From Tautonia marina (GTDB lineage Bacteria; Planctomycetota; Planctomycetia; Isosphaerales; Isosphaeraceae): 64,000 nucleotides of DNA. The notes below the pieces were generated by a model, which searched no databases, was not told where the DNA came from, and worked only from the letters and a program-made list of their open reading frames with translations. The stretch lies in assembly GCF_009177065.1 (NCBI RefSeq), contig NZ_WEZF01000002.1, positions 124,001 through 188,000 on the forward strand. Reading direction: 5' to 3'. Within the stretch, counting starts at the first letter, position 1. Each line of letters begins with the position of its first letter. A program made the position numbers and the translations under genes. This document shows, in pieces, positions 1 through 64,000 of the stretch.

Positions 1-83
1 ATGACACGCGGATCGCCACTCCTTCCCAGTTTACCGCAGAACGCCCGAATGCCCAATCCCCCCCCGCCTTGCCTCGCCACGGC

Positions 84-608
84 TCACGCCTCAAGGATCA
101 ATCCCTCGGCCCCCTCGCCCCGTTCCCACTCGCGGCGGACCCGAGACAGCCCAAAGGCGCAGAGTTCGAATTCGACGCTCAATCGCCTCAAGACCGGGGC
201 CTGATCCCCTTCGTAAGTGCTTGCCAGATAGTACGATCGCTTTCCTTGTTCCTGGAAATCGATCAGATGATCCACCGCCAGCGCCCGCCGAAGCTTCGGT
301 AACGCCTCCGGATACACTCCCGACCAGAACAGGGTGAAATCCCCGACGTGGCGATGACATTCGCGTCGGCGTTCCTCGTCGCTCGACGACTCCGCTTCGG
401 CAATCATCCCCACCACTTCCGTCAACCGGCGTCCTTGTCCGTCGGCAATCGGATACATCGCCTGCGACGGCACAAACCGCGCCAGCAAGCCCGCCACATA
501 TCCCACCAGATGCGGGTCGGCGATACCCAGTTCTCCTTGAAACGTGTTCTCGGTAATCCCCCGAAACATTCGATGCAACGGATGGCGATCGGAAACGTCT
601 CGCGTCAT
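84..608 (-). CDS. hypothetical protein (174 aa)
   Basis: Function not recognised. The 174-residue product looks soluble, with no signal peptide or membrane segment. The start is an ATG preceded by GAGGAG about 11 bases upstream on the minus strand. The open frame continues 62 codons further upstream, but those residues are low-complexity Arg/Pro/Gly and look like non-coding translation. Visible features are an aromatic patch FTLFWSGVYP at residues 91-100 and SYYLAS at 125-130. Third codon positions are rich in G/C, as in neighbouring genes, which supports coding. It is divergent from the metallo-hydrolase gene to its right. I recall similar short hypothetical proteins in Planctomycetota, but have not verified this. 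Confidence 0.65.
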   Translation of the reverse strand: MTRDVSDRHPLHRMFRGITENTFQGELGIADPHLVGYVAGLLARFVPSQAMYPIADGQGRRLTEVVGMIAEAESSSDEERRRECHRHVGDFTLFWSGVYPEALPKLRRALAVDHLIDFQEQGKRSYYLASTYEGDQAPVLRRLSVEFELCAFGLSRVRREWERGEGAEGLILEA

Positions 609-886
609 GGTTCGGGCGCTCCTCACCCTGGGGGACGGAAACGATCGAGGCACACCAACGACCTGGCCTGTCTCGAAAAACCGCGCGTCGCTCGGCCATG
701 CAAATCCTACGCCAACCCTCCGAATCGGACAACCCTTTCTCCAAACCCCTCCTTCTCGAAGCGCTCCCTTGAAGCAACATGGAACTCGTGGCATGATGAG
801 AGGTTATCGAATGTTCCGTGTCCTCCGTGTTGGCGGGTGAGCCCCGACCCTGGGGCCCGGTTTGGACGGAGGGAGGAGGGGTCGTT

Positions 887-2272
887 TTGCGTATCTCGTT
901 CCACGGCGCGACGAAGCAGGTCACGGGAAGTGCCCATCTCGTCGAGATCAACAATCGCCGCATCCTGCTCGACTGCGGACTCTTCGAGAGCGACCGTTTC
1001 AACCCTGAAAGCCCGAACCGCCAGTTCGACTTCGATCCCGCGTCACTCGATGCCGTCGTCGTCTCCCACTCCCACAACGACCACATCGGTCGCCTTCCCG
1101 TCCTCATCCGGCACGGCTTCAAGGGGCCGATCTACACCACCCCCGCCACCGCCGACATCCTCAACATCATGCTGCGCGACAGCGCCCGCATCCAGCGAGA
1201 GGATGCCCGCAACGCCCAGCTCCGGAATCCCGACTCCGAACCCCTCAGCCCCCTGTTCGAGCTTTCCGATGTCGAGTGGGTCATCGAACGGCTCGTTCGG
1301 CTCCCCTACGAACAGCCCGCCGAACTGCTTCCCGGCATCACCCTCACCTACCACGACGCCGGCCATATCCTCGGCTCGGCCATGGTCCAGTTCGACTTCA
1401 AGGAAGGGGACCAGCAGCGCCGCTTCCTCTTCACCGGCGACCTCGGCCGGCGCGACATGGGGATGCTCCACAACCCTACCGTTGTCAAGGACATCGACGT
1501 CCTCGTCTCCGAAAGCACCTACGGCGCCAAAGAACTCGACATCTACGACACCCTCCTGAAGCAGCTCCACGCCATCGTCCTGCGTGCCATCCGCCTCCAG
1601 AGCAAGATTATCATCCCGGCCTTCAGTCTCGGCCGAACCCAGAAGATGATCCACAGCTTCCTCGAACTGTTCCACGAGCACCGGGTCAAGCCGGTCCCCA
1701 TCTACGTCGATAGCCCCCTCGCTACCCGCCTCACCGAGGTCCACCGCGACCACCCCTCCTGCTACACCCCCGAGTCCATCAAGCTCCTCGAATCCGACGG
1801 CTCCCTCTTTAACGCTCCCGAGCTGCACTTCTGCCCCACCTGGGACGATTCCCGACGCCTGAACTACCTGAACGGCCCGCTCATCATCATCGCTTCCAGC
1901 GGCATGTGCGAGGCCGGCCGCATCCGACACCACCTCCGCCACGCCGTCGAAGACCCCGACAACGCCATCGTCATCGTCAGCTATCAGGCCGAGAAAACCC
2001 TCGGTCGCAAGATCGCCGAAGGGGCCGAACGCATCCAGATCATGGACCGCTGGCACGACCTCAACTGCGCCGTCTACGTCCTCGACGGCTTCTCCGGCCA
2101 CGCCGACCGCAACGACTTCGCCTGGTGGTACGAGCAAACCGGAGGCAACATCCAATCCGCCTTCCTCGTCCACGGCGAACCCGAAAGCATGGAAGCCCTC
2201 TCCCCTCTCCTCCAACCGTACGTCCAGAACCCCGTGGTCATTCCCGAAAAAGGCCAGAGCTTCGACGTTTAA
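887..2272 (+). CDS. MBL-fold beta-CASP metallo-hydrolase (RNA-processing type)
   Basis: Probable zinc-dependent nuclease of the metallo-beta-lactamase/beta-CASP class (CPSF73/YSH1-like), a cytoplasmic family that cuts RNA. Residues 61-66 carry the metal motif HSHNDH (HxHxDH). The beta-CASP signature SSGMCEAGR is near residues 336-345 and the C-terminal motif GFSGHADR near 402-409. The length, 461 aa, is usual for the family. The start chosen is TTG at 887, with GGAGG about 8 bases upstream and the product beginning LRISFHGATKQVTGSAH, as homologues do. A GTG at 818 in the same frame lacks a ribosome-binding site. The gene stands alone and converges on the glycosyltransferase gene. The RNA substrate cannot be told from the sequence. 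Confidence 0.9.
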   Translation: MRISFHGATKQVTGSAHLVEINNRRILLDCGLFESDRFNPESPNRQFDFDPASLDAVVVSHSHNDHIGRLPVLIRHGFKGPIYTTPATADILNIMLRDSARIQREDARNAQLRNPDSEPLSPLFELSDVEWVIERLVRLPYEQPAELLPGITLTYHDAGHILGSAMVQFDFKEGDQQRRFLFTGDLGRRDMGMLHNPTVVKDIDVLVSESTYGAKELDIYDTLLKQLHAIVLRAIRLQSKIIIPAFSLGRTQKMIHSFLELFHEHRVKPVPIYVDSPLATRLTEVHRDHPSCYTPESIKLLESDGSLFNAPELHFCPTWDDSRRLNYLNGPLIIIASSGMCEAGRIRHHLRHAVEDPDNAIVIVSYQAEKTLGRKIAEGAERIQIMDRWHDLNCAVYVLDGFSGHADRNDFAWWYEQTGGNIQSAFLVHGEPESMEALSPLLQPYVQNPVVIPEKGQSFDV

Positions 2273-2441
2273 CGCGAGCATCCGCCCAACCACTTCTGAC
2301 CCCCTCTCCCCGCTCGCGGGGCGTCGGTTGAGGTCAGGGGTCCTTGGCGATTCGAGCCGAGCCAGGCATCTCGTCCATGCCCCCACCCCGGCCTCCAGCC
2401 CAGGACGACTGCCGGAGAAATGAGCGGAGAATCACGAGCGC

Positions 2442-2462
2442 CCCTGTCGGAAACCGACAGGG
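2442..2462. terminator. terminator-like hairpin without U-tract
   Basis: A perfect 9-bp inverted repeat, CCCTGTCGG then CCGACAGGG with a 3-base AAA loop, lies between the converging stop codons at 2272 and 2492. It could end transcripts from both sides. Neither strand has a T-run after the stem, so it is not a canonical intrinsic terminator. A second, weaker stem CCCCG/CGGGG lies just upstream near 2308-2321. Confidence 0.5.
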
Positions 2463-2491
2463 TGCTTCCTCCCCGCGCCGACGCACCCACG

Positions 2492-4198
2492 TCAGTCGTT
2501 CCGCGTCCGCCACGGTTCCGCTGACCTCGACGCCATCACCGGAATCTCCGAGTCGATCACGCCTCGCCTTGGAATAAATTCATAAACGTAATAGTTCGTT
2601 TCAAAATCCGGAGCGCCCGGGTCCCATCCTCTCACCTTGTACTCTTCCACATCCCGCAGCACAAACGATTGCTTCATTTCCTTCATCCAATCTTCAAACA
2701 CTGGGGCCCCGTCGGGCCTCTCATAGAAGAACACACACTTCAGTGGATTCTCCTTCGTGATCCGCTCGAACTTCACCGGCCGATCTTCCCGATGACGCTC
2801 CGAGTAAATCTCTCGGTAGCACAGGTAATAATCACTCCACGCGCCGTTCCAGTGCCTCGGGTCGATGATGATCCCCAGATCGTCCCGAGCGCACACCACT
2901 TCCGCCTCGTGGTCCATGTTCTCCCAGAACCAGCTCGCAAACTCCCGGGCCTGCAAATCGCGCCGGAGCTTGTACGGATGCACCACGGTCACGATCACAA
3001 AGACCACCGCCAGGGCCGCATGGGCGACCAGCGCGATCCGAACAGACCGTTGCCGTCGCACCGGGTTCTGAATTCGCCGCAGCAGACTCGATAGCCCCTG
3101 GCCTGCCAGAAGGCAGACTGCCGGCACGATGAATTGCATCGTGCGCGGCTTCTCGCCGTACGGATACCGCTGCAAGACCGCGGCTGCAAAGCAGAGTGCC
3201 AGCGGGGCCAGGCAAACCACCACCAACGTCCGATGGCCTCGGAGCCAGAGCGCCCGAGCCCCGGCCACGACACACAGGGCGGTCAGTACGCTCCCACCGT
3301 AGGGAGCCCCGATCGGATAGGCAAACAGCATCCCCGTGTGCGTTCCGACGAGCCAACCGAAGACCCGAACCGGATGATCCATCGGCGGAAAGGCATCGGC
3401 CCAGTACTGATCCAGGTACGCCCGAACACCCGGCTCAATCTGATACATCGGCAGCAGCACGGCGAACATCGTGGCCGGAATCACCAGCAACGTCAGGTAC
3501 GCCGCCCAGGTCCCGACACCTCCTCTCCGAGCCACCGGAGCCGCAAGCCCCAGACAGACCCCGCCGATCACAAACACCGACGGAAATGAAAGGGGAATCG
3601 CCAGCACCGCCACCACCGCCAACGCCCAGAGCCACCCAACCCGCTCCGGACTGCGCAGCCACTCCAACGTAATCGCCAGTAAGCTTAACGCAAGGAACAG
3701 GTCGCTCGCATACGGCTTCACCTCCGAGCCGAACCCGAGCGGCCACCACGAAACCGCGAAGATCGCCACGGCAAACAGCAAGGCGTACCCGCTCAGCAAT
3801 CGCCCCGCCAGATGCCGGAACACCAGCACGCTCGCCAGCGCGCACAGCAACGGCACCAGCCGAAGCGACCAGGTCGAGAACCCGATCAGTTGGATCACCC
3901 CGGTCTCCACCAGCAGGAATCCCACCGGCGCCGTCTGCGCATAGCGCAAGGGTCCGAAAAACCCGGCCTCGCCATCCGCCAGGGCGATCAGGTTCGCGGC
4001 CAGCCTCGATTCATCACACCAGAGCGGAAAATCCGACAGGTATCGAAAGAGTCGAAGCCCCAGCCCAAGCAACACGAACCCGAGCGTTGCCCTTCGAATC
4101 AGGGCAGGATTGCCGAACAACTCACCCTCGGTTGAGTTCGGAACGCCCTGAGATTCTTGACGAGCCAATTCTGTCAGCGTGGTGATGTTTCGCAGCAT
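2492..4198 (-). CDS. ArnT/PMT-like membrane glycosyltransferase (GT39 type)
   Basis: Probable integral membrane glycosyltransferase that uses a polyprenyl-phosphate sugar donor outside the cytoplasmic membrane. The first membrane segment is residues ~37-55, followed by the hallmark acidic pair in the first periplasmic loop (WCDES, D62-E63), then roughly ten further hydrophobic segments to about residue 415. A soluble C-terminal tail of ~150 residues follows. The length, 568 aa, suits the GT39/ArnT superfamily. It converges on the metallo-hydrolase gene and has 883 bp of gene-free DNA upstream. The acceptor (protein or lipid) is not evident. The ATG start is a reasonable choice but lacks a clear ribosome-binding site. 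Confidence 0.75.
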   Translation of the reverse strand: MLRNITTLTELARQESQGVPNSTEGELFGNPALIRRATLGFVLLGLGLRLFRYLSDFPLWCDESRLAANLIALADGEAGFFGPLRYAQTAPVGFLLVETGVIQLIGFSTWSLRLVPLLCALASVLVFRHLAGRLLSGYALLFAVAIFAVSWWPLGFGSEVKPYASDLFLALSLLAITLEWLRSPERVGWLWALAVVAVLAIPLSFPSVFVIGGVCLGLAAPVARRGGVGTWAAYLTLLVIPATMFAVLLPMYQIEPGVRAYLDQYWADAFPPMDHPVRVFGWLVGTHTGMLFAYPIGAPYGGSVLTALCVVAGARALWLRGHRTLVVVCLAPLALCFAAAVLQRYPYGEKPRTMQFIVPAVCLLAGQGLSSLLRRIQNPVRRQRSVRIALVAHAALAVVFVIVTVVHPYKLRRDLQAREFASWFWENMDHEAEVVCARDDLGIIIDPRHWNGAWSDYYLCYREIYSERHREDRPVKFERITKENPLKCVFFYERPDGAPVFEDWMKEMKQSFVLRDVEEYKVRGWDPGAPDFETNYYVYEFIPRRGVIDSEIPVMASRSAEPWRTRND

Positions 4199-5081
4199 GA
4201 CTGAGCACAGACATCAGGTGATGTGAGAGGATCTCCTTTCGACCGTCTCGGTAACCCCATCGGCACCTGTTTGAAACGATCCGAGCGACTGAAGTCCTCC
4301 CCGGCGAAGCAGATCGAGGCAACCGCTCCTGTTCCCGAAACGTTCGAACCCTCTCGCGTCGGACGATCGCAAGGCAAGCCGGAATCCTTCCCGTCACGTC
4401 CTATGGGCCTCGAACGGCTTATCAGGTTGCTTCGACCACCCGATCGCCGGAACTTCATTGGTTCGACCTCGACTCGAAGTCAGTCCCCGTCATCTCCGGT
4501 CGACTCCGCGAAATGCCCCTTCGTGGTCCCGACTTCCGCCCCCTACTGGGTTGACTTCCCCATTCCCTAAACCGATCCGGACACCTCGTCCAGTTCATTC
4601 TCATCGAAAAATGCGCCATCAACGTCCTCCAGATCACCCTTTGCCCCCCATCTCACCCAACCTCCCACGGCTGCCCCAGTGCGATCGACCCGCTTCAACC
4701 GGTCGTGAGCCCCCTGCCTCCTTCGCCTCGCTCTCCGTCCATTGGTCCGCTCATCGTTCAAAAAAAATTCCCCCACGCCCCACAATAAAGTCACTACAAC
4801 CTCCCCATTTTCACGATGCTAACTCTGAGGGGATGATCTCGGCTGCTGCGCGGAGGCTCTGCTGAACACTCGCAAGATGAATCAATCGCGCTACCACGCA
4901 CCCTTCCATGAAATTCTGAGCGTCCGATGACCCGCCCCGACCGCGCGACTCGTTCCGAGACGCTTCAAACCCGAATCCATCCTCCTCCGCGCGACCTCAG
5001 AGAGCCCTTGAGCAAGCCCCGATCGAGGTTTCGCCCCCTGTCCTGCACCCCGAACGTGCGACCAATCCTGGAGAAGTCATC
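4199..5081. other. 883-bp stretch without a recognisable gene
   Basis: Lies between the start of the GT39-like gene (minus strand) and the start of the frameshifted gene (plus strand). Frames of 60-135 codons exist on both strands, but their products are Pro/Arg/Ser-rich and lack the G/C third-position bias of real genes here. The best of them, 4567-4794 minus, is Asp/Glu-rich at its C-terminus but not convincing. An A/T-richer patch around 4758-4810 could hold promoters for either flank. No tRNA, hairpin terminator or mobile-element end was seen. Confidence 0.5.
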
Positions 5082-6331
5082 ATGGACCCCGCAACCACAA
5101 ACCGCCGCGCCGAAGCCAACCGCCGCAACGCTCAGAAATCCACCGGCCCGAAAACCGCCGAAGGCAAGGCCCGATCGCGCCGCAATGCCCTCCGGCATGG
5201 TCTGGCCGCCGAGGTTCTTGTCCCCGAAGCCGACCGCGGCGCCGTAGCCGCCGCCGTCGCCGAATGGAACCACGAGGTCTGGCCCGAGAACGTTGCCGAG
5301 CGAGCCGTCATCCGCCGCATGGCCGTTGCCGATGTTCGCCTTCAGCGCTGTGAGCAGGCGACCGAGCAGAACCTCGAATCCACCGCCCGATCGGCCGTCG
5401 ATCGCTGGCGGCTCCGCAAGCAGAATGCCGCCCGCAAGCGTGCCTGCGCCCTGAAAACGGATCCCCTCAATACCCTCCTCGATCTCGAAGACTCCGCCTT
5501 CGGCTGCGAATGGCTCATTCGTCGCTGGTCGGCCCTCGACCGGGTGCTGGAGCAAGGTCTCGGCTGGTCCGACGACGACCGCGAAACCAGCATGCGCCTG
5601 ATCGGCTACGTCCCCGTCGCTCCCGGTCCCGACGGCGCTCCCGAGGCCCGGCAGATGTGGCGGCTCGGCCGTCTCGCGTCCGGCCTGGAGGTCGAACCCC
5701 TCGAAGACGGCGAGCCCAACGACCCGGCCGCAGCCCGGCTCGCCCTCCGCGCGCTGATTGCCGATCGGCTCACCAGCTCGAACAACGAGCCGTCGCCTCC
5801 TGGGACGCCGTCGAAGGGCCGGAACGCGCCGCGGTCATCGCTCGCAGTCTCTCTGGCGACGATGGCCCCGAGGCCCAGCTTCGCCACCGCTACGACCGTG
5901 ACGCCCAGAACGCCCTGCTCCGCTCCATCACCATGCTCATCCGCATCCGGAAGCGGCGCGACGAGCTGGCCGAGCACCACCGCAAGCAGGCCCGCGACCA
6001 CCAGATCGAGCGGATCAACGTCGGCGGCGGCTGGTGGCGCGAGAAAGACGCCAACGCCTCCCCTCCTGGCTACCAACCCATCAATCGCTTCGCCCCATCA
6101 CCGAACTCATCCCCCGCTCCCGACGAGGCATCCCCCGATCCCGACCCCCTCACGATCTCACGGAACGAACCCACTGCGGAGCCATCCTCCCCAATCGAAA
6201 TTTCGCCGAACCACAACCCGGAAAACAAGTTACGCCCAAACTCCTCTGAACCGTCTCCGCGTCGTCCCGAGCGCTCCCGCCCCAACGTTCGACCCCTGAC
6301 CGACCGCCTCCGACCTCCGAACCGCACCTGA
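5082..6331 (+). pseudogene. STGPKT-motif hypothetical protein, broken by a one-base frameshift
   Basis: The reading frame opens at ATG 5082 with the signature NRRNAQKSTGPKT...EGK...NALRHGL at residues ~14-42. I recall this motif in many planctomycete hypothetical proteins of unknown function. The frame stays coding-like through ALIADRLT near 5774. It then degenerates into Ser/Pro/Thr-rich translation, while the -1 frame becomes coding-like with QLEQRAVASWDAVEGPERAA and continues to a stop at 6331. Adding one base, most simply a third C in CTCACC at 5773-5774, would restore a single protein of about 416 residues. The C-terminal half has helical Arg/Glu-rich segments and a proline-rich tail. 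There is no slippery heptamer at the junction, so programmed shifting is unlikely. It is either a genuine mutation or a sequencing error. Confidence 0.7.
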
Positions 6332-6493
6332 ACCGATCCAGTTCGCCCCTGGTTTCGTTCCGCTCGTCCCTGCTCCGGTGCCGACCTGCTTGACAGGGCG
6401 CGCCCTCCCTCGACGAGCAACACCCAGGCCGTGGCCTTCGCTCAATGCTCCGTCCCCACACCCGGCCATGACACCTACCCGAATCGCCTCTGA

Positions 6494-8248
6494 TCAGAAC
6501 CCGTCCTGTCCTTCCGGGACCAGGAGCACCATCTCCTCGATCCGGTAGCGACTCGGCTGGTTGTCGGGTTGGAGGCGGAAGCTGTCGATCGGCTCGGCGA
6601 TCCAGACGACCATCTCCCGATCCGGACCGACCGGGAGCGTCCACTGCTGGTATTGCTGGTCCTCGGGGAATCGGTCCTGGTTCGATCGCTTCCACTGGAG
6701 CTTGAACCGCGCCGAGGTCGCCGGGCCGTTCTCCAGGTCGTACCGAATCCGAATGCCGGCCACGAAGGTTCGCTCCGGCAGTTCGAACGTCGCCCAGGGA
6801 TCGACCCCGGTTGCCTCGATCGTCCCGGTTTGCGGCTCCCAACGCGCCAGACTGAATCGCTCCGGAGGCCCGACCGGCACTTCCTGGAATGGCGGATTGG
6901 GACGTGCCCCGCGGAACACCCCCCGATTCGCCTCGACCAGCAAGGGCAGCCCCTTGCCCAGATCATCGTGCGAGGAGTGCAAGAACCCCGTATGCCGCGC
7001 CGCGATGGCAAACGGCGGCAAGCCCAGGCGCAGGTCGGCCACCACGGCTTCGGAATCGATCCTCCGTTGTCGGCCTTGCTCCAGGCCAATCTCCGTGTTC
7101 GGCCAGAGCAGAACCAGACTACCCGCGAACAGAACCATGAGCACCAGCCGCCCCGACACCCTCGGACCAAACCGCGCCCAAGCCAGGCCCGCCAGGCACG
7201 GAATCTGTGCCGCCAGGGTGACATACCGCGGCTCCAAGCCTCCCCGATCGTTCGTGCCCGATCTCCCCCACGCCAGGCTTGCCGCCAGGATGCCGAATCC
7301 GGCCAGGACCGCGAGCATTCCGAGCGCTCGTGCCCGCTCCTCACGATTCCGCCAGGCCGTCAGGCCCAGCAAGACCGTTGTGGCAGCCGAGAGGATCAGC
7401 ACCACCGCCCCACCGAGTCGCCAGGCGTCTCCCGCAATCGGCCCGAACCCAATCGCCAGAAATTGCAATCCCGTCCGCACCACCGCCCCGATCCCTGGCG
7501 CCCGGTCGATCTGCGGCGGCCGTTCGTATCCCACGAAATATCCGATCGTCACCAGGACGCCCGGCACCGCCGCCGCAATCGCCGTCCAGCCTCCGGCCGT
7601 CCCCGACCGCAATCGAACCAGACCGAGCCCAATCATCCAGGCCGCCAGCGGCGGCACCATCACCAGCCCACTCGCCGCGCACAGCGGCAGCAACACCAGC
7701 ACCGCTCCCAGACCGATCAGGGTTCCCGATCGCACCGATCCCGCCCGGCTCGCGATCAATGCCCCCGCCCCGACCGCCAGCAAGGTCGAAAGCCCGAAGG
7801 CAATCTGCCAGCTCCAGAGCATGTTGTTGTGGTGTCCCCAGTTCAGGAGCAGGATCGGAAACCATGCATCAACATAACTCCAACGCCCCCGAGCCGCCCG
7901 CAACGCCACCATCACGCCCGCGGCCAGGATCGACAGACAGGCGACAACCGCCACCATGCCCGCTCGGAAGTCATCATTCGCCAGGCGATACGCTCCCAGC
8001 AACACCAGTCTCGGCAACGGCACCCGATGCTCAAAGTGCTGCGACCAGAGATAGCTCGGCGTCACCGGTTGCTCACCCACCAGTGCCGGAACGATCGCAA
8101 AATCATCATAAAAGGGGACAATCGGCCCGAACCGCAACACAAAGCCGAACGCCGCGACCGACATCACCAGCCAGGTTCCCCAGGCGAACCACCCTGCCCC
8201 CGGCTCGTCATCGGCCCGAAGATCGCGACACTCGGCAAGCTCGGCCAT
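6494..8248 (-). CDS. polytopic membrane protein with C-terminal beta-sandwich-like domain
   Basis: 584 aa, family not recognised. Residues ~25-375 contain about ten hydrophobic segments separated by short loops, including an early YDDF motif after the first segment, reminiscent of GT-C-type glycosyltransferases. After the last segment, near residue 385, about 200 soluble residues follow. The final ~110 (from ATGVDPWATFELPE) alternate strands and turns like a carbohydrate-binding or discoidin-type sandwich. The ATG lies 3 bp beyond the recN stop, so the two genes are probably co-transcribed. The best guess is a cell-envelope glycosyltransferase or polymer-handling protein; the enzyme activity is inference only. 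Confidence 0.6.
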   Translation of the reverse strand: MAELAECRDLRADDEPGAGWFAWGTWLVMSVAAFGFVLRFGPIVPFYDDFAIVPALVGEQPVTPSYLWSQHFEHRVPLPRLVLLGAYRLANDDFRAGMVAVVACLSILAAGVMVALRAARGRWSYVDAWFPILLLNWGHHNNMLWSWQIAFGLSTLLAVGAGALIASRAGSVRSGTLIGLGAVLVLLPLCAASGLVMVPPLAAWMIGLGLVRLRSGTAGGWTAIAAAVPGVLVTIGYFVGYERPPQIDRAPGIGAVVRTGLQFLAIGFGPIAGDAWRLGGAVVLILSAATTVLLGLTAWRNREERARALGMLAVLAGFGILAASLAWGRSGTNDRGGLEPRYVTLAAQIPCLAGLAWARFGPRVSGRLVLMVLFAGSLVLLWPNTEIGLEQGRQRRIDSEAVVADLRLGLPPFAIAARHTGFLHSSHDDLGKGLPLLVEANRGVFRGARPNPPFQEVPVGPPERFSLARWEPQTGTIEATGVDPWATFELPERTFVAGIRIRYDLENGPATSARFKLQWKRSNQDRFPEDQQYQQWTLPVGPDREMVVWIAEPIDSFRLQPDNQPSRYRIEEMVLLVPEGQDGF

Positions 8249-8251
8249 TGG

Positions 8252-9958
8252 TCAGCGAGCCCCCACAGCCTGGGCCTCGGCGAGCATGGCCAATGCCTCC
8301 TGCTTGGTCGATTCCGCAGCCGAATCTCCCCGGAGCATCGCGGCCAGCTCATCAATCCGATCATGATCAATCAGTTGTTCAATCGTCGTTCGGGTTCGTC
8401 CCCTCGTCGTCTGCTTGCGAATGACCCACTGGTGCATCGCATAACTGGCCATCTGAGGCAAGTGAGTGACACAAATCAACTGATGATGTTCCGATAATGC
8501 CGCCAGCTTCTTCCCAAGCACCGCTCCGAGCCGGCCGCCGACCCCCGTATCGATCTCGTCAAAGACGAGCGTCGGCACCCGATCGACCCCGGCCAGAACC
8601 GTCTTGATCGCCAGCGTCAGGCGAGACAGCTCCCCTCCCGAGGCGATCTTTCGCAAGGGTCTCGGCGGTTCTCCCGGGTTCGGAGCGAAGCGAATCTCGA
8701 CCCGATCGGCCCCCCCATCCGGCGGCGCCGTGGCGGTCGGATCGTCTCCCATCGGCAGCGCCTCAACCTGCACTTGAAGCTTGGCCTGTCCGAGGCTCAG
8801 GTCTTTCAAGTGCCCTTGAACCGCCTTGGCAAACGCCTGGCTTGTCTTGCGGCGAGCCTCGGTCAGCTCCTCAGCCGCCTCCCGAAGCACGGCCCAGGCC
8901 TCGGCCAGCGGAGCATCCAGTTGCTGCAAGTCGGCCTCGTCCCGCTCGATGGTGGCCAGTTGATCCTCGACCTCATCCCATCGCGCGGCCAGGCCATCCG
9001 GCTCGCAACGGAACCGCTGACTGAGCTTGCGATACAATGCCAACCTGGCTTCGAGCTGTTCGAGACGCCCCGGATCCTCGCCCGACTCGTCGGCCAGGTC
9101 GCGGAGCATGTAGGCCACTTCCCTCGCCTCATCGGCCAGTCGGCCAAGCGTCGCGGCGGCCTCGCCCAGTTCGGGCACAGCCTCTCCCAGCGGTTCCAGC
9201 CGACGAGCCACCTTGCCGATCATTGCCTGAGCCGATCGGTCCGCCTCGTACAGCAGGGCGAATCCCTCGGCCGCGGCCTCCCGGATCGACTCGGCCCCAG
9301 CCAACCGGCGGGCCTCTCGGTTCAAGTCGTCGTACTCGCCGGGCTTCGGCTCGGCCGAGGCCAGCTCATCTCGCTCGAACTCCAGCAGTTCCCGTTCGCG
9401 TCGGCGACGATCCGCCGCGTCGATCAGGGCCAGACGACGCTTGCGGATTGCTTCATGCGTCGAGCGAGCCTCCTGATACGCCGCCACCACGCGCTCCAGC
9501 CCTCCGTAGGCATCGAGCAGACTCCGCTGGCGGTCGGGATCGAGCAGGGTCTGCGTCTCGTGCTGCCCGTGCACGTCAATCAGGCGAGGAGCAAGCCGTT
9601 TCAGGGTCGCCACCGGCACCGGCAAGCCATTGGCATGGGCCGAGCTTCGACCGTTCTCCCCGATCCGACGGGTCACGATCAACTGGTCATCATCGATCGG
9701 TCCGCCGAGGATCCCCTCGACCTCAGCCCTCAGCTCGTCATCGGCCGACAGGTCGAAGACGGCCGCCGCGCGGGCCTCATCCTTACCGTCTCGGACCAGC
9801 TCGGCCGAGGCCTTGCCGCCGAGCACCAGGCCCAGGGCCGTCAGCAAGAGACTCTTACCCGCCCCGGTCTCGCCGGTCCAGGCACAGTAGCCCTCTCGCA
9901 GTTCGACCCGGGCATCCTCGATCAACGCCAGATTCTGGACCGACAGTTCTCGGAGCAC
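8252..9958 (-). CDS. recN: DNA repair protein RecN
   Basis: SMC-like ATPase that helps process double-strand breaks in recombinational repair; it acts in the cytoplasm on the nucleoid. Walker A GETGAGKS is at residues 29-36 in the N-terminal half. A long Glu/Ala/Arg-rich coiled coil spans about 150-370. The C-terminal ATPase half has the signature SGGELSRLTLA, Walker B TLVFDEIDTGVGG and ICVTHLPQMA. The length, 568 aa, fits the family. The start is GTG 9958, with GGAGG nine bases upstream and the product starting LRELSVQNLALIED, typical of RecN. An ATG 45 bases further upstream has no ribosome-binding site. The membrane-protein gene follows 3 bp downstream. Confidence 0.95.
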   Translation of the reverse strand: MLRELSVQNLALIEDARVELREGYCAWTGETGAGKSLLLTALGLVLGGKASAELVRDGKDEARAAAVFDLSADDELRAEVEGILGGPIDDDQLIVTRRIGENGRSSAHANGLPVPVATLKRLAPRLIDVHGQHETQTLLDPDRQRSLLDAYGGLERVVAAYQEARSTHEAIRKRRLALIDAADRRRRERELLEFERDELASAEPKPGEYDDLNREARRLAGAESIREAAAEGFALLYEADRSAQAMIGKVARRLEPLGEAVPELGEAAATLGRLADEAREVAYMLRDLADESGEDPGRLEQLEARLALYRKLSQRFRCEPDGLAARWDEVEDQLATIERDEADLQQLDAPLAEAWAVLREAAEELTEARRKTSQAFAKAVQGHLKDLSLGQAKLQVQVEALPMGDDPTATAPPDGGADRVEIRFAPNPGEPPRPLRKIASGGELSRLTLAIKTVLAGVDRVPTLVFDEIDTGVGGRLGAVLGKKLAALSEHHQLICVTHLPQMASYAMHQWVIRKQTTRGRTRTTIEQLIDHDRIDELAAMLRGDSAAESTKQEALAMLAEAQAVGAR

Positions 9959-10015
9959 GGCGAGCGACCTCCGGTTGTCCTCACCACCGATCGAGTCCGG
10001 CATCGACCGGGCCGA

Positions 10016-10762
10016 TCAGCGCAACCCCAGGTTCCGGGCATGGAACTCCACGGCCTCCTGGACGTGGGCATCCCAGTATGCCCAGTCATGACCGCCGGGG
10101 AATTCCTCATATTCGTGCGGGATCTGCAAGTCGTTCAGATGTGTGTGAAAGGCTCGGTTCTGATCGAGCAGGAAGTCTTCGGTCCCGCAATCGATCCGCA
10201 GCTTCGGCAAGATTCCGTGATCGATTTGCTCGACCAGGGTAAAGGGATCCTCCGGTCCCCCCGAGGGATCAGGCCCGAAGATCCGGCCAAACTCGGGGCT
10301 CAACGCTCTCCCTTCACCAATCCCATGAACAAAACCGAGGGCCCCGGAATGGGAGTTGACGCTGGCAAATCGGTCGTGATGCTTCACCCCGACCTTCACT
10401 GCGCCGTATCCTCCCATCGAGAGGCCGCCAATCGCCCGTCCCGAGCGTTCGGCCTTCACTGGAAACGTACGATCGACGAACGACACGAGTTCCAGCAGAT
10501 CATCCTCGTACGCCGCGCCCTCGACTGCGTTGGAGTACCAGCCACGACCGCCATCGGGCATGACGACGGCCATCGGCAACCCAGCAACATAGCGTTCGAT
10601 GCTGGTCCGACGCATCCAGATCGTATGATCATCCGAAAGGCCGTGCAGCAGATAGAACACCGACCAGGGGCGGTCGATCCTCGGATCGTCCGGAAAGACG
10701 ATGTTGAACGCCGATGCCTTGCGCAAGGCCTGGCTGAAATACTGGATCGTGGCAAACGCCAT
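10016..10762 (-). CDS. esterase family protein (esterase D / S-formylglutathione hydrolase-like)
   Basis: Alpha/beta-hydrolase of the putative esterase (esterase D) family. The oxyanion-side segment YLLHGLSDDHTIW is near residue 40, the nucleophile elbow GLSMGGYGA holds the catalytic serine, and the C-terminal FPGGHDWAYW supplies the histidine; an acidic residue in DCGTEDF is the likely third triad member. No signal peptide is visible with the chosen start. That start is ATG 10762, with GGAGG eight bases upstream; an in-frame start at 10795 lacks one. The length, 248 aa, is normal for the family. The gene follows the tRNA-binding-domain gene on the same strand with a ~48 bp gap and precedes recN. 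The substrate is unknown. Confidence 0.85.
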   Translation of the reverse strand: MAFATIQYFSQALRKASAFNIVFPDDPRIDRPWSVFYLLHGLSDDHTIWMRRTSIERYVAGLPMAVVMPDGGRGWYSNAVEGAAYEDDLLELVSFVDRTFPVKAERSGRAIGGLSMGGYGAVKVGVKHHDRFASVNSHSGALGFVHGIGEGRALSPEFGRIFGPDPSGGPEDPFTLVEQIDHGILPKLRIDCGTEDFLLDQNRAFHTHLNDLQIPHEYEEFPGGHDWAYWDAHVQEAVEFHARNLGLR

Positions 10763-10810
10763 CCGGTCGGCCTCCGTGGGCGGCCGGGATCGCACCTCGT
10801 GCGATCGGGC

Positions 10811-11194
10811 CTATTTGACTTTCGAACCCGGCAGGCACTCGGGATCGGCCGGGGTCAGCAGCACGACCTTATCGCCCGAACTGGCCGCAAGCAACATGCC
10901 GTTCGACGACTCTCCCCGGAGCATGGCCGGTTCCAGATTGTTGACCACCACGATCAAACGACCGACAAGGTCTTCGGGAGCGTAGTGCTGTTTAATGCCC
11001 GCGACGATCTGCTTCTGCTCGTCGCCGAGGTCCACCTGCAACAGCAAGAGCTTGTCGGCATTCGGATGGGGACGAGCCTCCAGCACCTTGGCAATGCGGA
11101 GGTCGAGCTTGGCAAACTGGTCGTAAGTGATCGGATCGGCCATCGTCGACTCGATTGGCTGCGCCTCGGTGGCCAGAGAATCGACCACCGGCAT
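10811..11194 (-). CDS. stand-alone tRNA-binding domain protein (MetRS beta / Trbp111-like)
   Basis: 127 aa consisting almost entirely of one EMAP-II/Trbp111-type OB-fold. From YDQFAKLDLRIAKVLEA through PNADKLLLLQVDLG and IVAGIKQHY to GMLLAA near the end, the order of motifs matches the C-terminal tRNA-binding domain of methionyl-tRNA synthetase. No catalytic synthetase is nearby, so it probably acts as a separate tRNA-binding subunit or chaperone. The start is ATG 11194 (AGGTG six bases upstream). An ATG at 11143 begins exactly at the domain and is the alternative; a longer frame to 11242 is unlikely. Confidence 0.85.
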   Translation of the reverse strand: MPVVDSLATEAQPIESTMADPITYDQFAKLDLRIAKVLEARPHPNADKLLLLQVDLGDEQKQIVAGIKQHYAPEDLVGRLIVVVNNLEPAMLRGESSNGMLLAASSGDKVVLLTPADPECLPGSKVK

Positions 11195-11413
11195 GTTCGG
11201 CACCTCGGTCGGGGCACGACACCCGTGCCCCTCGTCGAGCATCCTATCGCCCCATTCATCGGCTCGTCAAGCCGTCAGTCTGAACTTGCGTTCACAATTC
11301 GCTCAGGATGTTGCCAGCCACCGGCGCAACGTCTCGGGTGGTTCTCCCGTTGCTTTCGGTGGGAGCACCACGGAAGCAGGGGACAATCGATTCTCAATCT
11401 GCGCCTCAAGGAA

Positions 11414-11746
11414 TTATCGAGGGGAGACCAGCCGGGCAAGCCCTCGACCCAGATCTCGGATCACCGCCCAGGCGATGACAAACGGCGTGCTGGGACGGGT
11501 CAGAATCGTCGGTAAATTGCGCTCGAACAGGAAATGACCTGCGAACATGAACGCATAACCGCCAAGAAAAAGGCCCAGCGACCAGAGGGGGCGGAATGGG
11601 AGCAGAAGGATTGCCGCCGCGACCATCGGCCAGCCCACTCCGACATGCAACACATGGTTGATCGGGTGGGAATGATCTTGGCGATACTTTTCGATCAGCC
11701 GGGCCATCCTGGGGGAACCAGACACCGAGGGCATGAACGACGGCAT
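11414..11746 (-). CDS. DUF962 / Mpo1-like membrane protein
   Basis: 110 aa. The sequence EKYRQDHSHPINHVLHVGVG at residues ~19-38 is the DUF962 hallmark, with conserved histidines. Three hydrophobic stretches (~40-52, ~57-72, ~85-98) surround the motif GHFLFERNLP. Yeast Mpo1, the characterised relative, is an Fe(II)-dependent dioxygenase acting on 2-hydroxy fatty acids; the conserved His residues here make the same chemistry possible, but this is inference. The start ATG 11746 has AAGGAG about ten bases upstream; upstream in-frame translation is not protein-like. The gene lies between the tRNA-binding protein and the multiheme cytochrome, all on the minus strand, with gaps of 160 bp or more. 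Confidence 0.85.
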   Translation of the reverse strand: MPSFMPSVSGSPRMARLIEKYRQDHSHPINHVLHVGVGWPMVAAAILLLPFRPLWSLGLFLGGYAFMFAGHFLFERNLPTILTRPSTPFVIAWAVIRDLGRGLARLVSPR

Positions 11747-11906
11747 CAGCGAGCACTCCTTCCTTGCGCACTCTTGGGAGCGAGATGGGGATGGAACCAG
11801 CATGTCCCTGGAACATGGGACGACCGGAAACGCTCTCAGACTATCCTCCAGCCCGTCACGCTCCAAGGTCAGTCCGATTCTCCGGGGCAAGCCTCTCCTG
11901 GCCCCA

Positions 11907-13490
11907 TCAATCCCCCGCCTCGGCATCGTCCCGCCCGGAAGGGGTCGGCAGCGTGCTGGGGTCGAGCCCTTCTCGGACCTTCGGATCGTCGTAGCGGTCA
12001 AGCTTGGGGTGGGCGACCATCGGCCATCGCTTCGAGAAATCCCAGTGAGGGTCGTTGTCGCTGTCGTGGCAGCGAATGCAAAGCGTCTGCTCGGCTTCTT
12101 CGCGAGTCAGGACCATCTGGGAACGGTACTCCCAGTTCATCGGGTCGGTCACGTGCAGCGAGCCGGGGCCGTGGCAGTTCTCGCACTGCTGATTGCTCAG
12201 GTGAGGAGTGGTCGCGGCGTTGACGAACCCCGAGTCGAACTCGAACCCGGTGGTGTGGCAACTGACGCATTCGGCGTCCATGGTCCGATTGCCGCGATGC
12301 CCCGACTCGATGGCAGCCAAGGCATAGGCATGTTTGGTGGTGGACCACTTTTGATAGGTGTTCGGATGGCAGTTTTTGCAGGTCTCCGCGCCGACGAAGC
12401 GGGCTCCCGAGGGATGAGGACGGCGCGGGTAGTTTTCCACCACCTCGTTCTGGGCCAAGCGGTTCAGGTACTCCTCCCCGAGCAAGGAACGGATCGGCTC
12501 GACATCGTCGTAGCGGGAGTCGAGACGAACCCGACGGTATCGAGGGCGGCCGGGAGTGTCTGCAAACAGGTCGAGCAAGCCCACTTGCTGGCCCTTCTTG
12601 CCGACCAGGACCAGAGTTGTCGAGCCATCGTGCAACCGCTCGGGACGGGCAGGAGCCAACTCGAACTCCGATTTGCCCACGACGATCTCGACCTCGGGAA
12701 AGGCCTCGGCCAGCGATCGGGCCAGATCACTCGGGCCTTGAACCATGAGGATCTGCACATCGGTTTCCGACTGGAGCGAGGGCAGAGCAACCTGGATCGA
12801 CTCCATCGGGTCGAGGACGCGCTGGATGTAAAAGTCCTGCTCCGGATCGGCCAGGGCCGAGATTGCGCGAGGGTCGACCACGGCAAGAATGCCCAGAGAA
12901 AGGCCCCCGGCCTCGACCCGAATCGACGCGCGAAAGGTCTCCTCAAGCCCCTCGGCCGGTTGAATGTTGGTGGCCACGAGGGGAGGAGCATCCGGAACGT
13001 TGAGATACTGACCGAGGAATTCGCCCATGCCAATTTCGAGGTCGTCGGGACTCAGGGCAAGCGCCTGGTAGCCGAGGCGGGCGAGCGCTTCGAGTCCGAT
13101 TCCCTGCTTGATGCGGATCTGGTCGGGCCCCGCCCGAGAGCCCGCCGGATCGGCAATGATGCTTCCGAGGTCGATGGGGACGAGGTCCTGGCCCTGCTCA
13201 CGGAGCTGGTTCATCAGGTCGGCCCGTCGTCCCAGGCCGCCCGTCTGGCCGTCGGTGCAGCCGCAGGGTTCGAGGTAGCCGTTTTGCTGGCCGGAGACAA
13301 GCAGCACCGCGTCGGCCGGTCGGTCGTCATCCTGCGCATCTTCGGCCAGGTCGTCATCCGGAGGAGCTGGAACCGGTTTGATGTCGGGAGTCTCAGGAGC
13401 ATTGTTCGAGGAACAGCCGACATAGACCAGGATGGCCGCCCCGACCAGGACCGAGGCCACCGCCCTCCAGGGGCTCCGACTGTCAGTCAT
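11907..13490 (-). CDS. multiheme c-type cytochrome with metallophosphatase-like N-terminal region
   Basis: 527 aa, probably exported. A hydrophobic N-terminus (residues ~10-25) ends in VYVGCSS, which resembles a weak lipobox. The middle region begins VLLVSGQQNGYLEPCGC...GGLGRRA and continues through FLGQYLN and NIVVGKSE-like segments, resembling SoxB/5'-nucleotidase-type metallophosphatases that have lost their own metal motifs. The C-terminal ~170 residues hold four CxxCH haem sites (CKNCH, CVSCH, CENCH, CIRCH), as in cytochrome c554-type proteins. The likely role is periplasmic electron transfer; the partner is unknown. The ATG start has GGAGC upstream. It follows the DUF1573 gene on the same strand with a 219 bp gap. 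Confidence 0.85.
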   Translation of the reverse strand: MTDSRSPWRAVASVLVGAAILVYVGCSSNNAPETPDIKPVPAPPDDDLAEDAQDDDRPADAVLLVSGQQNGYLEPCGCTDGQTGGLGRRADLMNQLREQGQDLVPIDLGSIIADPAGSRAGPDQIRIKQGIGLEALARLGYQALALSPDDLEIGMGEFLGQYLNVPDAPPLVATNIQPAEGLEETFRASIRVEAGGLSLGILAVVDPRAISALADPEQDFYIQRVLDPMESIQVALPSLQSETDVQILMVQGPSDLARSLAEAFPEVEIVVGKSEFELAPARPERLHDGSTTLVLVGKKGQQVGLLDLFADTPGRPRYRRVRLDSRYDDVEPIRSLLGEEYLNRLAQNEVVENYPRRPHPSGARFVGAETCKNCHPNTYQKWSTTKHAYALAAIESGHRGNRTMDAECVSCHTTGFEFDSGFVNAATTPHLSNQQCENCHGPGSLHVTDPMNWEYRSQMVLTREEAEQTLCIRCHDSDNDPHWDFSKRWPMVAHPKLDRYDDPKVREGLDPSTLPTPSGRDDAEAGD

Positions 13491-13709
13491 CAATTCCAAC
13501 GCTCCGTCTCGGTTCGTCCGTTGCGGAAGAATGCTGCCCCCGTCCCGGAGGGCAACCGGCGAAGGTCTCAACGTCCCTCGGCACGAGTCGTTTCGTGCCG
13601 AGGGGGAGAATTCACGGTCAGGGGAACGACCGGGAACCAGGGCGAGACACCTCGAAGGCTCAGTGCCGGCCCCCTGATTCTGACGCTCCAGATACGGGCG
13701 GAGCTCGCG

Positions 13710-14936
13710 TCAGCCGCCTCGCACCAGGACCTCGACGGGAACCTTCACTTCCTCGGCCTGAGGGTGATCGGTTTCCAGGATCAGAACCCCCTTATGAATG
13801 CCGGGTTTGGCCCCTGGGGGGACGCTGACCTGCAAGCGGTACTGACGGAATTGCTCCGAGGCGTTCACCTCGGACACCGGCTCGACCGTTCCTTCGACGA
13901 TCCCCTGAAGCGAGTCGGGAACGCGGACGGTGAAGGTGGTTTGATCGTGGTTCCGGACGTTGAGCATGACCGTGACGGTTCGCCCCTGCGAGCGATCGAC
14001 GCCCGGCACGTAGAGTCGTTCGGGCATGGCGGCGATCGGTCCGACAATTTGGCCGCTGATGGGCAACTCGACCTCGGGCCGGATCGGGTGGTCGGTCTTG
14101 AGGGTGATGAGATCCGCGAATCGCCCCAGAGGAAGTCCGGGCTTGAGGAGAACCGTGACCCGATAGGCGGAGGTCACGGGAGGCAGCTCCTCGTCGTGAT
14201 CGTGGTCAGAGGGGGGGCTTCCGGGGCCGTGCGAGTGGCCGACAATCGATTCGAGCCGGGCGGCGTTGAAGGCCTCCAACTCCTCTTCGGTCAGGGTCCG
14301 TACCTCGGCGTCGATCACGCCGGGGCGAGAGCTGGCCGGATTCGGCTCGATGGTCAGCTCGGGATAGGTGGGAGAAAAGACGATGGTCGACAAGGAGGTT
14401 TCCTCGTCGCTCGGGACCGACGGAAAGTCGAGCCGGGGCGGGTCGACGACGACGGCCGGAGTGATGACTCCCTTGACCATGAAGCTCAGGGTCGGGTGAT
14501 GTTCATAATCGTTGGTGGCGAACCGCGCATAGGTGCTGAACTGACCGATCTTGTCGCGGGTTTCCCAGGCGACGGCCAGCTCGACCTCTTCGCCGGGTTC
14601 GATCTCAACGGTTCCCCCTTCGGTCAGCGATTGCTTCTCTTCGCCGACCGTCACCCCGGTGCAGGTGCAGGGTTTATCGATGAAGCGGAGCTGGAGCGTT
14701 CCCTCCCCCTCGTTGCGAAGGGTCCAGGCGCGGGAGCCCCGATCCTGCTCGCTCATCAACCCAAAATCATGGGTTGGCTCGTCATCGAAGACCAGCACGG
14801 GAGGCGGTCCGGTTTCTTCGTCGAACCGAGCCGAGGGGACCGGCCCGGCCACGTCGGCCGGCAGGTAGCTGACAGCCAACGGAATGGCCGCCGCCACGAC
14901 AACAATCAGCACGGCCAGGATGATCCAGCGGATCAT
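13710..14936 (-). CDS. DUF1573 domain-containing exported protein
   Basis: 408 aa with one N-terminal membrane segment (residues ~4-24). The rest is predicted outside the cytoplasm. The early part is a DUF1573 domain: DFG near residue 57, then TLRNEGEGTLQL and the paired-cysteine signature DKPCTCTGV near residue 90. Two further Ig-like repeats follow, each ending with a phrase of the type LETDHP / LKTDHP. DUF1573 proteins are widespread in Planctomycetota and Bacteroidota, and their role is unknown. The gene precedes the multiheme cytochrome on the same strand, and the pair may be co-expressed. A His/Asp-rich patch HSHGPGSPPSDHDHDEE near residue 235 could bind metal. Confidence 0.85.
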   Translation of the reverse strand: MIRWIILAVLIVVVAAAIPLAVSYLPADVAGPVPSARFDEETGPPPVLVFDDEPTHDFGLMSEQDRGSRAWTLRNEGEGTLQLRFIDKPCTCTGVTVGEEKQSLTEGGTVEIEPGEEVELAVAWETRDKIGQFSTYARFATNDYEHHPTLSFMVKGVITPAVVVDPPRLDFPSVPSDEETSLSTIVFSPTYPELTIEPNPASSRPGVIDAEVRTLTEEELEAFNAARLESIVGHSHGPGSPPSDHDHDEELPPVTSAYRVTVLLKPGLPLGRFADLITLKTDHPIRPEVELPISGQIVGPIAAMPERLYVPGVDRSQGRTVTVMLNVRNHDQTTFTVRVPDSLQGIVEGTVEPVSEVNASEQFRQYRLQVSVPPGAKPGIHKGVLILETDHPQAEEVKVPVEVLVRGG

Positions 14937-15248
14937 GATCGAGCAGCTCCGTGGCGAGGAGAGATCAAAGAAGAAGGCCGGGCGGCGGCACGATTTCCGA
15001 CGATTCGACCTGGGTGCCGGCTCTGGCAGGCCACTGCCACGCGGTTGACACGTATTCGAATCCTCGGAAAACCACCGAGACGACGATCAGGCACGACCGC
15101 CAACCCAACACACCGGAATCGACCAGACCGAAAGTGGACACCCGGCCGATTCCGCAGCAATTGTAAAGGTCGGTTCGGAAGGGGGTCAAGCACAGGGACT
15201 CATATCCCGATCGACGAAAGATTTTTCTTAAAGTCGAACGGCAATGGA
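14937..15248. other. intergenic DNA between divergent genes
   Basis: No gene seen. A TTGACA at about 15047 and an A/T-rich patch TTTTTCTTAAAG around 15222-15234 are the only promoter-like signs. Frames here are short and not coding-like. The promoter of the RRM gene is annotated separately just to the right. Confidence 0.5.
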
Positions 15249-15277
15249 TTGACACGAGTGGCAAGAGGCGTTACATC
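15249..15277 (+). promoter_or_regulatory. candidate sigma-70-type promoter for the RRM gene
   Basis: A perfect -35 hexamer TTGACA (15249-15254) is followed by a 16-17 base spacer and a weak -10 (TTACAT at 15271 or TACATC at 15272). Transcription would begin near 15283, exactly where the leader hairpins start, giving a leader of about 205 bases. Confidence 0.45.
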
Positions 15278-15285
15278 TTCAAATT

Positions 15286-15342
15286 GCCATCGTAGCGATC
15301 TCGCCTGCGATGGCCATCTCGGGGAGTTTTCCCCGACTGGCC
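15286..15342 (+). promoter_or_regulatory. overlapping alternative hairpins in the RRM gene leader
   Basis: Two stems compete for the same bases. Stem A pairs GCCATCG (15286-15292) with CGATGGC (15308-15314). Stem B pairs GGCCA (15312-15316) with TGGCC (15338-15342) and continues inward as TCGGGG (15319-15324) with CCCCGA (15331-15336). They share 15312-15314, so only one can be complete at a time. Cold-shock genes often carry thermosensing leaders; this arrangement before an RNA-binding-protein gene could be one. That function is inference. Confidence 0.45.
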
Positions 15343-15489
15343 GGGAGGAACGTCGGATCGCGTTCGCGACGTCATGATCTCACATTTCTTCCGTCCCTGT
15401 GCTGGCGTGTGTTCCGCACCCGGCACATTCCGATTTCCCATCTCCGTTTGCGCTCGGTGGAGTGCCTGAGTCAGACCCAGGCGAACGTC

Positions 15490-15864
15490 ATGGCGAAGCG
15501 ACTCTACGTCGGGAACCTAGCCTACACGGTCAACGATGCGGACCTGCTCGCCCTGTTCGAGCAATATGGTGCGGTCCGCTCCGCGCAGGTTTTGAAAGAC
15601 CGTGAAACGAACCGGAGCCGCGGCTTCGGCTTTGTTGAAATGGATAACGATGACGAGGCCGACAACGCGATCTCCGCGCTGGACGGTCAGGACCACTCTG
15701 GTCGTCGTTTGACGGTGAATGAGGCCCGACCTCGGACGCCTGGCGGCAACGGCGGCGGTGGCGGCGGCTACGGCCGTGGTGGTGGTGGCTACGGCGGTGG
15801 CGGCGGCTACGGCGGTGGCGGCGGCTACGGCGGTGGTGGCGGCGGCGGCTACGATCGCTATTGA
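15490..15864 (+). CDS. glycine-rich RRM RNA-binding protein
   Basis: 124-aa cytoplasmic RNA-binding protein with one RNA recognition motif (residues ~3-80) and a glycine/tyrosine tail. RNP2 is RLYVGNLAY (residues 4-12) and RNP1 is RSRGFGFVEM near residue 41. The tail repeats GGYGGGG and ends GGGYDRY. Such proteins in bacteria, especially cyanobacteria, are induced by cold and act as RNA chaperones; the same role is plausible here. The ATG 15490 start fits the domain boundary, and the in-frame region upstream is untranslated leader. The NifU-like gene follows 106 bp downstream. Confidence 0.92.
   Translation: MAKRLYVGNLAYTVNDADLLALFEQYGAVRSAQVLKDRETNRSRGFGFVEMDNDDEADNAISALDGQDHSGRRLTVNEARPRTPGGNGGGGGGYGRGGGGYGGGGGYGGGGGYGGGGGGGYDRY
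15787..15840 (+). repeat. three 18-bp tandem repeats within the RRM gene
   Basis: Three consecutive copies of an 18-base unit starting GGCTACGGCGGTGG, at 15787, 15805 and 15823; the third differs at one base. Each encodes GYGGGG. The repeat keeps the reading frame, so copy number could vary by slippage without breaking the protein. Confidence 0.85.
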
Positions 15865-15970
15865 GCCGATCCCGTCCTGGCGGGTTGGATCGATTTGGCC
15901 CTTGTGCTTCGGCCCGGCTCGCCCGGCCTCAACCTCTCGGCCCCGTGGGTCCCGCGGTGGCCCATCATTG

Positions 15971-16246
15971 ATGATGGCAAACCCTGATCCCAGTCCCTCG
16001 ATCGACCCCCTCCTCGACCTGCGAGGGCGGCTCGAAGCCGTGCTGGACCATGACGTCCGTCCTGATCTCCGGGCCGATGGCGGTGATGTTGAGGTCGTCG
16101 GCATCGACCCGGATCGAATTGTGCAAATCCGCCTCTCCGGTGCGTGCCAGGGCTGTTCGTCGGCCGCGATCGTCCTGGCCATGCAAATCGAGTCGGTCGT
16201 GAAAGCACAGATTCCCGAAATCCGGTTCCTTGAACCAGTCCCCTGA
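15971..16246 (+). CDS. NifU C-terminal-like Fe-S scaffold protein
   Basis: 91 aa matching the NifU C-terminal (Nfu) domain, a carrier that delivers Fe-S clusters to target enzymes in the cytoplasm. Visible signatures are RPDLRADGGDVEVVGI near residues 32-47 and the cluster-binding CxxC in GACQGCSSA near residue 60. The ATG at 15971 is followed directly by a second ATG; neither has a strong ribosome-binding site. Its neighbour HemW is itself an Fe-S enzyme, which fits a small Fe-S-related group. Confidence 0.9.
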   Translation: MMANPDPSPSIDPLLDLRGRLEAVLDHDVRPDLRADGGDVEVVGIDPDRIVQIRLSGACQGCSSAAIVLAMQIESVVKAQIPEIRFLEPVP

Positions 16247-16400
16247 GATCTTTGTGTCAGTCTGATTGTCCTCCTTGACCGACGGATGACCCCTCACAGG
16301 GTCGTGTTGAGCGTGCGGTTCCAGGTCGCGATGCGTAGAATCCATTGAGGTGCTCGCGCTTCTGGACCCCTTTGACGACCTGATTCGGTGCTCATCCGTC

Positions 16401-17585
16401 ATGACGATGGTTTCGCAAGATTCTCGGGACGTCCGATCGGACGGCGAGCCCCCCTGGCTCAGGCCGAGATCGGTCTATGTCCATATCCCATTCTGCGCGC
16501 ATAAGTGTGGCTATTGTGACTTCGCGTCACTCGCCGGGGCTGATGACCTGGCCGATCGTTACCTCGATGCGCTCGATCAGGAAATGCGGCGCGGGCTCGA
16601 GGGGCGCCCCCGTGTCGAGACCATTTTCATCGGGGGAGGCACGCCGACCCGACTGGAGCCGTGGCAACTAGAGCGGTTGCTTGTGCGGATTCGGGATCTG
16701 GTCGAATTGACCCCTGGTGGCGAGTGGACCGTGGAAGCCAATCCGGGCACGCTCGACGATCGCAAAATCACGGTTCTGGCCGAGGGAGGGGTGAACCGGA
16801 TCAGTCTGGGGGCGCAGTCGTTCCAGCCGAGCTCCCTGAAGGCCCTGGAACGCAACCATGACCCGGAGGATGTGCCCCGAGCCGTCGCGCTGATCCAGCA
16901 TCGCTTCGAGCGCTGGTCGCTCGACTTGATCTTTGGCGCGCCGGGTTCCACCCTCGACCAGTGGCGCGACGACCTGGAGCGTGCAATTGCTCTGGGACCA
17001 TCCCATCTTTCCTGTTACGGTCTGGTCTACGAGAAGGGCACATCGCTCTGGAAACAGTGGAACGCCGGCGAGGTGCAAGCCGTGGCGGAGGATGTCGAAC
17101 ATGACATGTACGCCATGACGATCGATCGCTTGACCCACGTGGGGCTCCGGCACTACGAAATCTCCAATTTCGCCCGTCCTGGGCACGAGTCGCAGCATAA
17201 TCTCGTCTACTGGGCGAACGACGCGTATTACGGCTTCGGGCTTGGGGCTACGCGGTACGTGAATGGGGTCCGGTCTTCGAATACAAGGGATTTACTCGCC
17301 TATCTTCGCCGGATTGAACAAGGCCAGGAGGCCACCGGCCCAACCGAGCGGCTCGACCTGGAGCAACGAGCCAGAGAGACGGCGGTTCTGATGCTCCGAC
17401 GGCTCGACCTGGGGATTGACCGGGAGGATTTCCGAACCCGCTGTGGCCTCGACCTTGACGCGCTCTGCGGCGAATCGCTCGCGCGATCCGTGGCGCGAGG
17501 TTGGCTGATCGACGACGGCCGACGCCTGAAACTCTCCAGAACGGGCCTCTTTCTGGCAGATACAGTCATGAGCGATCTGCTCTGA
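16401..17585 (+). CDS. hemW: radical SAM haem chaperone HemW
   Basis: 394-aa cytoplasmic radical SAM protein. The cluster motif CxxxCxxC is CAHKCGYC (C32, C36, C39) after YVHIPF, which is the HemW/HemN-like context. Further HemW motifs include FIGGGTPT, SLGAQSF, DLIFGAPG and YEISNFARPGHES, followed by the C-terminal HemN_C-type region. HemW is a haem chaperone, distinct from coproporphyrinogen dehydrogenase HemN, with which it was long confused; the CGYCDF cysteine spacing favours HemW. The start is uncertain: ATG 16401 and ATG 16407 are close, and the in-frame GTG at 16350 adds unlikely residues. Confidence 0.9.
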   Translation: MTMVSQDSRDVRSDGEPPWLRPRSVYVHIPFCAHKCGYCDFASLAGADDLADRYLDALDQEMRRGLEGRPRVETIFIGGGTPTRLEPWQLERLLVRIRDLVELTPGGEWTVEANPGTLDDRKITVLAEGGVNRISLGAQSFQPSSLKALERNHDPEDVPRAVALIQHRFERWSLDLIFGAPGSTLDQWRDDLERAIALGPSHLSCYGLVYEKGTSLWKQWNAGEVQAVAEDVEHDMYAMTIDRLTHVGLRHYEISNFARPGHESQHNLVYWANDAYYGFGLGATRYVNGVRSSNTRDLLAYLRRIEQGQEATGPTERLDLEQRARETAVLMLRRLDLGIDREDFRTRCGLDLDALCGESLARSVARGWLIDDGRRLKLSRTGLFLADTVMSDLL

Positions 17586-17643
17586 TCGGATCAGACCCAA
17601 ACTCGCCAGGCCCGCCCGAGTGTCCCAAGGAGGGGACTTCCCG

Positions 17644-18087
17644 ATGGCTCGGATCGCCGCCGCCTCTGCCCTGTTGTTGTGGCTTTCCGGCTGTGCCTCG
17701 CTGCCGGGGCACCGGGAACCGCTGGCCGGTCGGGTCATCCCCTGCCCTTGCGATGTTGAGGAACTGGCCGTGATTGCGGCCGATCATCCTCGGGCGATCA
17801 TTTCCAGGGATTCCGACCACGCCACCGCGAAGTATCATCCCGGCGCCTTCGTGACGTACCGCGTGTTCGACCCGGACACCGATCGCATGGCGGGCAATCA
17901 GTGTTCCTTCGATCGTCACGGTCGGCTGATCGCCGCGGGCCCAGCCGCCGGGACGCCCGACTTCGTCTCCCCGGAGCGGAGCCTGCTGGGCCACTTCTTC
18001 GTCGATGTGCTGCCGTTCCATCGGCTCGGGTGGATGGAGTATCATCGTCAAGGATGGGCGCCGATTGCTCGGGTGTCCTGCGATTAA
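17644..18087 (+). CDS. hypothetical lipoprotein
   Basis: 147 aa, function not recognised. The N-terminus MARIAAASALLLWLSGCAS is a lipoprotein signal with lipobox LSGC, so the mature protein should be membrane-anchored in the periplasm. The body has a CPCDVEEL segment and aromatic patches HFFVDVLPFHRLGW and WMEYHRQGW near the C-terminus. The start is well supported by AAGGAGGGG upstream. It lies 58 bp after hemW and 63 bp before the DUF790 gene on the same strand, so it may share transcripts with them, but it suggests no functional link. Confidence 0.75.
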   Translation: MARIAAASALLLWLSGCASLPGHREPLAGRVIPCPCDVEELAVIAADHPRAIISRDSDHATAKYHPGAFVTYRVFDPDTDRMAGNQCSFDRHGRLIAAGPAAGTPDFVSPERSLLGHFFVDVLPFHRLGWMEYHRQGWAPIARVSCD

Positions 18088-18150
18088 TCGGTCTGGGTTT
18101 GGTCAGCCGAATCAAGCCTCGCCGCGCTGCACCTTTTGAGACGAGTCGCG

Positions 18151-19407
18151 ATGCTCACCGGCAACCTGGTCCGCGTTCGGGTTTCCAAGAATCGGGTGAT
18201 TCCTCAGTACCTGGACCGCGACAACAGCTACTGGCTGGAGGTGGCCGAGAGCCTCTTGCTGATCTTCCGAGAAGGGGTCGGCATGACCCGAGGCGAGATC
18301 GCCTCGGAGATTGAGGCAGTGATCGGGAAGGGAATGGCGTCGCTGGTGCATCAGGGGTTGGCGAAGGTTCTCGAAGATCGCGCCGAGTTTGAAGTGGTCG
18401 CCGACGTACCGCCCGAACAGCTTCGCGAGAAGGTGTTTACCGCGGCGGCCGAGCAACGCAAGCAGCTCGCCCACTCGTCGAAACCCGGTCTGCGCGACCC
18501 GTTCCGCCGCGACGAGGTGCTGAACCTCGTGAGCCGGGAGATGGGGCTCTCGGCCGATCAGATCGTTGCGGGCATGTTTGCCGATCTGAAAGATGAGAAC
18601 CGGCTTTTAACGTTCGACGACCTGTCGGCCATCGGCCTGATCGACCGCTACAACGTCGCGCTGGCGCAGGCGGTCCTGCTGCGATCGGTCCATCTTGAAG
18701 CGAACGTTCGAGGAGAAAAGCCTGCGCGGTATCGACAATTATTCCGATTCTTGAAATTTCACCGCTTGCTGTATCAGGTCAAGGGGTCGATGGCCGGCGG
18801 TTATACGTTTTACCTGGACGGGCCGATGAGCCTGTTCATGGCGACGAACCGCTACGGTTTGCAGATGGCGCTGTTCTTGCCGGCTCTGTTGCGCTGTTCG
18901 GATTTCCGGGTCGATGCCGAGCTGCGCTGGGGACCGAAGCGACAGCCAAGGACCTTTCATCTGGAGGCCTCGGACGGGCTTGTTTCTCACTACCAGGATA
19001 CGGGGCAATACGTTCCGAACGAGATCCAGGCGTTTCTGGACCGCTTTCGGCAGGTCGCCCCCGACTGGGAGGTGACCGAGACAACCGAGCTGATCGATCT
19101 GGGACGAGACGGGGTGTGGGTTCCTGATTACAAGTTCGTTCACGTTCCGACAGGAACGGATGTGATCGTTGAGATTCTTGGCTTCTGGAAACGGTCGGCG
19201 TTGGATCGCCTGCTCCGAGTCTTGCCGCACCACGGCCCTCCGCGGTATGTCCTGGCGATCTCCGACTCGATGAAGGTCGATGAAGGAGCAGCGAAGGATC
19301 TGGAAGGTCCGGTGCTCCGGTTCAAGGAGATTCCGAACGCTCGGGAAATGCTTGGCTTGCTCAAAGGATTTCTTCCCGGAGCAGAACAGCGTTCGCTGAT
19401 TGATTGA
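18151..19407 (+). CDS. DUF790 family protein (Bax1-like nuclease)
   Basis: 418 aa. The opening MLTGNLVRVRVSKNRVIPQYLD is the DUF790 hallmark. The archaeal member Bax1 is a structure-specific nuclease that binds XPB helicase in DNA repair. Motifs visible here are LIDRYNVALAQAVLLRS (residues ~162-178), and in the C-terminal half VPDYKF followed by EILGFWKRS, which resembles the acidic residues of a PD-(D/E)XK-type active site. No XPB-like helicase is present in this window, whereas archaeal bax1 sits beside xpb. A metallophosphoesterase follows 14 bp downstream, suggesting co-expression. ATG 18151 is chosen over an in-frame TTG 15 bases upstream. Family assignment is strong; activity is inferred. 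Confidence 0.88.
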   Translation: MLTGNLVRVRVSKNRVIPQYLDRDNSYWLEVAESLLLIFREGVGMTRGEIASEIEAVIGKGMASLVHQGLAKVLEDRAEFEVVADVPPEQLREKVFTAAAEQRKQLAHSSKPGLRDPFRRDEVLNLVSREMGLSADQIVAGMFADLKDENRLLTFDDLSAIGLIDRYNVALAQAVLLRSVHLEANVRGEKPARYRQLFRFLKFHRLLYQVKGSMAGGYTFYLDGPMSLFMATNRYGLQMALFLPALLRCSDFRVDAELRWGPKRQPRTFHLEASDGLVSHYQDTGQYVPNEIQAFLDRFRQVAPDWEVTETTELIDLGRDGVWVPDYKFVHVPTGTDVIVEILGFWKRSALDRLLRVLPHHGPPRYVLAISDSMKVDEGAAKDLEGPVLRFKEIPNAREMLGLLKGFLPGAEQRSLID

Positions 19408-19421
19408 CTGAAGGGATGCGG

Positions 19422-20255
19422 ATGAAACTGGCCTGGGCGACGGACATCCATCTGAATTTCGTGTCTGAGGTCGAGGCCGCTCGCTTTTGCGAGGCGGTCG
19501 CAGGCACCGGGGCCGATCGGCTGCTCATCACGGGAGACATTGCCGAGTCCCACGATCTGGGTCCGTGGCTCGGGTTCATGGCCGACCGGCTCGACACGCC
19601 GATCGACTTCGTGCTGGGCAATCACGACTTTTATGGCGGGCGGATTGCGGATGTCCGGGCCGCGATGGCCGAAACGACCCGGATGATTCCGCGCCTCAAC
19701 TGGTTGCCGGAAGCGGGGGTGATCGATCTCGGCGCGGGAGTGGCCTTGATCGGTCACGATGGCTGGGGAGACGCTCGGTTGGGAGACTTCGCGCGCTCGA
19801 CGATCCGGCTGAATGACTACCGGTTGATTGGCGATCTGGCGGGTCTCGATCTCGCTCGGCTCGGGCAGACCCTCGGCCAGCTGGGAGACGAGGCGGCGGA
19901 CCACCTCCGGCGTCTCTTACCCCGAGTGCTCGAACGGCATGAGACGGTCCTCGTTGCCACGCACGTCCCACCGTTCCGGGAGGCGTGTGTGTTCAAGGGG
20001 AGAATTGCCAACGACGAATGGATGCCGCATTTCAGTTGTGCGGCCGTGGGACGAGCACTGGCGGAAATCATGGCTGATCACCCCAACCGGCGCGTACTCG
20101 TCCTCTGTGGCCATGTCCATTCTTCCGGAATTGCCCAGATTCTGCCCAATCTGGTGGTCCTGACCGGCTCGGCCGAGTACCGGAAACCGGAAATCATGCG
20201 AGTGTTCAGCGTCCCGGATGACCTCGACGCGGTGTTCCACCATGCCGGAGCGTAG
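19422..20255 (+). CDS. calcineurin-like metallophosphoesterase
   Basis: 277-aa cytoplasmic dinuclear metal phosphoesterase. The five family blocks are all visible: TDIHLN (DxH), GDIAES (GD), LGNHDF (GNHD), ATHVPPF (H) and GHVHSSG (GHxH). Metal-binding residues therefore appear intact. Substrates of this superfamily range from nucleic acids to nucleotides and phosphoproteins. The position 14 bp after the Bax1-like nuclease gene hints at a nucleic-acid role, but that is inference. ATG 19422 has AAGGG upstream; earlier in-frame starts at 19404 (TTG) and 19416 are less likely. Confidence 0.88.
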   Translation: MKLAWATDIHLNFVSEVEAARFCEAVAGTGADRLLITGDIAESHDLGPWLGFMADRLDTPIDFVLGNHDFYGGRIADVRAAMAETTRMIPRLNWLPEAGVIDLGAGVALIGHDGWGDARLGDFARSTIRLNDYRLIGDLAGLDLARLGQTLGQLGDEAADHLRRLLPRVLERHETVLVATHVPPFREACVFKGRIANDEWMPHFSCAAVGRALAEIMADHPNRRVLVLCGHVHSSGIAQILPNLVVLTGSAEYRKPEIMRVFSVPDDLDAVFHHAGA

Positions 20256-20310
20256 GCCCCGACGAACGAAAAAGAGGAGAGTTCGCTCGGAGAGAATCCG
20301 ATGTCGATGG

Positions 20311-20339
20311 TTGACAGACGGGGACAATAAAGGTTAAAC
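20311..20339 (+). promoter_or_regulatory. candidate sigma-70-type promoter for the DUF1501 gene
   Basis: TTGACA at 20311-20316, a 17-base spacer, then TTAAAC at 20334-20339. The -35 is perfect and the -10 weak. It lies 104 bp upstream of the DUF1501 start in otherwise gene-free DNA. Confidence 0.4.
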
Positions 20340-20442
20340 ATCAAGAGTGAGAATCCCGGCGCCGTTCGAGGGAAGGGCGTTGGGGTCAACGGGCCGAACG
20401 GTGACACAGGCACGGCCCGCCAGAAGAAAGGACCGACTCCTG

Positions 20443-21801
20443 ATGCTGACGATCTTCGGGCGGAAATCGGGCGGCTACTGCGACGGCGTCAGTCGTCGAG
20501 GATTCCTCAAAATCGGTGGGCTGGCCTTCGGGTCGAGCCTCATCACCTTGCCGGATATTCTCCGAGCCGAGGAAGCGGCACGCCTGGCGGGCAAGCCGGC
20601 GAAACGGCACAAGGCGGTCATCAACATCTTCCTGGCCGGTGGACCTCCGCACCAGGATATGTGGGATCTGAAGCCCGAGGCTCCGGAGGAGATCCGAGGC
20701 GAGTTCAAGCCGATTGAGACGAACGTGCCCGGCATCTTCGTTGGAGAAACGTTCCCGAAGCTGGCCGGGTTGATGGACCGCGCGGCCCTGATTCGGTCGG
20801 TCGTCGGTGCCACCGGACGGCACGACCTGTATCAGTGCAACGCCGGCTACAAGTTCGATGACCAGCAGGCCATCGGCGGCTGGCCGAGCATCGGCTCGTT
20901 TGTGAGCAAGATGCACGGGCCGGTTGATCCGGCCGTCCCGCCCTTCGTCGGCCTGGCCGAGACGACCCGGCACGTTCCCTGGAGCGACGCCGGCGAGGCC
21001 GGGTTCCTCGGCCCGGCGTACGCCCCGTTCAAGCCCGATGGCTCGGCGCTGCAAAACATGACGCTCAACGGCATTACGTCCGAGCGTCTGGCCGACCGCC
21101 GCAGCCTCCTCAACAGCTTTGATCAACTGCGTCGCCATGTCGATGCGACCGGAGCGCTGGAAGGGGTCGATTCGGCCACCTCGCTGGCCTTCGACGTGCT
21201 CAGCTCCAGCAAGCTCGTCGACGCGCTCGATCTGTCGAAGGAAGATCCGCGCGTCCGCGACAGGTACGGCGACGGCAAACCGTACCAGTATCAGTACGAT
21301 GGTGCCCCGACCTGCAACGATCAGCTCCTGATGGCTCGTCGGCTTGTCGAGGCGGGGGTCCGCTGCGTGACCCTGAGCTATGGCCGCTGGGACAGCCACG
21401 GGGCGAACTTCGACCTGGTTCGGGATCACGGCTCGAAACTCGACCAGTGCCTCTCAGCCCTCGTCGAAGACCTGGAAGTTCGCGGGATGCTCGACGACAC
21501 TGTCGTGATTGCCTGGGGCGAATTCGGCCGGACGCCGAAGATCAATCCCCAGGCCGGCCGCGACCACTGGCCGCAGGTCGGAGCCGCCTGGATCGCAGGT
21601 GGCGGCCTGAAGACTGGTCAGGTGATCGGCGCCACCAACCGCCTGGGTGAGCAGGCCGTCGAACGTCCGGTCCACTTCAAGGAAGTGCTGGCCACCCTCT
21701 ACCACTGCCTCGGCATCGATGTCGAGCGTGACACGGTCATCGACCCGGCGGGCCGTCCGCAGTATCCGGTGGACATGCCCGCCATCCGGGAACTGGTCTG
21801 A
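20443..21801 (+). CDS. DUF1501 domain-containing protein, Tat-exported
   Basis: 452 aa. A twin-arginine signal, SRRGFLKIGG, lies at residues ~16-25 and is followed by a hydrophobic stretch. The body follows the DUF1501 (sulfatase/alkaline-phosphatase superfamily) order: INIFLAGGPPHQDMWDLKP early, HDLYQCNAGY near residue 130, DSHGANF near residue 320, and WGEFGRTPKIN...AGRDHWP in the C-terminal third. These proteins are abundant and mostly uncharacterised in Planctomycetota. In this window the other DUF1501 gene is paired with a DUF1549 gene, but this one stands alone and ends at a strong terminator. ATG 20443 has AAAGGA upstream. Confidence 0.92.
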   Translation: MLTIFGRKSGGYCDGVSRRGFLKIGGLAFGSSLITLPDILRAEEAARLAGKPAKRHKAVINIFLAGGPPHQDMWDLKPEAPEEIRGEFKPIETNVPGIFVGETFPKLAGLMDRAALIRSVVGATGRHDLYQCNAGYKFDDQQAIGGWPSIGSFVSKMHGPVDPAVPPFVGLAETTRHVPWSDAGEAGFLGPAYAPFKPDGSALQNMTLNGITSERLADRRSLLNSFDQLRRHVDATGALEGVDSATSLAFDVLSSSKLVDALDLSKEDPRVRDRYGDGKPYQYQYDGAPTCNDQLLMARRLVEAGVRCVTLSYGRWDSHGANFDLVRDHGSKLDQCLSALVEDLEVRGMLDDTVVIAWGEFGRTPKINPQAGRDHWPQVGAAWIAGGGLKTGQVIGATNRLGEQAVERPVHFKEVLATLYHCLGIDVERDTVIDPAGRPQYPVDMPAIRELV

Positions 21802-21849
21802 CCTGAGGTCGGCTCCGGTCCTCCGACCTTGCCGTGCAATGATCGAAAA

Positions 21850-21890
21850 CGAGTCGGCGAGCCTTTGGGGCTGCCGACTCGTTTTTTTTT
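21850..21890 (+). terminator. intrinsic terminator after the DUF1501 gene
   Basis: Nine-base arms CGAGTCGGC (21850-21858) and GCCGACTCG (21873-21881), with further pairing AGCC/GGCT inside, are followed directly by nine T residues. This is the clearest Rho-independent terminator in the window. It ends the transcript of the preceding DUF1501 gene. Confidence 0.9.
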
Positions 21891-22004
21891 AAGTTCGAGG
21901 GTCTGCCTGGCACAGAATCCCTCGCCTGTCCCAGAAAGAGAGGAAGGAACGGTACGATCGAATCGGAGAGACCGTTCATTCTCGAAGATTGGAGACAGGG
22001 AGTC

Positions 22005-22403
22005 ATGGGATATCCCCCCTCGCCGCGTGACCGTGAGGATCTGGTGGCCGGGTTCAGCCACGCTTCCTCCGCCTCGAAGGAGCGACTCGGGCCGCTGCTC
22101 GCAGCGCTGGGCCTGGTCGGATGGGGAATGATCGGCCTGATCCTTCGGTTGATCTGGTCGAATTATGATCAGACGACGGACGTGCTGCTCTTGCAAGGGA
22201 TCACCAGCAGTCTGGGCTCGGTCGTGGTCGTCCTTGCCGGGGGAGCCGCCAGCCTGACGCTTTCGGTGGTTGGGGGGCTGATGTGCGCGACTCGGATCGT
22301 GGTCCGGGGAATAGTCGATCGCTGGACGATCTTCGGGGTGGTGGCGTCGCTGGTCGGGTTCACTCCGATCATTTTCGTCGGGGTGAAGCTGCTGACGGCC
22401 TGA
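22005..22403 (+). CDS. small membrane protein (132 aa), function unknown
   Basis: 132 aa with three hydrophobic segments (residues ~30-48, ~65-98 possibly two helices, ~108-130) and a charged N-terminal 28 residues. No family recognised. CAGGGAG sits just upstream of the ATG. It lies between a strong terminator and the beta-propeller gene. Real coding is supported by the membrane-protein pattern, the ribosome-binding site and the lack of any better gene here. Confidence 0.65.
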   Translation: MGYPPSPRDREDLVAGFSHASSASKERLGPLLAALGLVGWGMIGLILRLIWSNYDQTTDVLLLQGITSSLGSVVVVLAGGAASLTLSVVGGLMCATRIVVRGIVDRWTIFGVVASLVGFTPIIFVGVKLLTA

Positions 22404-22583
22404 CCGGCGTGGGAACGCTTGCCCCGGACCCGAGCCGACCAGACCGGGCCGACCTGCACAAAGAGAGGCCGCGGGCAGCCTCTCCCGCAAGCCTCGAGCG
22501 TCGGGTACGATCGGGCCGTCCGAGGCGGTTTCACTCCGCAGCAACAACGACGACGATCACCCATGCCCAGGGAGCTTCCGACG

Positions 22584-23666
22584 ATGATCAGCCCGCACCC
22601 GTCCCGCCGATCGTTTCTCAAGGTCGCAGGAGCCGCCGGCCTGGCCGCCACCGCCGGGAAGGTTTCGTTCGGTCACGACAAGCCGTCCGATTCGTCCCGG
22701 CCCGTGGTCGGTTCGGGAGCGTATCAGTACGAGTGCATTCACGGCTGGGGAGAGGTCCCCGATCATATCAGCTGGTTTGAAACGCATGGCGTTGCGGTGG
22801 ATCGAGACGGCCTGATCTACATCACCCATCGGGCGGGGGCGGATCGGCCGTCGTCTCCGGAGATGGCCCAGGACACCATCGTGGTCTTTGATCCCGACGG
22901 GAAGTTTGTCCGATCGTTCGGGAAGGAGTACCACGGCGGGGGTCACGGCATCGACATCCGCGAGGAGGACGGGCAGGAATATCTCTATCTTGCCTTCATG
23001 TTCCCGGTCAACCTCGTGGTGAAAACCGACCTGAAGGGGGAGGTGGTCTGGATCAAGGAGAAGCCTGAGGAACCCGGCGTCTATGCCGATCCCGAGGCTC
23101 GCTTTAGCCCGACGAACGTGGCCTTCGCGCCCGACGGTGGATTCTATGTCGGTGACGGATACGGATCGAACTACATCCATCAGTATGACAAGAAGGGCGA
23201 ATGGGTTCGGACCTGGGGAGGGACCGGCGAGGAACCCGGCCTGATGCGCACCCCTCACGGCCTCTGGTTCGACGACCGCGCCGGCAGAACGCCCGAACTG
23301 GTGGTCGCCGACCGCGCGAACGCTCGGCTCCAGTATTTCTCTCCCGAGGGGGAATTCCGATCGATCCTCGACGAGGTCAGTTTCCCGGCCCACTTCGACA
23401 TTCAAGGGGATCTGCTGCTTGTGCCCGACCTGCATGCTCGGGTCAGCCTGTTTGACCGCGAGAACAACGTGATCAACCACCTGGGATACGACCCTGAGTG
23501 GACCGCCGAGGTTCTCGACGGCTTCAAAGTCCGCACGCAGCCGGATCGCTGGCGGCCCGGCCGCTTCGTTCACCCGCATGACGCGAGCTTCGACGCGGAC
23601 GGGAATATCTTCGTCGCCGAATGGGTTCGAACCGGCCGGGTTTCGAAGCTGCGCCGCCTGTCCTGA
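22584..23666 (+). CDS. Tat-exported six-bladed beta-propeller (NHL/SMP-30-like) protein
   Basis: 360 aa. The N-terminus has a twin-arginine signal (SRRSFLKVAGAAGLAA) and a cleavable region ending near residue 30. The body shows repeated propeller-blade phrases: HGVAVDRDGLIYITHR, VVFDPDGKFVRSFG, GGFYVGDGYGSNYIHQYD, GLMRTPHGLWFDDRAG and ASFDADGNIFVAEW. These match NHL-type or SMP-30/gluconolactonase-like periplasmic propellers. Ligand or reaction is unknown. The ATG 22584 start has GGGAG nine bases upstream; ATG 22563 is an alternative. Confidence 0.85.
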   Translation: MISPHPSRRSFLKVAGAAGLAATAGKVSFGHDKPSDSSRPVVGSGAYQYECIHGWGEVPDHISWFETHGVAVDRDGLIYITHRAGADRPSSPEMAQDTIVVFDPDGKFVRSFGKEYHGGGHGIDIREEDGQEYLYLAFMFPVNLVVKTDLKGEVVWIKEKPEEPGVYADPEARFSPTNVAFAPDGGFYVGDGYGSNYIHQYDKKGEWVRTWGGTGEEPGLMRTPHGLWFDDRAGRTPELVVADRANARLQYFSPEGEFRSILDEVSFPAHFDIQGDLLLVPDLHARVSLFDRENNVINHLGYDPEWTAEVLDGFKVRTQPDRWRPGRFVHPHDASFDADGNIFVAEWVRTGRVSKLRRLS

Positions 23667-23695
23667 AGTCGCTGGGGTCGCTTCGGTGGACTCAA

Positions 23696-23724
23696 GGGCC
23701 AATCGGAGTCGCTCGGATTGGCCC
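23696..23724. terminator. terminator-like hairpin after the propeller gene
   Basis: Nine-base arms GGGCCAATC (23696-23704) and GATTGGCCC (23716-23724) form a perfect stem 29 bp after the stop codon. No T-run follows, so termination would have to be by a U-tract-free mechanism. Confidence 0.45.
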
Positions 23725-23851
23725 TCGACACCGAACGAATTCGTTGACACAGACCACGTCCTGATTGAGACTGGAGGTACGATTCCCTCCGGGAAGGTGC
23801 CGGTGGGTGGTGAGGCCGTGTCGGTCGGCGGAGTCTTGCTGAGGAGTGGTC

Positions 23852-24907
23852 ATGATGAGGGGAACGAGACTCACCCGATTGGCCTGTCCGGTGCTGGTGC
23901 TCTTCTCGGTCGTGGGACTTTGCGGTTGCACGGGATCGACATCCGAGAATGAGACCGGTCGAGTCGTTGTCTACACCGCGCTCGACCGGGAATTCTCGGA
24001 GCCGATCCTCCGAGAGTACGAGTCGGAATCGGGGGTTCAGGTCGATGCGAAGTATGATGTCGAGAGCACCAAGACGGTCGGCCTGACCAACGCGATCATT
24101 GCCGAGGCTGATCGACCCCGCGCCGATCTGTTCTGGAACAATGAGATCCTCAACACACTCCGGCTCCATCGCCTCGGCTTGCTTGAGCCGTTCACCCCGG
24201 AACACGCCGAGGCGATCCCCGAGCAGTACAAGGCCGACGACGGCACCTGGTACGGTTTCGCCGGCCGGGCCCGGGTCCTGATCGTCAACACGGACCTGGT
24301 GCCGGAATCGGATCGACCGACAAGCATTCGTGATCTGGCCGATCCGAGGTGGAAGGGACAGACCGCCATCGCCAAGCCACTGTTCGGGACCACCGCCTCG
24401 CACGCGGCCTGTTTGTTTGAGGTCTGGGGCGAATCGCAAGCGAAGCGGTATTTTCACGATCTGAAGACCAATGACGTGGCCATTCTCGCCGGGAACAAGC
24501 AGGTGGCGCAGGATGTCGCCTCCGGCCGGTTTGCCTTCGGCATGACGGACACGGATGATGCGATGGTGATGATCGAGCAACTGGGCGCTCCGGTCACGAT
24601 CGTCTACCCAGATCAAGGCGAAGGCGGGCTCGGAACGCTGTTCATCCCGAATACCCTGGCGAGGATCAAGGGGTCGCCCCACCCATCGGCCGCCAACGAC
24701 CTGGCCAGCGCGATCATCAGCCCGGAGGTCGAGGCCATTCTAGCTGCGGGGCCGAGCGCTCAGATCCCGCTGATTGAGACGACCGATGCCTCGGCTCGGG
24801 TCGAGACGCCGAGGACGATCAAGGCCATGACGGTCGACTTCGAGGCCGCCGCGGCCCGCTGGGACGAGGTCGCGCAGTTCATCCGAGAGGAATTTGCCAC
24901 GCAATAG
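23852..24907 (+). CDS. extracellular solute-binding protein (ferric-type), lipoprotein
   Basis: 351-aa substrate-binding lipoprotein of the ABC-transporter class that includes AfuA/FbpA ferric-binding proteins. The lipoprotein signal ends LCGC near residue 26. The mature start VVVYTALDREFSEPILREYESESG is characteristic of the iron(III)-binding subfamily. Later landmarks are ADLFWNNEILNT, YGFAGRARVLIVNT and DQGEGGLGTLFIPNT. No permease or ATPase gene lies beside it, so its partners must be elsewhere or it acts alone. GAGGAG precedes the start; ATG 23855 is equally possible. Specificity for iron is an inference from family resemblance. Confidence 0.85.
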   Translation: MMRGTRLTRLACPVLVLFSVVGLCGCTGSTSENETGRVVVYTALDREFSEPILREYESESGVQVDAKYDVESTKTVGLTNAIIAEADRPRADLFWNNEILNTLRLHRLGLLEPFTPEHAEAIPEQYKADDGTWYGFAGRARVLIVNTDLVPESDRPTSIRDLADPRWKGQTAIAKPLFGTTASHAACLFEVWGESQAKRYFHDLKTNDVAILAGNKQVAQDVASGRFAFGMTDTDDAMVMIEQLGAPVTIVYPDQGEGGLGTLFIPNTLARIKGSPHPSAANDLASAIISPEVEAILAAGPSAQIPLIETTDASARVETPRTIKAMTVDFEAAAARWDEVAQFIREEFATQ

Positions 24908-24984
24908 CCGGCGCCTCTTGGCCCACAAGTTGCTGAGGATGGGAGCGGATGATGGATTGATCGTACCGCCCCGCCGGAGACCCG

Positions 24985-25611
24985 ATGGTGTTCCGCCTGA
25001 CTCAGGCTCAGCCCAATGACCAGGGGATCGTGTTTGCCTCACAGGGCTACGGTCCCCTGCTGAAGCGCGAATACGTTGCCGTGTTCGACGGAATCGACTG
25101 CACGCCCGAGGAGCTTGCCGATCGCGTCAGGACCGACTTCGTCACATTTGCACCTCCCGAGACGGCTCGGTTCGAGTGCCCATCGAGCACAGCGGGCGAA
25201 CCGCTGAAGGTGGGAGACGTCCTCGACATCCGGCTTTCCCTGGTTGGTGATTGCCGTGTGAAGGTGGTTCATGTCGACGATCGGAGCCTCACGCTGCGGA
25301 CGATGAGCGGGCATCCCGAACTGGGCCGGATCACCTTTGTCGCCGGCCGCGATGACCAGGGAAGACCGAGCTTCAGCATTGTCAGCCGGACCCGAGCCAA
25401 TGGGCTCATGAATTTCACCGGCTTTTTGTTGATGGGCAAGCAAATGCAGTCGCGTTGTTGGATCAACTTCATTGGCAACCTGGCCGAAGCGTGCGGAGGG
25501 CGGGTACTCGACGCCGTGAAGGTCCGCACGGTGTCGGTCGAGGAGACCCCTGCCGATCGTCCCGGAGGTCCGGATGAGCCGACCTGCCCCACGACCGTTG
25601 AGGGAGGATGA
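24985..25611 (+). CDS. DUF1990-like protein (first of a pair)
   Basis: 208 aa, no signal peptide. Size and layout resemble DUF1990 (UPF0548), with a central LSLVGDCRVKVVHVDDRSLTL strand-rich part and HPELGRITFVAGRD...FSIVSRTRAN before the C-terminus. The resemblance to the next gene is topological rather than close in sequence, so the family call is tentative. GGAG lies six bases upstream of the ATG. The stop at 25611 lies one base before the likely start of the next gene, and the two are probably translationally coupled. Function unknown. Confidence 0.65.
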   Translation: MVFRLTQAQPNDQGIVFASQGYGPLLKREYVAVFDGIDCTPEELADRVRTDFVTFAPPETARFECPSSTAGEPLKVGDVLDIRLSLVGDCRVKVVHVDDRSLTLRTMSGHPELGRITFVAGRDDQGRPSFSIVSRTRANGLMNFTGFLLMGKQMQSRCWINFIGNLAEACGGRVLDAVKVRTVSVEETPADRPGGPDEPTCPTTVEGG

Positions 25612-25612
25612 G

Positions 25613-26335
25613 ATGGCGCGAGCATGCGCGCCCTGGCCCTGGCGATTTGGTCGGGGCTGGTCGGAGCTTGAGTTGCGGACAATGCTCGACGAATTGGCCC
25701 ACCGGCCCGTCAACTTCGATGACCCACCCGAGCAGATGACAGTTGAGCACGGCTGGACGGTGGATGGATCGCACGACAGCCTCGGCTTCGAGCCGGAAGG
25801 CCCTCCCCTGGTGAAGGGGCTGTACGCTCATGCCCGAGCCGGGCTGATCAATTATGATTTTTCCGATCCGACGATCGTGGAAGGTCACTTCGACCCGGAG
25901 GCCGATCCCCAGGGTCGAAATATGCTGCTCGAACTGAAGGTCCTCGGCTTCCGGTTTCTCGGAGGGTGTCGGATCACTCATCTTCGAGAGGAAACCGAGG
26001 AGGGGATGACCGCCTTCGGGTTTCGCTACGATACCCTGGCCGGGCACATCGAACGTGGTTTCGAGTGGTTCTTGCTGACCAAGGATCACCAGACCGGTGA
26101 GATCCACTTCCGAATCGAGGCCCACTGGCGCCTGGGGGATTTTCCGAACTGGTGGAGCCGGCTCGGATTCCGAATCCTCGGCGAACGGTATCGCCATCGC
26201 TGGCGGCTGAGGGCCCCTGCTCGGCTTCGTCACCTTGCCAGAGACGCAAACACACAACCTCTGTCCGAGCCTGGCATGCTCGCCCATCGAGGCGACCTGA
26301 CCCCGCAACGCAGCTCGGAGCCGTTGTCGGACTGA
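25613..26335 (+). CDS. DUF1990 (UPF0548) family protein
   Basis: 240 aa. The order WPWRFGRGWSELELRTMLDEL, PVNFDDP, HDSLGFEPEGPP and the C-terminal FGFRYDTLAGHIERGFEWFLL ... WWSRLGFRILGERYRHR matches DUF1990 proteins, best known from plants and actinobacteria and of unknown function. No signal peptide or membrane segment. The start chosen is ATG 25613, with GGAGG five bases upstream. ATG 25574, also with a GGAGG, would overlap the upstream gene by 38 bp. The final ~35 residues are not part of the domain. Confidence 0.8.
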   Translation: MARACAPWPWRFGRGWSELELRTMLDELAHRPVNFDDPPEQMTVEHGWTVDGSHDSLGFEPEGPPLVKGLYAHARAGLINYDFSDPTIVEGHFDPEADPQGRNMLLELKVLGFRFLGGCRITHLREETEEGMTAFGFRYDTLAGHIERGFEWFLLTKDHQTGEIHFRIEAHWRLGDFPNWWSRLGFRILGERYRHRWRLRAPARLRHLARDANTQPLSEPGMLAHRGDLTPQRSSEPLSD

Positions 26336-26350
26336 GGGGGAGGAAGCATG

Positions 26351-26377
26351 ACGGGGGAGCCGTCGATGCTCCCCCGT
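26351..26377. terminator. terminator-like hairpin between convergent genes
   Basis: Arms ACGGGGGAGC (26351-26360) and GCTCCCCCGT (26368-26377) form a perfect 10-bp stem in the 72-bp gap between the DUF1990 gene and the small membrane protein gene. No T-run on either strand. Confidence 0.5.
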
Positions 26378-26407
26378 GCAAACTCCGGTTCAAAGGAGCG
26401 GCAGCAC

Positions 26408-26671
26408 CTACTGAGAACCGTGCAACTTAACCATCTTGTTATAAACACCCATGAGCAAAATCGTCGGAGGCCAGAGACCGACGTACATCGCAGCGTTGCG
26501 GTGTCCCGACAGTCGCAGGCCCAGTGACAGGCCGACGGCTCCAAAGGCGGTTGCCAGATACACGCCGGACGGCACCATGCTGGTGTAATGCTCGATGACC
26601 TTGGTCAGATAACCCTCCTCATGCTGATGAGGGTAAACACTCATCTCGAACTCGGCGCGCGGCGGGGTCAT
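26408..26671 (-). CDS. small membrane protein (87 aa)
   Basis: 87 aa with two likely membrane segments (residues ~34-52 and ~62-76) after a charged N-terminus containing HQHEEGYLTKVIEHYTS. No family recognised. The ribosome-binding site AGGAGG is strong, but lies in the loop of a small hairpin (separate entry). I recall similar short proteins in other planctomycetes, not verified. It is monocistronic, converging on the DUF1990 gene. Confidence 0.7.
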   Translation of the reverse strand: MTPPRAEFEMSVYPHQHEEGYLTKVIEHYTSMVPSGVYLATAFGAVGLSLGLRLSGHRNAAMYVGLWPPTILLMGVYNKMVKLHGSQ

Positions 26672-26672
26672 G

Positions 26673-26692
26673 GTCTCGGAACCTCCTGAGAC
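26673..26692 (-). promoter_or_regulatory. hairpin around the ribosome-binding site of the 87-aa gene
   Basis: On the minus strand GTCTC and GAGAC (five-base arms) flank a ten-base loop that contains the Shine-Dalgarno AGGAGG, one base before the ATG. Such a fold could modulate translation. The stem is short, so the claim is weak. Confidence 0.3.
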
Positions 26693-26757
26693 GTGGGCAG
26701 ATGACAGGCATTGTCGCTTTGCTTTTCATTGCAAACCCCGCGCCAAGACAACAATCA

Positions 26758-27177
26758 TCACCCGTCGTTCAGACGTTTGGGAGGAGGGAGCGGGCGGGAT
26801 TTGAGGCGATCAACCTCGGCCTGAGTCGGTCGCTGAGCGTCACGCAACGCATACGCCCGGCGCTGGGCCTGGTCCCAATCATCGGTGCGGCCGGCAGTGA
26901 CGATTGCCTCGAAGGCGGCGTGTTGAGCCCCACCGAGGGTTCCGGCCGCGCGGTGGGCCTTCAGGTCCTCTGCCACGGCTTCAAGCAGTTGCGAATCCCT
27001 TGCCGAGGTTGCAGTGGCCAGACGAAGAATCAGTTCGCGATGCTCCGGGTCGACCTGGGGAGGGGAGCATCCGCCCCCCAGCACGGCCGGCGGAAGGAAA
27101 ATCACAAGGGGGAGAATGACCGACCGGGTTCGCCTTCGCCGCAGATCAACTCTGTGGGGCCTGAGCTCAGAACTCAT
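26758..27177 (-). CDS. hypothetical lipoprotein downstream of DUF1559
   Basis: 139 aa. An Arg-rich N-terminus (DLRRRRTRS) is followed by a hydrophobic stretch ending VLGGGCSPP, a plausible lipobox. The mature part is a helical, charged domain (HRELILRLATATSARDSQLLEAVAEDL). Family not recognised. The ATG at 27177 overlaps the last codons of the DUF1559 gene by 11 bp, so the two are translationally coupled. The pairing of DUF1559 with a small lipoprotein is repeated at 45 kb, suggesting a functional unit at the cell surface. Confidence 0.75.
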   Translation of the reverse strand: MSSELRPHRVDLRRRRTRSVILPLVIFLPPAVLGGGCSPPQVDPEHRELILRLATATSARDSQLLEAVAEDLKAHRAAGTLGGAQHAAFEAIVTAGRTDDWDQAQRRAYALRDAQRPTQAEVDRLKSRPLPPPKRLNDG

Positions 27178-28171
27178 CGGCACTGACGACCTCCCCTCCT
27201 CGAATCGTGGCGATTGCCGCCCAGGCAAGCTGGTTGCAGGTTTCCTTGACGAATCGAACGCTTCCATCACCGAAGAGGATGTTGCTGCCTCCGGGATGCT
27301 CCGAGTACATCTGACAAACGTGAGCAGATCGTGAATTCGGCGGGTGAATGACGAAATCCTCCTCCGACGCCGGCCCGCTGTGAGACAACACGAGCGTGGC
27401 AGCAAAGTCGCACACGGAAAAGGCAAACCGAGGCGTTGGGCAAACCACTGCACCAGGAACAACACCCACCCAGGTCTTGTCGCTGAGAATCGGTGAATGC
27501 TCACCCATGAACATGCTGTAGGCAAGACCATCGCGAATCTCGGCGACGGTGGTGCTGGAATTGCGGAAGAAGGGACCATCGGCGATCCGCCCCTGGTCCT
27601 CGATCGTGTAGGTCCAGGCCTCGTCTCGACCGGAATTGAGGACATAATGCGACCGAGCGAACCGCGCGAGTACGGTTCCAGGCTGGTCGAGCACGTCGAA
27701 GCGTCGACTGGGTTCGCTGACCGACGGACACAGAAACGTCTCCACCGAAGTCGTTGTTGCGGTGATGTTCTCCGGGAACGCACACGGCAGGTCGAAGTTC
27801 ATCGCCTGAGCGAGCGGTTGTTGCTCAAGATAAGGGAGCAGGACCGCCCCATATCCCCATCCCGGCCCAGCATCGAGCGTGGCCGGATCGGGCACACCAT
27901 GCACCCCACCCCCACCGGAACGTGTGAGATAGCCTGGCGGAAAGCATCCAAACGCCGACTCATAATTGTGCATACCCAGACCAATTTGCTTCAAATGGTT
28001 GGTGCATTGCGCCCGACGCGCTGCCTCGCGAGCCGATTGCACCGCAGGGAGCAAGAGGGCGATGAATATGCCAATGATCGCGATGACCACCAGCAACTCG
28101 ATCAGCGTGAAGCCTGGCGCGATCGGTCGCCGCCGTTTCTCGACTGAGTCACGATGGTGTGGGATCGTCAT
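27167..28171 (-). CDS. DUF1559 domain-containing prepilin-like protein
   Basis: 334 aa. The N-terminus has the type IV prepilin processing and membrane segment PGFTLIELLVVIAIIG (residues ~19-34), with the conserved E five residues after cleavage. DUF1559 hallmarks follow: LLPAVQSAREAARRAQCTNH and, at the C-terminus, GGSNILFGDGSVRFVKE. These proteins occur in large numbers in Planctomycetota and are thought to be pseudopilin-like surface proteins; none has an established role. A lipoprotein gene follows with an 11-bp overlap. The leader upstream is about 330 bp and A/T-richer than average. Confidence 0.95.
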   Translation of the reverse strand: MTIPHHRDSVEKRRRPIAPGFTLIELLVVIAIIGIFIALLLPAVQSAREAARRAQCTNHLKQIGLGMHNYESAFGCFPPGYLTRSGGGGVHGVPDPATLDAGPGWGYGAVLLPYLEQQPLAQAMNFDLPCAFPENITATTTSVETFLCPSVSEPSRRFDVLDQPGTVLARFARSHYVLNSGRDEAWTYTIEDQGRIADGPFFRNSSTTVAEIRDGLAYSMFMGEHSPILSDKTWVGVVPGAVVCPTPRFAFSVCDFAATLVLSHSGPASEEDFVIHPPNSRSAHVCQMYSEHPGGSNILFGDGSVRFVKETCNQLAWAAIATIRGGEVVSADEF

Positions 28172-28508
28172 GTGAAGGTTCCATCGGAGGAGTCTTTCGG
28201 CAGCGTCGGATGACTCGCAAGGGTTGCTGGTCGACGCCTCCGTCTCGAATCGCTCGAACGATCGCGTCGGTGCCCCCGACGCCTCCTTGCAGCATCACCC
28301 GACAACTGCCCTTATGAATTGAGCAGGTCTCAGGTCCATGATACCCGGATTCTCTCTAAGAGAAAGAAAAACTTTTTGGGGACCCAAAAAATCTTTTCGG
28401 CATTCCTCGCATGCGAACAAGGGCTTGCCCCAACCTTGGTCAACAGGGAGTGACCTCCGAGATCCGAGAAAGGTGCACGACAAAGGTGATCGGTCCGCCC
28501 GATCGGAG
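28172..28508. other. leader region of the DUF1559 gene with an A/T-rich palindrome
   Basis: No gene seen. The A/T-rich core (~28353-28397) contains a perfect dyad, TTTTTGGG (28373-28380), two bases, CCCAAAAA (28383-28390), and a smaller one TCTCT...AGAGA nearby. These lie ~200 bp upstream of the DUF1559 start and could be an operator or part of a promoter. The remainder is GC-rich and unremarkable. Confidence 0.4.
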
Positions 28509-28543
28509 GAAACAATAACGCCCGACGGGCAACGTCGGGCGTT
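28509..28543 (-). terminator. terminator of the DUF1549-DUF1501 operon
   Basis: On the minus strand a ten-base stem (arms 28534-28543 and 28517-28526, core CGCCCGAC/GTCGGGCG) with a seven-base loop is followed by TATTGTTT. It lies 46 bp after the stop codon of the DUF1501 gene, a good position for an intrinsic terminator, though the T-run is interrupted. Confidence 0.75.
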
Positions 28544-28588
28544 TGACAGGGCAGATTGGAGTGGACGCTGAAAACGGAGGCGGGGAGA

Positions 28589-29884
28589 TCAGGCGAAAAG
28601 GTTGCGGATCGGCTGGCCCCCGTCCGTGATGGGAACGGGACGGGGACCGCCGGAAAGGATGGTTTCGGGGTCGATGCCCAGGGCCGCGTGAATGGTGGCG
28701 TGGAAATCGGGGAGGGAGACCGGGTGGTCGAGGATCGTCTTTGAGAGGTCGTCGGTGGTGCCGAAGGCACCTTGATGTCTGAGACCGCCTCCGGCGAGAA
28801 CAAGCGTGAAGGCTGCGCTCTGGTGCCCCCGACCACCACCGGCATCGAACCCGGCGGGGCGCCCGAATTCACTGGCGACGACAATCAAGGTCTTGTCGAG
28901 CATCTGTCGGTGTTCCAGATCGAGGATCAAGGCTGAGAGGGCCGAGTCGAGTTCCTCGATCAGGAGATGTTGTTTCAGTTGCCCTTCGTTGTGGGTATCC
29001 CAGCCGGTGCCGTTGAGAAAACCGAGATTGTGAGAAACCTCAACGAAGCGGACGCCAGATTCGACGAGCCGACGGGCGAGCAAGCAACGCTGACCGAACT
29101 CGCCCCCGTACGATTCCCGGAGCTCGGTGGGTTCCTGGTCGAGCTGGAAGACCTGGGTAAAGCGTGGACCAGTGTATTTCAAGCTCTCAGCCACGGCACG
29201 ATCGTACTGGGCCAGGGGTTCGTCGTGCTGGGCGTTCTGGCGAAGCACACCGAGGAGGCGTTCCCGATTGAGCTGGCGGTCGTCGGTGACGGTTTCGGGG
29301 CGATGGAAACCGGCCGGGCCGGATCGGGTTTCGGTGAGGTAAACGTATCCGGCATCCGGTCCCAGGAAGCCCGGCCCCCGACTGACATTCGGGAACCCGA
29401 TCAGGACATACGGCGGCACTCCATCCTGAGCCGCTCCGCGCTGGTGCGCGACGACGGAGCCGATGGACGGATACATGAGCGTTCCGATCGTCGGGCGGCC
29501 GGTGTGCACGAGGTTGGTCGCGGCGGCGTGTTCGTCGATCATCTCATGATGAACGGTGCGGACGGCCGTGACGCGATCCATCACGCGGGCCGTTCGTTCG
29601 AGGAAGCGACAGACACGGACGCCCGGCACCGCCGTTGGGATCGACTCGTAGGCGGAACCGGGTTTCCGCTCTTTGGGATCACCGAGTCCTTTGGGATCGA
29701 ACGTGTCGATCTGAGCCATACCACCGGCAAGCCAGAGGAAGATGCAATGCTCGGCCGATCCTCGGGGAGTGGTGTCGAGGGCCGCTCGGGCCGAGGCACC
29801 GGGCAGAAGCGCGGCGGAGATGGCCCCAGCGGCGGACGCGGCGAGAAACGATCGGCGGTCGGGAGCCGGGAGGGTCGGACGCAT
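28589..29884 (-). CDS. DUF1501 domain-containing protein, Tat-exported (paired with DUF1549)
   Basis: 431 aa. The N-terminal [19 protein letters not shown] is a twin-arginine signal. DUF1501 landmarks are [51 protein letters not shown] and [19 protein letters not shown]. The metal/catalytic Asp and His positions of the alkaline-phosphatase superfamily appear present. It follows the DUF1549/DUF1553 gene by 31 bp on the same strand, the standard planctomycete pairing; the terminator lies just beyond it. Substrate unknown; a role in periplasmic degradation of complex polymers is often suggested but unproven. The start ATG has GAGGAG ten bases upstream. Confidence 0.92.
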
Positions 29885-29915
29885 GGGGGAGGATCTCCTC
29901 GGTCGAAACAACCGA

Positions 29916-32900
29916 TCAGGGCATGAACAGGAATTCGGGAGCATTGATCAAGGACCAGAGGGCGTCTTCCAGGCGAAGACGCCAGTCGGCATCAAGTCGA
30001 TCGGTGGGCGGGGCTCCGAGACGAGCCTCGGCTTCCCGCCGCCGCTGGATGGCGTCGGCCTCCTCGGTCAAATGGTTTGACCAGGAGACGTAGCGGGGGG
30101 GCGTCCGGGCTGGAGCCGGGCCGGATGAGGGCATGGGATCGACAATCCGAGTGTCATAACCGGGGCTCAGGTACGAGACAAATTCCTCGCGTTCCTCGGG
30201 CGTGGGGGCACGGGTGAACATGCGGAGAAACAGCCGATCAACAAGGGTTTCGATCGGTTGATCTTCGAGCGCAAGGGCGGTGATTCCGTGGTCGTCGGAG
30301 AGTCGAGAGAGCCAGACACCCACGGTACCGTTGGCAAGAATGGCCGGCTGAAGGACGTTGGGTGATGTCTCCCGAACCGTGAGCGGATTTTGCCGCGTCG
30401 GTCGCCAGCCGAACGCCTGAAGAACGTCAACCACGGCCTGAACACGCGGCAAGGCCAGACTTGGGCGGTCGCGTTCGTTCGAGGTCGAGGCGAATTGCCA
30501 GGCTCGTGTTGGGACACCAAGGCTGATCGAGCTAATGATTGGTCGTCCGCCATCAACGTCGAGGTTGATCTCCTCGGTCTTCAACGGTTTGCCGGTGGCA
30601 AGAAACAGCGAATCGACGATCTGCTCGGCCGAGAGCCGACGCCGGGGAGGGCTGGCGAAGGTGGGGTCGGGCTCCGTCAGGTCGGGATTGGCGGCCCGCT
30701 GATAGGCGTCGGACTGAAGGATCAACCGGATCGGATGTTTCAGGTCGTAACCGCCTCGAACAAGCTCTCGGGCGAGGAATTCGAGCAACTCAGGATGCAA
30801 CACCTCTGCTTTTTCCCAGTCATCGACCGGATCGACGAGTCCCTGACCCATGAGCCGGGCCCAGAGGCGGTTGACGATCACCTGCGCAAAGCGCTCGTTT
30901 TCGGGGGCAGTGATGAACGCGGCGAGGCGATCCCGAGGGCCAGCGTCGTTCGAGAGCCAGGGCGGCAACGCATCTTCGTGAATCAGTTTCGGAAATGCCC
31001 AGGCGGGGGAAACCTCGGTGCCGGGTTCCAGCGTGACCTCAATCAGTGGAGCACGGCCCAGACCGTGCAGGGCGTCCTTCGGCACGCTGCTGGTGCGAGG
31101 GACGGTAATCGGCTCCTCGGCCAGCATGGCGGCAATCGAAAAGAGTTGTTCCTGGGTCCATTCATGGGCCGGAGCGTCGTGGCAACGGGCGCAGGTCATG
31201 TTCATGCCGAGGAATGCTGAGCCGAGAATAATTCCTTTCTCGGCCATCGGCACATCGTTCTCCGTGGCCATGCCAAAGCCGGCCGGGCCACCGTTGCGGA
31301 GGCTCCCTTCCATCCGAATCAGCTCGGTGACGAACTGATCGACGGGGCGATTGTCGAGCATCGCCTCGTAAATCCACCAGCGGAACGGGCCGGTGTTGTT
31401 GAGCGTCGGGTTGAGGATGTTCGGGTTCTCCGCCAGAACATCTTGCCAGTAGCCGACCCAGTGATCGGCCCATCGGGGATCATGGAGCAGGCGGTCGATG
31501 GCCAGGGTGCGCCGGGTGTCGGGAGGATCGGCGAGGAACTGGGAAACTTCCTCCTCGGTCGGGATGACCCCCACCGTGTCGAGCGAGAGCCGACGGAGAA
31601 AAGCGAGGTCGTCTGCCGGAGGTGTGAACGGAATCGGGGCCGATTGAGCCGCCCAGGACGCCCCTTCCTGAATCCAGGTCCGAAGGCTGTTGATTTCGGC
31701 CTCACTGAGCGGAGGTCCGGTCGGTGGCATGCGATCCAGATCCTCGTCGCTGGTGACGCGGAGGATCAGTTCGCTCTCGTCGGGATCGCCGGGCACAACG
31801 GCCGGGAAGGTGGAATCACCCCCGGCAAGGGCTCCCGCCTCGGTGTCGAGCCGGAGGCCGCCGCGAACCGTTTCGCCCTGGTGACAGGAGAAACACCGAG
31901 CGGCGAGGATCGGGCGGATTTCGGTCGGAAAATCGATCGTCCCAGTCGTGGAAGCCCCGACTGACGCAGCCTGATGGGCCACAGCCAGGAAGTGGTCGAT
32001 CGCGTTCGACGCGGGATAACCGGGGGGGCAATCGGGGATCGTCGGTTCGGGGGTTGCCTCAAGCCATCGGCGGGCATGATCGCGACGCGCCGCCCACTCC
32101 GGGGCGTGTTGCTGGAAGGCCATCGCTCGGCGTTCCGCGTCCATCTGGCTGAGCCGGGCCTCTTCCTCCTCCGCAAAGGCAGTCCACCCGAGATCGTTGT
32201 ACGGGATTGTCGTCTCGGCATCGGGAGTGAGCAACCGGAACGATTCCGAACCCTCGGGGGACCAGGCCACGACGGTCTCCCCCGGCTCGGGACGCAACGG
32301 ATTATTCCCTCGACGGCCGCCGATGAGCGTTTCCAGAATGACGAGATGCGTACCGCCAGGGGTTTCGATCGTGGTCCAGTCTTCGCGGTTACCGGGAGGG
32401 GCGAAGCGGAAGTCAGGACCGAGATTAAGGAAGTCGTCCGGGATCGGCGAATGACCGTCGGTGATCGGGGGCGGGAAGGGCGTCGCAAGCAGGAGCGCTC
32501 CATCCACAAACAGCCGCGATGCTCCCCGAGCCCGCAGCAGGATGCGATGCCGCCCTTCCGGCAAGGTCACGGTGGCACTGGCACGAATTAGGAGCGGGTT
32601 GGCGCGGTCGGCTCGAACCCCGGTTTCAATGTAGCGATGGGGCAGCCGAAAAATCCCAAAGGCGGGAATCTCGTACTGTTCTGAAGACCCGGGATGACCG
32701 GAAGGCCACTCACGGTCTGCCGGAATGCCATCCTCGCACAACTCGACCCGAACGAGATCGGAGGGAACCGAGGCAATATCGACCGGCGGAGCAGTGGGTT
32801 CCTCTGCCCGAATCCCATCACGGCCAAGCAATCCGAGGACAAGCCCGGCCAGAATCAGAGGAAGCAGGCACCGTCGCCCGAGGCGCAAGGGGTCGAACAT
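29916..32900 (-). CDS. PSCyt1-DUF1549-DUF1553 planctomycete cytochrome protein
   Basis: 994 aa, exported (signal peptide residues ~1-28). The first ~310 residues match no domain I recognise. PSCyt1 follows near residues 320-410, with haem motif CFSCH, then MPPTGPPLS and TWIQEGA. DUF1549 follows (~430-640: [19 protein letters not shown], and [12 protein letters not shown] with a second CxxCH). DUF1553 is C-terminal (~690-960: [36 protein letters not shown]). The architecture is a planctomycete speciality; function is unknown, possibly oxidative polymer degradation. It is the first gene of a pair with the DUF1501 gene. ATG 32900 is preferred over an in-frame TTG at 32915. Confidence 0.93.
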
Positions 32901-33015
32901 CCGATTGATTCCCAAGAAAAAATCCAGGTTCGCACGAGGAGGACATCAGAGAGCTTCAATGATAACCGAAGGAGCAATCGGTGTCACCCAAGTGTTTAAC
33001 AGGCACCGAAGGGCA

Positions 33016-35634
33016 TCAAAGCCGTGCCAAGTTGATCAGGCGAGCACGAGTGACCACCGTGACCGAGCTGAGCGACATGGCCAGAGCCGCGAACATGGGG
33101 CCGTAGGTACCGAACAGGCCAAAGGCCGCGACCGGAATCCCGACCGCGTTGTAGAAAAAGGCCCAGAACAAGTTCTGGCGGATCGCTCGCAAGGTGGCCC
33201 GTCCCAGGGCCAGGGCGCGGGGCACGCCTCGTAAGTCTCCGGTGGCGATCACCACATCGGCCGCGGCCTTGGCCACGTCGGTGCCGGAACCGAGCGCGAT
33301 GCCCACATCGGCCGCGGCGAGGGCGGGAGCATCGTTGATGCCGTCGCCGACCATCGCCACCCGGCGCTCTCGGGCCTTGGCCGACGCATCAGACCCGGCC
33401 GATTCACGACGAAGCGACGCCACGCGGTCGGCCTTTTGATCAGGAAGGACGCGGGCGAAAACATGATCGATCGGAATCCCAACCTCCTCGGCCACGGCAT
33501 TGGCCGTTGAGGAGTGGTCGCCGGTCAAAAGGTAAACCTCAGCTCCCTGGTCACGAAGCGCGGTGATGGCCTCTCGGGCGTGGGGCTTGGGAGCATCGGT
33601 CAAGGTGATCGAACCGGCATAGGCTCCATCCACGGCCACGTGAACGACGATTCGACCGTGGCCCAGGTCCTCTGGCTCGGGCACGGAGACGCCTTCCTGA
33701 TCGAGAAACGCCGGCGCGCCGACGAGGACGCGAGCGCCATCGACCGTGGCCTCGACCCCTCCTCCCCGGACGGCCCGAAACTGTTCGACCCGGGCGGTTC
33801 CGGCATACTCGGCGAGGGCGTGGGAAAGCGGATGCTCGCTACCGCGTTCGGCGGCGCCGGCGATCTGGAGCAAGCGGTCGTGGTCCCAACCGGGCTGGGG
33901 GAAGACCTCGGCGAGGGTCGGCTTCCCCTCAGTGACGGTGCCGGTCTTGTCGAGCACGACGGCCCGAATCCGGTCCATCCGTTCGAAGGCCGAGGCGTCT
34001 CGAACGAGCAGGCCCTCACGGGCCCCCCTGCCCGTTGCCACCGCCACCGCCACCGGTGTCGCCAGGCCAAGGGCGCAGGGGCAGGCGATGATCAGGACGG
34101 CCGCGGCGTTCAAGACCCCGAACCGCCAGTCTCCCCGAATCGTTCCCCAGCCGAGCAAGGTCAGTACGGCGATCGTCAGCACGACCGGCACGAAGACCGA
34201 AGAGATCCGGTCGGCCAGGCGCTGGACTCCGGCCTTCGACCCCTGAGCCTCCCGAACCAGGGTGACAATTTGCTCCAGCACGCTGTCCTTGCCCAGGCGG
34301 GTGGCGCGAACGAGGATCGTTCCCTCGGCGTTGCGAGAGGCTCCGGCCACACGGTCGCCGGGCCCTTTGGAGACAGGCATTGACTCGCCGGTGAGCATCG
34401 ACTCATCGACATCCGACGCACCCTCGACCACCTCGCCATCGACCGGGATCGCCTCGCCAGGACGGACGCGGACGACGTCTCCGAGGGTGACCTGAGCGAG
34501 CGGCACGTCTTCTTCTCGCCCGCCATCACGGACGATCCGGGCCGTCTTGGGGGCGAGGTCGAGCAGGCGCTCAATCGCCTGCCCCGCGGCCCCCTTCGAT
34601 CGGGCCTCCAGAAACGAACCAAGGGTAATGAGGGTCAGAATGATCCCGGCGTCCATGAAGAAGTGGGCCTGCCGCGTGTCACCGATCAGCAGGTGATACA
34701 GGCTGTAGACAAAGGCCGTCGAGGTGCCTAGGGCAATCAGCGTGTCCATGTTGGTCGATCCGTGCCGAAGCCGGCCGAGGGCACCTCGGATGTACGGCCC
34801 CCCGAGATAGACCTGAAGGATCGTGGCGGGAACGAGCATGGCCCATCCCACCCATTTCGCATGATGCCAGGCACCGCCAAGGAGCATCGGGCCGAGGCCG
34901 AGGATGATCAAGGGGGTCACGAAGATCACCCCAACGATCAGCCGGCGTCGCCAGGACGCAATCCGTTCCTCCCGTTCCCGGCGCATGGCCGCGGCGGTCT
35001 GGGTCGGGTCGGCGCTGGTGTCGATCGGACGGGCTTCGTAACCGGCCTCGGAGACAGCGCGTTCGAGCGATCGGGGATCGAATCGGGAGGGGTCGATGCG
35101 GATCGAGGCTCGTTCGGTGGCAAGGTTCACCCGGGCGTCGCTCACTCCGGGAACGCTGGCCAGCGCATGCTCCACGCGAACAACACAACTGGCGCAATGC
35201 ATGCCCGAGATGGCCAGTTCCTGGGCCGAGCCCTCATCGTCATGCTCGGCCCCGCCGGAGCGAGGGGTTTGGGGGACCAGGCCGATCGAGACAAGCGGCT
35301 GGTTTGCCACGGGAGCTGGAGTTTTTCCGTCAGGGTCGGGGTCCTCGGCGCCGGCTTCCGAATCGCCGCCCTCGGAGGCATCGACCGGATGGTCGGAGCC
35401 CGAGGAGGCGTCGATCTGGGCCTCGTAACCCGCCTTGGACACGGCCGAGGTCAGGCCGGTGTTGTCCACCCATCCCGGCATGACTCGGACCTGGGCCGAC
35501 CCGGAACTCAGGTCAACCTGGGCCGATCGCACGCCCGGAACGGCTTCAATGGCCTTGCGAACCGCCCGGACGCAATGGTCACAGGTCATGCCTGAGATGT
35601 TCAGGCGAATGAGCGTCCCATCGGTTTCGGTCAT
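33016..35634 (-). CDS. copA: copper-type P1B ATPase with two HMA domains
   Basis: 872-aa cytoplasmic-membrane ATPase that exports Cu(I) or Ag(I). Two N-terminal metal-binding HMA domains are visible: GMTCDHC (C18, C21) and GMHCASC (C147, C150), joined by an acidic linker (~75-135). Catalytic motifs are LTGESMP (~412), intramembrane IIACPCALG (~516), DKTGT (~559), SEHPLSHAL and [10 protein letters not shown] (~761). Late membrane motifs FFYNAVGIP and ALAMSLSS fit the Cu(I) class (P1B-1). The ribosome-binding site GGGAGGAG is strong. The linker between the two HMAs is longer than usual. No CopZ, CsoR or CueR gene is adjacent, so regulation is not visible. Confidence 0.95.
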
Positions 35635-36230
35635 GACTCCTCCCAGGAGAGTTGGCCCGATTGCAGTCCCTCGCCCTCGCTCACGCTCATCGGTCCTATA
35701 GCCTCGACGTGCCTGAACGATTTGGGAATCCGGAAACCTGCCTCAGTCTTGCGATTCAGGCTCGCTGGTCTGAGGTCTGTCCGTGGTCGTCCCGTGAATC
35801 AGGGCGATTGCAACTTCCAGACCGGAACCCGCTTCCCTGGCAGAGTACCGATTGGGATGGGGTCGCTGAGGAAATCGCGTCCCTTTGAAGCGGCCGTAGC
35901 TTTGAGCAGTTCGATCACCGGCCAGCGAAAAAGGGGGAAAAAGGGTTGGAAGCCTGACAGGCCGCTGCACCAATGACCAGACTATTATTGCGGATGCTCA
36001 GGACGTCGGACCAGCGGTGACCGGAAAAAAGGCCTGAACGATCCGCTCAACCCTCATGGGCGGCATTGACCCGCCGGAACGGGCCTCGCGATAATAGTTT
36101 TCCCTCGAACCACGGCGGTTCAACCCACCTTGCACCCCACCCGACGGATGATCTGTGTTGGAACTCCGCCGGGCTGGCCACCCTTGCGATCGGCATTGCC
36201 TGCCGTTTCCGAAACGAGGACCAACGGTTG
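35635..36230. other. 596-bp divergent intergenic region (copA / ribF) with a long inverted repeat
   Basis: No gene seen. It holds the promoters of copA (leftward) and ribF (rightward). An inverted repeat, ACTATTATTGCG at 35981-35992 and CGCGATAATAGT at 36087-36098, matches in 11 of 12 positions with 94 bases between the arms. Purine-rich runs GAAAAAGGGGGAAAAAGGG lie at ~35928-35946. No CueR- or CsoR-like copper box was recognised. Confidence 0.5.
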
Positions 36231-37172
36231 GTGATCACCCTTGAGAGTTTGCGTCCCGTCCCGGATTCGCTGCGTCGTTCGGTCCTTTCGATCGGGAACT
36301 TCGACGGAGTGCATCGCGGCCACGCCGAGTTGATCGGTAAGCTTCGATCCGTCGCCGATGCGCTGAACGCTCCGGCAATCGCCCTGACCTTCGACCCGCA
36401 CCCGATTGCCGTACTCCGCCCCGATCAGGCCCCTGCCCCCCTGACCTGGACCGAACGCAAGGCCGACTTGCTCTCGAAGGCCGGCGTCGACGCGGTTGCC
36501 ATTTTCAAAACCGGCCCCTGGTTACTCGGGCTGACCGCGAGGGAATTCTTCGACCGGGTCATCCGGGAGCAGTTCGACGCCGTTGGGCTGGTCGAGGGGC
36601 CGACGTTTGGTTTTGGTCGCGATCGCGTGGGAACGGTCGAAACGCTCGATGATTGGTGCGCCGATGCGGGACTGCGGTTCGAGATCGCCTCCCCCTCCGA
36701 GCACACCGGACGGATCGTCTCCTCGACCCGCATTCGTCATGCTCTTCTCGATGGTCGGGCCGACGAGGCCAGCATCTTGCTCGGCCGTCCCCACAGGCTT
36801 CGCGGGACGGTCGTCCGGGGCGAGGGCCGAGGGCGAACCATCGGCTTTCCAACGGCCAACCTGGGCGGGATCGACACCTTGATCCCCGCCGATGGCGTCT
36901 ACGCAACACTCGCCACGCTCGACGGCGTTCCCGAGCCGATCCCCTCGGCCACTCATATCGGCCCCAATGCGACCTTCGGCGCTGAGGTCCGCACCGTCGA
37001 GGCCCACCTGCTCGACTTCGACGCCGACCTGTACGGCCGCCGCATCGAACTCGACCTGCTCGCCCGCCTCCGACCGTCGATGGCCTTCGACGGACTTGAC
37101 CCGCTGCTCGCCCAGATGGGCCGCGACGTGGCCGAGGCCCGCAAGGTGATCGCCGACCATCGGCTCGTCTGA
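36231..37172 (+). CDS. ribF: bifunctional riboflavin kinase / FAD synthetase
   Basis: 313-aa cytoplasmic enzyme that phosphorylates riboflavin to FMN and adenylates FMN to FAD. The N-terminal adenylyltransferase motif is GNFDGVHRGH (residues 22-31), followed by ALTFDPHP and SSTRIRHALLDG. The C-terminal kinase motif RTIGFPTANL lies near residues 200-211, and the GVYAT strand follows. The length is typical. The start is GTG 36231, with GAGGA upstream and the product starting ITLESLRPVP; an adjacent TTG (36228) is the alternative, and upstream ATG-type frames are implausible. No FMN riboswitch was recognised upstream. Confidence 0.95.
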   Translation: MITLESLRPVPDSLRRSVLSIGNFDGVHRGHAELIGKLRSVADALNAPAIALTFDPHPIAVLRPDQAPAPLTWTERKADLLSKAGVDAVAIFKTGPWLLGLTAREFFDRVIREQFDAVGLVEGPTFGFGRDRVGTVETLDDWCADAGLRFEIASPSEHTGRIVSSTRIRHALLDGRADEASILLGRPHRLRGTVVRGEGRGRTIGFPTANLGGIDTLIPADGVYATLATLDGVPEPIPSATHIGPNATFGAEVRTVEAHLLDFDADLYGRRIELDLLARLRPSMAFDGLDPLLAQMGRDVAEARKVIADHRLV

Positions 37173-37200
37173 CCGACGCTCTGGACCGATCTGGTTCGAC

Positions 37201-38430
37201 TCAACTCGAACCGATTCGCTCCCGTGCACTTCTCCCGACCGATTGACCGCCGTCAAGCGTCCCGGCATCGACCCGAAGATGCTTTGCCACCACGGAGGGA
37301 GACGGTTCGGAACGACTCAACAATTTGGTCAGCGTTTCCACAATCGTCTCCGCCACCCGGTCCCAGCGATAGTGGGCCTCGAGCGGAGCCTGGGGAATGG
37401 TGATCGGCGATGATCGCCGGAAGTCGTGCCAGGCGCGATCCACGGTGCTCGGGTCGGACGGATCGAAGAAGTGAATGCCCGGCGTGTCGAATTCACGGAG
37501 GGCGCTGTTGTAGCTCGCTAGCACGGGGGTGCCATGGCGGAGCGAGTCAAGGACCGGGAACCCAAATCCCTCGTAGAGCGACGGATAGATCGACCAACCG
37601 ACCGTTCGATAGAGCCGACAAAGTTCCCGATCGGGCACGACTCCGAGGAACCGGACCCGACGGCCTCGGGGAAGGCGCCGGTACTTCTCCAATGCCTTGC
37701 GGGAGGTGAGCCATCCGAGCGGCCCGACCCACCAGAGTTCGGCCCCTTCGGGAAGGGCATCGGAATCGCGGAACCAGTCGAGCAGAAAGAACGGATTCTT
37801 ACGAGGCTCAAGGGTCGAAACGACCAGGCCGACGTCCGGCCGACGTTCCGCGGGGCCGTCGTCGCAGTGGGATTCGACGCAAAGACTCGGCCCCGAGTGA
37901 GCCACGACAATCCGGTCTTGCGGAAACGGCGTCAGCCAGCCCGCGTCGGCCTTGGTCGCGTGCGAGACAGCTAGAGCGCAGTCGGACGAGAGCAGGCTCT
38001 TGGCAAAGAAGCCGCGGAACATCCCCCGCGTTTTCTCGTAATGGGTCCAGGGCACCACCAGCGGGGTGAAGTCGTGCAGGATGCTCATCTCGACCGGGAA
38101 AAGCTTCTCAACCGGCCTCAGGCAGCCGAACAGGCCCGCGCTTCGAGCCGAAGGAGGAGCGAGCGGAACCCGTCGGCTCGACCAGATCCATCGACCGAGG
38201 GCGCCGAGATCCTGGTCGAGGTTCGGGTCAAGCTCCCCCTTGAGCAACAGTTCCTTCCCATTCGAGAAGAACCGCAACGGGACGAGACGCGCCAGCGACA
38301 GCACCACTCGGGCCGTGTAGCGGCCGATTCCCGTCAGGTGCCGATCGGCCAGCGGGTTGGCGTCGATGTAGAGCGTGAATCCAGGATCGGCAGCAACCCC
38401 GGCCTCCGAGCGATTCGGGGTCTCGTCCAT
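37201..38430 (-). CDS. glycosyltransferase family 4-like protein
   Basis: 409 aa, predicted cytoplasmic or membrane-associated GT-B enzyme that transfers a sugar from a nucleotide donor. The N-terminal domain opens LYIDANPLADRHLTGIGRYT (residues ~20-39). The C-terminal donor domain shows VVSTLEPRKNP, VRFLGVVPDRELCRLYRTV and the family motif YPSLYEGFGFPVLDSLRHG (E-x7-E region). It converges on ribF with only 28 bp between stops, containing a small GGTTCG/CGAACC hairpin. The start is ATG 38430, giving usual length; a longer frame adds 28 residues. Acceptor unknown. Confidence 0.85.
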   Translation of the reverse strand: MDETPNRSEAGVAADPGFTLYIDANPLADRHLTGIGRYTARVVLSLARLVPLRFFSNGKELLLKGELDPNLDQDLGALGRWIWSSRRVPLAPPSARSAGLFGCLRPVEKLFPVEMSILHDFTPLVVPWTHYEKTRGMFRGFFAKSLLSSDCALAVSHATKADAGWLTPFPQDRIVVAHSGPSLCVESHCDDGPAERRPDVGLVVSTLEPRKNPFFLLDWFRDSDALPEGAELWWVGPLGWLTSRKALEKYRRLPRGRRVRFLGVVPDRELCRLYRTVGWSIYPSLYEGFGFPVLDSLRHGTPVLASYNSALREFDTPGIHFFDPSDPSTVDRAWHDFRRSSPITIPQAPLEAHYRWDRVAETIVETLTKLLSRSEPSPSVVAKHLRVDAGTLDGGQSVGRSARERIGSS

Positions 38431-38596
38431 GATGCGTCCCGTCCGATTCGAATTGTCCGAGGAGAACCCATCCGGGACGTTCGCACGCCCTCGATTCCCC
38501 TTAGACTTGCCCAACCGAACCGATCGGTCAACCGCGATCGAGGCCCGGCACGTGGAGTTTCACGTCAATCGGCAAGACGGCCCCCGGTCGGCTCGG

Positions 38597-39613
38597 TCAG
38601 GTCGTGGGTGAGGAGCGGGACCACGCCAGACCGGCCGCAAGCCCCCCGATCAGGGCAAGCCCGCCGAGAATCGCGTTGCGATGGATCGAGAGCTGAAGTT
38701 CCCAACGGCGGTCCCTGGCCTGCTCATCAAACACGCCGTGGGCTCCTCGATCGCCGGGAAGCGGCTCCCAGAGGTTGTGCGGCTGGTTCGGGTCCTGGGG
38801 TTCGTCTCCCATCTGGGCCTCGACTCCGTTGCGGGCCAGATACCAATCCCCCAGTCCGGGGAGGAACTTGTTCCCCAGGATGGCCTGAATGGTGGGCAAC
38901 CCGACATGCAACTCGCGGCGGTCGTGCTCTGAGGCCCAAACGATCGCCTCGGCGGCGATTTCAGGCTGATAGATGGGAGGCACCGGCTGCCCCTTGCGGG
39001 GGAGTCTGCTTTTAACCCAGCGAAACTGAGGCGTGTTCATCGCCGGGAGATGAACAGAAGTGACGCGCACGTTGCTCCGATCGTGCAGGAGTTCAGTTCG
39101 AAGCGAGTCGTTGAAACCCTGGATCGCATGCTTGGCCGCACAGTAGGCCGACTGGAGCGGAATGCCCCGATAGGCGAGGGCGGAGCCGACCTGAACGATC
39201 TTGCCCCGATCCCTCGGTTTCATCCGCTTCAAGGCTGCAAGCGTCCCGTGGACCGAACCGAGGTACGTCACCTCGGTCACTCTGCGGTAGTCGTCGGGGG
39301 TCATCTCCTCGATGGGGGAGAAGACCGAGACCATCGCGTTGTTGACCCAGACGTCGATCGGCCCCAGCTCTTGCTCCACGGTCGCCGCCGCGTCGTCAAC
39401 CGCCTGGGCATCGGCCACGTCGCAAGGAAGAACCAGAGCCCGTCCTCCCCGACGTTCAACGTCGCGCCGGGTCGCCTCCAGCCCCTCCTTGCCCCGGGCA
39501 ATGAGGCCGATTCGCGCTCCCCGATCCGCGAAGGCTCGGGACGTGGCCCGTCCCACCCCGGCCGAAGCTCCGGTAATCACAACGACCGGCGCATGTGTTG
39601 CTTTGTGTCTCAT
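38597..39613 (-). CDS. SDR family oxidoreductase with C-terminal membrane segment
   Basis: 338 aa, NAD(P)-dependent short-chain dehydrogenase. Cofactor motif TGASAGVG at residues 14-21; NNA at 91-93; the catalytic residues appear as S144, Y157 and K161 (YCAAK). After the core (to ~240) a ~60-residue extension leads to a single hydrophobic segment (RNAILGGLALIGGLAAGLAW), so the enzyme is probably tail-anchored. The same layout occurs in SDRs often found in planctomycetes and cyanobacteria. Substrate unknown. It is divergent from the SGNH hydrolase gene. Confidence 0.88.
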   Translation of the reverse strand: MRHKATHAPVVVITGASAGVGRATSRAFADRGARIGLIARGKEGLEATRRDVERRGGRALVLPCDVADAQAVDDAAATVEQELGPIDVWVNNAMVSVFSPIEEMTPDDYRRVTEVTYLGSVHGTLAALKRMKPRDRGKIVQVGSALAYRGIPLQSAYCAAKHAIQGFNDSLRTELLHDRSNVRVTSVHLPAMNTPQFRWVKSRLPRKGQPVPPIYQPEIAAEAIVWASEHDRRELHVGLPTIQAILGNKFLPGLGDWYLARNGVEAQMGDEPQDPNQPHNLWEPLPGDRGAHGVFDEQARDRRWELQLSIHRNAILGGLALIGGLAAGLAWSRSSPTT

Positions 39614-40051
39614 TGTGTTCCTTCAATCATTTCAAAGGGCGCGGGAACATCACTTCTCGTTGATCAAGAGATGTCGAAGACCGTTCATCCTTTTGTTCAG
39701 AACATCGAATTGATGAACGGGGACGGGCTTGCAACCTTCGGAGGAAACGGTGCATCCCTGGTTTTGGCATTGCAGAAACCCGAAGCACTTGGGGATGATG
39801 CGAGCAAGTCGCGTGCCCCGATTGGTTCGCGGGACACGTTTGAGAACGCTCTCACGCCTCCCAGGGCTCGGACCTGCGGTCGATGAGGGAGGCGAGTCAC
39901 GTCGCAGAGGTTCACCACCGATCGGGCAAGGTCACTCCCGCGACCCTTGACCGTCGGGCCGAACGCCTGAGGAGGGTTCGGCTCATCGTTCTCGCTTCAA
40001 GGCATCCAAGGATCAGCGCTCTTCCTGATCTTCGTCGAGGATCTTCTGGCC
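39614..40051. other. 438-bp divergent intergenic region
   Basis: No gene seen; frames here lack coding bias. The main structure is the nested dyad annotated at 39681-39720, close to the SDR gene start. The right half leads to the SGNH gene start, where GAGGA precedes the ATG. Confidence 0.5.
39681..39720. promoter_or_regulatory. nested dyad-symmetry element upstream of the SDR gene
   Basis: Outer arms CCGTTCATC (39681-39689) and GATGAACGG (39712-39720) are perfect nine-base inverted repeats. Between them sits TGTTC-A-GAACA (39694-39704), a second palindrome with a different centre. It lies 68 bp upstream of the SDR start, a fitting place for an operator. The repressor is unknown. Confidence 0.45.
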
Positions 40052-40786
40052 ATGGCGCATTCGCTCCATCCACATCCCTCCGTCCGGCTCTCGCGAGTTG
40101 TCCTCGGGACGCTCGTCTGGGTCTTGCCGACCTTCGCGTCACTTCGAGCAGACGATGGTCCCGCCAACCCGGACCCCTCGCGATTCGCCGAAGAAATCGA
40201 GGCGTTCGAACAAGCCGACCGCGACAGTCCTCCCGAGCCGGGTGCGATCCTCTTTCTCGGAAGCTCCAGCATCAAGCTCTGGGATCTGGATGCCTGGTTC
40301 CCTGAGCAAGGGCTCGTGAATCGAGGGTTTGGGGGCTCGCAACTCTCAGACGTGATTCACTACGCCGATCGGCTCGTGACTCCCGTCCGTCCTCGGCGGG
40401 TGTTTGTGTATGCGGGAGATAACGACATCGCGGCCGGCAAGTCGCCAGAACGTGTTCGGAATGATTTCCTCACGCTTGCGGATCGCATTCGCTCCCGATC
40501 GCCGGACGCCTCGGTTGTCTTTCTTTCCATCAAGCCGAGTCTTGCCCGAAAAAATGACTGGCCGTCGATGCAACAAGCGAATACGCTCATTCAAGAGGCC
40601 TGCGACACCGTCGACCACCTCCACTATCTCGATGTCGCCAGCCCGATGCTCACCGATCACGGAGCCATGAACCCCGAACTGTACGTTGCCGATGGGTTGC
40701 ATCTGAGCCACAAGGGATATGCCATCTGGGCCAATGCAGTCGCTCCCCTGCTCAGTGAGTCGATCGACCCTTCGTCCGCCCGCTAA
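40052..40786 (+). CDS. SGNH/GDSL-type hydrolase, exported
   Basis: 244 aa with an N-terminal signal peptide (hydrophobic residues ~14-30, likely cleavage after SLRA). SGNH blocks are visible: FLGSSSIKLW (nucleophile serine block I), NRGFGGSQLSD (block II glycine), VYAGDNDI (block III Asn) and DGLHLSHKGY (block V Asp and His). Family members are periplasmic esterases/lipases or acyl-sugar deacetylases; which applies here is not clear. GAGGA lies upstream of the ATG. It is divergent from the SDR gene; the PP2C gene follows 263 bp downstream. Confidence 0.88.
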   Translation: MAHSLHPHPSVRLSRVVLGTLVWVLPTFASLRADDGPANPDPSRFAEEIEAFEQADRDSPPEPGAILFLGSSSIKLWDLDAWFPEQGLVNRGFGGSQLSDVIHYADRLVTPVRPRRVFVYAGDNDIAAGKSPERVRNDFLTLADRIRSRSPDASVVFLSIKPSLARKNDWPSMQQANTLIQEACDTVDHLHYLDVASPMLTDHGAMNPELYVADGLHLSHKGYAIWANAVAPLLSESIDPSSAR

Positions 40787-41049
40787 GGCACTCGCACGAC
40801 AGACTCTGACGCTCACTCGACCCCAAGGGATGGATCGTCTCCGGAGGTGGTTTCCGGTGGTCGCGTCTCGGTGGATTCCAACTCGTGCGAACCGCGTTCG
40901 AACCCATCTTAATCTCAGGTCGATTCGAGCCTGAACGATGCTCTTGCGTTCCCGGCGATTCCTGACACAATCGGTTCGAACCGTTCCGACGAGATGAATC
41001 CGAGCGACGTTGCTCATCATCTCGGGGAACGGAACGGGACTCGAAATTT

Positions 41050-41955
41050 ATGGATACGACAGATCCGAAAATCCTCGACACAGGCGACTTTCCCGCGGTT
41101 CCCCCGGCGTTGCCGCCGCTGGTCGAGGTGACCTCGGCAGCTCGGAGTGACGTCGGGAAAATTCGACAGAATAATGAAGATCACTTCCTCGTTGCCCGGC
41201 TCCGCCGCGCGATCAAGATCGACGCAACGAACCTTGATTCCTTGCGGATTCCTCTGCTCCGAGAGGAGGGCGGCCACCTGCTCGCCGTAGCCGATGGCAT
41301 GGGAGGCATGGCCTCTGGCGAGGATGCGAGCTTCCTGGCAATCAGTGCCGGCCTGGAACTGCTCCGAGACGCGGCCAAGTGGTACCTGGACGTCTCCGGC
41401 CCCAATGAGATCGAGGAACTGGTCGAAACCTGCCGCAGTTACATCAAGCAGATCAATCATCGAGTCTATTCCCAGGCCTCTCAGGATCTTACCAAGGAAG
41501 GCATGGGGACCACGCTTTCAGTGGCCTACAGCGTGGGACTTCGGCTGTTCGTGATTCACGTGGGAGATTCTCGAGTCTACCTCTCCCACGGTGGCACCCT
41601 GCAGCAGATCACCCGAGACCACACCGTCGCGCAGGACCTGGCTACCACGGGGCGAATCACGCAGTCGGAGGTCAAGTCGCACCGCATGCGGAATGTGCTG
41701 ACCAACTACATCGGCTCACCCGATCAGGGGATCAAGGCCGAGATTCACCGGCTCGAATTGCACTCCGGCGACCGGCTGTTGCTCTGCAGCGACGGGCTGA
41801 GCGATCAGGTGGATGATGCCGAGATCGCCCGAATTCTTGCCGACGAAACCGATCCGGAAGCCGCGTGCGACCGTCTGGTCGACGCGGCCTTAGCTTCCGG
41901 CGGGCGGGACAACATTACCGTCATCGTGGCCGATTATCGGGTCGCGTCGTCCTGA
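41050..41955 (+). CDS. PP2C-family serine/threonine protein phosphatase
   Basis: 301-aa cytoplasmic Mn/Mg-dependent phosphatase. Family motifs run in order: SDVGKIRQNNEDHF, LAVADGMGGMASGE, GMGTTLSVAY, HVGDSRVYL, ITRDHTVAQ, LLLCSDGLSDQ and GGRDNITVIVA. The metal-binding Asp residues are all present. An N-terminal extension of ~28 residues is Pro-rich. Its C-terminal end overlaps the Kelch gene tail-to-tail by 22 bp. No protein kinase gene lies nearby, though planctomycetes have many. Probably reverses Hanks-type kinase phosphorylation; the target is unknown. Confidence 0.93.
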   Translation: MDTTDPKILDTGDFPAVPPALPPLVEVTSAARSDVGKIRQNNEDHFLVARLRRAIKIDATNLDSLRIPLLREEGGHLLAVADGMGGMASGEDASFLAISAGLELLRDAAKWYLDVSGPNEIEELVETCRSYIKQINHRVYSQASQDLTKEGMGTTLSVAYSVGLRLFVIHVGDSRVYLSHGGTLQQITRDHTVAQDLATTGRITQSEVKSHRMRNVLTNYIGSPDQGIKAEIHRLELHSGDRLLLCSDGLSDQVDDAEIARILADETDPEAACDRLVDAALASGGRDNITVIVADYRVASS

Positions 41956-44633
41956 TTCCCGAGGTTGCGGGGACGTGGGGCGGGCGAGGCCGCGTTCACT
42001 TCCAGGGTTGCCTGCGTCTGGGGTTGTGGTGCCAACAGGGCAACGCGAGCTCGGGTCGGATCGTTCGCATCAATTCCGAACAGGAGCAGTCGATCGCTCG
42101 TGGTCATGAGTCGAGCGGCCTTCACCTCGATCGGAAGGTCCTCCAGCATGGTGCTCCAGACCCCGGTCTCGGGGTCGTACACCTCGATCGATTGGGCCGG
42201 CTCGAAGTGACCGGTCGAGTCGGCCGCGAAGCCGCCTCCCAGGTAAAGCTTGCCCTCCAGAACAACCAGGTCGGCGAAGACGCGAGGATGCCTGGGAGCA
42301 GGAATGGTCTGCCATGCTCCGGTCTCAAAGTTGAACACATCACCAACCTCGACCAGCTTCTGATCCTCTCTCAGTCCGCCGACGAGGTAGTAGTTCCCGT
42401 CGAGTTCGGCCCCGGCGAAGGATCGACGAGCCCTCGGAATCCGATGGCCGGTCACGTCAAACGTGCTTCCCTCGCGTTCGAGTTCCCAGCGAAGCACCTC
42501 GGTCGGGAAGCTCCGATTCTCGGCCTCGGGCCGGGGGTCGAAGAGACTGCCGCCGAATACCCAGATTGCCCCGTCGTGCACCGTCGCGCCGAACATGCCG
42601 CGATCATCGGGAATCGTCACCTCAAGGGATTCCCACGTCGATTCCGACGCCTTCCGTCGAACGACCGAGCCGAGCGTCCGCACCACTTCGCCATCATCGG
42701 CGATTCCGCCCAGCAAATAGGTGTCGAACCGTCGGCCATCGGGCACCGCAACGACAACACTTGACTGCCTCGCCGAGGGAAGAGCCGCATTCGACTCGGC
42801 TTCGGTCCCATCAAGACGGATCGTAAACACCTCATCCGTCAAGAGATCAGCCTTGAACACATGTGGTTTTGTGCTTCGATTGCCTCCGGCAAGCATTACC
42901 TGTGATCCGATCATGCCGACCGCGTGCGATTGGGCCGCCTCTCCCGGCAGGTGGATTGACCAGGTCACCGCATTCGCCGCCGGCGCAGAACCCTCAAGGG
43001 AAATCGACTCGATGAATCGAATGGGGACGCCCGCAGAGTTCCCCCCGACGATCAGAACATCGTCATCAATGCCAGGCAAAAGGCGATGGGTAATCCGGGG
43101 AACCGCCTGTTCGGCAACGCTTTCCCAGGCGTCGGCCGATTCGGAAAGCCGGTACACCGTCCCGTTGCCACCGCTGGCCAGCAGTCGGCCGCCCACGCTG
43201 AAGGCCGAGGGAGCAAACCCTTGAATCGGTTCACCAGGAAACGTTGGGCCCTGGGTCCAGGTCTCGGCTTCGGGGTCGAAGATCAAGACGTCTCGCGTCG
43301 TGTCGCTGTTCTCCAGCAGGCCGCCCACCACGAAGATTTTTCCATCGTGTGCCGCAACCGCCAACGCTCGTCGAGGGGTCGGGAGTGGCGGCAAGACTTC
43401 CCAACCGGCCTCGGGGTTGGTCAGATCGAGGCGCAACGCATCATCAAGGAAGTATGCTCCATTGGAGTCTCCCCCAGTCATCGACCAGCCACCGACCACA
43501 TACAGGTGATCCCCCAGCACCGCGGCATCGTGCGTGGACCGAGGTTCCGGCAGCGGAGGAAGTTCGGTCCACTCCTTCGTCTCGGGGTCGAATCGAGCCA
43601 CCTCATCGACGGAGATCAGATCGTGCGGCTCCCCTTCGTCATTGCGAGCCAGCATCCCACCGACCCGAATCAAGGTGCCGTTGTGAGGGACCAGCGCAAC
43701 CCCTTGAAGCGCGGTACCACAGGGAAGTTCCTCCCAGGTGGTTCGATCCCGGAGGTTGAGCCGGTAGAAGTGCGGGTTTGTTGTGCCAGTGTGGTATCGA
43801 TGCGTGGTCCCCGTATGACCACTGTAAACATAAAGCGAATCACCCACGACTGCCCCGCCGAAACTATTGATCGGCTCGGGGATTAAGGCGAAGGGCCTGG
43901 TCAGTCGGCAGGTCTCAGCCACGGCCTGGGTGTCCTGGGTGTCGAGAATCGGAGTCACCGTCAGGGTCGCATAGTGCCGCGATTCCGTATAGGGGGCACC
44001 GTCCAGGTCACCGGCGATCCCATCAACCCACTTTGCCAGCAGACCGGCTTTCCCTTGAACGACTTCGGGGGAACGGATGCGGCCCTGGTCATCCGCGACC
44101 AAGGTGCGCAGATCGCCATCTTCGTGGAACAGCTTGACTTCGGCCCGAGGAGCAGGTTCGCCGTTGAATCGAACCTGAATCATTCCCGGAGTCTCCGGAT
44201 CCCCGACCCAGTGCATCCGCAAGCCGCCGCTCGATTCGGTCGCTCCGGCCGGAACCGGTCCGAGCTGAAGTCGAGAGGTATACATGAGACGGAAGGTGAC
44301 CTCGTCTCGGGTCATGAGGCCGAACTCCAGCTCGGCATCGACCGCCCGAGGCGGATGCTCAGGGAATCGGGCGAACTCGGTCTCCTCGCCTCGATCAAGG
44401 GTGATCGATTCGCCGTTGATCGAGTAACGCGCCCTGTCCAAATACTTCAGAAACATCGGCAGTTCTGGAACGGGTTGCTCTGCGAAAAACGCATGAACAA
44501 CCACCGAATCACTCGGCTCCTGTTCGGCCGAGAGCCAGAGAAAGTGTGCCGAGGCTGATGGCCCCGTCGTCAGGAGCGCGAGAAGGGCGATGACCCGCGG
44601 AATCGTGGTCCGCCGGTTGACTGATCGATTCAT
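41934..44633 (-). CDS. DUF4198-like and Kelch-repeat exported protein
   Basis: 899 aa. The signal peptide ends ...GPSASA before HFLWLS, so the mature protein would begin with His. Residues ~30-250 look like DUF4198 (a family once linked to nickel uptake): AHFLWLSA, GEETEFARFPEHPP, PGMIQVRFNGEPAPRAEVKLF. From ~265 on, about ten Kelch-type blades with paired glycines follow (YVVGGW, FVVGGL, LIVGGN, YLLGGI, WVFGGS, YLVGGL, YLGGGF), probably two propellers. GAGG sits seven bases upstream of the start. It is the last gene of a cassette (DUF1559, two lipoproteins, this gene; gaps 44, 43 and 18 bp). The operon-like layout suggests a surface complex; a metal role is inference. Confidence 0.85.
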   Translation of the reverse strand: MNRSVNRRTTIPRVIALLALLTTGPSASAHFLWLSAEQEPSDSVVVHAFFAEQPVPELPMFLKYLDRARYSINGESITLDRGEETEFARFPEHPPRAVDAELEFGLMTRDEVTFRLMYTSRLQLGPVPAGATESSGGLRMHWVGDPETPGMIQVRFNGEPAPRAEVKLFHEDGDLRTLVADDQGRIRSPEVVQGKAGLLAKWVDGIAGDLDGAPYTESRHYATLTVTPILDTQDTQAVAETCRLTRPFALIPEPINSFGGAVVGDSLYVYSGHTGTTHRYHTGTTNPHFYRLNLRDRTTWEELPCGTALQGVALVPHNGTLIRVGGMLARNDEGEPHDLISVDEVARFDPETKEWTELPPLPEPRSTHDAAVLGDHLYVVGGWSMTGGDSNGAYFLDDALRLDLTNPEAGWEVLPPLPTPRRALAVAAHDGKIFVVGGLLENSDTTRDVLIFDPEAETWTQGPTFPGEPIQGFAPSAFSVGGRLLASGGNGTVYRLSESADAWESVAEQAVPRITHRLLPGIDDDVLIVGGNSAGVPIRFIESISLEGSAPAANAVTWSIHLPGEAAQSHAVGMIGSQVMLAGGNRSTKPHVFKADLLTDEVFTIRLDGTEAESNAALPSARQSSVVVAVPDGRRFDTYLLGGIADDGEVVRTLGSVVRRKASESTWESLEVTIPDDRGMFGATVHDGAIWVFGGSLFDPRPEAENRSFPTEVLRWELEREGSTFDVTGHRIPRARRSFAGAELDGNYYLVGGLREDQKLVEVGDVFNFETGAWQTIPAPRHPRVFADLVVLEGKLYLGGGFAADSTGHFEPAQSIEVYDPETGVWSTMLEDLPIEVKAARLMTTSDRLLLFGIDANDPTRARVALLAPQPQTQATLEVNAASPAPRPRNLGNQDDATR

Positions 44634-44651
44634 GGAAAAACCTCTGGTGCG

Positions 44652-44915
44652 TTAGGGGGTATCGGTCAGGGGATGGCGAGACGTTGAGGGAGTCGGCGCA
44701 GAATCGGCATCGGCGAGTTTGAGGTTCGGCCCTCGGAGGAATCGCGCCTCGTTTTGCTGATTTTCACGTTGCGCCCTGGCTTCGTCTTGCAAGGCACGAG
44801 CATAACGGGCGGGATCCTGATCGGGAGTCGGCGACCGCGATCCCACACGTGGCTCGCAACCGGAACCGAGGCTCAGGACGATTGCCAGGGCAGGAAGACA
44901 CCGGAAGATGTTCAT
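44652..44915 (-). CDS. small lipoprotein B of the DUF1559 cassette
   Basis: 87 aa. The signal ends LSLGSGCEPR, a lipobox with Gly at -3. The mature part has RSPTPDQDPARYARALQDEARAQ and then Gln/Asn-rich and Pro/Ser-rich sequence. The phrase RSP-x2-D-x-(D/N)-PA-x-Y-x2-A is shared with the neighbouring lipoprotein A, so the two appear to be tandem duplicates. GAGAGGA precedes the ATG. It lies 18 bp before the Kelch gene and is in all likelihood co-transcribed with it. Function unknown. Confidence 0.75.
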   Translation of the reverse strand: MNIFRCLPALAIVLSLGSGCEPRVGSRSPTPDQDPARYARALQDEARAQRENQQNEARFLRGPNLKLADADSAPTPSTSRHPLTDTP

Positions 44916-44958
44916 GCCTAATTCATCCTCTCAGGGAGTGTGACCGTGATCTTCGAAG

Positions 44959-45186
44959 TCACTCTTCTGGCAGGGATTGGGCCGCCTTCCCCAGGGCGGC
45001 TGCTTCCGCCTCACGAGCCTCCCGCTCGGTCTGTTCTGCCTGAGCAATCGCTTGCTCGTACGCGGCAGGATTTTCGTCGGATCGTGGCGAACGATTCCCG
45101 CTCCCGGCAGCATCGCCACATCCCGAGGCGCCAAGCCCCAGCAGGATCACACCGATCAGGCCAACCTTTGAGGTTCGATCATTCAT
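44959..45186 (-). CDS. small lipoprotein A of the DUF1559 cassette
   Basis: 75 aa. MNDRTSKVGLIGVILLGLGASGCG is a lipoprotein signal with lipobox ASGC. The mature part begins GDAAGSGNRSPRSDENPAAY and continues as a short Glu/Ala-rich helix (QAIAQAEQTEREAREAEAAAL). It shares the RSP...PAxYxxA phrase with lipoprotein B. ATG 45186 has AAGGA upstream; an in-frame start at 45234 overlaps the DUF1559 stop and is unlikely. Function unknown; it probably sits in the envelope with the prepilin-like protein. Confidence 0.75.
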   Translation of the reverse strand: MNDRTSKVGLIGVILLGLGASGCGDAAGSGNRSPRSDENPAAYEQAIAQAEQTEREAREAEAAALGKAAQSLPEE

Positions 45187-45230
45187 GAAGGCAAATCCTT
45201 GAGGATGCGAATTGCGAAACGACCGAGGAA

Positions 45231-46298
45231 TCAATACTGGTCGGACGAGATCACTTCACCCGCCGCGACCGTGGACAGTGCGGTGTAGGCCAGCGGGTTG
45301 ATCGTGTCCTTAATGAATTTCACGCTTCCGTCACCAAACAAGAAGTTCGCTCCCCCGGGATGCACGCTCCGGAAGTTCGGCAAGGTTTGCCCGGAAAGCG
45401 TGTTGGCAGGAGCGAAATGATCGGTTGTCGAAGGATATCCGCAATCGTTCACGCCGTAAAAAGTCCCCAGTCGGTCGGTCGTTTTGCCCATCAACCCCCC
45501 GACGATGTACTCCGATCCCCAGCTTCGTCGACGACCAAACGCCATGAACATCACGTTGTCGAAGTGCTGAGCCTGATCGAACTGTTCCAGGGGGACGCAG
45601 ACCCGGTTCTCGGCAAAGCCCACGGCAACGAACGGGTTGGCGTCGTTTCCGCCAGCGGCCTCACCCATGAGCATCGTCTGGCTCGTCCCGTCTCGTACGT
45701 CCGACAGCCGGGTGAAGACGTCAATTCCCGACATGCCTCGGAGGTTCCGGTTCAGAAAGGGTTGCGAAACGTAGTTGTCGGACCCGGCGCTGAACACGTA
45801 ATCCGTCACCGCAACCTGGCTCAGTTCCCAGGAAACCGCCCCGAATTGAAAGGTCGATCCCACGTCGCCCTGCGTCCGGTTCGACGGGCAGAGGAAGGTG
45901 CTCACCTGCGTGGCAATGCCCGTGGTCTGATCGGGGAGCGACCATCCGAAATAGGTTCCGATCCCGGCGGCGTAGAGCCCCTGATCAAAGTTGAAGGCCG
46001 ACGACAACGCCGACTGTTCGAGGAAGGGCAAGATCGAATGAAACCCCGTGAAATTGCCGTAAACGCGGCCAAACCCGCCGTGCATGGCCGCCGGGAAGAC
46101 CTGATTGGTGCTCTCATAATTGTGCAATGCCAGACCAATCTGCTTGAGATTGTTGACGCATTGCGCCCGCCGAGCCGCCTCTCGGGCCGACTGGACCGCC
46201 GGAAGGAGCAGGGCAATCAACACCCCGATGATGGCAATCACCACCAGCAACTCGATCAGCGTAAAACCGCTTCGATGACGCGTCCAACGTGTGTTCAT
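45231..46298 (-). CDS. DUF1559 domain-containing prepilin-like protein
   Basis: 355 aa. The N-terminal SGFTLIELLVVIAIIGVL (residues ~10-27) is a type IV prepilin-like signal and membrane segment. The hallmark LLPAVQSAREAARRAQCVNN and C-terminal GGANFLFGDGSVKFIKD identify DUF1559. It heads the cassette with two lipoproteins and the Kelch gene. The leader upstream is long (~390-540 bases to the palindromes), containing hairpins, which suggests regulation both in DNA and RNA. Presumably surface exposed; function unknown. Confidence 0.95.
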   Translation of the reverse strand: MNTRWTRHRSGFTLIELLVVIAIIGVLIALLLPAVQSAREAARRAQCVNNLKQIGLALHNYESTNQVFPAAMHGGFGRVYGNFTGFHSILPFLEQSALSSAFNFDQGLYAAGIGTYFGWSLPDQTTGIATQVSTFLCPSNRTQGDVGSTFQFGAVSWELSQVAVTDYVFSAGSDNYVSQPFLNRNLRGMSGIDVFTRLSDVRDGTSQTMLMGEAAGGNDANPFVAVGFAENRVCVPLEQFDQAQHFDNVMFMAFGRRRSWGSEYIVGGLMGKTTDRLGTFYGVNDCGYPSTTDHFAPANTLSGQTLPNFRSVHPGGANFLFGDGSVKFIKDTINPLAYTALSTVAAGEVISSDQY

Positions 46299-46348
46299 CG
46301 TGTTGATTCCGAGGGATCACTTGGGGATCTGCTTGAATCATCTTGGGT

Positions 46349-46489
46349 CGTTGCGTCATGCAACGCCCACCCTCGGGACCGTGATGCAACGGCTCCTGAA
46401 GCCTCTACCGGCCTGATCGGCCCGGGAGGCACGCCGCCGGGGAGTGGTCCCGCATCCTCCCGGAACAACCGGGCCGGATGCCTCCCCGG
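46349..46489 (-). promoter_or_regulatory. structured leader upstream of the DUF1559 cassette
   Basis: Three inverted-repeat pairs occur here. (1) CGTTGC (46349-46354) and GCAACG (46360-46365). (2) CCGGGAGGCA (46422-46431) with TGCCTCCCCGG (46479-46489), one bulge. (3) GCATCC (46452-46457) with GGATGC (46476-46481), enclosing CCCGG/CCGGG (46459-46463 and 46469-46473). Pairs 2 and 3 share bases 46479-46481. The element lies 50-190 bp upstream of the DUF1559 start. It matches no known riboswitch I can recognise; GC-rich DNA produces some such pairs by chance. Confidence 0.35.
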
Positions 46490-46676
46490 CAGTCGTGCCG
46501 GCCGTCACGAAACCGGATGGCTCCGGCAGCATGACGGTGGCTCAGGGGTCGACACGCTCAAACCTCGTCTCCGCGTGTCGCGTGTGTCGATGAAGATGAC
46601 CGTTCCTCACCAACGCTCCGGGATGCTCACAATCCGGCGGGACCAGCACCGAATCATTTCACCCCGAACGATGACA

Positions 46677-46693
46677 TTGAGACTTCGTCTCAA
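46677..46693. promoter_or_regulatory. palindrome TTGAGAC-N3-GTCTCAA
   Basis: TTGAGACTTCGTCTCAA is a perfect seven-base inverted repeat with a three-base centre. The same core (TGAGAC-N3-GTCTCA) recurs at 46838. It lies ~380 bp upstream of the DUF1559 cassette, which is the only gene group for which this region is upstream. The shape resembles a Fur/Zur-type 7-1-7 operator. Confidence 0.5.
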
Positions 46694-46837
46694 CAAAACT
46701 CCTGAAGAAGGGCCTCCGGAGCGCTCCCCGAGAGGCCAACATCGGGTTCGAAACCGTCATGGAACGCGATTGCCTTGCGAACGTCTCCCAGCCACGATGT
46801 CATCGCAGCGGAAACGCCCCAGAGCTCACCGCAATAC

Positions 46838-46852
46838 TGAGACTCAGTCTCA
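46838..46852. promoter_or_regulatory. palindrome TGAGACT-C-AGTCTCA
   Basis: A perfect 7-1-7 palindrome, 161 bp from the related site at 46677. It matches the Fur-type 7-1-7 consensus (TGATAAT-n-ATTATCA) at 10 of 14 arm positions. Recurrence of an unusual core in one upstream region supports a real operator; the regulator is inferred. Confidence 0.5.
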
Positions 46853-46995
46853 ACGAGTTCGTACGATACGATCCTTCCCCCTCCCCTGTCAATGAGGGAG
46901 TTCCTGAGATCGGAAAAATGGAGGGGCGATGGCGTCCGAAGGCTCGGGGGGGAACGGTAGACAGGCCAGGGCTGATAACCGGTGGGGCGGGGATC

Positions 46996-47046
46996 AATAA
47001 AAAACACCACGCCCGACCGAGGTGGGTTTCTCGATCGGTCGTGGTG
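46996..47046 (-). terminator. intrinsic terminator after the M28 peptidase gene
   Basis: On the minus strand, arms CACCACGACCGATCGA and its near complement (47005-47020, core CCGACCGA and CACCACG) form a ~15-bp stem with one mismatch, followed by TTTTTTATTGA. It lies 48 bp beyond the stop codon of the peptidase gene. It also insulates the palindrome region from upstream transcription. Confidence 0.85.
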
Positions 47047-47093
47047 GGATGAAGGACGATGCGACGGCTCATGAGGATGGGACCATTCGTGGG

Positions 47094-48740
47094 TCAACGA
47101 TCCCCACGGACTTCCTCGCCCGGCGCGGCCTCGGCGTCTTGCTCCTCGGTGGCTGGGGAAATTTTTCGAGGTCGTTCATCAGCTTCGGCGATCGCCCAGC
47201 CAAGCCGGTACGCGGCTCGGGAAATGCGAATAGCCTTCCCCACATCCGCCTTTTCGAAATCATCTCCGGGGCGGTGGTAATCGTCGTGGATTCCGGCGAA
47301 GAAGAAAATGACCGGAATCCCCAGGCGGGCGAAGTTGAAGCTGTCGGTTCTGGCGTAGAACTGGTCGGCGTCAAAGTCAGCTTCCATCCCTTCCAGATCA
47401 AGCGCGGCGATGGCGGCGGGAATGATCGTCGAGTAGTCGGGATGCTCTGGAGAAGGGGTAAGGCTCACCCGATTCGGATCGTTGCGCGACACCATGTCCA
47501 TATTAATATTCGCCACGACTTCGAATCCTTCGGGCAGCGTCATGTGCTCACTCCACCAGCGCGAGCCGAGCAACCCTTTTTCTTCGCCCGAGACCCAGAG
47601 GAACGCAACCGAGCGTCGGGGCCTTGGTCCCTGGGCGATTGCCTGGGCGACCTCCAGCAAGGCACTGGTCCCCGATCCGTTATCGTCGGCTCCGTTGTGG
47701 ATCTCATCGTTGACCACGCCCACGTGATCGTAATGGGCGCTATAAACGACGACCTCGTGCTTGAGCTCCTCATCGCGACCGGGGAACATGCCGATCACGT
47801 TGCGGTCTTCGATCAGCTCGACCGTGCTGGCGAAGGAAAAGCGGGCCCGCGTGCCGTCGAGTTCTCGGGGGGTGAGGGGATCGTCGGCCAGCGTGAGCGA
47901 CTCATGGATCGCATCGCGGAGATGGTCTTCGAGGAACAACAACGGGGTCCCTTCGTTGGACGATGCGCCGAGCGTCATCGAGCGGCGGCCGAACATCCGG
48001 AGGGCGAAGGGGTTCGACTCCGCGTAGGGACGAGGCTCCTCGGCATCGAACGGATGAACGACCAGCAGGGCCAGCGCTCCTCGCTCCCGGGCCGCCTGCA
48101 GCTTGGTGAACGAACTGGCCCCAGACACCTGAGCATTGCGGCGGCCCTGATCTTCCGGCTTCTCTCCGGGAGGAAGCCCGTCCAGGACCAGCACGATTCG
48201 GTCCTTGACCTCCACCGCATCAAAATCATTCGGCTCATCACCGGTGCCGGTTCGCCCGTAGCCGAGGAAGACCACCGGAGCCTCGATCGCTCCCGGGGCC
48301 AGATTTCTCGGGACCAAAATGAAATCGTCCTTGACCTTCCCCGCGATTTCTCGGACTGCACCATTCTGTTCAATGGTGAGGGTCAGCTCGGTTCCTTCGA
48401 GTTCTGGGGTCGTGAATTCGAGCGGGAAGTGGGCAAAGTAGGTCGGGGTGTCGCCGTCGAGGTCACCGACGGGCTCGGCTCCGAGGGTTGAAAGGCGGGT
48501 TGCGAGATACTCCGCGGCGATCCTGATCTCTGGGCTGGCCGTGTCTCGCCCCTTCATCAGGTCGGACGAGAGAAATTGCAGGTGTCCGGCCAGTTCCGGC
48601 TCGATGATGGTTTCCGTCGCAGGAGCCGCCTCGACCAGCGCGGCCGGTTCGGAAACGACGGGGGCATCCGCTCGGAGCGGTTCGAAGGGGACGCAGACCC
48701 CGAGGACGAGCGCGAGACGGGGTAACACTGGAACGTGCAT
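47094..48740 (-). CDS. M28-family zinc metallopeptidase, exported
   Basis: 548 aa with a signal peptide (residues ~1-24). The M28 core is in the second half. The zinc site motifs are YSAHYDHVG and NGADDNGSGTSALLEVA, then VSGEEKGLLGS, INMDMV, and HDDYHRPGDDFEK. These contain the family's His, bridging Asp, Glu-Glu, Asp and His ligands. A PA-like insert lies at ~170-330. M28 enzymes are aminopeptidases or carboxypeptidases of broad specificity. Start ATG 48740 is chosen over a longer frame to 48836. It stands alone, with a strong terminator after it. Confidence 0.9.
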   Translation of the reverse strand: MHVPVLPRLALVLGVCVPFEPLRADAPVVSEPAALVEAAPATETIIEPELAGHLQFLSSDLMKGRDTASPEIRIAAEYLATRLSTLGAEPVGDLDGDTPTYFAHFPLEFTTPELEGTELTLTIEQNGAVREIAGKVKDDFILVPRNLAPGAIEAPVVFLGYGRTGTGDEPNDFDAVEVKDRIVLVLDGLPPGEKPEDQGRRNAQVSGASSFTKLQAARERGALALLVVHPFDAEEPRPYAESNPFALRMFGRRSMTLGASSNEGTPLLFLEDHLRDAIHESLTLADDPLTPRELDGTRARFSFASTVELIEDRNVIGMFPGRDEELKHEVVVYSAHYDHVGVVNDEIHNGADDNGSGTSALLEVAQAIAQGPRPRRSVAFLWVSGEEKGLLGSRWWSEHMTLPEGFEVVANINMDMVSRNDPNRVSLTPSPEHPDYSTIIPAAIAALDLEGMEADFDADQFYARTDSFNFARLGIPVIFFFAGIHDDYHRPGDDFEKADVGKAIRISRAAYRLGWAIAEADERPRKISPATEEQDAEAAPGEEVRGDR

Positions 48741-48981
48741 CAGGGGTGTTTCACTCCGGTTGAGATGACGGCGTCGAGAATCCGAAGCTCCTAGGATATC
48801 GAGCGGTTCGGCTGTTCCAACAGTCCCCGGCCGCAATCATGACGCATTGGTGAAGACCGGAACGGGGCGTGGTGGCCCCGGCACGGTTCGGCTAGGATAA
48901 GGGCCAGCACCGGCCGTCGAGCAGGTATCCCTGATCCTTTCCTGCGGGAGGGCGGCCGATCCGTCTGGAGAATTCCGGCTC

Positions 48982-49776
48982 ATGCCCGTCAGCTTCGTGA
49001 TTGACATGGATGGCGTGATCTATCACGGCCACCGCCTGATTCCCGGCGCCCGAGAGTTCGTCGATCGCCTTCGGAGCGGGGGGCACCCCTTTCTCTTTCT
49101 CACCAACAACAGCCAGTGGACCCCTCGCGATTTGAAGCACCGATTGGAGCAACTGGGCATCGGGGTCGAGGACTCGGCCTTCCACACCTCGGCGCTGGCC
49201 ACTGCCGAGTTTCTCAAAACCCAACGGCCCGGCGGCTCCGCCTTTGTGATCGGAGGAGCAGGGCTCACCAATGCCCTGTACGAGGCGGGATACCATCTCA
49301 CCGAGCGCGATCCAGATTACGTCGTCGTGGGCGATACGCGCCGCTATGACTACGAAACGATCGAGCATGCCATCCGCTTGATCCTCGGCGGAGCGAGGTT
49401 CATTGCGACGAACCCCGACCTGACCGGCCCTTCCGAGGCCGGCCTGCAACCGGCCTGCGGCGCCCTGGTGGCTCCGATTGAACTGGCAACCGGACGCAAA
49501 CCGTATTACGTGGGCAAACCGAACCCGTTGATGATGCGGACCGCCCTGCGCAAGCTCGGCGCTCATTCGTCCGAGTCGTTCATGGTCGGCGATCGCATGG
49601 ACACCGACATCATCGGCGGCACCGAGACGGGGATGCAAACGATCCTGGTTCTCTCGGGCGTCACCGATCGGAATGAGATCGAGTCGTTTCCGTATCGACC
49701 AACCTTCGTCTTCGAGTACGTGGGACACATCCCGGTGGATCAGCTCGTCGCGCAGCAGCGCGAATCGTCCGAATAA
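48982..49776 (+). CDS. HAD-IIA family phosphatase (NagD-like)
   Basis: 264-aa cytoplasmic phosphatase. The nucleophile motif is FVIDMDGVIYHG (D8 and D10), motif II TNNSQWTPRDL, then GKPNPLMM and the C-terminal metal motif GDRMDTDIIGG. These define the NagD-like (HAD-IIA) subfamily, which dephosphorylates nucleotides or sugar phosphates. It shows no clear pairing with neighbours; the aldo/keto reductase gene converges on it. The ATG has GGAG ~12 bases upstream, a bit far, but no better start exists. Confidence 0.92.
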   Translation: MPVSFVIDMDGVIYHGHRLIPGAREFVDRLRSGGHPFLFLTNNSQWTPRDLKHRLEQLGIGVEDSAFHTSALATAEFLKTQRPGGSAFVIGGAGLTNALYEAGYHLTERDPDYVVVGDTRRYDYETIEHAIRLILGGARFIATNPDLTGPSEAGLQPACGALVAPIELATGRKPYYVGKPNPLMMRTALRKLGAHSSESFMVGDRMDTDIIGGTETGMQTILVLSGVTDRNEIESFPYRPTFVFEYVGHIPVDQLVAQQRESSE

Positions 49777-49841
49777 CCCCGACGGGAGCCCTGGACATCG
49801 CCCCCAGAGGGTCTTGCAAGTCCCAATGCATCCGGCGGAGG

Positions 49842-49870
49842 CCCGATTCCCCGTGGTGTGGGGAATCGGG
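49842..49870. terminator. terminator-like hairpin between convergent genes
   Basis: Eleven-base perfect stem CCCGATTCCCC (49842-49852) / GGGGAATCGGG (49860-49870) with a seven-base loop, in the 118-bp gap between the HAD gene and the aldo/keto reductase gene. No T-run on either strand. Confidence 0.55.
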
Positions 49871-49894
49871 TTGAGAGCTTCTGGTCGACGCCTC

Positions 49895-50938
49895 TCAGCT
49901 CGCGTCGAGCGCGAAGCCGTGTTGCTCGCGGTGGTAGGGACCGTCGTACTGCTTCGACGACTTGTAGAGTTCGAAGCGGCCGTCCCCGGCAACCTGGACG
50001 TACTCCTCTTCCAGGGCCAGCCGCTCGGCCGGGTCGAGGGGGACGAAGTTGCGGATCATCTCCAGATCTTGCTGGAGAATTTCCGGCGAGTCGATCCCGC
50101 AAACCAGCGTGGTGATCGGCAGCGACCAGACATAGCGGCGGCATTGATCGACGGTTAAGCCGGTGTTCGAAGGGATAATCCCCCCCTTGATCTTCGGACC
50201 ACCGCCCAGGCTCTTCATGCCGATCGCCGCGATGCCTCGCTCGCGGAGTACGGGCAAGACCTGATGCTGGAAGCTTCGGTAGCGACCGTCGAGAACCGTC
50301 AGGGGCATCTGGACAGAGTCCCACTCGAAGCCCATGTCGAGCATCTTCAGATGGATCGACGGGTCCTTATGCCCGGTGAACCCGATGTAACGGACCTTGC
50401 CCTGCTCCCGAGCCTTGCGTGCGGTTTCGATCGCGCCACCGGGAGCAAAAATCCAATCAGGATCGTTGTCGTAGTTGATTTCGTGAAATTGCCACAGGTC
50501 GATCCGGTCGGTCTTCAGGCGTCGAAGACTCTGTTCGAGTTGCTCCTGAGCGGTCTTGGCGTCTCGGGCGCAAACCTTCGTCATGAGGAAGGCCTTGTCG
50601 CGGCGTCCCCCTTCGGCAATGGCCTTGCCCATGCGTTCCTCGGAGCCGCCGTCGTGGTAATCCCAGGCGTTGTCGAGGAAGGTGATCCCCTCATCAATCG
50701 CTTGCTGAATCAGGCGAATGTCATCCTTCTCGTCATTGGCTCGGCCAACATGGTGGCCACCGAGGCAGATGGCGCTAACCTGCTCGTTGGCATGGCGGCC
50801 GAAGGGTCGCAGGGGAACTCCGCCGTCGTTTTTCGGCGTACTCTGGTCGCGAGCCGCCCCAACGATTCCTGCGGTGGTCAGCCCCACGACACCTGCCTGA
50901 AGAAATGCACGACGGTTCTGATTTGGCTTCGGTTGCAT
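49895..50938 (-). CDS. aldo/keto reductase with N-terminal Tat-like signal
   Basis: 347 aa. The N-terminus NRRAFLQAGVVGLTTAGIVG resembles a twin-arginine signal, so the enzyme may be exported. The AKR catalytic tetrad is visible: D and Y in LDNAWDYHDGG, K in LMTKVCAR, and H in WQFHEINYD. The barrel continues to ~330. AKRs reduce carbonyls with NAD(P)H; substrate unknown. AGGA lies six bases before ATG 50938. It converges on the HAD gene and has 270 bp of intergenic DNA upstream, the other side being the 232-aa membrane protein gene. Confidence 0.88.
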   Translation of the reverse strand: MQPKPNQNRRAFLQAGVVGLTTAGIVGAARDQSTPKNDGGVPLRPFGRHANEQVSAICLGGHHVGRANDEKDDIRLIQQAIDEGITFLDNAWDYHDGGSEERMGKAIAEGGRRDKAFLMTKVCARDAKTAQEQLEQSLRRLKTDRIDLWQFHEINYDNDPDWIFAPGGAIETARKAREQGKVRYIGFTGHKDPSIHLKMLDMGFEWDSVQMPLTVLDGRYRSFQHQVLPVLRERGIAAIGMKSLGGGPKIKGGIIPSNTGLTVDQCRRYVWSLPITTLVCGIDSPEILQQDLEMIRNFVPLDPAERLALEEEYVQVAGDGRFELYKSSKQYDGPYHREQHGFALDAS

Positions 50939-51208
50939 GGCGATTCCTGAATTGTTCCTCGGTGATGTCATGCGATCCGGTCGAGCGGCCCGGCTCGACC
51001 CGATCGTTGTCGGTTGCTGCCCTCATGGTGTCCTCATAAAACCGATGCCGCAAGGCCCATGCCGAGCCAGCGGCACAGGTCTTGCAATGATTTTGGAATG
51101 TTGCGGGAGTTGCGTTCTGGTGATGCGACTTCGAGGAAGCGTCCTCAAGCGATCGGTGGAGATCGTGAGTCGGATGCGCCTCAACACACACTCACAAAGG
51201 AATGAATC

Positions 51209-51907
51209 ATGTCAGACGAAATGCGACGTCCCGATCCGACCGATATTCTTGCGGTTCGAAGTCGGGTGAGCTGGCAGGCCATCTTTGCGGGAGCAATGGT
51301 CGCGGTCACCTTCTATGTGGTGTTGATGTTGCTCGGACTCGCGCTGCTGGGCGAAGCGGTTGCTCGCAATGCTCAAGGAACGCAAATTGGTTTCGGTACG
51401 GCCATCTTTACGGCCATCACGCTCCTGATCTCGTTCTTCTTCGGCGGTTGGGCCACCAGTCGCCTGGCCGTGGGAGAGAGCAAGCTTGAGGCCGTGCTGT
51501 ATGGCCTCATTCTTTGGGGATTGCTCTTCATCGGCATGCTGGCCCTGCTCGCCTCGGGCGTCCGCGCCGGCTTTAGCGGAATGGTCGGCGGCGCCACGGG
51601 TGCTTACACAGACAGCCAGGTCGCTGCGCCTGGCACGAATATTGACCGGATGGCCGGCTGGATGGAACAAGCTGGATTCTCGGACGAACAGGTCAGCCAG
51701 TTCCGCACCTTTGCCGAGGACCCGGCCAACGAGGTGAATCGCGAGCAGGTGACCCGAGTGTCTCGGGAAGCGGCCTGGTGGTCCTTGCTGGGGGTCTTTG
51801 TCTCGCTCGCCGCAGTGATCTTCGGATCACTCGTCGGCTCGGGAGAACTTCCCCTTCCCGTCCCGGTGATCGGAGTGAAACGGACCACCCTGGTCACCCG
51901 TCGTTAA
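51209..51907 (+). CDS. hypothetical membrane protein (232 aa)
   Basis: 232 aa with four hydrophobic segments (~23-50, ~62-84, ~90-115, ~190-212). A soluble loop of ~70 residues between the third and fourth contains repeated polar phrases such as TDSQVAAPGTN and AEDPANEVNREQV. The C-terminal segment is followed by a short basic tail. I do not recognise the family. AAGGA precedes the ATG. It lies 135 bp before the AI-2E-type transporter gene, separated by two hairpins, so they are probably separate units. Confidence 0.75.
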   Translation: MSDEMRRPDPTDILAVRSRVSWQAIFAGAMVAVTFYVVLMLLGLALLGEAVARNAQGTQIGFGTAIFTAITLLISFFFGGWATSRLAVGESKLEAVLYGLILWGLLFIGMLALLASGVRAGFSGMVGGATGAYTDSQVAAPGTNIDRMAGWMEQAGFSDEQVSQFRTFAEDPANEVNREQVTRVSREAAWWSLLGVFVSLAAVIFGSLVGSGELPLPVPVIGVKRTTLVTRR

Positions 51908-51919
51908 CGGTTCGACCAT

Positions 51920-51973
51920 CGCTGCCGAAGCAGCGGCTTCTGTGCCACGCCCCGAGTCGATCGGGGCGTGGCA
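51920..51973. terminator. two tandem hairpins after the 232-aa membrane protein gene
   Basis: First stem CGCTGC/GCAGCG around a CGAA tetraloop (51920-51935). Second, stronger stem TGCCACGCCCCGA (51943-51955) / TCGGGGCGTGGCA (51961-51973), 13 perfect base pairs with a five-base loop. No T-run follows. Likely transcription end of the membrane protein gene. Confidence 0.6.
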
Positions 51974-52042
51974 TCGAAACGCTCATCCTGGTCACTTCTT
52001 GACGACTCGACGTTCTTCTCCGACGTGTTGAGGATCCCTCCC

Positions 52043-53971
52043 TTGGCAGATCGAACTGTTCGCCTCCGGATGAACGATCCGGTGATTGTGATCGTCCTGA
52101 TCCTGGCGGTCATCGCCTTCATGTATCTCGCGGCCGAGGTCCTTCGTCCGCTGGCGCTGGCGGTCCTGTTCAGTATGGTTCTGGCCCCGATGGCCTCGTG
52201 GCTCGAACGCCGGGGAATCCCCCGAGCCCTGGCCACCGCGGCGTGCGTCCTGGTGGTGCTGGGTGCGCTCGGCGGAATCAGTTCGATGGTCTTCATGCAG
52301 TTCGGACAACTCGCGGAAGAAGTCGTTGCTCAAAGCGATGAGATCAAGCTCAAGGTCCGAAGCCTGTTTCGGGGCCAATCTCCCTCCGCTGTCGGTCAGG
52401 TCGGTCAGGTCGTTGAGGAAGTCACCCGAGAAGTCATGGAGGAGGAGATTCCCGAGGACTCGGAGGACGGCCCCCCGAGCGAGATCGTCCTTTCCGAAAC
52501 GCCGGCTCCCCCTGGATTCAGACTCCCCGAAACCAGCCGATCCACCCTTCAGGGCGATCCGATCATCCCGGTCGAAGTCGTCGATCGTCCCTCGATTCAG
52601 GACCGCTTTCGGAACGCGGTCGGCCCGTTGCTGGGACCGGCGGCCATCTTCTTCCTGGTCCTCATTCTCACGCTCTTTATCCTCCTGACCCGAGACAACC
52701 TGCATGCTCGCCTGATCCAGGTCATCGGCACCAGTCACGTGAGCCTGACCACCCGAACCCTTGAGGAAGCCGGCCAACGGATCAGCCGTTACCTGACGAT
52801 CTTTTCCCTCTACAACGCCACCTGTGGCGCGATTCTCGGCCTGGGGCTCTACCTGATCGGGATTCCCTATGCCGTCCTCTGGGGGTTCCTTGCGGCGGTC
52901 CTTCGCTTCATTCCTTATGTCGGGCCGTGGTCGGCCTTCGTCTTGCCACTGGCCTATTCGATCACACTCGGTGAGGTCGGTGACGGCTGGCAAGAACCGC
53001 TCCTGGTCATCGCCCTGTTCGGCACCCTCGAAATCATTTCCAACTCCATCCTTGAGCCGATCATCTACGGGCGCACGGCCGGCATTACCGCCGTCGGATT
53101 GCTCGTCATGGCCATGTTCTGGACCTGGCTCTGGGGTCCGATCGGGCTCTTGCTCTCAACCCCACTCACGGTCTGCCTGGCCGTCCTCGGCAAGTATGTC
53201 CCCGCGCTCAATGTCTTTGCGACGATGCTCGGCGAAGATGTGGTCCTGGAACGCAACGCTCAGTATTACCAGCGACTCCTGGCACAGGACTCCGACGCGG
53301 CCTACGAGGTCGTCGAGGAAGCCCTCGATGACGGGTTCTCCCTGGAACGAATCTTCGATGAGATCCTGATTCCCTCTCTCTCCCGCGCCGAGTCCGATCT
53401 GGCCCGAAGCGTCATTGAGGAATCGGACGAGATTTTCATCTGGACCACCACCCGCACCATCCTCGACGATCTCGAAGCTCGGGAGGAGGGGGAATACCGG
53501 GCCGATCTGGTTCCGTCGAAATCCCGAGCAAGCGGCAAGGTGCTGGGCATCGCCACCAACGACGCCGCCGATACGATGGTCCTCCGGATGGTTCAATTGT
53601 CATTGCGACCGCTCGGCATCCCGGTCGAGATCATCAATGCGTCCAGCTCTCCGCTGGAAGCGTCCGAACACCTGTCGGGATCAAAAAATCAGATCGTCCT
53701 GCTCTCGTACCTTCCGCCGGTTGGGCTAACCTCGGCCCGCTATCTGGTGCGTCGGATCAAGGCCCTCGACCCGAAGCTCCCCCTCTGGGCAGGCCGTTGG
53801 GGAGAATCCGGGGGAGAGAAGGCCCGCAACCGCCTCACCAAGATGGGGGCCGACCGCGTCGTGTTCAGTGTCGCGGAGGTCAAGGAGCACCTGCCGAAAG
53901 CGATCGATGGGCTCCGAACTCGCCCCCCGAGCGACCCGAAGCCCAGCGCCGAGGCAACCTCGTTACCCTGA
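52043..53971 (+). CDS. AI-2E family transporter with C-terminal cobalamin-domain-like module
   Basis: 642 aa. The first ~390 residues form an AI-2E/YhhQ-type permease: hydrophobic pairs at the start, a long polar acidic loop, and the family signatures FIPYVGPW, ILEPIIYGRTAGITAVGLL and LLSTPLTVCLAVLGKYVP. After ~395 a helical cytoplasmic region follows, then residues ~515-625 form an alternating alpha/beta module: VLGIATNDAADTMVLRMVQL, QIVLLSYLPPVG, VVFSVAEVKEHLPKAI. It resembles B12-binding domains but lacks the DxHxxG histidine. The likely start is TTG 52043 (GAGGA eight bases upstream) or ATG 52070. What it transports is unknown; the AI-2E name reflects family history only. Confidence 0.82.
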   Translation: MADRTVRLRMNDPVIVIVLILAVIAFMYLAAEVLRPLALAVLFSMVLAPMASWLERRGIPRALATAACVLVVLGALGGISSMVFMQFGQLAEEVVAQSDEIKLKVRSLFRGQSPSAVGQVGQVVEEVTREVMEEEIPEDSEDGPPSEIVLSETPAPPGFRLPETSRSTLQGDPIIPVEVVDRPSIQDRFRNAVGPLLGPAAIFFLVLILTLFILLTRDNLHARLIQVIGTSHVSLTTRTLEEAGQRISRYLTIFSLYNATCGAILGLGLYLIGIPYAVLWGFLAAVLRFIPYVGPWSAFVLPLAYSITLGEVGDGWQEPLLVIALFGTLEIISNSILEPIIYGRTAGITAVGLLVMAMFWTWLWGPIGLLLSTPLTVCLAVLGKYVPALNVFATMLGEDVVLERNAQYYQRLLAQDSDAAYEVVEEALDDGFSLERIFDEILIPSLSRAESDLARSVIEESDEIFIWTTTRTILDDLEAREEGEYRADLVPSKSRASGKVLGIATNDAADTMVLRMVQLSLRPLGIPVEIINASSSPLEASEHLSGSKNQIVLLSYLPPVGLTSARYLVRRIKALDPKLPLWAGRWGESGGEKARNRLTKMGADRVVFSVAEVKEHLPKAIDGLRTRPPSDPKPSAEATSLP

Positions 53972-54153
53972 TCGGTGAACCTACCGGCCAGCCGGGCAGG
54001 CTCGTTCCTTCGAATCGTGGTTCCGATCAACCCCACGCAACAAACCTTCGGAATCGGTTATGATGGAACCTTGCCTGGCTCCGAACGACATCGCCTTTCG
54101 ACGGCCCCGGAGTCACTCGGCAAGCCCTACCCGACCGACCGGAGGCGAATTCG

Positions 54154-55428
54154 ATGCGCGTGACCCTCGACTACGGACGCACCGGCCTTGAGGTCGAGCT
54201 GCCCGACGACCGGGTCATCGGCCCTTTGGAAATCCAGGACGTTCCCCCGCTCGACGACCCCGAAGCCGCGGTCGTCGCGAGCCTTGAAGTTCCCATCGGC
54301 TCCCCTCCGCTCCGCGAGGTCGCCCGGGGGAAGAAGACGGCCTGCATTCTCATCTGCGACATTACCCGACCCGTCCCGAACGAGCTGATTCTTCGACCGA
54401 CCCTCAAAACCTTGCTCGAAGCCGGGATCGCCCGCGAAGACGTGCTAATCCTCGTCGCCACCGGCCTGCACCGGCCCAGCACCGAGGCCGAGCGGGTCGA
54501 AATGCTCGGCGAGCAGATCGCCCGTGATTATCGGGTGGAAGACCATCACGGCACCGTGCTCGAAGAACACACCTTCCTCGGCACGACTCCGAAGGGGGTT
54601 CCCGCCTGGATCGACTCCCGCTACGTCAACGCCGACCTGAAGATCGCCACCGGGCTGATCGAGCCACACCTGATGGCCGGCTACTCCGGCGGTCGCAAGC
54701 TCATCTGCCCCGGCATCGCCGCCTTCGAGACGGTCAAGATCTGGCACGGCCCCGACTTCCTCGAACACCCGAAGGCCGATTGCGGCTTCCTCGACGGAAA
54801 CCCCGTCCACGAGGAGAACACCCGAATCGCCCGCATGGCCGGCTGCGACTTCATCGTCAACGTCACGCTCGACAAGCAGCGCCGGGTGACGTCGGTCGTC
54901 GCGGGAGACATGGAGAAAGCCTTCCTCGAAGGGGTCCGGTTCATCGAGCACGTGGTCACGGCCAGGGTCCGCGAACCGGTCGACGTGGTCGTCACCAGTT
55001 CGGCCGGCTACCCGCTCGACACCACCTTTTACCAGGCGGTCAAGGGGATGACCGGTGCCCTGCCGATCGTCAAGCAAGGCGGCACCATCATCATCGCCGC
55101 CAGCCTGACCGAAGGGATCGGCAGTCCCGAGTTCCAGAGCCTTTTCCGCGAACACGAATCGCTCGACGCTTTCATGCAAAAGGTCCTCGGCAAGGAGTAC
55201 TTCGTGCTCGACCAGTGGCAGCTTGAAGAACTCGCCAAGGTCCGCCGCAAGGCCCGCGTGAAGATCGTCTCCGACGGCCTTCCCGCCGCCACCCTCTCCG
55301 AGCTGTTCGTCGAGCCCGCCGAGTCGGTCGAATCGGCCGTCTCTTCCTCGCTCGCCGACTACGGCCCCGACGCCCGCGTCGCCGTCATTCCGAAGGGGCC
55401 GTACGTGCTCGCCACGGTCGGAGAATGA
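54154..55428 (+). CDS. larA: nickel-dependent lactate racemase-like protein LarA
   Basis: 424 aa. The pincer-nucleotide nickel site residues of LarA are conserved with a constant -2 offset from the Lactobacillus plantarum numbering: H106 (ATGLHRP), H172 (EPHLMAG), K182 (GGRKLICPG) and H198 (IWHGP). So the catalytic cofactor is likely to bind. It acts on 2-hydroxy acids; lactate is only one possible substrate, as the LarA family is broad. The pincer cofactor needs LarB, LarC and LarE, none of which is in this window. Upstream is 180 bp from the AI-2E transporter gene. The start codon is a confident ATG. Confidence 0.9.
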
Positions 55429-55551
55429 CCGTCTCCACGGGTGGGTCCGCGCAGCGAGACCCACCCGTCGATCGTCTCGATGAGCCCCTGGTCCAGGTCC
55501 GATCGCTCGATTCGTCTCAAAACGTCGAGGGCATCCCGGAGCCTCCTTCCC

Positions 55552-56058
55552 ATGCAGCACCGCTCGCTCGATTTCCGCGACGCCGACGCCGTGATCGCCG
55601 AGATCCGCCACTTGCAACACGGCGGTTACACGAAGCTCGGGAAGTGGAACCTCGCCCAGATGTGCGACCACCTCCGCCAGACACTTCGCATGGGCCTCGA
55701 CGGCTCCGATCGCCGCTTGCCCTGGGTTGTCCGCACCCTGGTCACCGGGCCAATCTTCCGCCGTGTCATCAAGACGCGACGAATGAAGTCCGGGATTCCC
55801 GTTCCCAAAGAACTGGTTCCCACCAGCCCCGACGGCCCCGACGATCCCGCCGCCATCGATGCCTGCATTGCCACCTTGCAGGAGGCTCGGGACGCCTCCG
55901 GCCCGCTTCCCAAGCATCCAGTGGCCGATCTCACGGTCGATCAGTGGAAGCAGTTGAACTGGATTCACTGCGCCCACCACCTGGGCTTCCTCATCCCACA
56001 CGCCCAGCCCGTTGCGGAAGCCCCGTCCGGCATCGAAACCGCCTCCGGCCCCCCTTGA
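55552..56058 (+). CDS. DUF1569 domain-containing (DinB-like) protein
   Basis: 168 aa. The pattern GKWNLAQMCDHLRQTLRMGLDG near residue 30 and WKQLNWIHCAHHLGFL near the C-terminus is characteristic of DUF1569, a four-helix-bundle fold related to DinB, with likely metal-binding His residues (three visible: CDHL, HCAHH). Function unknown. ATG 55552 has GGAG upstream. Its stop codon abuts the stop codon of the convergent VOC gene, forming TGATCA. Confidence 0.85.
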   Translation: MQHRSLDFRDADAVIAEIRHLQHGGYTKLGKWNLAQMCDHLRQTLRMGLDGSDRRLPWVVRTLVTGPIFRRVIKTRRMKSGIPVPKELVPTSPDGPDDPAAIDACIATLQEARDASGPLPKHPVADLTVDQWKQLNWIHCAHHLGFLIPHAQPVAEAPSGIETASGPP

Positions 56059-56418
56059 TCAATCTGTCTCGGAGCGACTCGACCAGGCAAACAAGGTGAT
56101 GGGCGTCCCTTCCGGATCAACCAGGCGAACCTCTCGGTATTGTTCCTCGGTGTTGTCGCTCGGCTCGCTGACCGACACGCCGAGCCTCTGCAACCGAACC
56201 CGATCGGCGTCCGGGTCGTCTACCTGGAAAACCAGGCGACAGCCTCGGCGTCCCTCCTCCGATCGCTTCAACGCCAGGCGCCCCCCGCCGGGAGCCTCCA
56301 GCAACACAAATCCCTTCGGCTCGTCTCGCAAGAGAATCCGAAGGCCCAGCACCTCGGCATACCACCGAGCGATCCGATCGGGGTCAGCCGTGTGCAACTC
56401 GGTCATGAACAACGTCAT
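56059..56418 (-). CDS. VOC (glyoxalase/bleomycin-resistance) superfamily protein
   Basis: 119 aa. MTLFMTELHTADPDRIARWYAEVLGLRI and later LVFQVDDPDADRVRLQRLG, REVRLVDPEGTPITLF form the paired beta-alpha-beta modules of the VOC fold. Metal-binding His/Glu residues are not all obvious, so it may be a binding protein or a non-canonical enzyme. Ends exactly next to the DUF1569 gene. The start ATG 56418 has GAGGGG upstream; a longer frame adds 13 residues. Confidence 0.85.
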   Translation of the reverse strand: MTLFMTELHTADPDRIARWYAEVLGLRILLRDEPKGFVLLEAPGGGRLALKRSEEGRRGCRLVFQVDDPDADRVRLQRLGVSVSEPSDNTEEQYREVRLVDPEGTPITLFAWSSRSETD

Positions 56419-56548
56419 CGGCCCCTCGTGACTGCACTCCGATTCCCCCCGCCCCATCGGTTGCCGTTGACCGTCCGGGCAGGATAGCTAAAATCTGCCT
56501 CATCTTACGCAATCAACTGATCGATCCGCCGCACCCGAAGGTCCGAGG

Positions 56549-58063
56549 ATGTCCGAGGAGAAGCAAGACGACCTGGAAGCCGTCCGCCTGGAGAAGCTCC
56601 GGCGGATCGAGGCGCTGGGAATCGACCCCTGGGGTCAGCGGTTCGACGACCACCTGGCCATCTCCCAGGTCCGCGCCCGAGAGCCCGAGGCCGCCCAGCC
56701 AGGGGACGAAACCCCCGGCCCCCGCGTCCGGATCGCCGGCCGGATCATGCTCCGCCGGGTGCAAGGGAACGTCCACTTCCTCGACCTCCGCGACTGGACC
56801 GGGCGTATCCAGGTCTTCCTCGGCAAGAAGCAGGTCGGCCCCGACGCCTGGCAGCTCGCCAAGGAACTCGACCTCTCCGACCTGATCGGTGTCGATGGCA
56901 CCCTCGGCTTCACCAAGACCGGCGAGCTGACCGTCTTCGCCGAGTCGATCACCTTCCTCGGAAAGAGCCTCCTCCCACCTCCCGAGAAGTGGCACGGCCT
57001 GACCGACGTCGAGGCGCGCAGCCGAATGCGCTACCTCGACCTGTTCAGCAACCCCGAGAGCCTGCAGACCTTCCTCGGCCGCTCCAAGATCGTCTCGACC
57101 ATCCGCCGAGTGCTCGAACAACGCGGGTTCGTCGAGGTCGAAGGGCCGACCATGCAGTCGATCGCCGGAGGAGCCGCCGCCCGGCCCTTCGTCTCGCATC
57201 ACAATGCGCTCGACCTCGACCTGTTCCTCCGCATCGCCCTCGAACTGCCCCTCAAGCGCCTGCTCGTCGGCGGCATGGAACGGGTCTTCGAACTCGGCCG
57301 TGTCTACCGGAACGAGGGGATCAGCCGCAAGCACAACCCCGAGTTCACCATGCTGGAGGCCTACCAAGCCTATGGAGACTACCACAGCATGATGGACCTG
57401 ACCGAGGCCCTCATCTGCGGTGCCATCGACGCCATCGACGGCAACTACCAGCGCACCATCCACGTCGGCTCCGAAGGGGAGATCGCCCCCACGACCGTTG
57501 ACTTCACCCCCCCCTGGCCTCGCAAAACCTACAACGAGCTTGTCCAAGAACATGCCGGTGTCGATCCGACCGACGCCGATGCCGTAAAGGCCAAGGCCGA
57601 ATCCCTCGGCCTCGAAACCAAGGGGAAAGATCCCGTCGTCATCCTCGGCGAGCTGTTCGAGGAGGCCGTTGAGGACAATCTGACCGGCCCCGTCTTCGTC
57701 ATCGACTACCCCGCCCCCCTCTGCCCGTTGACCAAGCGGAAGGCCGGGCACCCCGAGATCGCCGAACGCTTCGAGCTGTTCGTCCTCGGCATGGAGCTGG
57801 CCAACGCCTACACCGAGCTGAACGACCCGAACTTGCAGGAAGATCTCTTCCGCTCGCAGCTCGCCGGGCTTGCCGAGGACGAGTCGATGGCCAAGATGGA
57901 CGACGACTTCATCAAGGCCCTCAAGCACGCCATGCCCCCCGCCGGGGGACTCGGGATCGGGATTGATCGCCTCTGCATGCTCCTGCTCGACAGGCCGAGC
58001 ATCCGGGACGTGATCCTCTTCCCCTTGCTCCGCCCCCAAAGCTCGGGAAGCGGCGGCGGCTGA
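56549..58063 (+). CDS. lysS: lysine--tRNA ligase, class II
   Basis: 504-aa cytoplasmic enzyme charging tRNA-Lys. An N-terminal anticodon-binding OB-fold (residues ~55-150, with VRIAGRIMLRRVQGNVHFLDL) is followed by the class II catalytic core. Motif 1 includes RRVLEQRGFVEVEGP, motif 2 RVYRNEGISRKHNPEFTMLE, and motif 3 GLGIGIDRL near the end. Length is usual. AAGG precedes the ATG. It starts a tight run with the ABC transporter pair and aminotransferase, all on the plus strand with gaps of 80-90 bp, though co-transcription is not proven. Confidence 0.96.
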   Translation: MSEEKQDDLEAVRLEKLRRIEALGIDPWGQRFDDHLAISQVRAREPEAAQPGDETPGPRVRIAGRIMLRRVQGNVHFLDLRDWTGRIQVFLGKKQVGPDAWQLAKELDLSDLIGVDGTLGFTKTGELTVFAESITFLGKSLLPPPEKWHGLTDVEARSRMRYLDLFSNPESLQTFLGRSKIVSTIRRVLEQRGFVEVEGPTMQSIAGGAAARPFVSHHNALDLDLFLRIALELPLKRLLVGGMERVFELGRVYRNEGISRKHNPEFTMLEAYQAYGDYHSMMDLTEALICGAIDAIDGNYQRTIHVGSEGEIAPTTVDFTPPWPRKTYNELVQEHAGVDPTDADAVKAKAESLGLETKGKDPVVILGELFEEAVEDNLTGPVFVIDYPAPLCPLTKRKAGHPEIAERFELFVLGMELANAYTELNDPNLQEDLFRSQLAGLAEDESMAKMDDDFIKALKHAMPPAGGLGIGIDRLCMLLLDRPSIRDVILFPLLRPQSSGSGGG

Positions 58064-58144
58064 GTGTCCTGTTCGACAATGATCGGGCGGATGACCGATC
58101 GTGGACGCCTTGATTGACAGGCTGGCGTAAGGAGACGCCCGACC

Positions 58145-59551
58145 ATGTACAAGTACCTGCTCTGCTGGCGCTATCTGCGCACCCGGTACATCGCGCTGGC
58201 GAGCATCATCAGCGTCATGCTCGGCGTGGCGACGATGATCGTGGTGAACTCGGTCATGGCCGGCTTCTCGACGATGATGCAGGAGCGCCTGCACGGCACG
58301 CTCTCCGACATCATCATCGAGTCCTTCAGCCTCAACGGCTTCGACAACCCCGACGAGGTGATGGCCGCCATCCAGGAGGCCGTCGGCGACCGCGTCGACG
58401 CCATGGCACCCTCCCTGCAACTGTTCGGCTACGCCATGATCCCCGTCGGCGGCGGCGAGCACCTGACGCGCGAGGTGCAGATCATCGGCGTCCGCCCCGA
58501 GGACCGCGCCAAGGTCGGCGACTTCGCCCAGTACCTGGTCCACCAATCGCGCCCCGGGCAAGACGAACTTCCCAGGGCCGAGCCGACCTTCCACGTCCCC
58601 GACGAATACCGCCTGAACACTTACGCCGGACAGGTCTACCAGCAAACCGACCCCGATGACCCTTTCATCGGCCTCCTCGAGCAGGACATGGAATCGCTCG
58701 TCCCGGCCGACGGCATGATCCTCGGCTACGCCATCGGCACCGTCCACCGGCCCGAGACGGGCGAGGACATGTTCATCGCCCCCCAAGGGTCGAAGGTCAT
58801 CCTCCACTTCCCCTCGGCCGGCCGCACCCCCGAGGCGAAGACGGGCGAATTCACCGTTGTCAGCTACTTCAAAAGCGGGATGAGCGAATACGACTCGATG
58901 CAGGTCTACGTCCCGATCGACCGCATCCAGTTCCTCCGCGGCCAGGATGGCTTCGTCAACCAGATTCAGGTGAAGGCGAAGCCGGGGACCGACCTCGACA
59001 CCCTGGCCCGAGACATCCGCCTGGCGATGGAAGGCAAGTGGCCGACCCGCTTCCTCGTCTCCACCTGGGAGCAGAAGCAAGGCCCCCTGCTCGCCGCCGT
59101 ACAGGTCGAGCAGAACATCCTCAACATCCTGCTCTTCTTCATCATCGCCGTGGCCGGGTTCGGCATCCTCGGCATCTTCTCGATGATCGTGGTGGAAAAG
59201 ACGCGAGACATCGGCATCCTCAAGGCGCTCGGCGCGTCCGATTCGGGCGTTCGCGGCATCTTCCTCGGCTACGGCCTGACGCTCGGAATGGTCGGTAGCC
59301 TCGTCGGCATGACCGGCGGCCTGCTGTTCGTGAAGTACATCAACGAGATCGAGAAAGGGTTAAGCACGATCACCGGCCGGAAGGTCTTCGACGATTCGAT
59401 TTACTACTTCCCCGAGATCCCGACCCTGGTCGAACCGTTGACCGTGGCCTGGATCGTCGTCGGCGCCCTGGTCATCGCCGTGGCCGCCAGTGTCTGGCCG
59501 GCCCAGCGGGCCTCTCGGATGCATCCGGTGAAGGCCCTTCGGTACGAGTGA
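58145..59551 (+). CDS. LolC/E-like ABC transporter permease
   Basis: 468 aa. One N-terminal membrane helix (~17-40), a large periplasmic part (~42-320), then three helices (~325-350, ~375-405, ~425-455) with the FtsX-type phrases AVAGFGILGIFSMIVVEKTRDIGILKALGAS and IVVGALVIAVAASVWPAQRASRMHPVKALRYE. This is the LolC/LolE/MacB-like permease layout. The ATPase gene follows. Lol-type systems release lipoproteins from the inner membrane, an attractive role given the many lipoproteins here, but other substrates are possible. AAGGAG precedes the start. Confidence 0.88.
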   Translation: MYKYLLCWRYLRTRYIALASIISVMLGVATMIVVNSVMAGFSTMMQERLHGTLSDIIIESFSLNGFDNPDEVMAAIQEAVGDRVDAMAPSLQLFGYAMIPVGGGEHLTREVQIIGVRPEDRAKVGDFAQYLVHQSRPGQDELPRAEPTFHVPDEYRLNTYAGQVYQQTDPDDPFIGLLEQDMESLVPADGMILGYAIGTVHRPETGEDMFIAPQGSKVILHFPSAGRTPEAKTGEFTVVSYFKSGMSEYDSMQVYVPIDRIQFLRGQDGFVNQIQVKAKPGTDLDTLARDIRLAMEGKWPTRFLVSTWEQKQGPLLAAVQVEQNILNILLFFIIAVAGFGILGIFSMIVVEKTRDIGILKALGASDSGVRGIFLGYGLTLGMVGSLVGMTGGLLFVKYINEIEKGLSTITGRKVFDDSIYYFPEIPTLVEPLTVAWIVVGALVIAVAASVWPAQRASRMHPVKALRYE

Positions 59552-59638
59552 TCGGTTCCATCCCCCCCGCTTCTGCACGACCTGTTGTGTGCCCGCGGTG
59601 CGGCGAGCGCATCGCATCCCCTTCCTCCGGAGGCCCCG

Positions 59639-60349
59639 ATGGTCCCCCATCTCTCGACGCTCGGCCTGTCCAAGTCGTACCGCAAGGGGCGCGAGTCAGT
59701 CCCGGTGCTCGACGAGGTCGATCTGGAGATCGACCAGGGAGAGTTGCTCGCCATCGTGGGAGCGAGCGGATCGGGCAAGAGTACCCTGCTCCACCTGATC
59801 GGCCTGATCGACGGCGCCGACGGCGGCCAGATCGAACTCAACGGCGAGCGGATCGACAACCTGCCCAACCGTCGCCGCGATGCCCTGCGCAACCGCACGT
59901 TCGGCTTCATCTTCCAGTTCTACCACCTCCTGCCCGAGCTGACTGCCCTGGAGAACGTCCTCATTCCGTTAACGATCCGCTACGGGCCGCTCGAATATCT
60001 GGCCAAACGCCGGAGTTTCCGGATCGAGGCCGAGGCGATGCTCGACCGCGTCGGCCTGAGCCATCGGATCACCCACAAGCCGAACGAACTCTCCGGCGGC
60101 GAGATGCAGCGGGTCGCCATCGCCCGGGCGCTCGTGGGGGGCCCGTCCGTCCTGCTCGCCGACGAACCGACCGGCAACCTCGACGCCAACACCGGCCGAG
60201 AGGTCCTCGACCTGCTCCGCGACTTGAACCGCGAACGGGCGCTCACTATGATACTCGTCACCCACGACCTTGGGATCGCCTCGAAGGCCGACCGGGTTGT
60301 GCGGCTGGCCGAGGGACGGCTGGAAGAATGGTCCCCGGTCCTCGCCTGA
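59639..60349 (+). CDS. LolD-like ABC transporter ATP-binding protein
   Basis: 236 aa. Walker A GASGSGKST is at residues ~39-47, the Q-loop follows FGFIFQFYHLLPEL, the signature is LSGGEMQRVAIARAL, Walker B LLADEPTGNLD, H-loop TMILVTHDLGIA. Matches LolD/MacB-type ATPases that partner with FtsX-fold permeases. The permease lies directly upstream (87-bp gap). Start ATG 59639 has GGAGG five bases upstream; an in-frame start at 59585 is not needed. Function is coupled to the preceding permease. Confidence 0.93.
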   Translation: MVPHLSTLGLSKSYRKGRESVPVLDEVDLEIDQGELLAIVGASGSGKSTLLHLIGLIDGADGGQIELNGERIDNLPNRRRDALRNRTFGFIFQFYHLLPELTALENVLIPLTIRYGPLEYLAKRRSFRIEAEAMLDRVGLSHRITHKPNELSGGEMQRVAIARALVGGPSVLLADEPTGNLDANTGREVLDLLRDLNRERALTMILVTHDLGIASKADRVVRLAEGRLEEWSPVLA

Positions 60350-60434
60350 TATCCCTCCCCACATTTGATTGACGTCCACCGCGGGGCCTTGGTCCGACCC
60401 TGGCCCCCCTGCCCGCTCGTCGAGGAGCCCCGCC

Positions 60435-61304
60435 ATGAGCCTGAAGGTTTCCATCAACGGCAAGCTCTTCGACAAGGCCGACGCCAAGATCAGCGTCTAC
60501 GACCACGGCTTGCTTTACGGCGACGGCGTCTTCGAGGGGCTCCGCTCCTACAACGGCCGGGTCTTCCGCCTCGAAGACCACATAGACCGGCTCTATGCCT
60601 CGGCCCGCGCCATTCATCTCGAAATTCCGATGGCCCGCTCCGAGCTGGCCGAGGCGGTCATCGAGACCTTGAAGGTCAACGACCTGACCGACGCCTACAT
60701 CCGGCTCGTCGTCACCCGGGGGGCCGGCAGCCTCGGGCTCGATCCCCGCCGGACGTCCGACCCTCAAGTCATCATCATCACCGACACGATCTCGTTGTAT
60801 CCCGACGAGCTGTACGAACACGGCCTGAAGATCATCACCTCCGGGACGATCCGCAACCACCCGGCGGCCTTGAACCCCCGGATCAAGTCGCTGAACTACC
60901 TGAACAACATCCTGGCCAAGATCGAGGGCACGAATGCCGGATGCCTCGAAGCCCTGATGCTGAACCATCAGGGGCACGTGGCCGAATGCACCGGCGACAA
61001 CATCTTCATCGTCCTCAAGGGGGTCATCCACACCCCTTCGGTCGATTCCGGGATCCTGGAGGGAATCACCCGCCAAGCGGTCATCGACCTGGCTCGCGAG
61101 ATCGGCCTGACCGTCATCGAGCGGACAATGGACCGGCACGACATCTACACCGCCGACGAGTGCTTCCTCACCGGCACCGCCGCCGAGGTGATTCCCGTCA
61201 TCGATTGCGACGCCCGCCCCATCGGCGACGGCCACCCCGGGCCGATCACCAAGGATCTGCACCACCGCTTCCACGCCCTCGTCCGGGGCGAGGCCGAAGC
61301 CTGA
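60435..61304 (+). CDS. ilvE: branched-chain amino acid aminotransferase (fold type IV PLP)
   Basis: 289 aa. Opening SLKVSINGKLFDKADAKISV and YDHGLLYGDGVFEGLRSY are typical of IlvE. PLP lysine is K151 in IKSLNYLNN; the PLP-phosphate contacts GTAAEVIPV and HVAECTGDNIF are present. It interconverts branched-chain amino acids with their 2-oxo acids. D-amino acid aminotransferase and ADC lyase are close relatives and cannot be excluded by eye, but the overall motif set favours IlvE. GAGGAG lies seven bases before ATG 60435. Its stop abuts the stop of the 41-aa gene on the other strand. Confidence 0.88.
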   Translation: MSLKVSINGKLFDKADAKISVYDHGLLYGDGVFEGLRSYNGRVFRLEDHIDRLYASARAIHLEIPMARSELAEAVIETLKVNDLTDAYIRLVVTRGAGSLGLDPRRTSDPQVIIITDTISLYPDELYEHGLKIITSGTIRNHPAALNPRIKSLNYLNNILAKIEGTNAGCLEALMLNHQGHVAECTGDNIFIVLKGVIHTPSVDSGILEGITRQAVIDLAREIGLTVIERTMDRHDIYTADECFLTGTAAEVIPVIDCDARPIGDGHPGPITKDLHHRFHALVRGEAEA

Positions 61305-61430
61305 TCATCCGCTTCGTCGACTGTCTCCCTGCCCCGATCGTCTCATCCATGACGCAATCAGAAACAAGACGACGGGGCCCATCGCGATCAGAATCGCTCC
61401 CAGGCCGATCATGAGCCATTGCCAGGCCAT
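61305..61430 (-). CDS. 41-residue single-pass membrane protein
   Basis: MAWQWLMIGLGAILIAMGPV then VLFLIASWMRRSGQGDSRRSG: one or two hydrophobic stretches followed by a basic, Ser-rich tail. The ribosome-binding site GGGAGGAAG eight or so bases before the ATG is among the best in the window, which supports a real gene despite its size. Family not recognised; too short for domain calls. It is convergent with ilvE, sharing a TGATCA double stop, and lies 161 bp from the universal stress protein gene start. Confidence 0.65.
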   Translation of the reverse strand: MAWQWLMIGLGAILIAMGPVVLFLIASWMRRSGQGDSRRSG

Positions 61431-61591
61431 GAGCTTCCTCCCTATTTCAACAGAGTCACCTCGGCCCCGATCCGAACAGGCGGGGCTCTTGATTCCGCCG
61501 GGACTTGGCCGCATCTTAGATGCCAGGTCCCGGCATCGCGCCGTTCGGAATCGGAGGTGGAGGCCGAGACTCCCCGGCCCTCGGTGGTCCC

Positions 61592-62050
61592 ATGCTTCAG
61601 ATTGATCGAATTCTCGCCCCGACGGATTTTAGCTCCCACTCCGAGGGCTCGGTTCGCTTTGCCTGCGAACTGGCCGAACGCCTCGGAGCCGAGCTGCATC
61701 TGATCCACGTCCTCTCCGATGTCGTCGTGCCCGCTGGGCCCGACCCGATGCTCATCTCCAGCATGCCGCCGGAGTACTATCGGGAAATCGAAGATCAATC
61801 GCGCCAGACGCTCGATTCCCTCTGCGCCCCCGACTGGCCTCGCCCTGCTCAGATCGTGACTGAGGTGCGCTGGGGTGATCCGGTCGATGAGATCAACGCC
61901 TACGCCACCGAAAAGGGGATCGACATGATCGTGGTCGCCACCCACGGCCGAACCGGGCTGGCCCACGTCCTGCTCGGCTCGGTCGCCGAACGAATCGTCC
62001 GCGAAGCCCCCTGCCCCGTCCTGACGATCCGAGACAAAAAACCCTCCTGA
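61592..62050 (+). CDS. universal stress protein (UspA family)
   Basis: 152-aa cytoplasmic protein. IDRILAPTDFSSHSEGSVRFA at the start and VATHGRTGLAHVLLGSVAERI near residues ~118-138 carry the ATP-binding G-x2-G-x(9)-G-[ST] pattern of the ATP-binding USP class. Induced by stress in many bacteria; role here unspecified. ATG 61592 lies at the domain boundary; upstream in-frame residues are not protein-like. Confidence 0.93.
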   Translation: MLQIDRILAPTDFSSHSEGSVRFACELAERLGAELHLIHVLSDVVVPAGPDPMLISSMPPEYYREIEDQSRQTLDSLCAPDWPRPAQIVTEVRWGDPVDEINAYATEKGIDMIVVATHGRTGLAHVLLGSVAERIVREAPCPVLTIRDKKPS

Positions 62051-62107
62051 TCGACGAGTCAAGGCTCCCTCCCCGATCCTCCCCTGACCCGCTCCGAGGG
62101 CCCGCCC

Positions 62108-63286
62108 TTGCGACTCGCGCCCGCCGCTTCCATTGCTCCCTCCAAGATTCGAGCCATCGCCGCCCTGGCCGATGAGTTCCCCGGCACCCTCCGCCTCTTT
62201 TACGGCGAAGACACCCTGCCCACCCCCGACTTCATCAAGCAGGCCGCTCACGCCGCGATCGACGCTGACCGCACCTACTACACCCCCAACCCCGGATATC
62301 CTGAACTTCGAGACACCATCGCCCATCAGTACCATCAGTTGCACCGCGTACCCATCGAGCGCGATCAGGTAGTCGTGACCGCCAGCGGCATGATGGCGAT
62401 CCACCTGGCCGTCGAAGCCACGGTCGGTCCCGGCGACTCGGCACTGGTCGTCACGCCCCTCTGGCCGAATTTCGTCGGCGCGATTCAGGTTGCGGGAGCC
62501 GAGGCCATCGAAGTGCCCCTCTCCCTCAATGTCGACGGCTTCCACCTCGATCTTGACCGGCTTGAGTCGGCGCTCCGCCCCAACACGCGAATGCTTGCCC
62601 TCGCCAGCCCCGGCAACCCGACCGGCTGGACCGCGTCACTTGACGACTGGCGAACACTCGTGGCCTTCTGCGAGCGGCACGACCTCTGGCTGCTGGCCGA
62701 TGGCGTCTACGAGCGTATCGTCTTTGGCAGCGGATCGAGCGTCGCTCCCAGCCCGATCGAACTCGAAGCAGCCCGCCCTCGCACCATCATTGCGCAAAGC
62801 TGTTCGAAAGCCTACCGAATGACCGGATGGCGGATCGGCTATGCCATCGCTCCTCCTGAGGTCGCCCCGACGCTCGCCTTCCTCCAGGAATATGCCGTCA
62901 GCCACGCCTTCGGGGTCGCTCAGGAGGCCGCCCGGGTCGCCATCCGAGACGGCGACGCCTTTCTCGCCGACGCCCAGGCCCGATACGCCCGGCATCGCGA
63001 CCTCGCCGTCGATCGTCTCCGGCAAATCGACGGGGTCCAGGTTCCTGTCCCTGAGGGAGCCTTCTACGTCTTCCCGAAACTCGACGGTCTGCGCGATTCG
63101 GTCCCCCTCTGCGAGTCCCTCGTCCGAGATCACCGGGTCGGCGTCGCCCCAGGCTCGGCCTTCGGCGAAGGGGGAAAAGGTCATGTCCGCATCTGCTTCG
63201 CCGTCGATGAATCAACCTTGCTCGATGGGCTCGATCGCTTCGAAGCCGGTTGGCTCACCTTTCGAGACCGGGGATCACCCTCATGA
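62108..63286 (+). CDS. pyridoxal-phosphate-dependent aminotransferase, class I/II
   Basis: 392 aa. LALASPGNPTGW and LLADGVYERIVF mark the PLP Asn/Asp/Tyr region; the Schiff-base lysine is in SCSKAYRMTGWRIGY (~235); the carboxylate-binding Arg lies in KGHVRICFA. This is the aspartate/tyrosine aminotransferase-like fold type I. The start is TTG 62108 with GAGGG seven bases upstream; no ATG lies at the right place. The downstream Nudix gene overlaps by ATGA. Substrate unknown. Confidence 0.9.
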   Translation: MRLAPAASIAPSKIRAIAALADEFPGTLRLFYGEDTLPTPDFIKQAAHAAIDADRTYYTPNPGYPELRDTIAHQYHQLHRVPIERDQVVVTASGMMAIHLAVEATVGPGDSALVVTPLWPNFVGAIQVAGAEAIEVPLSLNVDGFHLDLDRLESALRPNTRMLALASPGNPTGWTASLDDWRTLVAFCERHDLWLLADGVYERIVFGSGSSVAPSPIELEAARPRTIIAQSCSKAYRMTGWRIGYAIAPPEVAPTLAFLQEYAVSHAFGVAQEAARVAIRDGDAFLADAQARYARHRDLAVDRLRQIDGVQVPVPEGAFYVFPKLDGLRDSVPLCESLVRDHRVGVAPGSAFGEGGKGHVRICFAVDESTLLDGLDRFEAGWLTFRDRGSPS

Positions 63287-63828
63287 GCGACCACCCGATC
63301 GGACAGGATGACCGGATTCTCTACCGAGGCCAGAAAATCGATCTGGCCCTCCGCCCCATTGCGCTCGCCGACGGCTCCACCGCCGAGCGCGAGGTCGTTC
63401 TACATCGAGGAGCCGTCGCCCTCCTTCCGCTGCTCGACGGCGACCGCATTTGCCTGATCCGCAACCGGCGCTATGCGATCGGCAAAACCTTGCTCGAAAT
63501 TCCCGCCGGCACCATCGACCCCGGAGAGCCCCCCGACGCCTGCGCCGCCCGCGAACTCCGAGAGGAAACCGGCTACGTCGCCGGCCGCATCACCCTGCTG
63601 ACCGAGTGGTGGGTCTCTCCCGGTCTGTTCACCGAACGCATGTATCTGTTTCGCTGCGATGACCTGCGCGAAGGTCACCACGCCCCTGAGCTGGACGAGC
63701 AGATCGAGCCGGTCGTCGTTCCCTGGCAGCAGGCCGTCAGCATGGCCCTCGACGGCCGAATCGAAGACGCGAAATCGATGCTCGCCATTCTCTACTGGGA
63801 CCGCCTCCGAAACTCCGAATCCCGCTGA
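63283..63828 (+). CDS. Nudix hydrolase (ADP-ribose pyrophosphatase-like)
   Basis: 181 aa. The Nudix box reads GTIDPGEPPDAC then ARELREETGY, matching G-x5-E-x7-REUxEExGU. Surrounding strands (EVVLHRGAVALLPLL, RRYAIGKTLLEIPAG, SPGLFTERMYLF) match ADP-ribose pyrophosphatases. Likely cleaves ADP-ribose or related nucleoside diphosphates. The ATG at 63283 overlaps the aminotransferase stop (ATGA), so translation is coupled. The last 172 bp of the window to the right hold nothing recognisable. Confidence 0.92.
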   Translation: MSDHPIGQDDRILYRGQKIDLALRPIALADGSTAEREVVLHRGAVALLPLLDGDRICLIRNRRYAIGKTLLEIPAGTIDPGEPPDACAARELREETGYVAGRITLLTEWWVSPGLFTERMYLFRCDDLREGHHAPELDEQIEPVVVPWQQAVSMALDGRIEDAKSMLAILYWDRLRNSESR

Positions 63829-64000
63829 ACCGCCCCCCGGCACGGTGGTCGCCCCCATCAACAAAACCGATGACTCACGACCGTTTCGTCGCGAGCCATC
63901 GGCCTTGGTTGGTTGCTGGGAATCGAAGGGGGACCGACTGCGACGGGCCGATGCCGGGGCCGTCAGTCCCGAAACCGCATCACACAGGGAGTCAACACGG

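Follow-up and report, generated by a model that had tools for sequence, protein, structure and literature searches.

Fur boxes of proteobacteria and Bacillus are 7-1-7 palindromes, and their registers often overlap with an offset of 6 bp. Small RNAs repressed by Fur are known as well, including RyhB, PrrF, NrrF, FsrA, IsrR and HrrF (e.g., PMC9410917; PMC4144887). In Caulobacter, DUF4198 genes are among those most strongly controlled by iron and Fur (PMC3751524), and DUF4198/PepSY clusters have been tied to iron acquisition in Caulobacter and Alteromonas (PMC11870441; PMC7190382). For planctomycetes, we found neither a Fur box nor an iron sRNA in the open-access literature.

The locus considered here lies in a 64,000-nucleotide stretch of DNA from the planctomycete Tautonia marina (the window), in which a cassette of a DUF1559 gene, two small lipoprotein genes and a DUF4198/Kelch gene follows two palindromes (Table 1). 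The explanation that accounts best for the whole locus, and which we regard as very probable from sequence comparison, is that the palindromes are Fur operators of an iron-repressed transcript predicted to carry a hairpin RNA first and the cassette thereafter.

Table 1. Features of the cassette locus (window coordinates) and of related loci (locus:coordinates).
Feature	Position	Strand	Remarks
-35 element TTGACA	46887..46892	-	predicted promoter, conserved in G003 and G002
-10 element TATCGT	46863..46868	-	18-bp spacer; predicted start site near 46856
Distal putative Fur box TTGAGACTGAGTCTCAG	46837..46853	-	overlaps predicted start site; perfect 7-1-7 core
Proximal putative Fur box TTGAGACGAAGTCTCAA	46677..46693	-	~160 bp into predicted transcript
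Conserved hairpin RNA, 77 nt	46425..46501	-	80.7 bits with covariance model R1; long stem P1, upper stem P2, unpaired GGGACCA at 46445-46451
DUF1559 protein, 355 aa	45231..46298	-	PF07596, 1.9e-48; TIGR02532 and TIGR04294
Small lipoprotein	44959..45186	-	lipobox-like LGASGC after hydrophobic stretch
Second small lipoprotein, 87 aa	44652..44915	-	lipobox-like LGSGC; counterpart in G002
Secreted protein, 899 aa	41934..44633	-	DUF4198-like beta-sandwich, then two Kelch propellers (Pfam, structure model)
Copies of the ~230-aa protein	L014:9808-10494; L068:7496-8194; L073:6267-6950; L094:6287-6922; L106:7123-7884; L108:6221-6910; L110:7178-7990		
Glutamine synthetase loci with Fur box	L013:7648-9352; L066:7040-8739; L063:8999-10922		

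An earlier note on this DNA had described the palindromes as sharing one core 161 bp apart, the second being a perfect 7-1-7 palindrome and such operators being rare elsewhere in the window. A window scan returned both at the positions given there: TTGAGACTTCGTCTCAA at 46677-46693 (proximal), which is perfect solely as a 7-3-7 site and has one mismatch when read as 7-1-7, and TGAGACTCAGTCTCA at 46838-46852 (distal), which is indeed a perfect 7-1-7 palindrome. The shared core also stands, whereas 161 proved to be a start-to-start distance between different registers, with the centres 160 bp apart. Allowing up to two mismatches to TGAGAC-N3-GTCTCA, the whole window holds no third site, all remaining matches having three mismatches, and the stated rarity thus holds. 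The exact pattern occurs four times in the 7.07-Mb genome, window pair included, against 0.27 expected. The 7-1-7 form TGAGACTNAGTCTCA with at most one mismatch has six genomic sites (0.46 expected), and the reversed-pattern control has none in the same genome. The motif consensus is ATTGAGACTsAGTCTCAAT, and the box profile is symmetric across 19 bp, its flanking T and A lying outside the search pattern. At many boxes of the orthologous cassette loci, two 7-1-7 registers occur with a 6-bp offset; the distal box of the window has one perfect register. Short palindromes can arise by chance, and these two might be accidental or belong to an unrelated regulator. However, two exact copies stand in the window where merely 0.0025 are expected, congeners conserve the sites in the same place (including the box pair in G003), and the motif is enriched upstream of iron genes. 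We give this reading virtually no credence, chance in particular being ruled out by the counts and the conservation.

The position of the distal box relative to a predicted promoter is also conserved. The promoter TTGACA-18-TATCGT matches the consensus at 10 of 12 positions and is the sole one in the gap, compared with 0.1 in shuffled sequences. When the gap was aligned with those of two congeners, the distal box was seen to lie within an invariant block in the three species, directly downstream of the promoter. It begins 9 bp after the conserved -10 element and therefore overlaps the predicted start site, the standard position for a repressor. The proximal box has an identical core in G003, there 162 bp from the distal box, and is degenerate in G002. 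DNA looping between the boxes was considered and set aside, given that the two species with a measurable spacing have 160 and 162 bp and that G002 shows a single clear box. Both this promoter, overlapped by the second palindrome, and a conserved hairpin RNA in the 380-bp gap that separates it from DUF1559 had been overlooked in the earlier note.

The genes found at other copies of the motif point to iron. For this comparison, the locus surroundings of motif sites were retrieved and genes were predicted with a codon model; a simple predictor supplied the gene calls and distances for the relatives, and the gene classes behind the count of 71 sites were assigned by short signature strings. The motif is present in 35 of 40 related genomes (own genome counted), with about ten times more matches than the reversed control, these relatives not being independent samples. 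None of 71 distinct sites lies inside a gene, and for 65 of them a gene begins no more than 600 bp away; their neighbours include DUF1559 (35), FeoA (7) and FeoB (3) genes. The boxes of L111 and L113 stand upstream of feoA-like sequences that the gene predictor overlooked and that come in addition to the FeoA count. In the own genome, boxes precede feoA-feoA-feoB by 104 bp (L014) and a DUF1559 gene by 33 bp (L011), and others stand before a two-gene unit with DUF1559 last (L012) and before a glutamine synthetase gene (L013). Pfam domains at further boxes comprise FTR1 (L081), Bfd (L117), PepSY_TM (L064, L086) and ApbE-DUF2271 (L103). At L120, from another family of the same class, a Kelch gene and a DUF4198-like gene run divergently from the two sides of a box and encode as separate proteins the two halves that are fused in the window protein. 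The scan upstream of genes that the earlier note had called for hence revealed enrichment, contradicting random occurrence. Judged from these gene contents, the motif marks a predicted iron regulon in T. marina as well as in its relatives, and planctomycetes would gain a defined Fur box with it.

Three Fur-family proteins are encoded in the genome, of which one is closest to a Fur of solved structure, and the remaining two are PerR-like and Zur/Nur-like. PerR- and Zur-type recognition sites are palindromes similar to those of Fur, and with such paralogues in the same genome the boxes might instead be bound by the Zur-like or the PerR-like protein and convey a zinc or peroxide signal. We consider this improbable, since the genes at the boxes are those for ferrous and ferric iron uptake, Bfd, PepSY and ApbE, with no zinc transporter or peroxide-defence gene recognised among them; zinc or peroxide control is thus disfavoured by the regulon content, and for the same reason the metal would be iron rather than zinc. 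We infer that the paralogue binding the boxes is the Fur-like one, and the two palindromes of the window are almost certainly, by all comparative indications, binding sites of the iron repressor Fur. The suggestion of the earlier note that they resemble Fur-type operators and place the cassette under metal control is accordingly borne out by comparative genomics, namely by a rare, strictly intergenic motif with iron-uptake genes downstream and by an encoded Fur-like protein.

Several other genes recur at these boxes. A conserved protein of ~230 aa (motif RLLDDPxVxxWNxRDDYMPYWAxxWP) is repeatedly encoded divergently from feoA or FTR1-like genes, with which it shares a Fur box (Table 1). One copy searched against NCBIfam gave no match, and the protein is possibly an unrecognised member of the iron regulon. 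At L103:7104-10468 (G023), a Fur box is followed by a 566-aa EF-hand protein and then an ApbE-DUF2271 fusion; the EF-hand protein has a weak lanmodulin match (67 bits vs. 135 needed). Glutamine synthetase genes of the own genome and of G003 likewise have Fur boxes, 270-494 bp upstream, and a ferritin-like gene adjoins at L013 and L066. This arrangement might mean that nitrogen and iron control are linked or, alternatively, that an RNA gene was missed.

The orthologous cassettes provide an unbiased test of the box, since this set was picked by a search with the Kelch protein and not by the motif. Among 45 genomes of the bacterial family, 20 have the cassette, and in all 20 orthologous DUF1559-lipoprotein-DUF4198/Kelch operons a box precedes DUF1559, with at most three mismatches of 16 in 18 of them and four in the other two. 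By comparison, about 3.4% of random 430-nt stretches of the cassette loci have a box with at most three mismatches, true boxes included. The single additional Kelch paralogue, which is not part of such an operon, lacks a box. In the window, 380-540 bp separate the boxes from DUF1559, a larger distance than most relatives have. A search for related loci with the Kelch protein returned only a distant Methylotuvimicrobium Kelch protein. With a box before every orthologous cassette tested, control of the cassette by a metal, which would be iron, through Fur-type operators is supported comparatively.

As for the proteins of the cassette, the DUF1559 protein combines a prepilin-type N terminus with a C-terminal H-X9-DG motif; its structure model is unusable (pLDDT 37). 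The start of the first small lipoprotein was shifted to an internal ATG of the listed ORF 44959-45234, and the protein has a counterpart in the orthologous operons. The list of downstream genes in the earlier note is correct, with the reservation that the DUF4198 match in the N-terminal domain of the 899-aa protein is weak (E = 9e-4, below the Pfam cut-off). The structure model of this protein has a mean pLDDT of 84, and its Kelch folds were matched in the PDB, the resemblance being to Kelch propellers in general with nothing specific to a function. We infer that the cassette may be an envelope device for iron acquisition. If so, part of the large DUF1559 family of unknown function would be tied to iron and its function would become testable. 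The second DUF1559 gene of the window (27167-28171) has no Fur box, nor do most of the 63 DUF1559 hits in the own genome, so that only a subset would belong to the iron regulon. Fur-boxed DUF1559 units with small lipoproteins and PepSY_TM proteins at L064:6186-8894 and L086:4480-6701 appear to represent a second type of DUF1559 iron cassette.

Between the boxes and the DUF1559 gene, the alignment of the congeners reveals a GC-rich island (~46425-46501, minus strand) that is more conserved than its surroundings, and a 151-nt stretch around it folds with a z-score of -5.3 relative to shuffles. Comparison with Rfam returned nothing for the window leader, nor for the hairpin at 13 homologous loci, which rejects a known Rfam RNA as its identity. 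Related copies were found in G003, G002, G001, G011, G017, G054 and G016. An exact-pattern search of the 45 genomes yielded nine copies, one per genome and without control hits, each preceded on its own strand by a Fur box at a distance of ~130-400 nt. A covariance model seeded with 12 copies gave 22 significant matches in 21 genomes and a refined model added one, the E-values of these models being rough, which brings the total to 23 copies in 22 of the 45 genomes. The eleven non-seed copies all have a Fur box, and weak matches have none. Double changes occur in 12 of 22 pairs in a MAFFT alignment and in 20 of 22 in the model-fitted alignment, with all covariation measures above every shuffle, and the unpaired GGGACCA is nearly invariant across copies. 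A small protein in this interval was rejected: from box to hairpin end, 13 of 21 loci (including L201, L210, L212, L220, L221 and L234) have no ORF of at least 25 aa, and length variation among the hairpin copies is out of frame, which counts against this reading. No recognisable RNA was found in about half of the family genomes, including four cassette genomes of genus g14 (G050-G053); repeating the search with laxer filters in the RNA-lacking genomes gave one match (E = 0.14) without a box. Five weak matches in another planctomycete family (E = 8.5e-4 to 0.04), with no nearby Fur box, were dismissed as noise. A 6S RNA (RF00013, 46.6 bits) lies at L210:1844-2004, ~270 nt from the stand-alone hairpin of G022 and on the opposite strand. 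The hairpin thus appears to be a previously undescribed, structurally conserved RNA next to Fur boxes across the bacterial family.

What this RNA does is a separate question. A Fur-repressed sRNA would have a Fur-box promoter of its own, and 22 of the 23 copies lie just downstream of a box, with promoter-like hexamers (at least 9 of 12 positions) next to it at 19 of 21 loci, compared with 6% of shuffles. The remaining copy (L214) instead closes a Fur-boxed DUF1559-lipoprotein-DUF4198 operon at its 3' end. This placement fits another reading, in which the boxes are Fur operators and the hairpin acts purely in cis, serving the 5' leader of Fur-controlled DUF1559 genes as attenuator, terminator or stabiliser. 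Consistent with such a cis element, 14 of the 23 copies precede a DUF1559 gene (57-203 nt away in the 13 measured), and the T-rich tails or T-tracts of the stand-alone copies L210, L212 and L205 resemble intrinsic terminators. At these stand-alone loci, the T-tracts would also suit a brief noncoding RNA that stops at such a terminator. However, eight copies lack any gene on their own strand within 400 nt, and a plain terminator needs neither the conserved unpaired GGGACCA nor the P2 stem. Further, the congener G001 keeps box and RNA, flanked like those of the window by M28 peptidase and PP2C-like genes, at a place where the cassette is absent, whereas its cassette, on another contig, has a box of its own and no hairpin. 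The RNA is therefore separable from the operon, which speaks for an independent noncoding RNA under Fur control, and we give the purely cis-acting role somewhat less than an even chance. Some copies seem to act as, or to have merged with, the leader of a DUF1559 operon; extra Fur boxes stand between hairpin and DUF1559 at L193 and L216. The window copy, in the position of an operon leader with DUF1559 following, has no T-tract, and no Fur box intervenes before DUF1559, so that transcription would have to continue past the hairpin here unless DUF1559 has another promoter.

For a regulatory, sRNA-like role of the hairpin RNA, the chances seem about evenly balanced. The more specific proposal, that these are Fur-repressed trans-acting RNAs of the iron-starvation response, with one long hairpin and the nearly invariant GGGACCA as a seed or protein-binding bulge, falls just short of that. 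If true, it would be the first known iron-sparing sRNA family in Planctomycetes, coupled to DUF1559 envelope genes. In any case, a new structured RNA of one family behind Fur boxes is a candidate iron-response RNA, of a kind that we did not find described for the phylum in the open-access literature.

Taken together, we propose that, under plentiful iron, Fe-loaded Fur would occupy the distal box, over the start site of the sigma-70-type promoter, that the proximal box, 160 bp downstream, would probably be bound as well, and that transcription toward 41934 would be off while Fur is bound. When iron is scarce, Fur would be released and a transcript would begin near 46856, with the hairpin RNA (46501-46425) first and, if transcription goes on, DUF1559, the two lipoproteins and the secreted DUF4198/Kelch protein. 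The hairpin RNA would constitute a Fur-controlled noncoding RNA family of its own, because other members of the bacterial family have it where no such operon is present. The comparisons support the identity of the operators, the geometry of the promoter, the content of the regulon, the structure of the RNA and its coupling to Fur boxes, and the direction of regulation is presumably iron repression.

Compared with the described systems, the putative boxes share with the Fur boxes of proteobacteria and Bacillus the 7-1-7 architecture, the 6-bp overlap of registers at many loci, the position over the start site and an iron-uptake regulon. By contrast, their half-site, TTGAGACT, is richer in G+C than the AT-rich TGATAAT type, and the predicted regulon is dominated by planctomycete DUF1559 genes. 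Like the Fur-controlled DUF4198/PepSY/DUF2271 clusters of Caulobacter and Alteromonas (PMC3751524; PMC11870441; PMC7190382), the boxes here are accompanied by the same partner domains; however, the DUF4198-like domain of the window is fused to two Kelch propellers and accompanied by DUF1559 and small lipoproteins, and no TonB receptor was seen beside the cassette. With the Fur-repressed sRNAs such as RyhB, the hairpin RNA has in common a predicted promoter whose start site is covered by a Fur box; at some stand-alone copies it may also share the short noncoding unit and, to judge from their T-tracts, the terminator-like 3' hairpin. It differs from them in having no detectable sequence or Rfam relation, in a conserved core that is one long hairpin with the unpaired GGGACCA, and in that over half of its copies stand in front of DUF1559.
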